Shown in pieces: positions 1 to 64,000 of a stretch of 64,000 nucleotides of DNA. Within the stretch, counting starts at the first letter, position 1, and each line of letters begins with the position of its first letter. The translations under genes and the position numbers were made by a program. The notes under the pieces are model-generated. The model was given only the letters and a program-made list of their open reading frames with translations, was not told where the DNA came from and did no database searches. Source of the DNA: Siphonodentalium dalli. Lineage: Eukaryota; Mollusca; Scaphopoda; Gadilida; Siphonodentaliidae. The stretch is from NCBI GenBank assembly GCA_032622095.1, contig CP136067.1, forward strand, positions 51,065,899 to 51,129,898, read 5' to 3'.

Positions 1-29
1 TATTAGTGAAATTGTACTGACATATTTGA

Positions 30-640
30 AAAGCTGAAAAATCGCATCATTTGCTTTTGGGAATTGACCATGGTAATTATTTTTCAGAGCCTACGCAGCC
101 GGTATATCTATAGTTAGTGTATATATCAACATATCTTATACCTCCTTCCATATTACGTAGAAACAGTTTGGAAGCTCGAATGAATCATGCTTGTTTGAAG
201 CCACATGGCGGTTTGAACTCCAAAATACACCTAACCATATTCGCTTTTGAACTTGTCCCGGTATCGAAATATATTGATAAACTACCTTTCTACGAGCATG
301 TCCTTGATAGCCGTATTCGAGTCATGACAGATACAACTTTAAACACGATGTTTGGGTCCCAAACAAACAACATTCATGTGGAAGGCATAGAACAGAAAAG
401 AGCGTTCCCTGTTCCAGTATAATCCTGATATGGTAGAAATAAAGAGCGTTTGTATGACTACTGGCGAGAAATTGAAAAACGGCTGGAAAATCGCTGTGAC
501 ATTGGTATGGCAAGTGTTTTTCAGAGCACACGAAGTCGGTATATTACTATTTGGTGTATTTATTCGGCGACATTTTATTCGCCTATCGTATCCGTCAATC
601 CAAATTGCTGGTTCGAATGAGCCATGCCCGTTTAACTTTT
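30..640 (+). repeat. Family A interspersed repeat, copy 1 (internally duplicated)
   Basis: Positions 194-639 match 21661-22066 along their length, sharing TTTGGGTCCCAAAC, paired AAAGAGCGTT motifs and a GAATGAGCCATG(C/T)CCGTTTAA end. Positions 30-193 are a diverged direct repeat of about 474-640 (AAAAATCGC, TTTTTCAGAGC, CGGTATAT, GAATGAATCATGC against GAATGAGCCATGC). The element is therefore either a partial tandem dimer or two adjacent insertions. No coding capacity is recognised, and the small open frames across it do not match between copies. It is probably a non-autonomous DNA element, but no clean terminal inverted repeat or target duplication is visible. Confidence 0.75.
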
Positions 641-859
641 AATGATGCCCTGTTTGATTTATCAACATAATTAAAACCACCACCTATGCCCTTTCATTCC
701 AGAAATTTTTTAGGAGGGACCATGAGCCCGATAATATAACTTTCGACTATCAGATATCGATTGACTTTCAAAAGGAGAAGTTTCTAACATTTTGGAATGT
801 TCTTCAGCCTTGCAAAAAAAAAATCCATTGATCGTCTCTCACGAAGAGACTTTAGTTTT

Positions 860-1040
860 ACAATAAATATACGTTCTCAGGTGTGATCGTTTCTACCGGT
901 TTTCAAGGCATGGTTTTCGTGATGCCCTGCCATTCAAATGACGGCTATTGCAAGTATATTTATTTTGTCGTGTTTGATGAACATTTCCTTGGACATTTTG
1001 ACAAATTTGGTGTCAAATCGGACATGGATATTTAAAGTGT
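860..1040 (+). repeat. Fragment related to the end of the 59-62 kb Foldback-like element
   Basis: GTGTCAAATCGGACATGG near 1010 is followed by a short AT run and GTGTG. This parallels 59145-59170, where GTGTCAAATCGGACAGGG precedes TATCTTTAATGTG. The upstream TTTGATGAACATTT and TTTTGACAAATTTGG also resemble the left flank there. It looks like a small decayed fragment of the same repeat family. The match is short, so confidence is modest. Confidence 0.4.
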
Positions 1041-1169
1041 GCTCCAATGTATCCAATTATATGCATTGTATGCTTTATTCTTTGATCATTGAAACATTAC
1101 AGGATATTGAGTAACTAGGAGAGTATGTACGAAAGAATGATATAAGGAAGATACTGTTATGTACATGAT

Positions 1170-1450
1170 ACGATTTGCGTCTATGTGTCATCATCGTTGT
1201 CGTCACCACCTTCACCAACATTGTTATCGTGAGTACCATCATTATCACCACCATCATCGTCATCATCATTACCATTATCATCATCATCATCAACAATATT
1301 ACCGTCATCGTTATTATCACCATCATCATCATCGTCTTCGTCATCACTATAATTGTCGTTACCGTTTTCGCGGGCATCACCATCAACAACAACGTCACGA
1401 ACAATGTCATCAGCATCGTCATCATCATGGTCACCGCCATCTCAAAAGAA
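1170..1450. repeat. ATC/CAT trinucleotide microsatellite (about 280 bp, imperfect)
   Basis: A long imperfect run of CAT/ATC/CAC triplets. It creates long His-, Ile/Thr- and Met-rich open frames in several registers on both strands. Those frames are by-products of the triplet repeat and are not annotated as genes. Confidence 0.95.
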
Positions 1451-1781
1451 GAAGGCAGAAATAAATATTGAACTTACACAGATCACCGATGGGCGTTGAA
1501 CATTCGACCTTGATATAGGTTTGATAGAATTCGTGCCATCACGCTTGACAGCTCTTTAGCCTATATAGAGAAACCTATGTTATAAGTGTCAGATGATACC
1601 ACTTGAACACGGTAGTATTCCGCCCACAAACTTTTGATCGGCACGCACAATATGCGATGTTGTTCTTTGCACAGAGGTTGTTCCTGTAATTGCCTACTCT
1701 ACTTCTGCTTGCTTTCAGACTGCTACTCGCATTGATAAAACCATCTAATAAGCACACGATTGAATATAGAAAGATAATTAT

Positions 1782-2450
1782 CTTCCCGATTAGATAGCGA
1801 TTGTGTAGAGTCGGCAGTACTCTTGCGTACAGTAATGCCCTAATTAATCGACTTCTCAACCACAGCAGAATTATGGGTAACTTTTAAGGATTTAGTCGGA
1901 AATATGGCTTCCGACTATATCCTGAAAAGTTGCCCATAATTCTGCTGCGGTTAAGAAGTCGATTAATTAGGGCATTACTGTAGAGTCGGCAGGACTCTTG
2001 CCACGCGATGTCAGGATCATGATTAAAAAAACAAGTATCCTGATTTAATCGGAAGGGGGGATAACCCAATATAGGACATACATGCGGCTACATGACGAAA
2101 ATTGTATTGAAACACTGTAAACACCACAAGTGATGAACTTTGGTTGTAAATAAGTCAAAGTTACGTATTTGGGTGGGTGAGCTTGGGCGAGGTTTGCGGC
2201 CGCTCTTTATAACAAACGCTTTCCTGGGTATGATGAATTAACATAAATGTTTTAATTTGAATATCTCAGTTATTTAGTCAATACAACCATTTCAAATGGA
2301 AGTATGATTACTAGTGGTTAGTTGGCACCAGTTACCCCCCCCCCCCTTTCGATTAAATCAGGACACTCATTTTGAAATATAATCCTAACATCACGCGACA
2401 AGTGTTAACCAGAATAAATACCAATCGCTATATAATCATGAACCCCGATT
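1782..2450. mobile_element. Inverted-repeat element with 60-110 bp arms
   Basis: The block 2003-2060 (CGCGATGTCAGGAT, then TCCTGATTTAATCGGAAGG and a G run) is the reverse complement of 2334-2400 (C run, TTTCGATTAAATCAGGA, then ATCCTAACATCACGCG). The arms extend outward: AGATAGCGATTGTGTA near 1794 pairs with CCAATCGCTATATAATC near 2421. The arms enclose about 270 bp with no coding capacity, so this is a MITE-like non-autonomous element. Its left arm is split by the hairpin insertion at 1828-1982. Confidence 0.7.
1828..1982. mobile_element. 155-bp near-perfect hairpin (foldback) inserted in the left arm of the 1782-2450 element
   Basis: TACAGTAATGCCCTAATTAA at the left pairs with its reverse complement at the right end, and pairing continues with few mismatches to a centre near 1905. 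It is flanked by a direct repeat of about 24 bp (1804-1827 and 1979-2002, TGTAGAGTCGGCAG-ACTCTTGC) with two mismatches. Removing the hairpin and one flank copy restores the left arm of the surrounding element, so the insertion is younger than its host. Confidence 0.8.
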
Positions 2451-2967
2451 AAATATTGTTATACATATATAATCCGTGGCGTATTGGCTTGATAAAGTAT
2501 GACACTAGTGTAATGACGTTATCCGTGCATGACAGACACTCGTAGTAATTTAATAGACGAATACAAAGTCTTGCTAAGCCTAAATTAAAACCTTGATATT
2601 TCTTGCTGTTGTCACATTTTATGGATCAACATTTGTAAGGGTAGTATATACACACTACTTATATACGTATTATATATGCCACGGGGAAATTATTTAAGTG
2701 ATAGTACTGCTACATGAAGTTAAATAGTGATATCTTTTTCCTGGTGTATATGTAGTACCCAACGCGCACCTGTCTCGCAGCCGAAAACATTCTACCACGT
2801 CCCATAAATTTAGTAGTCCCTTTCAAGTCATATAACCACCGGGTTATTGTAGTGTAATTATACTTCCATTGTTAATAATATTGTTTTTGTGGGGTTTTTT
2901 TCGTTATCTTTCTGAGCAATTTTGTACTGCGTATTTTTTTGGGAAGTACAATACATAGATTACATTC

Positions 2968-3002
2968 TCACCTAGAGTTAGATGTACTCTAACTCTAGTG
3001 AA
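2968..3002. repeat. Short palindrome (15-bp arms)
   Basis: CTAGAGTTAGA is followed by a short spacer and TCTAACTCTAG, with TCAC/GTGA-type ends. It is a compact potential stem-loop. No function is recognised. Confidence 0.6.
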
Positions 3003-3052
3003 CTTATAGTACCGTGTACTGAGCTGATAAAGCAATTAGAAATGAGTTGATG

Positions 3053-3147
3053 CACCATTAGAAGCCAATTATTAATTTCCATCCGCTTCGACCGAGGCCG
3101 GAAACGGTTGAAAAGGGTGGAAATTAATAGTTGGCGTCCTATGGTGT
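3053..3147. repeat. 95-nt imperfect hairpin with 32-bp stem
   Basis: CACCATTAGAAGCCAATTAT and the following TAATTTCCATCC pair with GGGTGGAAATTAATAGTTGG and CGTCCTATGGTG, with a few mismatches. The loop is about 30 nt. The size and stem resemble a microRNA precursor or a very small MITE. It abuts the 5' truncation of the LINE fragment that follows. Confidence 0.6.
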
Positions 3148-3149
3148 GG

Positions 3150-3556
3150 ATAAGATCGACATTTTGATAAACAATTGTGTTCGCTTAATGAATAATAAAT
3201 GTAAATATGATCATATAACCCAATTTCTAATCCAAGAGCATATCATGACATTCAGATTTAGGATTCAGTTTAAATGCGCTGTAATTGTGTTCAAATCTCT
3301 CCACATGGAATCACCTGATTATATCACGGACATGTTTCAAGTGAGATCGGGAGGAATAACTCGGTCCAACACCACCGGATTACACCTGAATACCATCGGC
3401 GGCAAACCGAACAATAAGCATGGAAAGTTATGCTTCCAGGAAGTGTCCATCGCGCTATGGAACAAACTGCCAATGAACATCAGGCGCTGTCACTCTTTTC
3501 AAAGTTGCTGAAAACATATCTGTTTCGTCAATGTTTTCAGTTGCCAAATTGACATT
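3150..3556 (+). pseudogene. LINE reverse-transcriptase protein, C-terminal tail (5'-truncated, frameshifted)
   Basis: The open frame contains the run of motifs seen at the C-terminus of CR1/Jockey/L2-type LINE ORF2 proteins: a KYDHIT..L block, FRIQFK..VIVFKSLH, PDYITDMF, a basic Gly-rich stretch, and an ALWNKLPMNIR block corresponding to the usual LWNSLP..IR. The frame then ends early. A shift of one register near 3490-3505 restores the expected SKLLKTYLF ending and a stop near 3555. No upstream polymerase motifs are present, so this is a dead, 5'-truncated copy, the usual outcome of LINE integration. The family call rests on motif memory; no search was possible. Confidence 0.85.
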
Positions 3557-4291
3557 ATTCGCACTTATTTTTCGATTCACTAATTTTTCATATATTTCAT
3601 ATTCGTGATTTGTTACTTTTTAGCTGTGTACGTAGCTGTTTTTAGGTAGTATTTTAATTCTCCTTGGCCTCTTTTAAAGGCACGTGCGGCCTTAATTGTC
3701 GAAAATATTCATATTTTTTCCAAACACCGTAAACAGAAAAACATTAAAACGCATACAGTTCCGCTCATATATACCATGACCATCGCGTAAACAGCATGTT
3801 ATCATAAAGACCTACTATATTTTACCTAAGCAAGAGCCTGATTGTGTTACTGAAGACAGCACAATGCTACTGGCTAATCACACACAAATGGCATAAACGC
3901 TCTTTATTAGTTCCATATCAGGTATTCACCAACAAAGAACGCTCTTTAAGTTTACCATCATAATATAAACAAACACCAGAAAAGTAACTTTTTATGCTTC
4001 TGTTTATATAACATTGGTCAAACATATGACCATAACATACTGTTTATGCGATATTTCTTATTTGTATACGGACAAAGTCTATCTACATTTTGATGTTCTT
4101 TCTGTTTGTGGCGGTTTTTGACGGGTGGAGATATTTTCACAGGATACCCACCGCCAAGGCCAACCGTGTCTTTAAACTCACATATCTTTTAGTATCCATA
4201 TTGTGTTATCTCTTTGTTTTAAACTGTACATGTATTTCTATTGTAAAGCGCATTGAAACTAATTTACTGTCTAATGCGTTTTTAAATGTAA

Positions 4292-4324
<33 letters not shown>
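3557..4324 (+). mobile_element. LINE 3' UTR and TAA-microsatellite tail, split by a MITE
   Basis: After the ORF end the 3' UTR runs to about 3673, is interrupted by the family B MITE (3674-4175), and resumes at 4176. Near 4244 and 4272 it has a GTAAAGCGCATTGA block and a CTAATGCGTTTTTAAATG block. It ends in a (TAA)n run at about 4290-4324. This paired GCGCATT/AATGCG arrangement before a TAA microsatellite is a recurring LINE 3' end in marine invertebrates. It fixes the LINE orientation as plus and shows the LINE was already there when the MITE inserted. Confidence 0.8.
3674..4175 (+). mobile_element. Family B MITE, copy 1 (TTAA-flanked, about 500 bp)
   Basis: Both ends carry TTAA. The terminal inverted repeats are TTAAAGGCACGTGCGGCC at the left and its diverged complement GGCCAACCGTGTCTTTAA at the right. 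It is nearly identical to 28925-29426 and related to the inverted copy at 14754-15282. It contains two CGCTCTTTA motifs about 42 bp apart. A TTAA target and no transposase suggest a non-autonomous piggyBac-type element, but the superfamily is inferred from the target site only. Confidence 0.85.
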
Positions 4325-4326
<2 letters not shown>

Positions 4327-5553
4327 GTGTATATCATCTCGCTGATCATATCATTCTAGTGAAATTAAGTATTTATAAGACCTGACTTGCAGATTTATAG
4401 CTTTTATTGTAAGGATACTCGGAAAATGTTAGGAGTATCTCGATACGCATCAGTTTACCAGCGGATCAAAAGCGCTCCTGTCCGCGATTGTTTTATAGAG
4501 TTATCACCAGTATCATAGATAGTTCAACCCCAAATTCCTTCTTTTGTGGCAAGCAAGACATTCGGATTTATTGTCTGGCGTTTTCATCCGTTACCAGTAA
4601 AATGACCAGCTCAATTATTAACAGGGTGTGGTTACAACTAAATCTGCACACACATATGACTAGTTATTGGTTACCATTGGGACTAATTCCTTTAATTTCA
4701 CGTTACGCACTACCTTTATGATACAGACAAATCGAAGTTGAGTTATATTAAATCCGGTCTGTGGTTGGTTATTGTTAGGGCCAATTAGTGAAACAAATAA
4801 CTGAAGTTTTTTTCAATCTGATTTGAAATAAATCGTTAGACATTGCAAAACCAAAACGTTTAGAGGTTTAATGTCGAGAGGGCGACGTTATGATAAATAC
4901 ACCATGGACGTATCAAATTTCTGCTGGGCAAATAAAGAGCTTCCCAAATATCCGGGCCAGAGATTTTATTTCTGAGCAGCATGGTGTCTAAGAATTGAGA
5001 ATGAACTCATTTAACATGCGCACGCGAAAATTCAAAAGTTATCAAATTTCCCGGATTCACGAAAAGATATCGATTGTCGTCAGATTGCGACAGTAAATTT
5101 GTTGCACCGTGGTTACGCCATGCAGAGATTTGGCGATGTGGGAGGATCATAATTCTCCCACAAAAAGAGAAAATTGGTCAAACAATTTCATCAATTGGAA
5201 ATTTCAGATAAAAAATAGTTTGGAATTGTATTGAGCGTGAAATAGTTATTGTTAATCAAATAATCCTAATATTTCCCTAATCGGTAAAATTGTTGTACTG
5301 AAATAATATTCAGTTGGGACAGTTCCAACCATAGGGTGTGCAAATTCGGAAATTTCCAACAGCTGGACAAAATGGGCTATATATGACAATGTTTGACACC
5401 GCCCACCAACATATACTCTAGTCCCTTCTCAATTTGGAATTTCCTGACGTCGAGTCAGAAGACATTGTCATAGTAGTCAACGACTTTGATGCCCCGTAGC
5501 AATATCAATATCCCGATCACCGGTTTACGACGCACAACGTTTAACCCAATCGA
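4325..5553. other. No supported feature
   Basis: AT-rich sequence. An open frame of about 77 codons near 4488-4721 has no recognisable motif. AATAAAGAGC at 4929 is a variant of the motif found in families A-C. No element boundary was found. Confidence 0.5.
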
Positions 5554-5853
5554 CAGTCTCTTTGAAATGCCGACGAACATCCTAACGGATGTACGTCTCT
5601 AGAACTCTATTAAAATTAGTTTCTGTTTTAAAGTGATTCCCTCCATTTCATTGGAGACTGGTGCAGACTACGCACGATTCATTGGCTTCTGGCATAACAG
5701 ATCATTTCACATAACAGAGGTCAATTTGCTCACACATTGTCAAACACAACTATTGTTGGAAAACTGAAATACAGGAATATATCCATAATTAATTATAATC
5801 ATCGCAATATAGGAGACATCATCTTCGAGTTTTTATCAGTCACGATATTCATA
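5554..5853 (+). mobile_element. Family E element, 3'-truncated copy
   Basis: CAGTCTCTTTGAAATGCCGA and the next 280 bp match the reverse complement of 47472-47160. Shared blocks are CATCCTAACGGATGTACGTC, CATTGGAGACTGGTGCAGAC, CAACTATTGTTGGAAAACTG and AATATAGGAGACATCATCTT. The similarity stops after TTTTTATCAGTCA near 5850, so the far terminal inverted repeat is missing. Confidence 0.75.
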
Positions 5854-6164
5854 ACTGATTATTCTTTCGCATCTTGGTGCATTTATAACTATTTCTAAAT
5901 ACTACGATTCTCAAAACCATATACTATAATTTTTGAATCATCTCAATATTTCAATACGTGCTCAAAATATTGGCATTAGTTGGTCAGAAAAAGAATGAAA
6001 ATTGAGCATTTTTTTTTTACTTTTTCTCTAAATTCAGATAAACGTCGACTTTTTAGTTGGACTAATGGGACATTTTCTGCCATAACTATAGTGATGTTTC
6101 TGTTCAGTATACCATTTTGATAGATCAGGGTTAAAAATCACTGCTAATTTGGTTATGTACCTTT

Positions 6165-6392
6165 ATTCCGAAGACAATGCTCCGTAGGTCCGATATTCCG
6201 CAGGCTAAATAATCAGAATGTCCGATACTCCGATGTATTAATAGTCCGAAGGTACAATAGTCTGAAGGTCTAACACTCCGAAGTCCCAATACTTCGAAGG
6301 TCTACTACTCCGAAGTTTTTATACTCCGAAGACCGATTACTCCGAAGGTCCGATACTCAGAAGGTCCGAAACTCAGAATGTTTTGGTGTGAC
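6165..6392 (+). repeat. Degenerate minisatellite, about 15-16 bp unit (TACTCCGAAGGTCCGA)
   Basis: Roughly fourteen diverged copies of a CTCCGAAGGTCCGATA-like unit run in one orientation. Register is kept although individual units differ at several bases, so the array is old. No open frame crosses it. Confidence 0.85.
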
Positions 6393-8920
6393 GACGGGTT
6401 TCATCGCCTGTAGACCTTTGATTTACGTTTTAGAGATCCATCTACTGTTCCAGTGTGCATCGTGATTGTGTGGGATTCTGAGATTCCGCATTGTCACAAC
6501 GGCCCTTAGTTGAGTGCAATTCTCTTTCTTGTATGTATGTTTGTTGATAGGTTCAATTTATTTAGTTTGTTCTCTGAAGCTCTTGTAAACTGGCCAATTC
6601 ATACCTGTGGTTCTTATAATATGTAAGAGAAAGCACACACTTGAGACAAACGCACTTTATTTCACCATGTGGTGGGAGACACTTATTTGACGTCGAAGAA
6701 CAATAGAACCATCCCCTATACAAAACAAATCAAATTACTTCCCGAAACACCCTCATCGATTGTAACTCATCAGCATCTGAATGCCAGAGGAGAGGAGCCT
6801 CACTAAGTGTGGTAACTTGTTCTCCGATCCCCCGTGTACCCACACCATTGCGTATACCATTGCTGTGTTAAGTAACTAAACAAAATCCATGTTTGCTATA
6901 TATGTCGGTCACAATAAATACGTCCAAGTAAACAATAGAACCGTTTCCTTTTGTAAATTATGAATATTTAGACCAATACATACAGTAGGGATATATCTAA
7001 GTAGTCTACGCACTCATCGACAAAAAATTACCATGTTTATGCAATGTGAGGCCCGAATATTATGAGCCTCTTCGAGGCAAATGTACAATATGTAGTTGTG
7101 ACTTATATTGCATAAGGAGTGTATATCTGTATATCTTTAGACGCGTGACTGGGAAATGTCATCCAGTAATAAGAAGGCAATAAGTTGTCATCATTATGAA
7201 AGCTACCCATCCAGAAGCAGCCCGTGTGTATGGTGACTTCGTTGAAATGCTATATTTTATTCCAGGTCCCACCTGTGGCTAATGTTATGTTCCCTTATCA
7301 CGCCACACAAAACATGCGTCTATTGCCTATACACGACCCTTCTGTCCCAGTGAGACAGGACTACATGACCATTCTGCCCCAGTGAGACAAGACGCAACCG
7401 CTGATGCTGACCCACGAGAAGACATATTTTGATGTGTGTGCACACGCGCCTAATGGCTGTTTGACGCCGATAAGCCACATAACGTCGTAACTTGTTACTG
7501 AGAAGCTAACTAATTCCTTCCTGTTTTTTTGAAGATTAATTGATTACCATTTTAGAACCGTGACATGCTGGCGTCGATGAAGTTTTAACGCTTCACCATT
7601 ACTTTAGAAGCACTATTTAATGCTAACGTGCGTTTGATCAAATATGCGCAATTACATAAACCAAGAAGATGAATTACAGATACTTTGGGCGAGTATCGTA
7701 CAACATGAATGAGTCTACTATTCGTCTACGTGTAGCAGCAAGATGAGTAAATATAGTAATTGACGCGAGCAATTAAGAAGAGTGAATGGCAAGGATCAAC
7801 ATTAAACAAGTGCACGTTATTTAATATATTATACATGTAGGAATGCCTATCTACAATATTTTGATTTGTAATACGACCCTGCCTAACTATGCTTAAAAGC
7901 CATGTCCTGATTGGCCAGTGGCCCGAGTTACCATGGCTATCTCGTTCCAGTTTTGTGGTACAATTCTACTTTCTCGGTTTATTCAGATCACCGCACGCGA
8001 CTTTTCCCGTCTTTTCTAACTCCGCGCAAACGGGGCATCAACGGAGTACACCCGCACCCGTAACCCTTTGAATTTTGCTACATCTTGACAATCTTGCGAA
8101 TTTTCTAGCGATTTGTCGCTTGAAACCAGTTTGGTTGCCAATGAATATGGTCCAAATGATGTTATGGTATATTGATATATGTTACGACCAAAGAAAGTTA
8201 CGTAATAAGTATATTAAATGACAAAATAAATCCATGGGGCCGGGCTGTGCATTCGTCGATTCGAATCTCGATCATATTCGATATTTCGGAGTCAAGTTGA
8301 AAATGAAAGCGTTTGTTCACCAGTACAGAATGGGAATACGATTAGTTTAGTAAACTAGATCATTTAGATCGCTTTGTGTAAGGAAATTGGTCCATAGTCG
8401 ATGATCATATTCATGTTGTCCCAACAACGTTCAAAACAGAAATGACCGCAATCGTATTTCCTGTACAATTTAAATGAAACGCACGGGCGCCGCTGAAAAC
8501 ACATCGTTTTTTAGCCAATCACAACGATTATTTCTAGAAGAGGTGCCTCGAAAAGTAAACGGGGGAATTTCATAACAAGACAAGACATTACCAGAGTACT
8601 CCATGCAAAGAAATCGAGTACGCCCAATACGAATTACACCACGAAATGTTTTCTCACCTGAGACCGAAAAAGCGCAGTATTTCGTTGACTATTCAGTCGA
8701 ATTGTGACCATAAACTTTCAGTCGTATTACAAAAGAAATAAATACAATCAGTTTTTTGTGGTACAACTTGACCATACACACCTCTACACCGTGTATTTAT
8801 TTCTTAATTAACATATTTTATTGGTTCAACTTAGTATCTGAAAATTTCCCTCCAATGAATATGAATCCTTTTCACTTGTATTATCTTAGCGTTTGTCTGT
8901 CGTCTGCTCATTTATTCCGA
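6393..8920. other. No supported gene; one small tandem duplication
   Basis: This 2.5 kb stretch is largely unique-looking. The only structure seen is at 7336-7393, where a 36-bp segment containing TGCCCCAGTGAGACA (or TGTCCCAGTGAGACA) is present twice in tandem. A B-box-like GATTCGAATC at 8260 is not accompanied by a tRNA fold. Confidence 0.5.
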
Positions 8921-9033
8921 ACACCCCCCCCCCCCAGATGAGTAACAGGCCCCAACACCCCTCCAGATGAATAACAGGCCCCAACACCCTCTGGACAGAT
9001 GAATAACAGACCCCCCCAGATGAATAACAGGCC
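8921..9033 (+). repeat. Minisatellite, 25-bp unit with poly-C
   Basis: Four copies of CCAGATGAATAACAGGCC with C-rich spacers, starting in a pure C run of about 12. Copy 1 reads GATGAGTAACAGG and copy 3 GATGAATAACAGA. The length of the C run may be an assembly uncertainty. Confidence 0.85.
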
Positions 9034-10552
9034 ATTCTAATACATATTTATAACTGGTTGGAGAATCAATTTAGTAAAGATTTTACTTTTAATTTATCTT
9101 TTTTTCAGTAGACGAATTCGATGATTAGTGTAAATGGTATTTATTCCACATTATTCATTATTTGCCTATATATTACAAAACAAGTGTTAAAATTGATGAT
9201 ATGAAAGGGATACGACAACAGGTTTTAAGCTGTTGGGGGTCGTTTCCGGTTAACATGTGACCATTCCCATCATGTGATAGTGATTTCAGACCCTTCGAGT
9301 TGCTTCAAATAATTGGGAACTTTATGTGTTCACATTTAATAGCGTATATACTCACGGTGGGCCGATTTGATAGGTGTCTCAAAGTACAATAGTTTCAGAT
9401 GACATGATTTAGGTTGTGTGCAAGAAGTTTGGAAGAGTATGGTGGTTGTCCGATGAAGATAAAGTCATTTCATATGTAATTAATTTGGGTTACATGGGAG
9501 TGGTTCGTGGGATTACGATGGTTGTCTATATATATCTTTATTTGCCTCCAATTGTGGAGATTAATTGCTGTACAATATTTACATAATAGTTGCAATACAA
9601 GAAATACATAATAATGCGTACCGTACTACATAAGTTCTGACAATAACGTTTACCATATATCTCACAACCGTGTGAGCGCAACAATAATCAAGTGGATATT
9701 TCGGAGAGAAGAACAAAAAGAAAGACAAAAAAGACAAAACAAAAGACAAAGACTGAAAACAAACATGAACTGCGTATGTCCTAAGCGACAATCATGAAGA
9801 TGGATTGTTGCACATGATTACACGAAGGAGGCTGGTGACCACTTGCGTGTGAGCTGTGATGCCCATGTAGTATATTTGAGAGGGATATCATCTTCATTGA
9901 AGATCACGGTGGTTGTCAGATAAAGCCCATTATCGTTTTTTTAATGTGGCAGTCATCGATTCGTTCGATGTCCATGAATGTGACGCTCACCGGAGAATTG
10001 CTTGCTGATATAATTTAAAACGTTTGGTTCGATTAATACATTTGTGGACTTCTGCGAACATTTTAAGATCGTCTTGCAGTGAAATTTCAGTGGATTCACA
10101 CACTATTGGCTCGGATGAACATTACACATACAACAAATCGAGGATAAGAGACTATGGAAGTGGTATCTAACACATTCAAGTAAATAGTGTTCTGTATCCT
10201 AGATTTCACCGATTTCTTGGTTGGTCGGAGACAAAATGAGAATAAGTATGGTGATTTAGATGGCTACATTGTAATCTTAGCCGGGAATACAGTATTCTGG
10301 CTTCATGTGTATTCGCAAAAACTGAAACCGTTTATGGGTCTTCATATTCAGCTTGGGGAACTCTTAGATGCTTATAGGGAATCCATGTTAATAATGTCTG
10401 TGTCAAGATTATTACATAGTGCCGTTGTTGATGGCAGAAATTATCTTATGTGATATCCATAGTCAAAGCTGGGTATTATGAAGCGATTGCATTGTCTAGT
10501 TTCACGCCTGGATATGTGTCCGTGAGTGTTGCTCTAGATAAGTCGATGCCTG
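9034..10552. other. No supported feature
   Basis: AT-rich DNA with an A-rich purine stretch near 9712-9755. An 88-codon frame at 10187-10453 runs to the edge of the LINE duplication but has no recognisable domain. It is not called as a gene. Confidence 0.45.
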
Positions 10553-10610
10553 GCCGCATACCATTTTATAGAACATTTTTAGTTTGTGTTTTTCACGACG
10601 TGATTTTAAG

Positions 10611-10770
10611 GTTTCCCAACCAGTTTCTGACAGAAGTATAACATTATTGATTGATCTGGTGGCGCCCGTCACAATTCGAGCTGCTTCGTTTTGTATGTGT
10701 TGGATTCTATCAGAGTCCTGCTGCGAGCAGGCCTCCCAGACGACACATGACCATTCGATGATTGATCGGA
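10611..10770 (-). pseudogene. LINE reverse-transcriptase fragment in duplication unit 1
   Basis: Read on the minus strand, it gives SIIEWSCVVWEACS, then DRIQ.IQNEAARIVTGATRS, then LLSETGWET. This matches the order LEY..VVW, Q..A.RIVTGA, ELGW..L found near the end of the polymerase region in many LINEs. A stop lies just upstream, and no catalytic YADD box is present. It is a dead fragment of about 53 residues. Confidence 0.8.
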
Positions 10771-11004
10771 CTAGCTAGCATGACGTATCATTTTTCGAAA
10801 GATGTACGGACCAAATAGAATCGGTAAATCAATGGTTATTCTGGTCTCTAAACTGGCGAAATACAATCGTTTCAGTGAAAGAAGAATTGTTAACGGTGCC
10901 GAACCTCAGTCAATCGCGTGGCATTCAGATGCAATTACAGTTGACGCTCATCATTGGTTGCACACCATTTTATAATACATTTTAGTTTGGGGTTTTCAGG
11001 ACGC

Positions 11005-11170
11005 GATTTTGAAAGTATACCAACCAGTTTCTAACGGAAGTTTAGAATTACTGACTGATTTGGTGGTACCCGTCACAATTTGAGTTGCTTCGCATTGTAT
11101 GTCTTCGATTCTGTCAAGAGTCTTGCTGTGAGCAGACGACACGCGATTTTTCGAGGATTGATCTAACCAG
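11005..11170 (-). pseudogene. LINE reverse-transcriptase fragment in duplication unit 2
   Basis: This is the same region as in unit 1, more decayed. The minus strand reads TLDRIEDIQCEATQIVTGTT, then SNSKLPLETGW. The VVW segment present in unit 1 is partly deleted here. It shares the unit 1 ancestor and is non-functional. Confidence 0.75.
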
Positions 11171-11699
11171 CATGAAGTAGAATTTTTCAAGAGGTGTACG
11201 ATCCAGATAGAATCGGTAATGGTTTTTCTGGGCTCTAGACTGGCGAATTACAATATGTTAGTGAAAGAAGAAATGTTAACGGTACCAAAGAGTATTGAAC
11301 AACTTGCGAATTCGTGAGCACGATTAGTTTGAATTGCATCAGCTCGAACCTCAGTCGATCGCGTGGCATTCAGATTCAATTACAGAATGACGCTCATCAA
11401 TGGGTCCCATTACGTCCCTGTGCCATTCAACGCACGGATCATTAATTCTTTTCATTGGAGCTAGCTTTGATCGAATTAGACAAATGACTCGTGAACGATT
11501 TTGAAAGCTCCCACACTTCCTCAAAAAGCTTTGAAATAGCCAGGCGATGTACCGGACACTGGGGCATTAACTTATCACATATAAAGTCTTAAATGCGAGT
11601 GAGTGCTTCGGAGTCGACCATATGTTTCATGTCAGAATGAACACGTTATTCTGTCGTCCGTGATTTGACTGTTGGTGAGCTCTTATATAGCACTGGGCG

Positions 11700-11762
11700 T
11701 TTATCTACATAATTTCTATTATAAGCAGATAATGTGCAGATTTTCTGGAGAATAGGCTGGTT
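11700..11762 (+). mobile_element. Family C element, 3'-end fragment
   Basis: CTATTATAAGCAGATAATGT followed by TTTTCTGGAGAATAGGCTGG matches the right ends of the copies at 16109 and 35553. The remainder of the element is absent, so this is a solo end of about 60 bp. Confidence 0.75.
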
Positions 11763-12768
11763 ATATAGTAGAGATTCCTGCCATGATATATTTCAACAGT
11801 ATGACTGGTGCCATAAACCGACGCTTATCTGTGAGTTATATAAAATACCATGTTTGCAAATTGACTGGATTGTTACAATATATTGCTTCAATGGATTATT
11901 CCGTACGTCAAATCGGTCGAAATGGTCGATAGTCGAGTTGTCTTTAAATTGTTTTGTTTCAATATGCATGTGGTTGGTTTTGTTTCCTGCAACAGGTACC
12001 CACCAACGACCATAATTTAACAATACCTATATTACAAAGAATGTGTTCGCTCATTCACATATTAAATGTGGTATAAAGGCGTAAGTAATATATGTTTATA
12101 TCGATGCACGTAAGATTTTATATGCATTCCGGGATCCAATAAGTAGGATACCAACTCTCAATACGAGTAGAGATGCATAATTTAAATCATTTCCATATAT
12201 GGGTTATATGCATATATATAGAAAACACGACAAAACATGTCACATTTACTGCCCCTACAATAATTGCCAAGACGGAAGCAATCATGTCATCTCAGGGACA
12301 AAATATCAAATGGTCGATTTAGCATTTGTTGCCTTGAAACTGTCCGTGGCTCTCATATCACCTTATTTTAAAGTCTAAAACGACCCACGAGCAATATTAG
12401 GAGTGTTCATTATATTCTGGATAATTCAGGCATCCCTCTCTATGTACGCCGATGTTACGACCACGAATAAATGAAAACACCATACTGTAATATTAACAGA
12501 CATATGTCAGCGACAAGTGCGTGACATAGGTATCTGACTAACTGGAGGCATTATATTCATAGTTCATAGTCCTGAATAGACGTTGAAATCACCGAGACGG
12601 TCATATATACTATCGCCCTGGGTGGCGGGGTATATAGCCATATTTATAAAAATCAATACGCATACTATTGAACAAACATGGAGCGATAACATAAGATATT
12701 CATTATCGACATTCATTTGTGTGACGAACATAAAGGTCGGTATTTCATATATTTCGCACAATAGTTCA

Positions 12769-12973
12769 GCAGCTGTCTTCGAATTGGGTATCAGTAGGTG
12801 GGAGAATCAATATAGATTGCTTCAGGAAAAATACATGTACATGCAGATATAATGATCACTTAATACACTTAATACAAAACTTCTATAACTAATATGATGA
12901 TAGAGTTGTCGCCATGCAGTATATAGGAAGGGTTAAAATTACATCTTGGCACCCCTCATAGGAATAGCTTATT
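12769..12973 (+). repeat. Direct duplication, copy 1
   Basis: This segment of about 205 bp recurs at 13819-14006. Shared blocks are AGCTGTCTTCGAA, TAGGTGGGAGAATCAATATA, TTCAGGAAAAATACAT, AATGATCACTTAA and GCACCCCTCA. The two copies are about 1.05 kb apart in the same orientation. No coding capacity is recognised. Confidence 0.85.
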
Positions 12974-13818
12974 CGAATAAAGGCCACCGTGGCTCTTAAA
13001 TCTTCACATTCGTTTCATACATGATATCACAAACTGAGGTATGAACGAATTATATTATTATTCTTTTGAAACAAACGTTTAAAGGTGTACTGTACACTAA
13101 AGCCGGCCATTTTTCGGACCATCTCCTTTTATACTCAACAGAATATATTCTAGAAATTAATTAATTAGTTTTGAGCAAAATACACTCATTTACCATATAA
13201 ACAGCACAAACAATGTGGTAACTATAATGAAAATGATAAGTATGTCAGTCTGTTCGCCACAATGTCCGATCTCATGGCCTTTTATGTTCTGATATATCTA
13301 TCTATAACATGGGTGATATTGGGCTTTTTATAGCAGATATGATATCTTTAACTTTAATTTCGAAGCATGTTATTAAAAATTGGGTCATAATCGTAAGAAC
13401 GCAATGTTTCAACCAGGTATATGTTACAACACTGTTGAGAGCTAAGAATCTTCTTAATAATAAACGTGTCCATATTTAATGTAACGTTCTTAGCAAAAAT
13501 ATAGAGAGCGTCATACTATACTCTTTCTTCATAAGGTAACACATATATAAAAACTTCACATCTCTTACTATTGTGGCGTTGAGACGCGAATACACTCTAG
13601 TCAGAATATCTATTAAATGATATTGTGATTTGGTAGTCATTATATAGCTAGTATATATTTTTATTTAAAAGCGAGCATGTTTTCACTAGACTTCGTCTAG
13701 ATATGCGTAAACTGTGAACTTGATTTCAGAGAACTGAATGATTTTACGACTGTTGTACTTTGTGGATATTGTCAATGTAGCTTATTTTATATGTCAACTT
13801 ATTTTAATGTCCATACAA

Positions 13819-14006
13819 TAGCTGTCTTCGAAATAGGTATCATTAGGTGGGAGAATCAATATAGATTTCTTCAGGAAAAATACATATACATGTAAATACA
13901 ATGATCACTTAAAACATAACTTCTATTACTAATTTCGTGATAGATGTTGTCGCCGATATAGAGGAAAGGCTAAAATTACACGTGAGCACCCCTCACAGGA
14001 ATACCG
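13819..14006 (+). repeat. Direct duplication, copy 2
   Basis: Second copy of the 12769-12973 segment, with small indels and point changes throughout. It could be a dispersed repeat family or a local segmental duplication. The sequence between the two copies shows no paired ends. Confidence 0.85.
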
Positions 14007-14104
14007 TTTTTGCTCATCCATTATGCATTGAGATCATATTCTGGGAAGGGTGCTCAGTTTCCAGGAAGTTGATATGCACTATAATTGAGGATGGTATATA
14101 CATC

Positions 14105-14219
14105 AAGACTGGCTACCGACACATCATGGCTGGCTACCGACACATCATGCATCTACGGCTGGCTACCGACACATCATGAATCTACGGCTGGCTACCGACA
14201 CATCATGAATCTACGGCTG
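14105..14219 (+). repeat. Minisatellite, 27-bp unit
   Basis: Four copies of CTGGCTACCGACACATCATG, separated by AATCTACGG-type spacers except between units 1 and 2, where the spacer is missing. The copies are almost identical, suggesting recent expansion. Confidence 0.9.
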
Positions 14220-14753
14220 ATTGTCCATGGTACTATAAACACGACACATACACGAACAATATTGCTCAAAGACCGATTGCTAAGGTTTATTGTTAAAGTG
14301 TGCGGACAGCTCTCATGTCTATATCTGCATGCGATACATCATATATTGCGCGAACAACAAAACATGTACTGCTTATAAACATGTACTGCTCATTAGTTCC
14401 TCTGATGTTTGGATTTTATGAGCGGATTTGTGGCGTATAATGCATCCGTAACGTACTTGTAAATGTCGATCGCAGCACATAATAGATTGTTTCTCTTTTG
14501 TTAATATCTTAAATGGCGACTGGCTATGTCATATGAGATACATGGTAATGAGCACCATGTGTTAAACATAATGAAACGGGGGGTGGCTTAGTAGAATGTC
14601 ATGTACCGTTACACCTCTTTGTACTCACTGGAGTATCCAAGTTATATTCATTCACCATATAGTGCTGAATATACGTATTTTGTTTCTGATACATTTCGAT
14701 AAATTTGAGATTGTTTGTCAGCGGTCGAGTAAATATGCAACAGTTGACCAGAC

Positions 14754-15282
14754 TTTAAAGATACGGACGGCGTTGGCGGTGGGTATGCTGTTAAAATATT
14801 CACCTCCGTCAAAAACCGTCATAAACAAAAAGAATGGTAAAATATAGACAGACTTTGTTCTTATACCAATCAGAAATATGGCATAAACAGTATGTTATTA
14901 TCAAATGTTTTCCTTTGTTGTGTAAACAAAAGCAAAAAACGTTACGGAAACTGGTGTTTGTTTAGATCCGGATATGGTAAACATAAAGAGCGTTATTTGT
15001 TACTGTTTTCCTGATATGGAAATAATAAAGAGCGTTTATATCATTTCTGTGTGATTAACCAATAGAATTGAGCTGTTTAATGTAAACAGAAGCAAAACGT
15101 CTGTAACACGAGAATGTTCTTGTTTACGTACACCATCGTACGTATTGACGACAATATACCATTTACGCGCTGATTATGTTTGGCATATGAACAAAACTAT
15201 ATATATTGTAATATTACGTCTGTTGATGGCGATTTGAACAAATAAGAATATTTCTGCAACGAACGCCGCCCGTGCCTTTAAA
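14754..15282 (-). mobile_element. Family B MITE, copy 3 (inverted, diverged)
   Basis: TTTAAA lies at both ends. The terminal repeats are TTTAAAGATACGGACGGC at the left and GCCGCCCGTGCCTTTAAA at the right. Internal blocks match the reverse complement of copies 1 and 2: GACAGACTTTGTTCTTATAC, GTGTAAACAAAAGCA, GGTGTTTGTTTAGA, two TAAAGAGCGTT motifs and ATTCTTATT near the end. Similarity is much lower than between copies 1 and 2, so this is an older subfamily. Confidence 0.75.
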
Positions 15283-16108
15283 TGCCTATATCTCAATTTG
15301 GTACAGGACTTCGGTCTTCAAAGCTAACCCAACCTTACGAGTATACAACAGCTAGTAAAGCCCACCCTACTGTCATACCAGGAGAAGGAAAATAATAATT
15401 ATACATTGCAAAATGCGAAGCCTGTGCAGTGAACTTCGTTCATACATGTTCTGAAACCATATATCTGAAACGCCTGTTTGTACATGTGATTCGAGTGTTG
15501 AAGATTCCAATAGTTAGTTCATGTATGACCACTTTTTTATATCGAAGAGAGGATTGATATTATTCGAAATTAAAGTGTAAACGGTTTTCGTCGAATCCAA
15601 ACGAAACATTTCACTACACCGGTACAAGGTATGTCCAACAACCAAACCCCATTCTCGTTAAATCCGATCATATATCCGTAACTAAAACAAAGCGTTTTTA
15701 ACAACCCTAGTCAAATAATGAACAATACTGTTCTGTCTCAGAGGTTTGTCTCTCCGTTGTATTGCGCCCACTTGTGGGTGAAATAAGCAAACATATGTGT
15801 GATCAAACTAACAATATGTTACAATAATGCGTATATAATGGTAATGGGATCTGAGAGGACTCGCAGTGCCAGCGGTATGTTTGTTTGTGGCAATATGTTA
15901 TCCGTGCTTATGTTGAGACGGAAGTATGTATACAGTTTTCGCCAGAGATTTGGTGTGACAAGCATTTATATTTCAACATGTATAATTAATTCTGATAAAC
16001 AATTCAGCTCTGACCTTATTCGATATTGGACCAACATTTTGTATAACATGTCTTGAGTGCCGTATAAGACATACATGAGTTATTGTACATGACATATAAC
16101 TGTATTGT
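15283..16108. other. No supported feature
   Basis: AT-rich unique-looking DNA. An open frame of about 85 codons at 15799-16056 has no domain that can be recognised. Confidence 0.5.
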
Positions 16109-16453
16109 CAACATATCCTCGCGCAAATACGCACATAATCGACCTGAAATGTACATAATGTGATTATTTGGTTCTGAAATAAGCAGATAATGGAGTCATA
16201 TCCATTATTTCGTATTGTGGCGCGGTCCACGGTGAAAACACATATTAAAGAGCGTACCCCTGAACAGTCGTGAATTATTTGTGTCATTATCCGCACATAA
16301 TATTCTTAGAATCGCCCGGTTATGAGTCGATAACATGACTCTCATTTTCAGCACATTATAGACTCAATATGAGGCAACTCTAAGCACATTATATACCTAA
16401 AACTAGTTCTATTATAGGCAGATAATATGCGTTTTTTTGGGAGAAAAGGCTGG
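16109..16453 (+). mobile_element. Family C element, copy 1 (about 345 bp)
   Basis: Begins CAACATATCCTCGCGCAAAT and ends with GCAGATAATATGCG and a GGGAGAAAAGGCTGG block. Internally it has CGCACATAATC, AATAAGCAGATAATGG, ACATATTAAAGAGCGTAC and several GCACATTAT words. Copies occur at 19367, 26210 (inverted), 35553, a divergent one at 23803 and a fragment at 11700. The ends are weakly inverted (CGCACATAATCGACC against GGCAGATAATATGCG), fitting a non-autonomous DNA element. No ORF is conserved between copies. Confidence 0.8.
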
Positions 16454-17398
16454 TATTGTCTATCCAGAGAGAATAACTATAACTTCTCGTTATGCATTAA
16501 GTACGGATGTTGCGATTTCTTTTGTTTATCTACATGGACATTGCTGTCTGAAATAAAGCTATATTATATAATAATTGATCAACTTCTAAATCATACTTCT
16601 AAAATATCGAGTTTGGATTACAGATAAAACTCCAACTCAAACATCGCACACTCTGTACCCCATATCCCGCGCTAATAATTTATGCCATCTTGTACATTCA
16701 ATGTATTGGTTTGAATGTAAGAGGGGCAAGGCTGCCTGTAAGTTGTAAAAAAACTGTTATTTATGTATATTTGTATATATTCTTCAGATACGTTAAAATA
16801 TGCTTAACCTCTTCGCTGCTAAATGGCGTTGGACGCCGTGGGCTAAGCTGTTGACGTTGTTGAAACTTGTTGCCATTGTCCAGCTGAAAATATAATGGGA
16901 ATATCACAAGAACCATAAAACTGACTCAGTTGAAAGGCTATCACCGTTCACAATCGTGGAACATCATATACAAATTGAAACTTCGAGATACAGTTATCCA
17001 CATGCACCAATATCTGACTTCCAGTTATGAGTAATGGCCTACTGCTAGTGTGTTGAAGTAGGTCCGTGGCTGACCATATAGCACACCACGTGCACCTTTA
17101 CGTTCGTAATAGTTACTGCTGTCATAGCAGCGGCGAGGAGGTTAAGGTAAAATCGTATAAAGGAGAAATAGCAGCTTATAAACTTTACCCACGACACGAA
17201 CCAAACTCCTTGCAGCCGTCTTCGTTATCACTGCGATAGATCACTGCCGGAAGGATGGTACTTTACGGACCGATACATCTATTTATATGTATCGTCGGAA
17301 CGATATGTAGACACCTGTTATCTTATTTTTACAAATAACTGTTTGGAATAATGGTAATTATTTTGGTATTGATAAGAACAATATGAACTGAGCCAGAT
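16454..17398. other. No supported feature
   Basis: No open frame, repeat or recognisable RNA was found in this interval. Confidence 0.45.
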
Positions 17399-17505
17399 AT
17401 AGACAATGTTAATCCTAAAATATAAGAACTAAGATCATGTCAGATTTCGGCATTGATAACATAGACAATGTTAATCCTAAAATATATGAACTAAGATCAT
17501 GTCAG
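17399..17505 (+). repeat. Two-copy tandem duplication, 62-bp period
   Basis: ATAGACAATGTTAATCCTAA, continuing to GAACTAAGATCATGTCAG, occurs at 17399 and again at 17461 with a single difference. It is a recent local duplication in non-coding DNA. Confidence 0.9.
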
Positions 17506-19366
17506 AAATCCTTATCAAATGTCCTTGTGGCATTTGTATATCAGCGGAGCGATGGGCGATAACTCTGTCTGGAGTTTGAACACGAACTTGATGACTACAT
17601 TTGTATTTTATTGGATTTTTCGTTGTTCCAGTCGCTACGCCATATAACGCCGTTACCACTGTTATTGGTTCCCGAAAGTTATCACCTAGGACTAATTACA
17701 GTGTGATAGCTGTATACGAAGTTATTGGTTATAGGAGCACAGCAAATAAGATAATAAGCATCTGGGGGCATAACTGCATTTTTTTTCTCTCGTTCCGTGA
17801 GAACATTGAGATACAGAATGAAATATTTACAAAATAATTGATGATAATGATAATATATATAATATTGACAAGTCTCCCGGCAACACAAGTTTGAACATAA
17901 CTTGACATGTTTGCATATGTATATGTGCAGTGAATTTGGTATCGGACTATCATGGTACGATGTTTCTAAAGTACGAATCATGCTTGATTTATTCAAGTCG
18001 CCTTATTTCGACACCCTGGCTACAATGTATAAATCTACATGTATGATTGAATAAACCAAATAAGTTGTCCAAGTCGCCTTCTATGGATAGCGATATTAAA
18101 TTGTAACATTCATCCTTAGCAACCAGCAGTACCCAAACTACGAGGTAATTGACGTTTATATGATACGAATACCCAAACAAAATTGACCACGTTTCTTGCC
18201 ATATATGTCATTGGCTATCCCCTTTGGGTATCTGGCAGTTATACAGTGTAGCAAGACTTCAGTAGGACATTACTTCAATAGGACAATCAACTGAGTTTAG
18301 TGCAAGCCAATGTCAAAATTATTCTTAGCCATTACCATGGCGAAGAAAATCCCACGAATGAGGCATTTTGGATAGGTTGACTCAATAGTATTCAACTATT
18401 AAAGGTACACTATATCAAGACTGAGAAATGGGAGACATGGTAGGATGTCAAACTGTTTGATCCCACACTTCATTATATTAGACAGGTGTAACGTGCAACA
18501 TGTGTTGCCAGTGCCAACGGAAGTGTCCTGACTCGCACGGCCATTCCGCCTACACGTATTTTATACACGGTTAAACCGTTTAGAAGCTTTTTGTCAAAAG
18601 TGTAGAATTAGCAAATCCAATCCTCAGATCAATCGGCGAACCGATGTTTCGTGAACTTTTAGTAAATTCGTCAGAAACGGTGACCCAGCCGCTATTTGTT
18701 TTCGAAAAGGGTTTCGGACAACGACTTCCTTTAAATGGCTTAGGTCGTCTGCTTTCTGGAACCTTAATAGTTATTTTATTCTCGCAGCAGTTTTTTCCGG
18801 TATCTTTTCGCCGTTTATGTTCGAATGCAAATATATTCTATCGTGAGCAACCACTGTGTATATATGAGCGGTAAGATTAGGTTTTGATTGCAGCTAGCCA
18901 ATTAGGTATATCGATGGTTTCACTGTGGACAACTTGTCCCTACGACCAGATTAGTATTTACACGTTCAAGACAGTGAGTTTACATTGCGGGGAAAAACAA
19001 AGGCCAATATGTCCAGTTGATCTCACTGTGTGCGGTAAATTGTAAGCTAAGTCGGTCAGAGCATGCGAATAGTTTTTACCGGAACTATTCTTGTGCTCGA
19101 ACCCTTACTTAACATATCATTTGTTTCTAATTGCTAACAGGCTTCTTTACAAAGTAATACAGTCGTATCGGGTGTTTCGCGAACATTTAAACATTGGTAA
19201 ATTAATTACCTCATAGTTCTTAAATATAGGGATCATAATATGTTAAGGACGCTCCTTTCCCGTGTGTCTGTGTTTAATTACCATGCATGTATATCCGACT
19301 CGATTTAATTATGTGGTATTTATATGTATACATTTGGTGCATGCTCCGTTATTTCGTGTCATTGTG
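17506..19366. other. No supported gene
   Basis: Overlapping small frames at 17600-18000 on both strands are AT-rich and unlike any known family. Around 18005-18085 a segment (GAATAAACCAAATAAGTTGT with CAAGTCGCC) partly mirrors an upstream stretch, giving a weak inverted repeat. Nothing else stands out. Confidence 0.45.
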
Positions 19367-19731
19367 CAACACATCCTCGCGCAAATACACACATAATCGA
19401 CCTATAATACGAAATATGTACATAATGTGATTATTTGATTCTGAAATAAGCAGATAATGGACTCATACCCGTTATTTCGTTTCATGACGCGGGGCACAGT
19501 GAACACACATGTTAAAGGGCGTACACCTGAAACGTGTGCTGGTTAAATTTCATCATTGTCCACACATAATCTTCTTAGAATTGCCTCAATATGAGTCGAT
19601 ACTGTGACTAAAACGCTTTCATTTTCAGCACATTATCGACTCAAAATGAGGCGATTCTAAGCAGATTTATATACCTAAGATAAGTTATATTGTAAGCTGA
19701 TACGGTGCGGTTTTTGGTAGCACAGACTGTA
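19367..19731 (+). mobile_element. Family C element, copy 2
   Basis: Starts CAACACATCCTCGCGCAAAT and follows copy 1 along its length, including AATAAGCAGATAATGGACTC, ACATGTTAAAGGGCGTACAC (motif mutated at one base) and AGCACATTATCGACTC. The right end is more diverged (TACGGTGCGG). Confidence 0.8.
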
Positions 19732-20079
19732 TTGTGGGTTTGTTCACGATAAAATCATGATCTTTCGTCACGTCGTAATTTGACCCATACTATCACCATT
19801 TGTCGTGAATGAGCTTGGTCTCAATTAAAATTCATTTTGAAGAGATATTCATTTTTCGAATTATCGGGTCGCCATAATTATCGGAGAGGAGAATCAGAGT
19901 TTCCAAAAAAAACATGGTTTTAGCATGCGCATTTCATAAAAATAAATCTCCAATAGCCAACAATAATGGCCACCCGCCCATTAACTTGAAAACATAAAGA
20001 GCCATATCATTATTTCACGGGTCAATATATAGTTTGCCGACAATTTATTGTGCTTGATTTACTGAACTGCATGTCCTCT

Positions 20080-20866
20080 GAGGATGTATTCGAATCCATG
20101 TTCTTCTTTGTTCACAAGTAGACCACCAAGACGTGACCCGGGTGTCACGATTCGAATACCCGAAAACAGACCAGGAAATTGTTCACGCAGGTCTGGATTC
20201 TGGATTTCATATCCGAGAACACGTTATTTGTATGTTCGTGGCTTACAGTACCAGTCAGAAGAAGTGGTATATTAAACGCGCTATTTTCGCGCACAATAAC
20301 GCAATAATATTGAAATTGGAAACGCTTATAAAATAAGCGCGCCACTTGTGATATTATTGCAATATTTTGTGCTTAATATCGCAATATTTCGCTCTTAATA
20401 TTGCGACATCTTGCGCTCAAAATTGTGACTTTTAAATCAAGTTATTGCTTCTATATTGTTTATTGCATAAATAGAGACAATGTTTTAGATTTGTATATAA
20501 TTATAGTTGTAAATGCTATACATTGTAGGTACACTATATGTACATTATATACACAGTATTTATCTAATATAAGTATAACACAATCGGGTCTGTATGAAAT
20601 TTAGCGCGCTTAGAATCGCAATATTTTGCGTTCAATATCGCAATAATAAGCGCGACAGATTGTTATTATTGCGCTATAATCGCGCCTTTTTCGAAATTAA
20701 GCGCGCTCAATATCGCAATTAAGGCGCGCCTCAATATACCACTTCTTCTGACTGGTACTGTAATTGTTCTCGGGTGTTAGATTTCCCACAAGCATTTTCA
20801 CGGTATTCGGTCTGGATGGTCTACTTTTCGAGAACACAGAAGAACACGGATTCCAATGCACTCTCG
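20080..20866. mobile_element. Inverted-repeat element, about 200-bp arms, CGCAATA/GCGCGC-rich core
   Basis: GAATCCATGTTCTTCTTTGT (20093) pairs with AAGAACACGGATTCC (20841). ACAGTACCAGTCAGAAGAAG (20247) pairs with CTTCTTCTGACTGGTACTGT (20742). Between the arms, 20275-20730 holds many diverged copies of CGCAATATT, AATATTGCG, GCGCGC and TGCGCTTAATAT in both orientations. This core produces a strong local contrast of CpG-containing words inside AT-rich DNA. No transposase is present. It is a foldback-type non-autonomous element. Confidence 0.8.
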
Positions 20867-21267
20867 GAGAATTCGCCAGCAGGACGCAGACGGACAAATG
20901 ATAGCAATTCCAATCAGCTGATATGGCATTTTCAGAAGTCAAGCGATCGTCATTTGCGATATCAGATGTAAATTGTATGTTAAGGAGAACTTCGTTTCCT
21001 GGCGATGGTATCAATCAGCAGACAAAGACTAAACCAACTACACAGACGTCCTCCCACATTTCAAGAATGGTGTTATTCCCGACATACAATTGTTCCATAT
21101 GCATGCACAGTCGGTGGTTTTGATAGAGAACTATAATGCAACGACACTGGTCATCACAAATTGTGCATATTTACGTTGCTATCGATATACCGATCATTAA
21201 AAAATAGGGATTGTCCGCTTGTCAAACTAAACGGACATACACTATCTAAATACATTGGCTGATGGTA

Positions 21268-21336
21268 CTGATAATGATGACGGTGATGATGATGTTGTTG
21301 ATGATGATAATGACGATGATGATGACGACGACAATG
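21268..21336. repeat. GAT trinucleotide microsatellite
   Basis: An imperfect GAT/GAC run of about 70 bp. The acidic and His-rich frames crossing it are artefacts of the repeat. Confidence 0.9.
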
Positions 21337-21660
21337 ATTATATGCACAACGTAAACGAATTCGGCAGCCAAATGTCACTCTATGGAACTATGTTGTGTAT
21401 AACTCTATATGTGGTATGCAATAGTACTACTGAGTTAATACAATTACAATATCAAACATAGCGTAGCGATAAAACATTTTATTCTAGAGCTTGCAAAACT
21501 AACTACATGCAACTAATTGCATGATCGCTTGTAATTGTTCTCGATCGTGACAACATCAAACTAACTTGATACACTTGCAGTCCATGTTGGTTGGTTAGAA
21601 TTGTATGCATGATTACCTCAGTGCATCAACTGGTTAGTACCAAATTAACAACATGCTAGC

Positions 21661-22066
21661 TTTAAAGCCACATGGCGGTTTGCGCTCCAAAATACACATA
21701 ATACTATTCGCTTTTTAATTGTTCTCAGTATCGAAATAGGTCGATAAATATTTTAACTACCTTTGTACGAGCATTCTGTAATGGAAAACACAACTGTGAA
21801 TGCGGTGTTTGGGTCCCAAACACAAAACAGTCATTCACACGACATGGAACAGAAAAGAGCGTTCCGTGGTATGCTCTTCCTGCTATGGTATCAATAAAGA
21901 GCGTTTGTTTGAGAAAACGGCTGAAAAATGGCCGTGACTTCGGCAAGTGTTTTATGAGCATATGAAGCCGATATATCGATAGTTCGTTATTGATCGACCT
22001 ATCGTATCCGTCGCTCCAAATTAGGTAGAAACAAATTTGAAGGATCGAATGAGCCATGTCCGTTTA
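21661..22066 (+). mobile_element. Family A repeat, copy 2
   Basis: Matches 194-639 throughout: AGCCACATGGCGGTTTG, GTTTGGGTCCCAAACA, AGAAAAGAGCGTTCC, CAATAAAGAGCGTTTG, and the end CGAATGAGCCATGTCCG. It has only one copy of the terminal block, unlike copy 1. A 110-codon minus-strand frame across it is not conserved in copy 1 and is not a gene. Confidence 0.8.
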
Positions 22067-22114
22067 ACGGGTTACATGGTCCGGACAGACTCATTGGACG
22101 AGAAAAGCAGAGAG

Positions 22115-22261
22115 GATATCCAACGAGTAATGTTGGGATATAAGATTTTATGAAACGAGTTTGATAAATTTGATTCACAATGAGTCGTAGACGAGTTGTG
22201 AATCAAATGATTCAAACGAGTTTCATAACATCTTATATCCCAAAATAACGAGTCGAAGATC
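22115..22261. mobile_element. Family D palindromic MITE, copy 1 (147 bp)
   Basis: GATATCCAACGAGTAATGTT through GGGATATAAGATTTTATGAA pairs with its complement, ending in AACGAGTCGAAGATC. The whole element folds into one hairpin. A second copy with the same arms is at 48270-48415. Confidence 0.85.
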
Positions 22262-22619
22262 TTTTATATCACATAAAAACTGGAGCTTTATGCCATTTTA
22301 ACAAATCAAAATCTTTCTGAAAAATGCATGCAAACTGTATACCTGTACGTCGATGGGTGACACGCTTCGCAGTCGTATACGACAGTATTGCGCGCTCTGA
22401 CTGGCGTCGAAAAATATAGTCCCTCAATTTGCCTCTTTGTTTTTGTGCGTATTTTCGTTAGTGCAACGAAGTTGGAAAAGAATTGAACATTAATGCACAA
22501 AGTGTTAATTTTGCAATGTCTGGTGTTGGTCTCATGCGCGGCTTTTTGATATAATATTAATCCGCGCGGTTATTTTGATGGCGCGATGCTAAGTATCCCG
22601 CGAAGCACGCGTCCATTCG

Positions 22620-23105
22620 TCACTCTACGATATAAGATATGAGGTATAAGGAACTATGTAATGAGTTTTTTAATGACATAATAGGGGTTTCATTTGATAT
22701 ACTTGAATATACCACGTACGGTAAATTGCACCATAGTGATACAGCAACTGTAATACGTGACACCGGCCAATGGTTTTTAAATCGCGGCATTTGAAGAGCA
22801 TTGCACTTTGTCAGTACGATCTCAATTGAAGTGCTTTTTGAATGCATTATTGTTTTGTTATATTGCGCTATTTGTAAACAATGATAAGACATAATTAATG
22901 TCCGGCTAGTCGTGAAAAATGTGTCTATGTCTCGATATGTGTATTTCACCCAAAATATTAAATCACAAAAACGGACTATAATAGCATGCAATAGCATCTT
23001 TTCACTGAAACGCTTCAAAATAGGAGAGTCAACTTTCCTCGGACGCAACAGAATACATGGTTTGGCGAACACGTATTCCTGATGGCTGATATATTGGACT
23101 GTCAT
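22620..23105 (-). pseudogene. Uncertain ORF, possible LINE C-terminal remnant
   Basis: A minus-strand frame of 161 codons, among the longest in the window that is not a low-complexity product. Near its end AVSLWCNLPYVVYSS followed by SLKNSLHSSLY resembles the LWNxLP..V..S...FK..L pattern at the C-terminus of some LINE proteins. The N-terminal two thirds are AT-driven and match nothing I recognise. It could equally be a chance frame; only the short motif supports the assignment. Confidence 0.3.
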
Positions 23106-23802
23106 TGTAAAGAGGCTATGTATCAGACGCTGACGGCCAAATAATACCTATTCCAACCAGCTGATGTGGCATTGTCCGGACTCGAGTCATCCGCGATGAA
23201 TAAAAGAGATCGTTTCCCCATGATATATTACCACACATGTCAACAAAAGCCTGAATTGTCTGGACGCAATGGGCATTGACCGCATCGAATCCTATTAGCA
23301 GATCAGGCGAAAATTAAGATAAGCGGGTCATGGATATAATTGTTTTGATCGTCAGCTTTCCAAAAAAACACCAACGCTTTCGTAACAGAAACCAGATCTT
23401 CCTAAAACAAAATAACATTTTCAAACTAATGTATTCATTGCAATGCTCGATCACTTATATTTTATTAGCATTGGTCAATTGTATATTCACTAACTCACTG
23501 CCAGTAGAGTATTTCGCACACTTCTTGTAAAACGTCTTATACATCCTGGTTTTCGAGTCATAAACAATTGCCAACATTTTACTTGGAAAAATAAGTCTTC
23601 ATGATAGATAACAACACCAACGTTCACTTATATATGGGATTTCCGTAGGGAATCAAATGCGATTCTATATACGTTTGTTCTCGAAATATTTATTCAACTG
23701 AACAATACGTTACCTGATTTGATTATGAATTGTCTCAATTTTAAACCCAACAGTATATCAATAGTTATATAGTCATATATAACTTATTTAAAACACACGA
23801 GG

Positions 23803-24095
23803 TAAGCCCATATAGGGATTATTTGAATCTGAATTGAGCTCTATCTGAATATAAATGGGACACGATTAAAACAGTCGTGTGTGGGCTTATTTCAATTCGA
23901 AATAATCTCATATTTGCACTATTTAATTTACTGTTTCATCGACACACCGTATCAGATGAAGGCTCTTTATAATGTGTTTCACTGCTGCCGAATGCAATAA
24001 CGGGTATAAGTCCTAAATGAGCTTATTTCATATTCAAATTAGTTCCATATGATACACACAGGTCACGAATTGTAATTAGATCGATCAATAATGTA
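23803..24095 (-). mobile_element. Divergent family C-like element
   Basis: GGCTCTTTATAATGTGTTTC, then CACTGCTGCCGAATGCAATA and AACGGGTATAAGTCC, align with 26420-26485 (GCTCTTTAACATGTGATTTC, CACTGTGGCCC, AATACAACGG, GAGTCC). GCTTATTTCATATTCAAAT corresponds to the AATAAGC block. The flanks (GGTAAGCCCATATAG and GTGTGGGCTTATTTC) give internal inverted similarity. It looks like an older subfamily. Confidence 0.55.
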
Positions 24096-24536
24096 CATAT
24101 GTATACGTAAGATAGCACATGCATTCACATTCAACATTGCTTGTAAACAGAATTAAATACATGGGTTGGACGAAATGATACACACATGTATTTCCCTCAA
24201 GCAGTGATAAAGATTTGCAACAGGTAATTTTCATTTTTCGATGGAGTCAAGGTGGCAACCACGTGCCCTTTTCTATAGTTTTAGCTAAGCATCTTGTCGT
24301 ATTTTATTTTATGGTGGGAAATTATTAAGAAGCTAATTAGAATTGCTGCAGTTTTTAGATGCTATGGTGGTAAAATGCTTATATCAACACCACCTTTACT
24401 AATTCGTGACTAAGTTCTCGTTGACGAATAGCTCACTGTATGTAGGAGCTTTCAGCTATTAATACAGGTAGCTACTACACACATGTCAAGTATAAGAAAT
24501 TCTTATTAAGAATTGTATATATATAAACGCTGTGGT

Positions 24537-24985
24537 CGGATTCGTCGTCTCAGGTTGAAACCTGGTCTACGTAAACCTCTATGTTTAAACGGCCGTTAGT
24601 CAGCTAAATCCGTTGTTTAAACCCGAGATCGCAGGTCTAAGTGACGCATTCGTCATCTGGCTTAAACCTGGTCCAGCCAGACCAGTGGTTTAGCAATAGT
24701 GTCTCTGTATCGTCGAGATAATTAATCGTACTTCCCCAATGCGTAGCGCCTCGTTGTATTGATTGCGAAAATAAATAATTACGACAACGAGCATATATTG
24801 ATTGGAAATGTATAAGCGAGGAACAATCACACATATAAAGCGTGTGGGGATATATTTTTGTCAATTATGATATATTTTTTGCGTTTTAAAAGCTTTTAAC
24901 CGGCAACTAAACCATTTACTTTGGCGGTCAAGCTAAAACAGCTTTACTGAGGCTAAACTTGAGATGACGAATCCGCATTTTCAGT
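24537..24985. mobile_element. Inverted-repeat element, about 450 bp
   Basis: CGGATTCGTCGTCTCAGGTT at 24538 pairs with GAGATGACGAATCCGC at 24961, and the pairing continues weakly inward (AAACCT against GGCTAAACTT). A third related segment, CGCATTCGTCATCTGGCTTA at 24645, lies inside in the left-arm orientation. GTCCAGCCAGACCAG forms a small inner palindrome. No coding capacity was found. Confidence 0.6.
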
Positions 24986-25397
24986 TGGACAACTGTTTTA
25001 GCACTATTGGCCCATATTATATCATGTATGCACACATTGCAAGGGACAGCAGGTTATATTATATCTATTTCCCGCCCATTCAAAAAACAAAACAAAAACA
25101 TGTCCCTCCGGCCCCTTTTCCATAAAACACAGGAAATAAACAAGGATATATTCCCTGTTGAGTTGCTTAATAGGTTAAAGGAACGACAGTTTTCCTTTAG
25201 TTGAACTCATCTGAATATTCCCTTCAATGGCGAACTAACTGGAAAAGGGGTGGTATGTCTTCTGTGCTCGTATTATTGAATGTCAATCCTCTTAATGAAT
25301 AGCATGACATTCAAATACAGATGTTTATAACTGAATGGAGGACCCATTTAAAAGATGAATATACCGACAGCGTAATCCAATCCCACATCTTGATGAT

Positions 25398-25603
25398 AAT
25401 AGAGACCTTTTGCAAAATTACGAATACGATTACGGATATGGCCCATATCCTGCCAGTATACGGCCAAAATTAGATCTTTATATATGGGGTATATGCCGTC
25501 TCACAAATTAGTCATCGTATGTAAGTTATGATGGTTTCTACCTTACTAGGACAATATATGCTATCCGTAATCGTAATAGTGATTTTGCGAAAGGTTTCTA
25601 ATG
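25398..25603. repeat. Inverted repeat, about 40-bp arms, 205 bp overall
   Basis: GACCTTTTGCAAAATTACGA with ATACGATTACGGATA (25404-25438) pairs with TATCCGTAATCGTAATAGTG with ATTTTGCGAAAGGTTTC (25562-25600). Probably a small MITE. No second copy was seen in the window. Confidence 0.7.
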
Positions 25604-26209
25604 TCCACATTTTAGGTTTACTCGTTGAGTTTAATTTACAGTATATACCGTCCACGTGTTTCTAAAAGGTCGATCGTACACAAAGCTTCAGAAGGAGCAC
25701 ATGGATAATATCCTACGAATATCTCTTTGGTATCAAATTTTAATGTCCAGTTCTGTGAAACTGAATATTCTTCGAGTGTGGAATAACAGGTCACCGGCGT
25801 GGTATACTAATGACCACCCAGGATATCATGAATTAGGAAATTCGATATTAAAGCAATCACACTCCCTATATATTTCTAAAGACCTCTCGAATCTCCGGAA
25901 ATGAATGCATGTCGCGTTGGTGACATGTTGTCATGTTACGTGAATAATATATTGTTATATCTGGTTAATATGAAAGTACTATATGGTTATATACTGGATA
26001 TGGCTTATGATAAACTCTATGCATACTGTTAAATAATATTATAGCCATTCAATCTAGCTCAATATACCATGATCAACATAAACTATGTTTTGGGTTATTA
26101 ATAAATATGTTTAAAGATGTTCTTCCTAACAAGTGTTATATAATAAAACAATAGATATGAATCGAAGATTCCTCTCCGGAAACGTTTATTTCAATTGATA
26201 TTGAATTTC

Positions 26210-26575
26210 AGCCAGTTCCGCCGAAAACCCGCACATTATCTGCTTGTAATATAACTTGTTTTATGTAGATAATCTGCTTAGAATCGACTCATTTAGAGTC
26301 GATAATGTGCTGAAAGTGAGAGCGGTTTAGTCACATTATCGAACCATAATGAGGCGATTCTAAGCAGATTATGTACGGACAATGACACAACTAAGCGAAC
26401 ACATGACTTTTCAGGTTTACGCTCTTTAACATGTGATTTCACTGTGGCCCGCGCAATACAACGGAATAACGGATTTGAGTCCATTCACTCAATTTCGCTG
26501 CTTATTTCGGAATCAAATAATCACATTATGTACCTATTTCACATTATAGGTCGAATATGTGCCTATTTGCGCGAT
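26210..26575 (-). mobile_element. Family C element, copy 3 (inverted)
   Basis: Reverse complement of the copies at 16109 and 35553: CCGCACATTATCTGCTT at the left, then AGAGTCGATAATGTGCTGAA, TACGCTCTTTAACATGTG and AATCACATTATGTACC towards the right end. The short minus-strand frame inside is not conserved in the other copies. Confidence 0.8.
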
Positions 26576-27197
26576 GACTTATTGCGAATGTAGATTTGTT
26601 TGGCATAATACAAATACAAATTTATGGAGAGTTTTACGGACCAGTTTTAGAACAGAAAGAGGGATAACTCTTATCTTGTTAGAACTCTCAAGCCATCCAC
26701 ATTTCATTCCAACTAACATATTTCAACGCGAATTGCGTCCAGCTTCGTCAGAAAATAAACCACTTTATTATGCATGTATAGACAAATAATATGCAGTTAT
26801 ATATGTATCTGTAAATGATTAAGAAAACAGCTAATTTATTGTAATGAAATCGGGTTTTATAAACAAAATAATGGTGTAATTGTGGCACTGACCAAATGCA
26901 CTATATTTAAACCAGTATATTGCAACCGACAGTATGTTGTAACGCACTAGTTGTATGATGTAGAACGAATACATTATTGTGTTATTATATCTAATTATAT
27001 GACATGAGAGATTACAGGACTCCAGTTGTTTGTCATAACTATATATAGTATGTGTTACGACCATTGACCTGTTACTCAAAACTATTACATGTTATATAAC
27101 GATTATGACGCACAGCGCGTTGGTTATACAACTAGTATTATGTTACAGCAAACAATTAGTCCTTCCTGAAACACTATTAATACTGGTATAACATATA

Positions 27198-27476
27198 TCT
27201 AGTTCGTATCTCACACATGCTATATGCAGCGTTTCTCGTAGTGGTAATATGGCAACAATATTTTGTTTTTACTGAAATATATATCTTGTGATGTTTCAAA
27301 ATATGTAATGTAGACAACGCTTGTAGTGGGTAAATGTCTGGTTCGAAATATACCAATTGAGCTGATTACTTTCAGCAACAATGTAATGACAACTAAACAT
27401 ACCATTTGGAACAGTGACAGATAGATATTGAAAAACAAACTGGGGTAAAGATCATACAGGTGCGAGATACGAACTA
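27198..27476. repeat. Inverted repeat with 18-20 bp ends, about 280 bp
   Basis: CTAGTTCGTATCTCACAC at 27198 pairs with GTGCGAGATACGAACTAG at 27459. The interior is AT-rich without homology between halves. A small MITE is plausible; there is no target duplication to confirm it. Confidence 0.5.
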
Positions 27477-27599
27477 GTGTTTTGACCAATATAGTACACG
27501 CGCCCTATATTCCCATGCCATATAAATTATATATAACACTAGCCGATGAGCCCGACGTTGTCCGGGCTATTCAAAAACAAAATGTCAAGTCGATAGCTC

Positions 27600-28045
27600 T
27601 ACCCAGCCCGAAATTTCAAGTCGATAGCTCTACCCGTTTCCGAGATCTGGTCTGCGCATGCGCGAAGCTGGCATCGCACGGGCTCGGCGACTCGATAAAC
27701 TTCGTATCCGGGGCAAGATACATTCACATACCAAATTTCAAGTCAATAGCTCCACCCGTTTCCGAGATCTGGTCTGCGCATGCGCGAAGCTGGCGTCGCA
27801 CGGGCTCGGCGACCCGATAAAATTCGTATCCGGGGCAAGATACATTCACATAGCAAATTTCAAGTCGATAGCTCCACCCGTTTCCGAGATCTCGTCTGCG
27901 CATGCGCGAAGCTGGCGTCGCACGGGCTCGGTGACCCGATAAAATTCGTATCCGGGGCAAGATACATTCACATAGCAAATTTCAAGTCGATAGCTCCACC
28001 CGTTTCCGAGATCTCGTCTGCGCATGCGCTGCACGGGCGTCGCAC
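27600..28045 (+). repeat. GC-rich tandem repeat, 122-123 bp unit, about 3.6 copies
   Basis: Units start at AAATTTCAAGTCGATAGCTC near 27609, 27731, 27854 and 27976 and are nearly identical. Each holds CACCCGTTTCCGAGATCT (first copy CTACCCG...), TGCGCATGCGC, GTCGCACGGGCTCGG and GTATCCGGGGCAAGATAC. The last unit diverges after the palindrome (TGCACGGGCGTCGC). Base composition differs sharply from the AT-rich surroundings. Open frames on both strands shift register between units because the period is not a multiple of three, so they are not genes. Confidence 0.95.
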
Positions 28046-28172
28046 GGGCTCGCCAATACGACAACGACCACCGCCTGGTCAAACTACACACACGTACCAA
28101 GTTTCGTCCCGATCGGTCGAGAATCGTAGATTTGTATTAATGACAAACAGACAGACAGACAGACAGACAGAG
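28046..28172 (+). repeat. Element tail ending in an (ACAG)n microsatellite
   Basis: After the tandem units comes CCAAGTTTCGTCCCGATCGG and TAGATTTGTATTAATGAC, then six or so ACAG repeats at 28147-28171. A degenerate CCAA(A/G)TTTCGTCC-type block before a CAGA/ACAG run is a layout I associate with invertebrate retroelement or SINE 3' ends. That is recollection, not a database match. If right, the tandem units are internal repeats of that element. Confidence 0.5.
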
Positions 28173-28924
28173 GTCTTCAAAATATATATGAGATATTTCG
28201 CAATCCAAAATGAGACAATCTAGACGTATATATATTGCAATGGTATAAAACGGGTAAAGAAGTTCGACAAATAAATAATATAACTGTAATTGATGACACT
28301 GTGAAAAGGTAGTGACCAATATTAGCTGGTCACAGTAACTTATGTGTTGGTTATAACACAACACGTATGAGTTTTAAAATCAAACTGAGATCACCAATTG
28401 TCCACGCCTAAACGAATATCAGTGCTTCGCATAATTTGGAATAACAGGTTTGATGCCACCGATTTCCATTTATATTGAGTGGACATATTTTGACTATATA
28501 TGCTGTTCATTTCCAAAGGGCGACATGTTTATGAATAGTAACATAATTATTTCGAAGACTACATGCGATACCAAACTGTAAAAAAAAATTGGTTCTCACA
28601 AGCGTGTTATGCGACGTTCCGAGAGATTGGCAATCTCTTGCAGCAAACCATTATTCTGTTAAAACGGATTTTAGTTTGTTATAACACATTTACATTTGTA
28701 TACACTCTCTAACATATTATTTGTTTATTTATTGGTGTTAAATGTCGATCACGGCGTTTTATTGGAGGAGGGAATGTCCGTGCACTAAGGTAAATCTAGC
28801 AGTGATTTCATTGGCTGGAAGAATGACCCATTATGGAGGGCGAAACCACAGATCTACGGCGAGTAATTGGCAACTCCCCTATATAGCGATATGGGATACA
28901 AAGTCAGCGATGACTAACAACAGA

Positions 28925-29426
28925 TTAAAGGCACGTGAGGCCTTAGTTGTCGAAAATATTCATATTTGTTTCAATCACCGTAAACAGAAAAACATTAAAA
29001 CGCATACAGTTTCGTTCATATATACCATGACCATCGCGTAAACAGCATGTTATCATAAAGATTTACTATATTTTACCTAAGCAAGAGCCTGATTGTGTTA
29101 CAGAAGACAACACAATGCTGCTGGCTAATCACACACAAATGTCATAAACGCTCTTTATTCGTTCCATGTAAGGAATTCACCCACAAATAACGCTCTTTAT
29201 GTTTACCATCATAATATAAACAAACACCAGAAAAGTTACTTTTTATGCTTTTGTTTACATAACAATGGTCAAAAATATGACAATAACATACTGTTTGTGC
29301 GATATTTCTTATTTGTATACGGACAAAGTCTGTCTACATTTTGTTGTTCTTTCTGTTTGTGGCGGTTTTTGACGGGTGGAAATATTTTCACAGGATACCC
29401 ACCGCCAAGGCCAACCGTACCTTTAA
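28925..29426 (+). mobile_element. Family B MITE, copy 2
   Basis: Nearly identical to 3674-4175 over its whole length. TTAA stands at both ends, with TTAAAGGCACGTGAGGCC at the left and GGCCAACCGTACCTTTAA at the right. Both CGCTCTTTA motifs are intact. High identity to copy 1 indicates recent activity of this family. Confidence 0.9.
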
Positions 29427-32400
29427 AAGTTTGCTATAATTGTTTTAATTATGTAATTATCTCCTGCAACAGGCTAGTAATGTTATAGCAGAGTGCAAAT
29501 GAGAACTGGTTACAGTTTTACATGATCGATTACTCGAGTCACAGTTACGGCTTATTCGGTACAGCATTACTCTGTTTGATCTAACTAATGATGGAAGAGA
29601 TGTTATGTGTTTATTTTATTAGAAGTCCCAAAATAAATTTAAAACTGCAAATATCCGGGCCAATAAATATTGAATATATCCGAGGAGAGTCACGTTTGAC
29701 AGCTATATTTGATAGGGGATATATTATTAATCTTGATTATGGATCGCCGTCGGCCTGCGCATGCGATATGGTGAGTTATCGATGATAAAGGACGTTCCAT
29801 TAGGATTTGAGAATCGGGCGGATTTGTTTGCAAAAACCAGCATCGCTCATTTCTCAGCCAGTTTCAAGTTACAGAGTTCGCATGAACTGAACACTTTACA
29901 TCCAACACCGTCGGCTACTCACATGAGCTATTTACGAGTGCATAATATATGTTACAAGAATAAAGCTTTGAAATGTCCGTTGGGACATCATTAATGGCCA
30001 ATACATATTTCAATGCATATGTCTTACGTTTTGTTAATTGAACTGCCCCGTGGCTCTAAAGAAACAACTATGGAGAGGCATTGTTTCGGAGATTAGAGAT
30101 TATGTTATGTTACTGTTGCACGCCCTCATTCGAATAAAAATAACTATCGCTCATTTCATCCGAGAAATATTTGACTATATCGATCAGCGCCACCAGCGAC
30201 TGAGCTGTTGTAAAAAGTTCAGCAACCAGAGCACCATGCTACTCCATACGCCATGTACTCCCACGGAAGGCCTGTTGAAGATGCAGACCAACTGTTTATG
30301 CTTTGCGCATTTTATATACACCACCGCATGGAATTGACACAAACCATGAGAACTATTGGAGCATTATCCAACGAGGTATTATCATAGAGATAATACTCTT
30401 ATTCATCAAATCGTCTGGTATGTTTGTTACTTGTAAACAAGAAAACCATAGTCAGAAATGGTAACGCCACCAAGATCATATTATTAGCCATAAATATAAA
30501 TTATAATTATAATATAAAATATTATTCATTAGTTAGCACTAATAAAGGCGCTAACTAATGACTTATTAAATACCATCTAATAAATATTCATCTTATTCAC
30601 AACTTTAATGAGTCCTTCTGGCACACGAGAATATTTATCGCCGTTTGATTTGCACCAAGTGAACTCGGTGCATATATAATTGATAGAACTGACCTTTATT
30701 ATGATGGTCGTGTCGTTATTTGTTTAAGATACGTATCAATTGACATATACGCAACCGTTCCCTGTTAAAAAAATATATATCGCCCATTTTAGGGGACCTC
30801 CGCGAATTCGGGGACTTCCGCAAAGTGATCTCCACAAATCGGGACCTACTGCAAATCGTCGCACCCAATGCAATTTGTAAACAAATACGATTGGCATGCG
30901 TTTTAACGAGGTGAGCTTTAATTAAACGAAAGAAGCATTCTACATAAACTATTTGTCATGGACTCAGCCAGTGTGCCATATATATGTGTGTCAACTAAGG
31001 TCGCTTTGCGTGGTAAAAGTGAAAAGTGAAAGTGGAAAATCCTATTGAAAATGAAACTGAAAGTAGCCTACAATTTGGGGAAATTCCGCGGCAGATTGCA
31101 GTGAATCTAAACTATTGGAAGTGACTGTACAATTCCTGGAATTCTATCAGATATCCCGACTCTGCTCGTTTTCGTGATCATAGGTTATATAGGCCCTATA
31201 TGACCACGAAAACGAGTCGAGTCGCGATACATCCATCGGTACAAACACATTGTGTATACGATACAATTTTGACTTGATGACCAGAAAATAAAAGATGGCG
31301 GTTAATCCAAGTCTCCAACAGAACAGACATGCGCGCTCCAATTAAAATTACCCACAATTCACTTCACTACACAGGGGTTCCCAAAGGGTTATACATTATT
31401 TTCAGGCTACCAGAGTATTTATATTTTCAACAACATATTATTACACCGGTGACTTTACGTTTACAATTTCAGCCTGTCCTGACCCTATGGATACGATTTA
31501 TCATAGTTTAAAAAACGTATTATACACCGGTGCCGTTAACTTTACAATTTCAGCATATACTTGATTCTATTGGTACGATTGAGTAAGGTACAAAACAAAA
31601 TATCCAAGAATATATTTCTCCATTCGACCATGAGTCTATACAGATCTGTACACTAGTGTCCACCCACTTCGTGGCGGGAATGAGCTGCTGCGAATTAACA
31701 CAAAATTTCGATCACATGTCATAACCCAACACACAACGCCTATGATCGCCCCTCCTAATGTACCCCTATCGATTGATCCATTCCACATATATTAATCGTC
31801 TTAGCAGCACAACATCCCTAATTGATATTTAAAATGTCCTCCTATATATTAATGACCCACATTTTATATGTATACACATGCACCCCATCACCACCATTTG
31901 ATTCTTTAACGAATCCTATTGAACACATTTCAAAATTAGTATACATATGTGGCACCTCGTGCCCGCCATGCCAACGCATGCTGTGTTTAATTTGTAAATA
32001 TAATTATGTTTGAATATTTATTTGTTGTACGTTTCCAAGAACATGTCCTCCAATCCCTTGTTCGCCTTATATTATCCATACATTACTTGGGTAGTTGACA
32101 TAAAATCCTTGCTGTATCTTATCGGAGATTTGGGTGCATGTTATTTTATTGGTTGGACGACAACAATTAAAGATGCATAATCCGAATTAACTCTCCCAAA
32201 TTATCATTTATTTGGCTTCGGATGTAAAATAATATTAGATGCGAGTCGAGAAATCCACCATCAAGAGTGATCAGATATCGATTTTTGAAATTTGTTATTT
32301 CCCGAGATATGTCACTTTTGGTAGTCTGGCAAATATTCGTAAATCCGACGGTCTCGAACAAAATTGCGATGAAGATGGATAACTCTAAAATTAAGTGGAT

Positions 32401-35400
32401 TTGGGTGTTAGATATTTGACAATATAGCCAGATTTCGTTGAACAAAATGTTGATAAATTACACGTTTTGGGCAATTTTATACTATAATTGACTGTGGTTA
32501 GCATTATTTTTGGGCAATTGATCGATTACGATAACTGAAGCAGCATTTTAAATAAATGCTGTTGTTATTGGAATCTGATGATATGGGGACCATCAAACCG
32601 GATTGAGTACATTGAAGTGGTCAGCATTTGATGTTCATTCCGCCGACATAGGAATATCATACACAATCTTCTTAAGATGGTAACATGATTGTATACAAGA
32701 TGTTGGTACCAAACCGTCTCATGAATACCTCACTCATCAGCATGGAACTAATGTCTTGTATCTGATTGTTGCTATTTGGTTGGCCATAAAGTGGCTGATT
32801 GACTCTGTGTTCGCTAAGGTATTTGTATTGTATAATACATGGAGGTCGATAAGAGTGGAGAGTAGGATAGGGTTAGGACAGATACTGACAGATAGACGTA
32901 GAGAGAGAGAGAGAGAGTCAAAAATTAAAAATTAAAAGACGCCTATTTCAGCTTCAAACTTCAAAATGCGATCCAACAAAAACATCGACTCGACAATAAA
33001 AACCGCGAATCCCATTGCCTATTTTAATAAAAGGTCAGCCGACCACAGTGCCCCCCCCCCCCAGAAAACATGGCAAGTCGATACCGCTTTGTTAAAGAAA
33101 TAAAAAAAAATGTTGAAATTTTCTAAGTCGAAAAGGGTTAATAAAAATAAATTTTTCGGGGGACAATAAACACGTCATAGAATTACTCTAGCAAATAATT
33201 TAACATGTTTAGGTATGTCAAATATCACTGTCGGAAGGCTACTTATTGGTGACATCTCGCTAAATGACAATTTAAATAGAAAGTTATTCAATTTTGCTCA
33301 AATTTACATAGCTTCAACATGCCGTTTTGACATCAGCGACTAGGCTGCATTACCGTTAAAGATCTTAAGTACCACAGACTGTAGCAGAACCCCCCCCCCC
33401 CCCCCCCCGGACGCACAGTGAGGGACCCGACACTATCATGTATATACATCTGTTATATAATAATTCCATATATATTGTATAGTACTTTTTATACAAGTGG
33501 ATCGTACCTTACATTATACTTATGTAAATATCATGTTCTTTGTATTATTGTCGGGAGCGAGACCAAGATAAGTTTTGTAACTTGTGCCTCAATCCCCTGC
33601 ATTTAATTGTGGATGCAAATAAAATATGATTACATCAATAAACGAAAAAAAATGTCATATCAAAGAATCACCCCAGCAGAAGTGTCTAACCAACGATACA
33701 CGCACAATTGTGTGTGGATTGCTTGAGTACACACATATGAGAATCAAACACAATCGCCATAGACTGGTCAGTTTAATCACATAAGATATACATTTTAGTC
33801 ACTGCTTCAGTTAGCTATATTTTGACCTGCCAGAGTCAGCGCTTCTGTTATGATCTCAAGCCATGCTTTCAGTTATTGTCGCACGAGTTCTGATATAAAA
33901 TGTATACCGGTACCACACACGGAGTGATTGAGTTAAGGCAAGTCCCTCACGTATATAGCATATATGTCGTATATGGGATCGCCTGATTAACTTGACAAAC
34001 GTAATTATGGGTTATATCGAAATTAAAGCCTACGGGATTCACACCAAGAAGCAATCTCCTTCATCATCGAAACCCTTTCACGAGCTTTCGATGCTGTTAT
34101 ATCATCGTTATTACAAGGTTGTAATTTGGAGAAAATACTTGTACAATAATTATTTTGACACCTGCAATACACCAGTCTCGTCGCATTCATTGTTCCAATA
34201 AATACCAGATATATGGTTGTGATGTGTTTGGGTTTGAGAAAACTGATTGCTTTGAACGGGCGCAACTAATTTTTTTTAATATAATCTTTAAAATGAATCC
34301 AAGTACGCCTAGTTGTATGGTTTATGGAGAAAGTGGATGCTATCCGATATATATTCACATTGAAACGACTATGATACGGTTATGGGCGAAACTTGTCAAC
34401 CGATATTCATATAACCTGTCGAGTGTTGTATATCAATATATGTACTCTTATGCGATTCGTTCTGCATGGGATTGAAAATCCCTGGCTTAATAGAGTAAAA
34501 AAAAGCTTCTGATTCTAGGTAAATTATTAACAACTCTCCTTATGATTTAGTCATATAAAATTAAACTATAGTATAGTGCACACGTATCCAATGTACATAG
34601 CAATACCCATTATATGTTATGAATACATATCTTGATTTGTGTACTTCTATGCATAATATCCACATTTTTGTCATAGTTAACGTTATTTCAAATGGGAGAA
34701 ATGTAGCAGCGAGCAATGCCTCGCTTGACCAATGAATAGCTTCCTGCTAGTTCAATTAATATTCACTTATTCATACAAGCCACACCCGCGCTATTTGACT
34801 GCAATTTGATGAAGCTATGTATAAACTGCACGCCATGGTCACGTATCTTAACTGACCAAACGTCGTATGTTCAAAATCAAAACTAGCTCACTTTTATTCA
34901 TAATTGGGGAATGATCAAGTACACAAAATACAATTGTATTTGCATAGATATTAAAACAATATTAAAATAGTATTTTCTCCTAAGCTATGGATATTACGTC
35001 ATGTGCCAAATAAGGATCATTAAAACTTCGAGTAATTGTACAGTAAATGCCAAGCGCGTATTCTAAATAAGGATATGACGCAATATGACCGCGGTACAAC
35101 TCAATACGATTTATTATAGCGTGCTTATCGCTATATTTTCATTACATTGTATATAGCATCTGAACGGCGAAACTTGTATTCTGCATGTATAGTGAAGCAA
35201 TTAACCTTGAGACGAACGTTTTATTGCACGGAAATTGGTTATAGAGCAAGAGTGACTACTCTTGCATGTTTACATGACCTCAGGCGCACGTGTGTAGATC
35301 TATGTGAGCATCGCATTGCCTTATGAATATTAATGAGTTTTCACAGAACAGGGAATTCCCCCTTCATCTCTGAAATTAGATAGAATCTCGGTGTCTTTAG

Positions 35401-35552
35401 ACATAGATGAAAGTAATGGGACGGAGTCTGGATATTTATCATACTGATCGAACTCTTGTTTTTATTTATTTTTAGCTTCTAACATCGCGATTTTTTCGCT
35501 TAGTTTTCTCCCCTCTGGTCATTAATTGTAAATTTTTAGTAATCGCATTTGC
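29427..35552. other. Long stretch without supported genes; small repeats only
   Basis: Open frames up to 106 codons exist (for example 29761-29994, 30038-30337, 34155-34475) but none shows a recognisable domain. Small structures: a 13-bp-arm hairpin around GTTAGC/GCTAAC at 30524-30561; a two-copy duplication with ACACCGGTG and TTTACAATTTCAGC at 31443 and 31525; a (GA)n run at 32899-32917; poly-C runs near 33050 and 33390-33408. Confidence 0.5.
31157..31227. repeat. 71-nt hairpin
   Basis: CGACTCTGCTCGTTTTCGTG pairs with CACGAAAACGAGTCGAGTCG, with a TATAGGCCCTATA-type centre. One bulge interrupts the stem. Its size fits a microRNA precursor or a minimal foldback; nothing in the sequence decides between them. 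Confidence 0.65.
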
Positions 35553-35920
35553 CAACATATCCTCTCGCAAATACGCACATATTCCACATATGATGTGAAA
35601 TATATACATAATGTGATTATTTTATGATGAAATAAGCAGATAATGGAGTCACAGCCATTATTTCGTTTTATGGCCCGGACCATAGTGAAAACACATGTTA
35701 AAGAGCGTACACACGGAAGTCGTGGGTTGGCTTATTTGTGTCATTGTCCGCCGCACATAGTCTGCTAAGAATAACCTGATTATGAGTCGATACTATGACT
35801 AAAATGCTCTCATTTTCAGCGCATTTCGACTCAAAATTTGGCAAATCTAAGCAGATTATCTACCTAAAATTAGTTCTTTATAAGCAGATAATATGCGGGA
35901 TTTCGGGATAACAGGCTGTA
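35553..35920 (+). mobile_element. Family C element, copy 4, abutting the LINE remnant
   Basis: CAACATATCCTCTCGCAAAT through ATAAGCAGATAATATGCGGG and AACAGGCTG matches copies 1-3, including TTAAAGAGCGTACAC. Its right end falls exactly where the minus-strand LINE frame loses its coding motifs, so it truncates or interrupted that LINE. Confidence 0.8.
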
Positions 35921-36168
35921 TTAGCAGTTTTTTGCTCGGTTTTCCATTCACTGTACTGCTGTATTACATTTTCTATTGTTTCATTTACCGAATCACGATA
36001 TTCTTTGTTTTTCAGCAGTGAATCGATGAACTTCCAAAATCCTTCACCCGGTTTTATGTAAACAAGTTTTAGAGTCAAGGAGATCATCGATTGGTCAGTT
36101 CTGTATCAGGGGTTTTATTGCGACATCCTATACCCATTTTTGTACGCCATTTGCTATTTAAAATTAGT

Positions 36169-36360
36169 CCAGTCTGCCTTGTTTTAGGTTTTTTTTTTGC
36201 GGTCTCCATGTGTCATTAGCAGAATGAGGTCCCCAGGGGGTGAATTTAGTGATGCTACCCCGCATAGCGGGCTAGCATCACCAAATTCTCCCTCTGGGGA
36301 CCTCATTATGCTAATGACACATGGAGACCGCAAAAAAAAACCTAAAACAAGGCAGACTGG
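36169..36360. repeat. 192-bp palindrome containing inverted LINE host sequence in both arms
   Basis: CCAGTCTGCCTTGTTTTAGG at the left is mirrored by CCTAAAACAAGGCAGACTGG at the right. Inward the arms carry GCGGTCTCCATGTGTCATTA and GCAGAATGAGGTCCCCAG, then GATGCTACCCCGCATAGCGG at the centre. The outer 45 bp of each arm encode, on the minus strand, the LINE TWR..K/KTRQ segment, so host LINE DNA is part of the palindrome. The inner part is the palindromic element shared with 37490-37740. Confidence 0.9.
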
Positions 36361-36571
36361 ATAATGACACATGAGACCGCAAAAAAACCCTAAAAACAAG
36401 GCAGACCGCATAGCGGGCTAGCATCACCAAATTCGCCCTCTGTGACCTCATTCTGCTTACACCTCAGCAGAATTAGGTTCCCAGAGGGTGAATTTGGTGA
36501 TGCTAGCCCGCTATGCGGGGTAGCATCACTAAATTCACCCTCTGGGGACCTCATTCTGCTAATGACAGACA
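36361..36571. repeat. Second, rearranged palindromic element unit
   Basis: Begins with another copy of the LINE segment (ATAATGACACATGAGACCGC, with small deletions). It jumps to CGCATAGCGGGCTAGCATCA, and after ACCTCATTCTGCTTACACCT reads back as CAGAATTAGGTTCCCAGAGG through TGGGGACCTCATTCTGCTAA. It ends at AATGACAGACA against host LINE sequence ATGTATATCTCC. The ORFs across this region are translations of the palindrome and are not genes. Confidence 0.85.
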
Positions 36572-37489
36572 ATGTATATCTCCGTGTCTCTCGATTATTT
36601 GTTCGCCACAACCGCTTAATTTCTAATTTATCGATCAAGTAGCGAAATGTTTTGAGTGCGTTTGGATTGCTTATATGTAAATAGTTTTGGCAGTAAATTT
36701 CAGGATTACGAATAAGCTGGAAATCGCTACACATAATTATATTTGTATCTGTATCACTATCTAGGAGAAATTTCACTAGATTCAGGAAGAAAGTAGGATC
36801 ACCATTGTTCGAACCCTATACATTTACTAGGACTAATGTGTATTACTAAATTACTATTTGGGTCTAAATGAATATTTTTAAATCGAGTGTGTTGATAAAA
36901 AGTACAGCTACTCCTCTGTATGATGATTTATATGAATGAAAGAGGCACGTATACCCCATTTGTCCTCTACCGTTTTCCCATCTTGCTGGTAAAGTATTGT
37001 AGGCAGTGGCTTTCGGATGCAGTCAAAAACGTTTACTTCGATTCCCATAGGCGTTGACATTTCAATCCAATATGCCGGTTAGTGACCGGGCACTTAAATA
37101 GATCATCCTATAATTCTGAAACAAGACGGTGCGTTTTCCATATGCAGATTGCATGATATGGCGCTGACATTTTCAACAAAGAGGACGCAAAATCAATATT
37201 GACAACTCTAATATAAATGTTATCTCTGTAGAGAAATCACTTTTATTGTGCGATATGTCAGATGTGAGCATATTAATTTGTGACCGGAAGAGAAATTGAT
37301 TCAGCTTTGATGTTGCCCAAATTGCTTGGTGTGCGCATAATGGAATTAAATATATATTGTTAGATTAGTTATATATAAAGTTGTGATGGAAACATATCTC
37401 ACTATGTCGTACAACATTGATAATATGGCCATACATCACACGCAATGAAACCACCAACATGTGCGTAACAAGTGTACAGCGATAAGCAC

Positions 37490-37740
37490 AAGCCTTGAAA
37501 TAGTGTGTCTGTCATTTGCAAAATGAGGTCCCCAGAGGGTGAATTTAGTGATGCTACCCGCATAGCGGGCTAGCATCACCAAATTCACCCTCTGGGTACC
37601 TCATTCTGCTTACACCTCAGCAGAATGAGGTTCACAGAGGGTGAATTTGGTGATGCTAGCCCGCTATGCGGGGTAGCATCACTAAATTCACCCTCTGGGG
37701 ACCTCATTCTGCAAATGACAGACACACTATTTCAAGGCTT
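37490..37740. mobile_element. 251-bp doubly nested palindromic element
   Basis: AAGCCTTGAAATAGTGTGTC at 37490 is mirrored exactly by GACACACTATTTCAAGGCTT ending at 37740. The centre is the short spacer in CTGCTTACACCTCAGCAG near 37609-37626. Each half is itself a palindrome around CCCGCATAGCGGG, so the sequence can fold as one long hairpin or as two shorter ones. The inner unit is shared with 36169-36571. Confidence 0.9.
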
Positions 37741-37904
37741 GGATAAGCCTATATCTATGTTGGTAGCTGTTATCTTTCCTTCAAAGATTTGTCATAATGT
37801 ATAAAGTGAGCTCAAACTGCAGCGATCGTTTGGGACCAAGTTCGACACTATGTCTACTACATATGATATAGATAATCTGATTGAAGATAATTCACTACCT
37901 CTCA

Positions 37905-39745
37905 ATCACATGTCAGCGTTACCGAGACATGGACCACCACCGCCAGGGACATTACGAAATTGCAGTTGCTTCACATACAAGCCTATCAAAGCTTAGTATG
38001 GTATAATTGGAGTGAAGTGTTCACTGAATGTTTTGTATCGTATACGACGTATACCATGCAAGTAGTATTGTGACGTCAGACAATGACCACTGTCAGCTAC
38101 ACTCTTGTGGTGCGAGACCGTGACCACCGTCAGGGACATTAAGAAATTGCAGTTGTTCAATTACATGCATATCAAAGTTTAGTATGATATAATTCGAGTG
38201 AAGTGTTCACTGAATGTTCCGTATCGTATAGACGTAAACTATGCAAGACTCTTGTGATGCGAGACCGTGACCACCGTCAGGGACATTAAGAAATTTCAGT
38301 TGTTCAATTACATACATATCAAAGCTTAGTATGATATAATTCGAGTGAAGTGTTCACTGAATGTTCCGTATCGTATAGACGTAAACTATACAAGACTATT
38401 GTGATGCGAGACCGTGACCACCGTCAGGGACATTAAGAAATTTCAGTTGTTCAATTACATAAATATCAAAGCTTAGTCTACTATACAATTCGAGTGAAGT
38501 GTTCACTGAATGTTCCGTATCTTATAGACGTAAACTATGCAAGACTCTTGTGATACGAAACAATGACCAATGTCAGGGACATTAAGACATTGCAATTGCT
38601 TCATGATCATGCCTATCAAAGCTTAGTATGATATAATTCGAGTGAAGTGTTCACTGAATGTTCCGTATCGTATAAACGTAAACTATGCAAGACTCTTGTG
38701 ATGCGAGACCATGACCACCGTCAGGGACATTAAGAAATTGCAGTTGTTCAATTACATACATATCAAAGCTTAGTATGATATAATTCGAGTGAAGTGTTCA
38801 CTGAATGTTCCGTATCGTATAGACGTAAACTATACAAGACTATTGTGATGCGAGACCGTGACCACCGTCAGGGACATTAAGAAATTGCAGTTGTTCAATT
38901 ACATACATATCAAAGCTTAGTCTACTATATAATTCGAGTGAAGTGTTCACTGAATGTTCCGTATCGTGTAGGCGTAAACTATACAAGACTCTTGTGATGC
39001 GAGACCGTGACCACCGTCAGGGACATTAAGAAATTGCAGTTGTTCAATTACATGCCTATCAAAGCTTAGTATGATATAATTCGAGTGAAGTGTTCACTGA
39101 ATGTTCCGTATCGTATAGACGTAAACTATGCAAGACTCTTGTGATGCGAGACCATGACCACCGTCAGAGACATTAAGAAATTGCAGTTGTTCAATTACAT
39201 GCATATCAAAGCTTAGTATGATATAATTCGAGTGAAGTGTTCACTGAATGTTCCGTATCGTATAGACGTAAACTATGCAAGACTCTTGTGACGCGAGACC
39301 ATGACCACCGTCAGAGACATTAAGAAATTGCAGTTGTTCAATTACATGCATATCAAAGCTTAGTATGATATAATTCTAGTGAAGTGTTCACTGAATGTTC
39401 CGTATCGTATAGACGTAAACTATGCAACACTCTTGTGGTGCGAGACCGTGACCACCGTCAGGGACATTAAGAAATTGCAGTTGTTCAATTACATGCATAT
39501 CAAAGCTTAGTATGATATAATTCGAGTGAAGTGTTCACTGAATGTTCCGTATCGTATAGACGTAAACTATACAAGACGCTTGTGATGCGAGACCGTGACT
39601 ACCGTTAGGGACATTAAGAAATTGCAGTTGTTCAATTGCATACATATCAAAGCTTAGTATGCTGCAATTGGAGTGAAGTACTCACCGAATGGTGCGTATC
39701 GTAGTCGACGTAAGCAATGCATGTAGTCCTGTGATGCGAGACAAA
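37905..39745 (+). repeat. Satellite array, about 148-bp unit, about 12 copies
   Basis: The word GTGTTCACTGAATGTT recurs near 38018, 38199, 38348, 38497, 38646, 38791, 38940, 39088, 39237, 39384 and 39528, with a degenerate end copy near 39677. Each unit has GACCACCGTCAGGGACATTA, TTGCAGTTGTTCAATTACAT, ATCAAAGCTTAGTATGATAT and CGTATAGACGTAAACTAT. The first interval is longer by about 32 bp, and edge units are most diverged, as expected in satellites. No coding capacity. Confidence 0.95.
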
Positions 39746-42160
39746 ATTGTCTGAAGAAGATATATTGTATTGTATGTATTTAGGCCCGCTGAACAGATTG
39801 ACGTTTTGACGTCACGTGATGTAATGTAGTCTTAACTTGTTTCCGTTAGATATAATCATCAAGTTTTATCCATTATCCAACGTTTTATGTAACTAAACTT
39901 TTCGGCCCATGAAATGTTCACATATTATATAGTGATCTGAAGTTGGTCTGGAATTCAAAGTTTTAAAACCATTGCATCATACTGAACCCGCTCATTGGCT
40001 GACACATCTGAAGTTCGCGGATTAAACTTCAATAGGGCATGTCAGAGGTCAATTACTGGTTTTAGAATGAATATCAAATTTCAACATTATTGTGAGAATG
40101 CATGGGGATCTCTGCGGGTGCACATGCGCGCTACCTTCGGACCCATAACAACGTATATATTGGTGGCTTATCAGTGATAACAAAAACAAGTACCGGCCAC
40201 GGCTCACTAACTAATTTAACGATTTGTGGGAGTAGCTTGTACATGTAGATCGGATAGAAGAAAAGAACTGATTGGAAAGGGTTAACTTTGAACTTCCAAT
40301 TGCACCCGATCTGATTTGCCGAAATGTAACAACTCCGAGGAACCCCATTTGCACATCGCCTGCTTTTATGTTGAGCCCATGTACATTTATATACATCTCA
40401 TTAACCCTTTCGTGATGGAATATGCGCTGGTACAACATTAAATATCATGTGTCAGTGAATTCTCTTCTATGTGCGAGTCACACATATAGGGAGCCTCGCA
40501 TGAAAGAAAATGCACTGGCTTACAAGGTCAAGTTCAATATTTTAGGCCAAGGTATTCTCTTATATGCAAGTGTAAGACGACTGAAATTCAGACTTTGACA
40601 TACATGTGTCTTTAAATTAGATATCATTTGTTTATCACAAAATTGGGTGTTTAATAAGAAAATGTTCACAAATCTCTTAAATGTTCATTTCTAACTTTCG
40701 AATCTTAAACCCGATAATATGTATAAGTATAATGATTTGGGTCGTCATTGAGTCGAAGAACTATGTCTTTTCTAAACGTTTGGACACAGCATCTGCGTTG
40801 AGTCTGTGGAACGTAGAACTATAATCAGACCAGACTCATCCTGAATTAAACTATTATAGTGTAAATGAACATTACCGTTTTGCGAATTTGTTAAAAGGGG
40901 GATAATCCAACATCATATTTCACACAAACAATTCAAAATCAGTTTCGCACTAATTCTGTAGCATACATATTATGTTTTGTCCAGGATAATGATTAATCAT
41001 GACGGCACACGATAGGCTACTCGACTAGCATTCAGTTAGTTTAAATGTTGTTATGAATAAGCGATTGCGCCACGACTTCTGTCAGAAGACTGTTCATTCG
41101 CTGCAAAATTGTTAAGAGAGAAATTTGGCTGTGCACTGGTATTCCCGACGCGTATAAAGGAAACATGAACATGTTATGGTCATATACCACTATAATAGTG
41201 GAATACCACTATAAAAGTGGAATTAAGGATGTGCCTGACCTGATAATGTTGATGTGAAGATACTGACCCAGTATAACACAGTCTCAAGGGCATCATCCCG
41301 TGTGTCAGGTTAGTCTAAGTTCTATTGACAAGTCATTCTAGATAACCGAATTCATAACGAAATCTCAATTTATATTAGATGTCTTGATATATTGCCCGTG
41401 GCACCTTTACGACAACTTGGCTCGTCGATTTGCTGTGTACAATCACGACTTTCGATCACTATTACGCTTCTCTTTCTGAGACATTGAATTTATAGAGCGA
41501 CCATAGATTTATTGGGGGCTCTACCTGATAGGAAGACACTATAAAAATCGACTTATCGGTGTCGTAAGATACAATCGGCTGGTGGTATCGAACCATTCAC
41601 TCCGGGGACGGGTTATTTAATATCCAACTTCAGAACACCGCACGGATCCAATTAATTCCCCTATCATTCGATATTCGGTGGATGTTCTATATCGAGGATA
41701 TAGGTGTCGGTGGCTCAACAGTAAACTGTTTTCAATAACACGGAGGAAAAAATCGAGTCAATATTACTAACTTAGGGTATCCTCAGCTATATTAATTTGA
41801 TTTGTAAAACAATTTTGTGTGTTAAAACGACAGCTCATCACCGCTTTAGACTTATCAATGGTGTCCTTGATTAAAATCTAGTAATTATAGTACCTACAAG
41901 TAAGAGTACTTCCTGTTGACTGTATATGTACACCTAATAGTTTAGTTTAAACATATGTATTTGTCTCAATACATATACATGACATGACGGTGATTCACAC
42001 ACACACACACACACATATATGGGGTTTGTTACAAATGGGACCGAAGTACACATGTTGATATCACTTATTAGTATCTTCTTTCCCATAAAAACTAATTGTT
42101 TTGGTGGATTGAATGAGAATGGGACAAACGTACTCCGTTTCGATGGAAAGTCTGGCTAGT
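39746..42160. other. No supported gene; one short dispersed repeat and simple repeats
   Basis: Apart from the repeat at 40390-40620, this holds a tandem palindromic TACCACTATAATAGTGGAA doublet at 41188-41221 and an (AC)n run at 41997-42014. No coding region was recognised. Confidence 0.5.
40390..40620 (+). repeat. Dispersed repeat (TAACCCTTTCGTGATGG-type), copy 1
   Basis: AAAATGCACTGGCTTACAAG, TTTTAGGCCAAGGTATTCTC and TTATATGCAAGTGT match the reverse complement of 53858-54045 (AATGCGCTGGCTTACAAGGT, TTAGGCCAATGTTTTCTC, TTATATATGCGACGTT). Both copies have a TAACCC(T)TT block at one end. Probably a short non-autonomous element of unknown type. Confidence 0.65.
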
Positions 42161-43488
42161 AAATATCTAAAAACAATACTGCGTGTAACAGTGTTGGTGA
42201 CCTGTTCAGAAGGATACATTTAAATCACATAAAAGCGTACTGGCAACCACAGGCGCTTGGGACGTCGCCCACCTGTAGTTAGTGTAAACAGTATTTAATC
42301 TATATAATTCATAAAGTAATTACAATATAATAACAAGTTATGGTATGGAGGGGATTCGACAACAAGCTGATAGCTTGTATGCGTCGTCTCGGGTTATTTT
42401 GTGACAGAACCCACGCCGTGATTCCGCTTGATTTAATAAGTGCCGTGTGTTTCATTCAATTTGAGGTTCACAGTTGGCATCCATTTATGTTTGTCTCGCA
42501 TCAACTCACAAAGTGGGCTCGTTCTACAGGTGTGTTGTTATTAAGTTTTATGGAATAAACGGTTTAAGTGATAATAAGAGACAGAGATATAAAGTTGGTT
42601 TTAGACATATTAATATGAGATCTGCGAGATGAAAAGAGATAATAGAGTAATGTTTGAGATAGAAGAGAATTTGAAGAAATGAGGATAATCTGATATATAC
42701 AGATATAGGGGAACGTTCATTTCCTCGTGGCAGACCAAAGTTTCGTCCGATCCATCCTTGCGAATTCTGTGGAAAGATCACCCTAATCCCCTATCAAACT
42801 GGACAGTCTGGAAACTTCTCCATGGAAACGCTTACATGTCGAAATATCTCGAAAACTTAGTACTGCTTCTCAACAGGACAACTTATGCCAACAATTTAGT
42901 GTGTCATCTCTGCAACGAAGTGTACTCGAACGAAATCGACCACGCCCTGTTCGTATGCTCTTCTCCAGCCGCTCTCATCATCAGAAACTCTTTTTGGGAA
43001 GGGATTATCTCTCGTTTCGGCATACCCGAATATTTTTACCTTACGTCGTTAGCCAAAGATGACTTGGTAGCAACCCTCCTAGGAAGTTCTCTGGAAACCC
43101 TAACAGAACACATATCCCACTGCCTCAAGGAACTAGTACTATATTCTGCGAAGTTCCTGTATGTTCTCAGCACAATGATCAGGAATGGCGTATACAGCAA
43201 CCCGTGTCACGTCCATTGTAATTTTCTTCTCAACACCCACGCATGTTGTAACGACTAACTTTCATATCTATTGGACAAATCGTATTTTCCTGCAACAAAA
43301 GCTGTAGTGAACATTAAAGTGCATATACATTGTATGCTTCACTCTCGTGGTTTCCAACACCTCTCCATACTTGTACATAACGGCCCACCACACTGACCAG
43401 GGAAGCCCACTTTAATCCAACTGTAATTATATGTCATGTATATCGATCTCTCCTATCGTTGGAGGTAATAAAGATATATCTGTCTCGT
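42161..43488 (+). repeat. Tandem LINE-tail array, unit 1 (1,328 bp)
   Basis: First of three head-to-tail units. Each begins AAATATCTAAAAACAATACT and ends with GGAGGTAATAAAGATATATC-type sequence leading directly into the next unit. Units 1 and 2 differ at scattered bases only. A 72-codon frame near the start (42340-42558) is kept in units 1 and 2 and altered in unit 3. The zinc-knuckle ORF is annotated separately. Confidence 0.95.
42691..43258 (+). pseudogene. LINE ORF2 C-terminal region with zinc knuckle, unit 1
   Basis: The open frame runs about 190 codons from a stop near 42688 to 43258. It contains W..DHPNPLSNWTVWKLLHG and CHLCNEVYSNEIDHALFVC, a C-x2-C-x9-H-x4-C zinc knuckle, followed by a helical tail. 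This is the layout of the zf-RVT region that follows the polymerase in many LINE proteins. No polymerase motifs precede it within the unit, and there is no clear ATG start, so it cannot be a full transposition protein. The frame is intact in two tandem units, which is consistent with recent duplication and does not by itself show selection. Confidence 0.75.
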
Positions 43489-44815
43489 AAATATCTAAAA
43501 ACAATACTGCGTGTAACAGTGTTGGTGACATTTTCAGAAGGATACATTTAAATCACATAAAAGCGTACTGGCAACTACAGGCGCTTGGGAAGTCGCCCAC
43601 CTGTAGTTAGTGTAAACAGTATTTAATCTATATAATTCATAAAGTAATTACAATATAATAACAAGTTATGGTATGGAGGAGATTCGACAACAAGCTGATA
43701 GCTTGTATGCGTCGTCTCGGGTTATTTTGTGACCGAACCCACGCCGTGATTGCGCTTGATTTAATAAGTGCTGTGTGTTTCATTCAATTTGAGGTTCACA
43801 GTTGGCATCTATTTATTTTTGTCTCGCATCAACTCACAAAGTGGGCTCGTTCTACAGGTGTGTTGTTATTAAGTTTTATGGAATAAACTGTTTAAGTGAT
43901 AATAAGAGACAGAGATATAAAGTTGGTTTTAGACATATTAATATGAGATCAGCGGGATGAAAAGAGATAATAGAGTAATGTTTGAGATAGAAGAGAATTT
44001 GAAGATATGAGGATAATCTGATATATACAGATATAGGGGAACGTTCATTTCCTCGTGGCAGACCAAAGTTTCGTCCGATCCATCCTTGCGAATTCTGTGG
44101 AAAGATCACCCTAATCCCCTATCAAACTGGACAGTCTGGAAACGTCTCCATGGATACGCTTACATGTCGAAATATCTCGAAAACTTAGTACTGCTTCTCA
44201 ACAGGACAACTTATGCCAACAATTTAGTGTGTCATCTCTGCAACGAAGTGTACTCGAACGAAATCGACCACGCCCTGTTCGTATGCTCTTCTCCAGCCGC
44301 TCTCATCATCAGAAACTCTTTTTGGGAAGGGATTATCTCTCGTTTCGGCATACCCGAATATTTTTACATTACGTCGTTAGCCAAAGATGACTTGGTAGCA
44401 ACCCTCCTCGGAAGTTCTCTGGAAACCCTAACAGAACACACATCCCACTGCCTCAAGGAACTAGTACTATATTCTGCGAAGTTCCTGTATGTTCTCAGCA
44501 CAATGATCAGGAATGGCGTATACAGCAACCCGTGTCACGTCCATTGTAATTTTCTTCTCAACACCCACGCATGTTGTAACGACTAACTTTCATATCTATT
44601 GGACAAATCGTATTTCCTGCAACAAAAGCTGTAGTGAACATTAAAGTGCATATACATTGTATGCTTCACTCTCGTGGTTTCCAACATCTCTCCATACTTG
44701 TACATAACGGCCCACCACACTGACCAGGGAAGCCCACTTTAATCCAACTGTAATTATATGTCATGTATATCGATTTCTCCTATCGTTGGAGGTAATACAG
44801 ATATATCTGTCTCGT
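43489..44815 (+). repeat. Tandem LINE-tail array, unit 2 (1,327 bp)
   Basis: Near-identical to unit 1. Among the visible changes are GGGGATTCG to GGAGATTCG and several others. The junction with unit 1 is seamless, with no target duplication between units, which points to unequal exchange or rolling amplification more than to separate insertions. Confidence 0.95.
44019..44586 (+). pseudogene. LINE ORF2 C-terminal region with zinc knuckle, unit 2
   Basis: Same frame as in unit 1 with a few substitutions (for example KLLHGN to KRLHGY, and an Ile to Thr before the SHCLKE segment). The C-x2-C-x9-H-x4-C residues are unchanged. Same caveat: no catalytic domain and no clear start. Confidence 0.75.
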
Positions 44816-45348
44816 AAATATCTAAAAACAATACTGCGTGTAACAGTGTTGGTAACATTTTCAGAAGGATACATTTAAATCACATAAAAGCGTACTGGCA
44901 ACCACAGGCATTTGGGAAGTCGCCCACCTGTAGTTAGTGCAAACAGTATTTAATCTATATAATTCATAAAGTAATTACAATATAATAACAAGTTATGGTA
45001 TGGAGGGGATTCGACAACAAGCTGATAGCTTGTATGCGTCGTCTCGGGTTATTTTGTGACCGAACCCACGCCGTGATTGCGCTTGATTTAATAAGTGCTG
45101 TGTGTTTCATTCAATTTGAGGTTCACAGTTGGCATTCATTTATTTTTTCTCGCATCAACTCACAAAGTTCGACAGGTTTGTTGTTATTAAGTTTTATGGA
45201 ATAAACGGTTTTAATAAGAGACAGAGATATAAAGTTGGTTTTAGACATATTAATATGAGATCAGCGGGATGAAAATAGATAATAGAGTAATGTTTGAGAT
45301 AGAAGAGAATTTGAAGATATGTGGATAATCTGATATATACAGATATAG
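44816..45348 (+). repeat. Tandem LINE-tail array, unit 3 (truncated)
   Basis: Follows unit 2 to GATATATACAGATATAG, then leaves the repeat just before the point where the zinc-knuckle frame would start. It has a small deletion in the 5' frame (near 45150-45175) and another at 45210. The array therefore ends 0.53 kb into the unit. Confidence 0.9.
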
Positions 45349-47046
45349 TTAAAAATCGGTTTGCTAGCGGGCGCTTCATGCGTGTGTGTGTAGGCATAAA
45401 CGTCGATTATTTACAATAGTCAAACAATATAAACGGACAGAACGGAACAACGTATATTGCATGATCACGAATGTCTAATTAAGAGTACAATCGACTCACC
45501 ATACGCGGACGACATATATATTTACGGAATCACCGTGATAATTTCCCCGGTGTCGCTCCCATGTGCCGCACATATTAAACGCAGCGGGAATTTCCGAGAA
45601 CGGAAATTATTTATCCCACGGAAGGGATTAACCGAGCTGCCAGACGTCCTGTTTTCTAAAACATAAGAATAAAAAAGCTAACGCCACTCATGTACTATAT
45701 AGCTCGTGGTCTTCCTCGACAAGCTGTTCACGATTATACATTCCAAGCTTTAATTAACCTCACTGTATCGCCCCTGTGTACGTGGTATCACCAACCCGGT
45801 AGGTATCACCAAACCAGATCATGCGGTTTTAACAAATGAACATATCTTCCCACAGATGAATCCATATATCTCCCATTTGAATGGTGATATCCACTATTCA
45901 AAACGTAATTTCGTAAAGCAGAATGTTCCCTCAATTGGATTGTGACCATATCTTGCTCTCTCCCCGAATTTAATGGAAATTCCGGCTCATTTCCGATTGT
46001 ATCATATGTAGTAGACACTTGTTGACGTTATGTGGTTCGTTTGAAACATAATTATCAGCCATTGGCGGCGGATAACGCGTGTATCAATAGAAAAATTGTT
46101 TAATTAACCACAACATTGTCTAACCTAAAGAGCTTTTCGCAAAAATACTATCCGCGACAAAGTGTGGGTACCCACAATAATTTCGGGTGTCAAAGCTGCG
46201 GATCGGTCCTGCGATGAGATGTCGCCAAATCTGATTTGGGATGTCAAAGATGCGGACGATATACTTCGCATTTTGACCGTTTCTGCTTGAAAATATCCCT
46301 GTTATCATTCGGACAGGCCGGCACATGGACCATCTTTAAGGTGAGGGTGCATGTGCAGGGGCGAAAACGCCTACGTGTATTTGTGTATTATGTTCTAATG
46401 TCATATTAATAGCATAGGATATTCTGTGCTGTTCGATATTATAGGCCCGGAACTGTACGCTTAAATGGAATGAATTTGGAGATGGACAGGGTGGGTATCA
46501 TAAACCTGATAGATAAAAATTACACGGATTACATTCAAAATAAAAAACAATCAGCCTTGTGTATGCACTTTTTACCCCCAGATAGTCGTACCCATGAATA
46601 GGCCAGATATTATTTGCATCCTCTTTCAATTCCATTGCCACTTCATATGTGGGGCTGGTAGAATATTATGTCACGAAAATGCGGCTTTGATTTTCGTAAT
46701 ATAACGTTTATTGGCAAATATGACAGAGCTTCGGAAACTTACGGAAGCACGTAAACATAAATCAACAGAGCACCACATCGCCAGGAGTAGTTCTCCACAA
46801 TACTACCACCGCAGTAAGCAGAAACTTCGATCAGTTGTGAGCACAAGACCCACTTTTGATTTCTCTTTTCCAGATTCCAGGCAATGACTGACGTCTTACC
46901 GTGCGTATACATCTGCTCGTTTTCTGACTGCAACATACCTACCGAGGTTGTAGACCGGTTGTTATCAACACGTGGAAGAACAATGTATGAAGGTATAAAG
47001 TTATGTCTATATTGTTCTCTAAATTGAACTACATACATGTACAATG
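45349..47046. other. No supported gene
   Basis: Short frames at 45457-45666, 45806-46018, 46120-46326 and 46739-47044 have no recognised domain. The last (minus strand, 101 codons) contains WNLEKRNQKWVLCSQLIEVS and reads less like chance than the others, but no family came to mind. A two-copy word (GTCAAAGCTGCGGA / GTCAAAGATGCGGA) occurs near 46190 and 46245. Confidence 0.45.
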
Positions 47047-47472
47047 TCAGTCTCTTTGAAAAGCCGACGAATATCCTAACGGATATACGTCTCTAGAAGT
47101 GTCAATTATATTTATATTTCATCGGCAGCATTCCCAACAAGACGTAATAAACCGCGCAACAACATGATGCGATGACTGATAAAAAAGATGATGTCTCCTA
47201 TATTGCGATGAGTAAAATGAATTATGGATGTATCACCTGTATTCAGTTTTCCAACAATAGTTGAGTTTGACAATGCGTGGGAAAATTGTCGACGCGACAT
47301 GACCTCAGATCTGTGAAGTGGTGTGTTATGACATAACCAATGAAATCGCGCGTAATCTGCGCCACTTTCCAATGAAATAGAGGGAATCCCTTCAAAACAG
47401 AATATAATTTTTATAGAGAGTTTAAGAGACGTAATCCGATATAGGATTTTCGTCGGCTTTTCAATGAGACTA
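47047..47472 (-). mobile_element. Family E element, complete (426 bp, 50-bp terminal inverted repeats)
   Basis: CAGTCTCTTTGAAAAGCCGA and CGAATATCCTAACGGATATA at the left pair with the right end (TATAGGATTTTCGTCGGCTT, TTCAATGAGACTA). The interior matches the truncated copy at 5554-5853 in opposite orientation. The 86-codon minus frame inside is out of register in the other copy, so it is not a conserved gene. TIRs and size fit a MITE. Confidence 0.85.
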
Positions 47473-48269
47473 ATTCAAGATATAAACGCAGATACAGCAG
47501 TATGAGTGTATACTTGGCATCGCGCCATCAAAATTACCGAGCTGATTAATATTATTTCGATGGACACACTAACGGCCCGATGGACGGAGATCATTCCTAT
47601 AGCCCCCGAAAATTATATTTTCGGGGGAAGAACATCCCCTACCACAGACCCAACATCCCAACTCTAGAATATTCACCCTTAAATCACAATTGTGCAACCG
47701 CCAAACTGTTGGAAATTACCAATCTGACACCCATTATGGTTGGCAATCTTCCAATTGATGGGCATTGAGGCCCCAAATAAGATAGGAAGTTGGAATATAT
47801 TATACATTGATCTAAACCATCAAATTACTCACTAAATAGAGTTTGGACACCAAACTAGCAGAACGATTTGCACACAGTTCGTTCTGAAATTTTAGCTGAT
47901 AATTTCAGGTATCAATTTCCCCTCTTGAAAGTTGGGGCGAGGTAATTGGGGAGTTAAATGTTAAAATAATGTTCCTCCAATTTATCAAAACTACAGCAAA
48001 TTATGCAGCAGAAATTTTCATTCTGACAATCTAGTATATTGTTAGAAACACAGGTGTTGCACTTCTAGATCCAGTTATTCGCTATGTATACTAGAATCCT
48101 AAACAAAGAACAGTTTAATTTGTACATCTGTTCGTATATATTACTGTAATTCGATGCGGAAAAATGTGCTAATTTCACTTTTCATTTTACATACATTATT
48201 CAGCTTATTTTAATGATTTTGATTTGTTAAAAAGGCATAAAGCTTCTTTTTTTTTCATGTGATATACAA
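47473..48269. other. No supported feature
   Basis: AT-rich; CCCCCGAAAATTATATTTTC with GGGGGAAG near 47600 forms a small palindrome. No gene or repeat otherwise. Confidence 0.5.
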
Positions 48270-48415
48270 GATCATCAACTTGTTATGTTGGGATATAAGA
48301 TTTTATGAAACTCGTATAATAAATTTGATTCACAACTCGTCTACGACTCGATTTGAATCAATTTATCAAACTCATTTCATAAAATAGTATATCCCAACAT
48401 AACTCGTTGGAGATC
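48270..48415. mobile_element. Family D palindromic MITE, copy 2 (146 bp)
   Basis: TTATGTTGGGATATAAGATT at the left is mirrored by ATATCCCAACATAACTCGTT at the right, ending GGAGATC. The centre is CAACTCGTCTACGACTCG. It matches 22115-22261 over its full length, including the outer GAT(C/A)TCCAACGAGT ends. Confidence 0.85.
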
Positions 48416-49236
48416 CTCCATATTCGTCGCTCTCTCGGCATAAATTCACGCCGGCCATGGGATCTATAATACCTTCACGAACATCTCCATAGAGCGTATT
48501 AGCCATAAGTAGTTAATTTTCTTGTATATTTACAGGAAGTGCGTGCACGTCATTTCCCATACCGGCGTATTAAGCAGGACGCGGTAGCATGCCATAGAAC
48601 AAAATAGTTACTGTTATGCTGCTAGTTTTCAAGTGATGAATGCGTTGTTCGAGTCAAACGTTTTCTTATATGCATACGCATCCAACAGACAGATAAGTGC
48701 GTCGACGGTATATATAGTGTATATAAATATACTACAGTATTTGTATTGGGGATGTTTAGATTGATAACACTTGTATCACCCATCAAACATCACATAATAT
48801 AGTTCTCTTTATACCCGAGGCGAGAAATTATTGTTCAATAATCAGCCAGAAATGTTCTATTTCCAAACAAAGCGAGTGCAACACAGCAATTATCAGTTGT
48901 CTGTGAGACGCGCAACGTGCCATACCAATGCGCCATCAAATGTGTAACATTTACAGTCGCTGTTTTGCCAACTTTATTAACAAACTATTGTTGAAAGATT
49001 GATGTCCAGCCACATTGTGACGAATAGTATAGTCTGGTATTTATTGACAGGCGAAGTTAGTAGTTTCAATCTAAAACCTCTATATTTTATGATATTTCTA
49101 TACGTACGGCGACGTTTGGTTTTAAACAGAGTGATTTATATGTCTATTTATACCGAATAGTGTATGTCTCATTTATCGAGATTTATATTAATCTTTCATC
49201 TGTATAAAAGTAATTCGTTTCTGTATATTTGAACGG
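48416..49236. other. No supported feature
   Basis: AT-rich, without recognisable genes or repeats. Confidence 0.5.
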
Positions 49237-49800
49237 AACTACAATGATACAATCATGTTCCGAATGTCCATTTACTCGCCACTACCCTGACGCAATACAC
49301 TTAATAATCAACTGGCTCATACGATACAATCGTGTTCCGAATGTCCATTTACTCGTCCACTACCCTGACGCAATACTCTTAATACTCAACTGGCTACAAC
49401 GATACAATCTTGTTCCGAATGTCCATTTACTCGTCCACTACCCTGACGCAATACACTTAATAATCAACTGGCTCATACTATACAATCGTGTTCCGAATGT
49501 CCATTTACTCGTCCACTACCCTGACGCAATACTCTTAATACTCAACTGGCTACAACGATACAATCTTGTTCCGAATGTCCATTTACTCGTCCACTACCCT
49601 GACGCAATACACTTAATAATCTACTGTCCATTTACTCGTCCACTACCCTGACGCAATACACTTAATAATCTACTGTCCATTTACTCGTCCACTACCCTGA
49701 CGCAATACTCTTAATACTCAACTGGCTACAACGATACAATCTTGTTCCGAATGTCCATTTACTCGTCCACTACCCTGACGCAATACACTCAATAATCTAC
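49237..49800 (+). repeat. Minisatellite, 78-bp unit alternating two variants
   Basis: TTCCGAATGTCCATTTACTC and CACTACCCTGACGCAATAC recur at 78-bp steps. Two unit types alternate: one with CACTTAATAATCAACTGGCT, the other with CTCTTAATACTCAACTGGCT, a dimeric higher-order period of 156 bp. Later units lose the ACGATACAATC part, giving 54-bp steps. Since 78 is 26 codons, a 140-codon frame stays open, but it has no signal peptide or known domain and is best seen as a product of the period. Confidence 0.95.
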
Positions 49801-51044
49801 TGGCTATAGCCAGTGGCCACCCCCCATATAATAGGCTATTGGTTTCGTGGTATGTGGTTCGTTTGCCATGATCAATGCTTATATTCGCACATTATATATT
49901 ACATACCAGATTTTGTATTCTTAACCTTCATGTATGTGGTCATTTCGACTGTTCGCTCTTGAGCGATCCTGAGCGCTCGCTGAAAACGTATGACGTACTG
50001 GTAAATACCTTGTCAAATGCAACGTTATGTGGATTTAGGAAGGTTTGTGTTAGTAACCATTAAAAAAAAAATGCCTATCGGAAACACTCGGAATATGATC
50101 AGTTTTGTGTGTGGTATGTAATCAATATAGAGCCGCACTCATATTGGTTTTGGTTATTGATTACCGCATTCGAGCGGATTGTGGTAAGATACCCCTTGAG
50201 CCTTCGGCTTTCGTGTTATCCTAACGCCATCCACACTTATGCAATAATCGGTAACCCTAAACAACACATTCTGGCTCTATATATTTCCCAAACGGAAAAT
50301 CCTCTCTATTTTTAATTTCTCTACAATCGAGAACTCACTCAACCTCAGAACTTCGTAATAGTTCGGATCTTCTCTAGACGTGACATAAACAAACATCATA
50401 TACAAGATTGCTCACAATTAAAAGGCATAATTATTCTGTGAGTAATTTAAAACAACAGTTGTAGATTATAAAACTTCATCATATGACCGTATACGATATC
50501 ACTCTTTATTACAAGCATGTTCCTAGATGTACAGTGCTATTGCTGCTCCATATTTACACATCTTTATGGAACGTACGTTCCTCATGCATCTTAACGGCGT
50601 GAAATGACGTACATGACGTTCGCCTCAACCATGAAACCGGAAAAAAGCATACCACACATGACAAAACAAGCCCTGTTTTGTCCTAAGTAAACATTGTAAG
50701 TCTGTATTTTTCAATGCATTGATTCTAGGGAGGGTGACGAAATAAACACAGAATGACTCGTATGTTAATTGGTTTGTTGATACGGCAATTGTGCCACCGC
50801 GGATGGATATAACTCGAGTCTGCGCACTCGTTCTACCACTCCGCACTGGGACTCGCGTCATTTTGTGTATATTTCCGATATATGTAGGACACTCTACATG
50901 CAGATAACATTTAGTTTATTTTATTTAGTCAACATTATTGTTTTTAGTTAGATTTTGAACATCATTCTGTCGAAGTTTATTCAATTTCCCGCCGTAGACC
51001 CAGGGAAAAAGAATTTAGTCATTTCAGATCACGTGTTGCTATAA
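49801..51044. other. No supported feature
   Basis: Short frames only. Nothing recognised. Confidence 0.45.
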
Positions 51045-51413
51045 CTAAATAAAATTACTAATAACAGCACTAATGCCAGCGATCGGGACAAGAAACGCAT
51101 GCAGCCATGATGAAGCCTTACACGCTTCCGTTGTGAATAGTACATGTACAGTGAATCGAGTGGCTGACTCACTGAAAAGATGTTCCGAATTACTCTGACA
51201 TTTCAATGGAATGGATGTTGCATGCAGATTATTGATTATTGTCATGAGATCAGTTCCGGAGATTACCGGAGCTGTGCAAAACGAGTAAAGCCATCCATTA
51301 GTGACGTTGTTTGTTTGTGACGTTGATGTGACTGTTATATTCACCAGCTGCCTGGATAAGAAAGACCAGAAAGTTATAAGAGTATAGACTGAATCCAGCA
51401 CATACGGAGCCAT
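51045..51413 (-). CDS. Hypothetical small secreted or membrane-anchored protein (doubtful)
   Basis: From the ATG at 51413 the frame gives about 122 residues. The start is hydrophobic (residues about 3-22, YVLDSVYTLITFWSFL). There follow a Ser/Thr-rich stretch with NIT and NVT glycosylation sequons, three cysteines spread over the middle, and a hydrophobic C-terminus (WLHAFLVPIAGISAVISNFI). That arrangement is what a signal peptide plus GPI-anchor or tail-anchor signal would look like. The frame stays open upstream of the ATG to near a possible acceptor (GCAACAG). No family is recognised, and AT-rich chance frames often look hydrophobic. It is listed because it is the least repeat-like frame in the window. 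Confidence 0.25.
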   Translation of the reverse strand: MAPYVLDSVYTLITFWSFLSRQLVNITVTSTSQTNNVTNGWLYSFCTAPVISGTDLMTIINNLHATSIPLKCQSNSEHLFSESATRFTVHVLFTTEACKASSWLHAFLVPIAGISAVISNFI

Positions 51414-51428
51414 AATGTAACCTACCAC

Positions 51429-52263
51429 GCTGGTATATCTGTTGCGACCATGAATCCGTGATTAATTAATTAATTACTTCATATTTTAATGACAACACTG
51501 ACAACAATAGAATAAAACCTACATATAGTTCGATCATGAACATAGTGCGTACCATTCTAGCCAAGTGCTGCAAGCAGCAATCTGTGAAAGTGGTGTTGAC
51601 CTAAATATAACCCTCTTATTATTCTACAATGTTACACACCAACTACATAAACAAAACAGTTATCTGCGAACAGAGTTGGTGTTGTGTGTGTATACATTCC
51701 TATTCGATACATCCATGTATGCTTGACATAATCGACTCCTTTAACGAGGTTGTATACCGGTATTGACCGCAGTGATACTGTCAGTCAACCGCAGTCAAGT
51801 GGTAATATTATCACAGTGTCGACAGTGAATGCTAGCAGTTGACATGCATGCGGTATACACCGACAATCTTACTGTGATATTATTTCTTTTAAATGCGGTA
51901 ACCAAGAAGTAATAACATAGCGTGAATTTTTTTTCCGACCACCATACACCACATAAAAATTTTTCATGACCGGCTCACACCCAGTTCATTGCCCATGAGT
52001 GTCATGCACCGCGTTAATTCTGTTCTGCTCGATTTATAATTTTTTTTAACAAGTGAGATTTCAACATCCGGCGTCATTTTCAATCACCAAGTTTTCAATT
52101 GACAAAAACCATATCTACACTCTCGGGGCATCACGCCACCCCAAACAAAGCTTTATCTGGTGATTTTATAATGACGACGTAAAAGATACATAATTCATAT
52201 AAGCATCGCATGAATAATGCAGTCTAACTGAAAGCGAGGTGGTGCCGCGGTATAATTTAAACT
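51429..52263. other. No supported gene; inverted GCGGTA-containing words
   Basis: Around 51762-51905, TACCGGTATTGACCGCAGTG, CAGTTGACATGCATGCGGTA and AAATGCGGTAACC give several related words in both orientations. They resemble the outer flanks of the element starting at 52264, so some of this may be an older insertion. Confidence 0.4.
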
Positions 52264-52394
52264 AGGGCTGTAACGATACACATTCATGATGCTATATGAA
52301 TCACGATAAAGGATCAGCGATACGATACATATCATGATACACTAAAGTAGTGTTCCCAAATGAAAAGCATTTGCATTACCAGGACTCCCCTATC

Positions 52395-52690
52395 GAACAG
52401 AATGGCTTATTAAGCCATTTGTATGCCCTCACATAGCCACCAGAGACCGATCATGTGATGGCTAAGATAAACCATCACTATAGTTATATTAGCACTCATG
52501 AAGAATAATAAGATCTGTTATGGCTTTGCTAGCCATCCTACCAGGAAGAATTTTTGATTATGGCCAAGTTGATGGTTAGTGGGTGACTTATTAATCCATC
52601 AACATGGAATTATATTCACTAGCCATCAGTACTGGTGGTTAAGAATATCTTCGCTAACCATCAGTCTGGAGAAACATTGAAATGTTAGCT
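52395..52690. repeat. Cluster of GCTA(A/G)CCATCA words in both orientations
   Basis: About ten short words related to AGCCATCA/TGATGGCT, AACCATCA or TGATGGTTA occur within 300 bp, spaced irregularly, for example GTGATGGCTAAGATAAACCA, CTAGCCATCAGT and GCTAACCATCAGT. It may be a decayed minisatellite or clustered sub-terminal sites of the surrounding element. Confidence 0.5.
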
Positions 52691-53857
52691 CTCACGAAAG
52701 GCATAAAGTATAAGAGACCCGCAGCGTGGAAAATTTCAAATGAATAGAGGGAGTGCAATTATCAGTATTTATTCTAAGTCCACATCACGGTATTATTATG
52801 GAAAATATGATAAAAAGTTCACAACTTTGTCGTTTTTTTGGTTCGATTTTTACATTCTACGCATCACGGAAATACCCATGATGTCACAATCATGATGGTG
52901 AAATTACCAAATATTATTAAATTAATTAATTAGAAATAATATTTTTTTTGTTAATTAAAGAAACATAATGCCAACATAAATACCTTTTGTATTATAATTC
53001 TATATCAGGAATTGTTTCAGTGAATTGAAAAAGAAAATTTTATATTTTCTGCTAATTATGTTTAGGTCTACTTGTTGGGTTTAATACTAATATGTCGTGG
53101 CTAGAAAATGGAAGAAATTGACCAAACCATATTCAGGGCCAAGATTCATATTTTAAAAAATGCAGCTAGTCCTTTATGGGGAATAAACTTGAATAAACTT
53201 GAACGGAGACCTGCCGTAATTATAACAATTCATTTGGAACATTATAATTTAATAATCCATTAGACATAATCAGAACGATAACATTTTGAATTGTTTTGCA
53301 CTCTACATTCCACAAATTTAATTTATCAGCTTTATGTCACTAAACTACAAAAGTTGTATGACATTCAATGTAGAGGATAATCTGTATAGTACATGCTAGT
53401 AATAATACATTCAACACGATGCTCTGATGAGACTGACATATGGCTGGCTATGCACGTGGGCCACACCAGATAGAGGAAATTAATTTCTAAAAAACAAATG
53501 TTTATACTGCCTGCCTGCCCTGAAATATTTGGAGCCAACTAAATTTGAATTTTAACAGCCTTATTCTGTGGGTTAGTTACACTTATGTTCTAGCGGTCTT
53601 ATAAACTTTTGACTTCTTCAGTTGAGATTCATTGGACTGGTACTGCAATGACTTCAAGACATACTGAGCCTGCTATTTTGAAAATCTGTGAAAATATTAT
53701 TGTAAATCTGTTTAGCAAACATTCAGCCTGAGATCCTGAGAGAATATCCAGCTGCCACTAAGATACAAATTGGTAAGTATAATCCTCAGCAAAATATTTT
53801 CTAATTTATTGGGCATGATATGGCACATTAAACATCTTGAAAAAAACATTCACATTT

Positions 53858-54045
53858 AACCCTTCCATGACTGGAGCTTCCTGAAATGTTTTGAACAAAA
53901 TGTGCCAATTCATTCTCTAATGTATGCAAGTCGCCCATATTGAACGTCGCATATATAAGAGAAAACATTGGCCTAACAATATTTCCGACCTTGTAAGCCA
54001 GCGCATTATCTTATATATGCGAGTTTCCCATATGTACCTTTGGCT
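53858..54045 (-). repeat. Dispersed repeat, copy 2 (inverted relative to 40390)
   Basis: TAACCCTTCCATGACTGG at the left end and GACCTTGTAAGCCAGCGCAT towards the right match the 40390-40620 copy in reverse complement. It lies inside the 52264-54935 element, so it inserted there or is carried by it. Confidence 0.65.
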
Positions 54046-54935
54046 CGCCCAGCCTAATATGAAGATGTTGCTTGATCACTGATACCAGTGTGTCCCCGAC
54101 ACCAATGTAAACTGTTGACATAGCAAATAAACATGGATATGTATGTTTTTGCCTTCAAATTTATAAATTTCCCATCTCCCAATCTATTCCATGCAAAAAA
54201 CATAAATATAGGCTACATACACATCTTATATTATATGCCCTTGAACGTTTATATTTTACAAACGCCAGATAGTGTTTATTTAATTGAATAATGTGACAAG
54301 GCTCAATGTATAAATTTCATTCAATTTGACAGTGTAATTAGGACAGAGCAAATAATTGTGGTCTGTCATTTGAAACTCAGAATCACATAAATAGCTAGAT
54401 ATAACTTCTGAACGATGTATATAAATGTTTGAACTCAGGTGACTTTAGCTGTCAAAGCACGTTATTACAAGCAACTATTCTAGAGGTTTTAAATTGGAAC
54501 CTGAACATCGAGTGCCCTTTTAATATTATACATTTTTGTTCAAGGCATATATACTAGGTCAGTTAGCTCAAATAATAATTTTTTTCTTTCAGATATAAAC
54601 ACAATGTACAGACAGGTAGCAGCTTGATAAATTAATCACCATTTTGTTTATTATTACTATTTACAGAATACCAGAATCAACCACTGCCACTCAAGAGAAA
54701 GAGAAAGAGCATACACATAATGGACAATGAGAGTGTACATCGTACATATACCAGTACCATATGTCCAAAATAAATTATACTGACTCCATGGCGAATAATT
54801 ACTTGAATCATAATTGCTGCCCATCCATGCATTTGTAGAGATGTTCAGCTAATAAGTTCAACAAACATCCTGATGCTTATTATCTGAACATCTACAACTC
54901 ATTGAATGATATTCAACGATGAATTGTTACAGCCC

Positions 54936-56279
54936 TTGCTATATTTTACCGCAGTTGATTGTATAATACCGGTGGCCAACCTTGCTAAGGAGGGTCACTT
55001 AATTACAGCATAGCTTTAATTCAGCAGAAGTTCTAGATTTCCTTACAATGAACTCAACTGCAATACCAGTAGTCTTCTTCCTTCGTCTCTTCAAAAGGGA
55101 AAGCCTGATTCGTATGTTTCAGTTGGGCGAAATTATTATACATTAGGCCTGAATAATAGTGATGTTTCCGGTAACACGTCCACCCCTAGTCCAGACCAGA
55201 CAGCCGCCCATACTAATTTTATCGACACAATTTAAATTTTTAACGCTATAACCGAAACAAAACAAAAATCAAATTTATTAATATCTGATGGTAGTAAAAC
55301 TGCTAATCAGTCACAAGTCTGCATCATTTACACTGAAATTTGGGCGGCTCCCTTGTGTATACGGACCAGTTCAAAGGCCAGGTTTTTATTAAAATCGCTA
55401 CCAGGCATATTTATCCCTTCCAATAAATACCCACATTAATCTGCTTATTGTTTTGTGTTATACATATACTGTATCATCTGCTGTGCCAAGTAAAAATAAA
55501 ATAAGCCCGACCATACTATTTTTCCTTCCGTTTCCGGCATGAGGGTGGTTTCGCAACTCACGGATGAAGTTACGACTACATTTAGCTATTCGTAGTTGGA
55601 AATTCATGTGGGGCCAAAAAAAATTGCATCGGAATAACGAAAACAATTATACATGTACTTACTGTATACAGTAAGTTCACGGATAATCAATTACATTGAG
55701 ATTTTTACTACATGTGTATGCGCTATCTACAATATTCTTATTTTCATTAATAGTAATAATAACTCTCCAATGACACTATTTCACAGATCAAAACCATTGT
55801 TATGTAAACATTACTGTTACAGTCAGAGCGGCATTGTTGATCAATGTCTAAGTAGTCCAATAAAGATACCATTTTTATTAGAAAAGTTCAAAGTATTGAA
55901 AAATATTCTGATAATAATATTTAGACTAAATTATTTTAACTTACTTTGCGATTAGAAATGTTTGTTGACAAATCACTGTAACAGCTATGTTTAACTTTAC
56001 ATAACAATTGTTTCAATATGTGTCATTTTGTTATTTGATAACGTTCAATAATTTATATAGTAATAGCAAATTGTTCTATACTATTGTATTAATCGACATA
56101 CCACACATATAATGGTGATCTACAAACCCCTACAGGGGCGGAGCTGACCTTCATATTTGGTGAATTTATTTGTCTGGAGTGTCCCGTATCTGCCCATCAG
56201 CATACATGAAAGTCATACTGGTAATGACCCCCCCCCCCCCCAGATGGTACAAATTATCACCACTCTTTGGGTGTTGGAA
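54936..56279. other. No supported gene
   Basis: Frames of up to 100 codons (55653-55955) are AT-rich and unrecognised. A poly-C run of about 13 stands at 56228-56241. Confidence 0.45.
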
Positions 56280-56568
56280 TATAAGCGAGATCACTGAGTC
56301 GGCTCCATATTGGACTCATCCAACCCCAGTTCCGCAGGTTAAGTGCTACATATCACAGTTCTGGAGATTCATTCTATATATGGAACCTTTGAATATTCAT
56401 GATTCCATATATGGTATTCATGAATATTCAAAAGCTCCATATTTGGAATCATAAATATTCAAAAGTTCCATATATGGAATGCACCTCCAGAACGTTGACC
56501 TGTAGCACACCGCGGAACGGGGGCTGGATGAATCCATCATAGTCGCGACTCAGTGATCTCGGTTATTG
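56280..56568. mobile_element. 289-bp palindromic MITE
   Basis: ATAAGCGAGATCACTGAGTC at the left pairs with GACTCAGTGATCTCGGTTAT at the right. Inward, CTCATCCAACCCCAGTTCCG pairs with CGGAACGGGGGCTGGATGAA, and GTTCTGGAGATTCATTC with GCACCTCCAGAAC. The centre is a smaller repeat of CCATATATGG and GAATATTCATGA/TTC words. The fold is almost complete over the whole length. Confidence 0.9.
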
Positions 56569-57049
56569 ACACAAAAGGGCATTTACATGTATTGTATTAA
56601 AGAAACGACAAAAACCCTTTTGGTGTATTGTTTAATAGCTTTATAAACACTATTTCAGGGGGGGGGTAAAAAGTTTACAGGAAGGTATGCCGTTGTTTAT
56701 TTTTTTATTTTTTACTCCAAATGTTTTACAACCCACCCCGCCCCCCCCCCAAATTTAACTAAATTTGGTCTCAAACCGTATAAAACCCTACTGATATCAC
56801 TCGTACGACTGGGAAATTATATTATCTCGTATCGATTATATGACAGTTTAACCTGATTCAGAAGCTGTTTTATTTGAAAAAAATTAACACATACAGCTAG
56901 GGGAAAACAATTCAAATACTGGCTGATAGGCATTTGTCTACCATATGCTAATTTATGTACATGCATTGGAGTTTCCAGGTGAGTGTGTGATGAGAGTATG
57001 CAATGTCTACCTGGGTGGTCAAATTTGACATGGCTAAATGACAATTCTA

Positions 57050-57420
57050 ATGCATCGACTACTAAATATTTAGTTAATGTTATAACCCAATTCCATCGGG
57101 TAACTTTATGTAACCCAATGATTAGTTAAATATTGGGTAAAATCTGACTAAATATTGGGTTAGGAGTTAACTAATTAATTTTGACCCAATTGATTGGGTT
57201 ACAATTAGCTAAAATGTGTGTAGGAGAACGAGGTAACCCAATTTAGTTAGTATGTATTTAGTCACATGGTTAGTCAGAAAATAGTTTAGTTAAGAATTGA
57301 CTAGAAATTAATTAGTCAAGAGTTAGTTACCAATTGTTTAGTCGGAGGAGTTTTGACCCAATGGTTTAGTTAATGCTGACTAAAATTTAGTCATGCGTAA
57401 CTAAACGTTTTTATAGTGCA
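57050..57420. mobile_element. TTAGT/AACCCAAT-rich inverted-repeat element
   Basis: Made almost entirely of TTAGTTA, GACTAAAT, AACCCAAT and ATTGGGTTA words in both orientations. The right end CGTTTTTATAGTGCAG is a typical element-like terminus. The left end near GACTACTAAATATTTAGTTA is weakly complementary. Probably a MITE with internally reiterated motifs. Confidence 0.55.
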
Positions 57421-59168
57421 GTTTGTATATACTGATTTGTGTGATGACGTCGATTAAAATTGACGAAAAACGGTGCCACTGGATCTGGGTGTAAAGTCCG
57501 CAACAAAAGAGTAGGGCAATCGTGATCCAGTATTATCCCTACCGATTCCACAAGCTGGTATGCGTCGAAGGAAAGTTGGACAAGCCGGTGCGATGGTGGA
57601 ATTTGAAGGACTATGGAATAAGTTGGAATTTCCAATGAGAACGTCCAGAAAGGAACAAGCTACGTCATACACCGCCTGTACGGTGGGATAATGTCTTTCA
57701 ACGGAGCACTGTAACTAATCAAGATCTAGAAGACGCTACCACAAAGCACGGGCATCACGATACGCTATGTGGTTTAGCTGATAAAGATACGAGACTACGA
57801 ATATATATATCAACTATACAATCTGACATGTGTTAGCCAAATGTAGCAGTCTACTTTCATCGTTTGCTTGGTTGCATCGAACACTGTCTCTATATAGTGG
57901 AGTCGTAAAATTTCAGAAGAATTCTTAAACGTCGTAACACCCGGGTGCCGAACAACATGTTCCAGTCTATACGTGCTTCAACGTTCAAGTCCCTAAATGT
58001 CACGAACAAGACGCCAATTTATTGACGTGCGATTTCCCAGTCGCGGGCTTTACACGAGATTCATTGTAAATTGAATTTAGACCTGCACACAGAGAAAGCT
58101 AATCAATTTTATCTTGAATCTTTTCTATCCTGGTGAGGATAACTGTTTCAGCAGAATGCCAAGATCACCGCTGATTGAATCTGCCATTAAGTTATGTTGG
58201 TCCCGGTGCCATAACTGACTGTTGTGATGCCAATACGATGACGACAATACAAAGCGATGTGAACTTCCGTCAATAACACGCTAAAAGATGTAATCCCATT
58301 CAATTGTCGATGCACCTGTACAGTGCTGGTTTCAAATTACCATCCCGTTCGCATTAAGACTACGCTGATCAAGTGCGTTAGACATTGGATGGACTAAAGC
58401 TCCGCCACCCGCCACGGTTCATCGGATTCGTCACCTTCAGTTTACACACGGTGAAAGGAAACACATCGGTTAAATCGATGTTTGTCACCCGATACGAGAA
58501 ATTAAAATCGAGACCAAAGGTCTATGTCGTCGAGCTAAACAGTCATACCTGCAATAGAAGGAAGAACTTTCAACCTAGCTGAAAAGAAACTTCCTCACTG
58601 AGTACATGTACCGCAAATAGTCCACACATGCCTATTGTGGCAGAATAACTTCCAAAACTAACGACAGTTTTTTTTATGCTGAAGCACTGCAGACACAACC
58701 AAAGCTACGCCATCAGCATGACGCCTCTTCCATTCAAAGTGGTGGCTTTAAAATTACAGTTCCAAAAATGAACAACTTAAAGAGACCTTATATGAATCAG
58801 TTTTATTACACAATGGGAGCTATCAGCATAACTACATTCAATGGCCAAATTGTAGTGTCTTTCGCTGTGGGATCATTCGGACATTGTTTTTTCTGCAAGA
58901 ACGCGTAAATGCAGATCATGTTCGAATATAGGATTGGTTTGGATGATAATATGGACACGGTTTTGCTTCCGAACAATGACTATTAAACAACGAGTTGCAT
59001 TCGTAACGATCTATTCGCGACAATTTTGAAGCAGGGGGAGTGTCAACATTTAATTCTGAAAGTAATAATATTCGATTTTTATCGATTTTGACGTCTTGCT
59101 TATGTTTGATTTGTGGATTTTATAGATGCTGGTGATGATTGTGTCAAATCGGACAGGGTATCTTTAAT
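57421..59168. other. No supported gene
   Basis: Two overlapping minus frames at 57411-57672 and a plus frame at 58385-58582 are open, but I recognise no domain. Base composition is slightly less AT-rich than average. Confidence 0.4.
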
Positions 59169-59984
59169 GTGACAAGCTGGTATCATTTTGTCGGGCAGAA
59201 CCTGGGGAACAACATATCCAAAATCCGCCTTAAGGGGAAATTTTGTAGAGCATTTTGAAAAAAAAAGGTCCTATTTGTGTTTGTTTATGTATGATTTTCC
59301 GTTTGTTATGAAATATACACATGAATGTCATTTAAATTAAAGTTATACAGATGACAGGAATATGCAACATAAACAAATTATTATTGTTGTCGTGACAGAC
59401 GTATGTTATTTCGTGTACAAATTGATTGTCAAAATTCAAAATGGCGGACAAAATGGGGACCGAAATTGGTAAAATTGGACAATTTTCACTAAATTTCACC
59501 AGATCGTTTCCATTTATAAGAAATTTGGTTTAAATGGCCATTTGTGCCAACATACACAATTTTAAATCAACATGTGTTAACTGTGAGCCATATCACGAGG
59601 ATTGGGAATTTGGGCCCTTCAGGAACACACCAGTGTACTGAATACTCATTATACGTCATATATGAACCACTAGTGCCCATTTTAGCAGAAACGAGGCAAT
59701 CACTTCCAAAAATAGGGACACTATGGCTACTGGAAGTAGTATAATTGGGAATTTTCGTTAAAGTTCACCAGATTGTTTCCGTTTAGACGAAAAAACATGT
59801 AATGGCTAGCACAACAGTAAATGATGTCGGACCCTAATCCGATAATGAGCTATATGTCGAGAATTGTCCCTACAGTGTCCCAAAATGGCGGCGAATATTG
59901 AAATCGAAAGTCAAAAATATATATTTCGTCATTGATTTTTAACTAAATCTTCTCATATCCGACATCGAATATAATTTTATGAGT

Positions 59985-60560
59985 GTCCACAGCAACCAAA
60001 CTAGTATCGAAATGCATCCAATGAGTATCAAAAACAACTTAATGCGTGTCCCAAACCATCTAAGGAGTGTAAAACAACGCAACAGGTGTCTCAACCGCCT
60101 ACTTAATAATATACCAAATTAATCGGTGAGTGTCCCAGTCCATAGAAGGGGCATTCCAAATCAGCCAACGAGTGTCCCATAATATGTAACAAAGTCCACC
60201 CAAATAGTGTCACAAACCATCCAATTAGTGCCCAAACCAGTCAATGTGTGTTCCATACCATCCAACGATTGCCATATGTCACCCATCGAGTGTCCCAATC
60301 CATGTACGTGGTGTCCCAAAACCACACAAATGGGTGTCTCAAATCATCAAGTGTGTACCATAAACCATCCAATGGGTGTCCCAAACCAACATATGAGTGT
60401 CCATAATCATCCAATGAGTGTCCCAAGCCACATGATCATTATCAAAACCACCAGGAGTGTATAAAACGTCCAACTAGTGTCTCAAACCACCCACTGGATA
60501 TCCCAGTCATTTAATAGATGTCCCAAACTAGTGTACAAAACCATCCATCAAATATATCAA
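59985..60560 (+). repeat. 21-bp minisatellite, left arm (GTGTCCCAAACCATCCAATGA)
   Basis: About 25 diverged copies of AGTGTCCCAAACCATCCAAT in one orientation. Best-preserved units are near 60360-60440. Since 21 is seven codons, frames run through it on both strands; they are not genes. Confidence 0.9.
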
Positions 60561-60569
60561 ACTATGTTT

Positions 60570-61335
60570 TGGTAAACTCATTGGACGGTTTGACAAACTC
60601 ACTTGATCGTGTGAAATACTCGATGGCGGGTTTTGTACATTATTGTAGATGTATTGATGACAGTTGGTTGTTGGTTCGTAACACCAGTCCTGTCCAGTTG
60701 GATGGATAGGGAACTTGTTGGATGGTTTCTGGTGCTACTTTTATGTGTTGGGTCACCCGCTGGGTGATCTGTGGTTTGACACACTCAATTGATGCTCATT
60801 GTATGTTTTACTCATCTGATGATTATGGACACTCATTGGATATTTCTGTAACCTACTGGATGGCTTGGGACACACCTATTATGTTGTTTCGAACATAGGT
60901 TGCAACGTATGGAGCACTACTGGTGTGGTTTGGGAACATTCGTTGAATGGATTGGGTCCTTAATCAGGTCGACTGAGACACTCATTTAGTGGTTTGCGAC
61001 ACTCATTTTGTGTGAGTTGGAATACCAGATTCATGGTTTGGGGGACTATATGTGTGGGTAATGACACCAGTTGAGTATCGTTTGGGGAGCTACCTATACC
61101 TCAGTCTACATCAGTCAGGGTGGTTTATGAAACTCGTTTGGTGGATTGGGACACCCCGTCGATGGTTTGGAACAATGTTTGGATTTGCGGCGCCCGTCGT
61201 ATGGATTTGGATACTCACATGTTTTTTTTGTGTGGTTACCAGATGGGTTTTGTAACTCTGTATATGGTTTGGCGGACTCGTTGTGTGGTTTGGGACACTC
61301 ATTTGATGTATTATGAAAATATTGGTGGCTTTGGA
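60570..61335 (-). repeat. 21-bp minisatellite, right arm (inverted)
   Basis: The same unit in reverse complement (ATTGGATGGTTTGGGACACT), for example TGGTTTGGGACACTCATTTG at 61276. Units are more diverged and of more variable length than in the left arm. The switch of orientation occurs near 60550-60575. Confidence 0.9.
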
Positions 61336-62511
61336 AACTCGTATGGTGGCATATATGATTACATATTGGCTATACGTTTATTCGATATCGTACGATTTAG
61401 TAAAATAAATCAACAAAAAAAAACCACTTCAATTGTTCACTTCCGACTGCCATTTTCGCTGTCATTTTGAAAACTGTTTAGACACCGAATTGTCAAATCC
61501 TCGGGATATGACTTACTATAACGGATTAGGATTCGCCATTTTATAGTTTTAGGGTCAAATTATGCACGAAATGACAGGCATAATTATGCTATGGCAAAAG
61601 GAACAATGCGGTTTTTTGTTGCAGGTTTCTGTCATATTATTACATTTAGAGGACACTTTAGTGAATGGTAGTACACTCCAGGAAATTGCCGCCATATTGC
61701 CCCGTACCATTCACGACCACATGTTAGCGCCAAATTAGTTGGAGCAGACATCCTTACGAAAAAATGGATCAGTTTAATATTGAGGCCCCAGTCTGGAGAA
61801 GCATTTTGGCCGACCTGGTTCCCAGACAAAAAATCCAATTTTCACCATTTTCTTACATATTTTCTTCATTTTATCCAAGTTTATTGACTTTTCCTTCATT
61901 AAACGCATGGACATTTTGGATATTATCACATTTGGCAGTCAGGGAACTCGACTGAGCGTTTATGGTTGACAGATTTGTTTATTTTAAAAAAATCTAATTT
62001 TCACCATTTTTGTTTACATATTCCAGTATTTTGACTCAAACATTACGACTTTTCCATTCTGGTTCATGCGGATTTTGGATATGTTATTATATGAGTATAG
62101 TCACAATCAAAAAGACCAAAAGTCATCGCATATCAAATTGTTTTTCAGGGTTGAGCGTTTCCTTCCATCCGTTTGATGGAACTGCTAACTTGACACAAAA
62201 AAGCCATAAATAGGACCCTATTTAAAAGATATGTAGAAAATTTCCAGTCTCAACCAGTTGTCTCAACCAGAAATTTACAATTTTCACCATTTTTGTTTAC
62301 ATATTCCTGTCTTTTGACCCAAAAATTACGATTTTCCCACCTGGGATTCATGGGGATTTTGCTTATGTTATCATATGGATATAGTCATATTCATACACAC
62401 CAAAAGACATTGCATAGTAATTTGTTCACGGTTGGGTTTTTCTTTCCATCAGATTGACTAGGCTAATAAGGATTCTGCCCGACAAAATGACACAAAAAAA
62501 CAGCTTGTCAC

Positions 62512-64000
62512 CAATGTGTTCTAGGTTCATTTCAAAATCGAGTCTCAACGAACAGACTATTAAGCCTACACCGATGTAGCCCTTATTACCCTCGTCAAAA
62601 TCTTAGTTCCTCTGAATCGCCAATTCGAACGTCATCATGGTTCTGTTATCTAGTTATAATACCCTGAACTGCACTCGACGATATATTGAAAATGATCTAA
62701 GTGGCACCACCTACGTAGTAACATTTTTAGATATACTGGTGTCAATGTCAGTGTTATATATTCTTGCAATTTGCAATCCCGGAGACCATAACCAAGTTAG
62801 AAATGAAGATACTGTCATCTTCTGGGTGGTTAATGTTTCCTATTATATTCCCCATCCAATTGGGTCTGATTGGACTCGAACCAGTCAGGGAATGTCACCA
62901 GTCATGTGAATGCAATCGAAATCACTAGATTGCGGAGAAAATTGGATAAATGATGAACAATTGTCTACGTCTAGCCTATTCAATAAGCGGGCACAATATT
63001 ACAATGATAGCTATCAAGTTAATGATACTTGGGGTTTCTATAGAAGGAGCACGTATTGATACTGTCCGTCTGAGTCGTAATGATACTGTCTCCAAAGCCA
63101 CAAATCTTCAAAGTTAGAGTGTAGTAGTAATCACGTCATGTCGACGAGACCAATATATCAATAATATTTACACAGATATACAAACAATTTGACTACCGAA
63201 TGAAGAATAATGAATGCAAATAAACGTCGTGTTTCCTTTACCGTTAATAAATTTGACATGTCGAGACATGCACCCTATTTACCATCACACACAATTTCGG
63301 ACATGCATTAACACATGCATATTATACCCTATTTATCATCACACGCCCTTTCGGATATGGCTTGAACGGGTACCCCATGATCACAGCTTCACATTAATCT
63401 AGTTACGTTACCGAAACAGTGACTATACAGGTATGTCACAGAATAGGTATTTAGTTTAAACATATTTTATTTTAACCAATATAATGCACAAAGTTCACGG
63501 TATGTTGATAAAAGATATTGATGGTTATAATGGGATTTGGCAGTAAGCATAGTGCTCATATTAAGCCATCTCCTACACATATGAAATATTGAATGGTAAC
63601 CGTTTCATACAGACAAAAATAGAATGTACATTTCGATGTATATGAATGTATATAGCTCAATTAAATTACTGTTGTTATTGTTAATGACAATGTGCCTGAC
63701 AGCCACCATTCCAATGGGAGCAGGTTTCGGCAGGGTACTTTGGGATCGATATTACACATAATTTAATTTTGATTTTAAAACGTTTTTAATTTTGTTCCAT
63801 GCATAGCCTAAGATCGTACACATCAGGGTTGTGCATAATATGGCTTGAATCTGCCAATTCGTTCTATATATTTCTGAATGTTAGCGAATATCTCAATGTT
63901 TTTGGATAAGGGAAGTGATTTTGAATAGGTATTTATAACGATGCCTCCCACAATCGACGGTATGCCTGTCACCATACCAAATGGAGATGATGCCGCAGAT
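62512..64000. other. No supported gene
   Basis: A 90-codon frame at 62637-62909 has a hydrophobic stretch (VVTFLDILVSMSVLYILAIC) but no known family. A short direct repeat (CCCTATTTACCATCACAC / CCCTATTTATCATCACAC) lies at 63272 and 63327. Nothing else was identified. Confidence 0.45.

Follow-up and report, generated by a model that had tools for sequence, protein, structure and literature searches.

Features of the locus

The window analysed (a 64,000-nucleotide stretch of Siphonodentalium dalli contig CP136067.1) has an A+T content of 62% and is rich in repeats; searches of its whole length with Rfam (gathering threshold) and ARAGORN returned no match. It holds two copies of a palindromic element, the first inserted in a LINE-like host (36211-36571) and the second at 37489-37741. 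The features of both are listed below.

36168-36210, minus strand: host continuation WRPQKKNLKQGRLD, 43 bp present again in inverted orientation
36211-36263, plus strand: hairpin 1, first arm (a-type), left end TGTCATT with one TGTC unit fewer, placed by alignment
36264-36266, plus strand: hairpin 1, apex ATA, centre of the palindrome 36163-36365
36267-36319, plus strand: second arm, a hybrid with b-type bases at 36272 and 36282 and a-type sequence from 36299, the putative fold-back switch falling between them
36320-36361, plus strand: inverted host copy 1, template 36168-36210
36362-36405, plus strand: second inverted round, element end TAATGACA and inverted host with about four small changes; its junction shares (C)TAAT
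36406-36457, plus strand: hairpin 1, second arm proper (b-type), resuming at the apex
36458-36466, plus strand: 9-bp spacer between the hairpins, TACACCTCA, identical in the second copy
36467-36571, plus strand: hairpin 2, right end AATGACAGACA
36573-36815, minus strand: LINE-like host upstream of the insertion, decayed coding sequence (...CSDFQLI...RRYT), from an ORF and a joined frame
37489-37505, plus strand: left inverted flank of the second copy, CAAGCCTTGAAATAGTG, 17 bp, perfect, with GATAAGCA just before it
37506-37724, plus strand: element core of the second copy, 219 bp, without the LINE-like segment
37725-37741, plus strand: right inverted flank of the second copy, CACTATTTCAAGGCTTG, 17 bp, perfect, with GATAAGCC just after it

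The host reading frame

The minus-strand host reads ...NIIMCSDFQLI...RRYT before the insertion, WRPQKKNLKQGRLD after it and GFWKFIDSLLKNKEY farther along, and removing one ATG restores the frame of the empty site, in which RRYT is followed directly by WRP. An earlier note, made from the letters alone, had placed the element in a minus-strand LINE endonuclease gene between RRYT and TWR. The joining of the frame across the empty site bears out that placement; the LINE identity was recognised neither by Pfam or PDB nor among viral contigs. Pfam gave no match for host pieces of 82 and 80 amino acids and one sub-threshold, irrelevant match for the longer host frame, the PDB search with the host piece gave two matches only, both at chance level, and a search of viral contigs with the host pattern gave 13 pattern stretches and no relatives. 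Because Pfam and PDB did not recognise the host piece, "LINE endonuclease" is a putative reading, and on the motifs CSDFQLI, RRYTWR, QGRLD and GFWKF we take the stretch to be a decayed L1/Tx1-type LINE. Comparison of two host pieces with the 64-kb window gave no significant second copy.

A repeat family of about 370 bp has four copies in the window (16104-16459, 19361-19735, 26209-26585 and 35549-35922); at the settings applied, three of them contain an imperfect palindrome, and the last one adjoins the LINE-like host downstream of the insertion locus.

Normal form of the element

The element is palindromic and MITE-like, 215-219 bp long, and consists of two hairpins joined by the 9-bp spacer. 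Its form was taken from the second copy: shared ends TGTCTGTCATT...AATGACAGACA, with hairpin 1, spacer and hairpin 2 between them. The terminal inverted repeats, the lack of coding capacity and the two near-palindromic copies in the window agree with a MITE or foldback element. Among frames of at least 120 amino acids, the only one over the first copy is the host reading into the element, and there is none over the second. The two copies are 96.4% identical between 36406-36571 and 37558-37724 (167 columns). The whole second copy folds into one long hairpin (-150 kcal/mol, z -33).

The target duplication is 3-4 bp at the first copy and, depending on where the element boundary is set, none or 8 bp (7 of 8 identical) at the second. 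For the first copy, the note had proposed a 4-bp duplication of ATGT, found on both sides, and had put the end of GGTCTCCATGT at 36212; the actual end is 36211, and the flank duplicate is ambiguous between 3 bp (ATG) and 4 bp (ATGT) because one TGTC unit seems to be missing at the left end.

Three element strings sought in paper text gave no match. An exact 19-base element pattern occurred at eight loci in IMG/VR and two in GTDB genomes; these ten loci were rejected as element copies, since their alignments were at most 28 nt and their surroundings unlike a hairpin, and they are therefore ascribed to chance or to unrelated coding sequence.

Inverted host copies within the first copy

The first copy, 361 bp long, lacks one TGTC unit of the element and has 146 bp in addition to it (500 observed versus 354 reference bases). 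The extra 146 bp lie inside hairpin 1 and contain two inverted copies of the adjoining host. Host and first hairpin thereby form a single inverted repeat of 203 bp (36163-36365; 91.7% identity over 205 columns, E 4e-75) centred on ATA at 36264-36266, the inner part being the element hairpin and the outer part host DNA. The fold of 36163-36365, which is that of the post-event sequence, has an energy of -106 kcal/mol (z -26).

Inverted copy 1 (42 nt) shows no substitution against host 36168-36210 (43 nt) and a single run-length difference, A10 to A9. The second inverted copy, compared by eye, differs from the host by GG to G, a reduction of the A run to A7, CC to CCC and A4 to A5; the MAFFT layout gives four substitutions and two indels. 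The inverted repetition of the adjoining LINE DNA claimed earlier is thus confirmed, over 43 nt (46 to 47 with TAAT) and not 45. A third occurrence, reported at 36361-36408 with small deletions, does exist (36362-36405), with changes that go beyond deletions. The inverted copies are clear in the record and strongly non-random.

Modelling of template switches

The model treated the locus as a copy of its pre-event state, a reference of host, element and host, and permitted jumps in both directions. The reference was derived from the first copy itself, so that the flanks match by construction and the test bears on the insert. The best path had three jumps and was identical at penalties of 6, 8 and 12, with a cost of 45 at penalty 8. 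Forward-only jumps, without inversion, cost 123, and 100 shuffles of the 145 bases at 36264-36408 gave costs of at least 144 (mean 157). The best path runs forward to 36293, in reverse from the hairpin partner position, in reverse again from 36362, and forward from 36406.

In the first jump, placed by the model at 36293/36294, forward copying stops at reference index 172 and reverse copying starts at 115, positions symmetric about the apex base (index 144). An arm that is part b-type and part a-type would be expected of a new strand that folded onto the first arm after it had already copied some of the second. Because the hybrid is defined by just two clear b-type bases (36272 and 36282), one a-type base (36299) and an a-type end, the position of the first switch can be narrowed no further than 36283-36299. 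The TGTC unit missing from the left end is missing from both inverted copies too, and the template was therefore the left end and not hairpin 2. The second jump falls on TAAT, or on CTAAT with one C lost, common to the inverted host and the element end (inverted host GACTGGACTAATTTT, element end CTAATGACA, junction GACTGGATAATGACA). At the third junction, the return to the apex, only 1 nt is clearly shared, or the junction can be drawn, with some strain, in two steps by way of AGAC and CCGCA.

Proposed origin of the extra DNA

From the arrangement of the letters, the inverted host copies probably, though by no means certainly, arose by fold-back-primed template switching at the hairpin after the element had inserted. 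Hairpin-primed template switching, one of the two routes offered in the earlier note, is well supported by the three-jump model, the hairpin register, the hybrid arm and the word shared at one junction. The MITE-like element (two hairpins, about 219 bp) would have inserted into an old LINE-like copy. During a later replication of the locus, the growing strand would have copied host, the first arm of hairpin 1, the apex and 17-33 nt into the second arm; its 3' end would then have folded back onto its own first arm, as the hybrid arm and hairpin register indicate. Primed there, it would have produced inverted copy 1 by copying the arm outward and going on for 43 nt or slightly more into the host. 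A slip at the shared TAAT or CTAAT to the element end would have allowed the same stretch to be copied again as the second inverted copy, and a return to the hairpin apex would have let the element be completed. We infer this order of jumps from the sequence.

Against fold-back priming stand the C absent at the TAAT junction, the weak third junction and two private bases in the hybrid arm (36289 and 36309), which neither template has. The copies are also unequally diverged from the host (one change versus about four), which would not be expected from a single event unless synthesis was error-prone or the hairpin was corrected later. The changes in the second inverted copy may reflect error-prone synthesis, greater age, or hairpin-templated correction, of the kind known from inverted-repeat arms (PMC8604942), that kept copy 1 identical. 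If fold-back priming is the correct reading, the first copy is a well-preserved record of hairpin-primed switching at a transposon, in which arm-specific bases place the first switch within 17 nt.

Comparison with documented events

Hairpin-primed template switching is already documented (PMC7954356, PMC8604942, PMC13334657, PMC8277862), and the first copy, on this reading, adds a further case to a recognised class of events; since such switching is documented, the event is less exceptional than the earlier note implied. Among the matches listed, literature titles and abstract openings described no MITE with tandem inverted copies of its flank.

Short-range template switches in great ape genomes are treated with a four-point model (PMC7954356). 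Forward, reverse and forward local copying likewise accounts for the first copy (cost 45 versus 123), with segments L to 1, 2 to 3 in reverse, and 4 to R, and with a new inverted repeat as the result. Because point 2 precedes point 1 on the plus strand, switching within one strand is possible. Unlike the four-point events, the first copy needs one jump beyond the model: it has a fourth segment, the second reverse round, and the primer would have been a pre-existing transposon hairpin.

In yeast, the homogenisation of inverted-repeat arms has been ascribed to template switching: the nascent strand pairs with itself, and one arm serves as template for its partner (PMC8604942). The same self-folding and arm-templated synthesis are proposed here, whereas at the first copy synthesis would have continued beyond the arm into host DNA, for 43 nt or slightly more, and would have done so twice. 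For small inverted triplications, studied in cancer genomes and in yeast FEN1 (rad27) mutants, the proposed origin is a switch at a palindrome, by fold-back or onto the sister strand, after which synthesis goes back to its template (PMC13334657). They resemble the first copy in their size scale and in the proposed sequence of folding of a 3' end at a palindrome, backward copying and switching back. They differ in their duplicated, inverted, duplicated architecture: the first copy has one direct and two inverted occurrences of the host stretch, two tandem inverted copies standing in place of a third, direct copy of the host.

Pack-TIRs capture neighbouring DNA within terminal-inverted-repeat elements after insertion, by gap filling (PMC8277862). 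The first copy shares with them the capture of adjoining DNA (the source is the flank), microhomology ((C)TAAT at one junction) and a tiny internal gap. Its filler of about 43 nt is inverted in hairpin register and LINE-like, whereas Pack-TIR filler is non-TE by definition; the LINE-like reading of the filler comes from its motifs, and neither Pfam nor PDB recognised the host piece. In Galileo foldback-like elements the terminal inverted repeats extend, and a secondary insertion in one repeat reaches both (PMC4168063). The gain of sequence in both arms is similar, although Galileo is a P-superfamily element and its likeness to the first copy is one of description.

Alternative explanations

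Breakage or cutting of a post-insertion cruciform at the hairpin apex, with the gap filled from adjoining host by template switching as for single-copy Pack-TIRs, would account for a return point at the apex, for filler that directly adjoins the element and for the word shared at one junction. It also has a precedent in Pack-TIRs, whose fillers come from nearby, with 1-36 bp of microhomology and small internal gaps (PMC8277862). The filler is, however, inverted and was entered in exact hairpin register, both of which fold-back priming explains without a break, and no sequence feature requires one; the letters by themselves would fit either route, but we consider this one unlikely.

Less probable again is an assembly or library artefact, that is, a polymerase chimera or a mis-assembly at a strong palindrome that made inverted copies existing in the record alone. 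The palindrome is extreme and, in one reading, the copy in 36362-36405 differs from the host mainly in run lengths, as in sequencing noise. Such noise is made less likely by the two element copies and by five further duplicated pairs compared in the window, all of which differ mainly by substitutions. For the duplicated pairs, substitutions and indels numbered 24 and 2 in 1329 columns, 21 and 3 in 558, 32 and 0 in 503, and 6 and 0 and 3 and 0 in 123 columns each; for the element copies, they numbered 5 and 1 in 167. The two private substitutions in the hybrid arm and the inverted flanks that the second element copy has of its own also speak against an artefact.

Inverted flanks of the second copy

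Symmetry past the shared element is seen in both copies, over 43 nt or a little more in the first and a perfect 17 nt in the second, and the sequences are unrelated, the 17-bp inverted flanks bearing no relation to the LINE-like host. In 300000 trials with random 17-mer pairs the best match was 15, and 17 of 17 was never reached. Two other repeat families (2 and 4 copies) served as a control; an inverted self-match was present in five of the six copies and in none of the five reached more than 5 nt beyond the shared family region, a control that is weak because its families are not palindromic end to end.

These observations would suit a family that habitually extends by inverted flank copying, its hairpin priming fold-back at or after each insertion so that host DNA becomes new terminal repeats, with both copies as instances. 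We give this little credence, and slightly less to the related proposal that inverted flank duplication is part of how the palindromic family inserts or is maintained. The sample is two copies, the duplication in the first is internal to the element and not at its ends, and GATAAGCA and GATAAGCC, which agree at 7 of 8 positions (random rate 6.8e-4 for this length alone), directly border the flanks of the second, as expected if these flanks were terminal repeats within an 8-bp target duplication. The flanks of the second copy thus reflect either copying by the family or a longer element ending in CAAGCCTTGAAATAGTG with an 8-bp target duplication. The directly adjacent 7-of-8 pair favours the longer element; the first copy, in which the core alone is seated cleanly in the host reading frame, favours flank copying. 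If the family does copy its flanks repeatedly, it would offer a natural system in which to measure the growth of terminal repeats and the changes that palindromic elements make to the DNA around them.

It is highly improbable that the LINE-like stretch belongs to the element as a constant component, the element happening to sit in a LINE or to be homologous to one. Nothing was found in favour of this reading: the stretch is absent from the second copy, and therefore not a fixed part, and in the first it starts exactly at the insertion site and has the local end variant.

Other repeats in the window

An array of a 147-bp unit (about 11 copies, 38101-39742) starts 360 bp past the second element copy. 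A pair of repeats in opposite orientation, partly palindromic and 83% identical, lies at 22112-22337 and 48183-48423. A tandem duplication at 42151-45348 (period about 1328 bp, 97% identical over 1886 columns) has two units with a 189-codon open frame, which we take to resemble a LINE C-terminus; Pfam gave no significant match for this frame. An array of a 78/156-bp unit at 49239-49626 is open throughout in one frame, and a 286-bp imperfect palindrome at 56281-56566 has 31-bp tandem repeats near its centre. A perfect 31-nt inverted repeat (20243-20273 and 20733-20763, arms 459 nt apart) possibly marks the ends of another element. An unrelated 155-bp palindrome at 1828-1982, with ends TACAGTAATG...CATTACTGTA, is directly flanked by 20-nt direct repeats, GAGTCGGCAG(T/G)ACTCTTGC(G/C), and is perhaps a TA-inserting MITE between tandem units.
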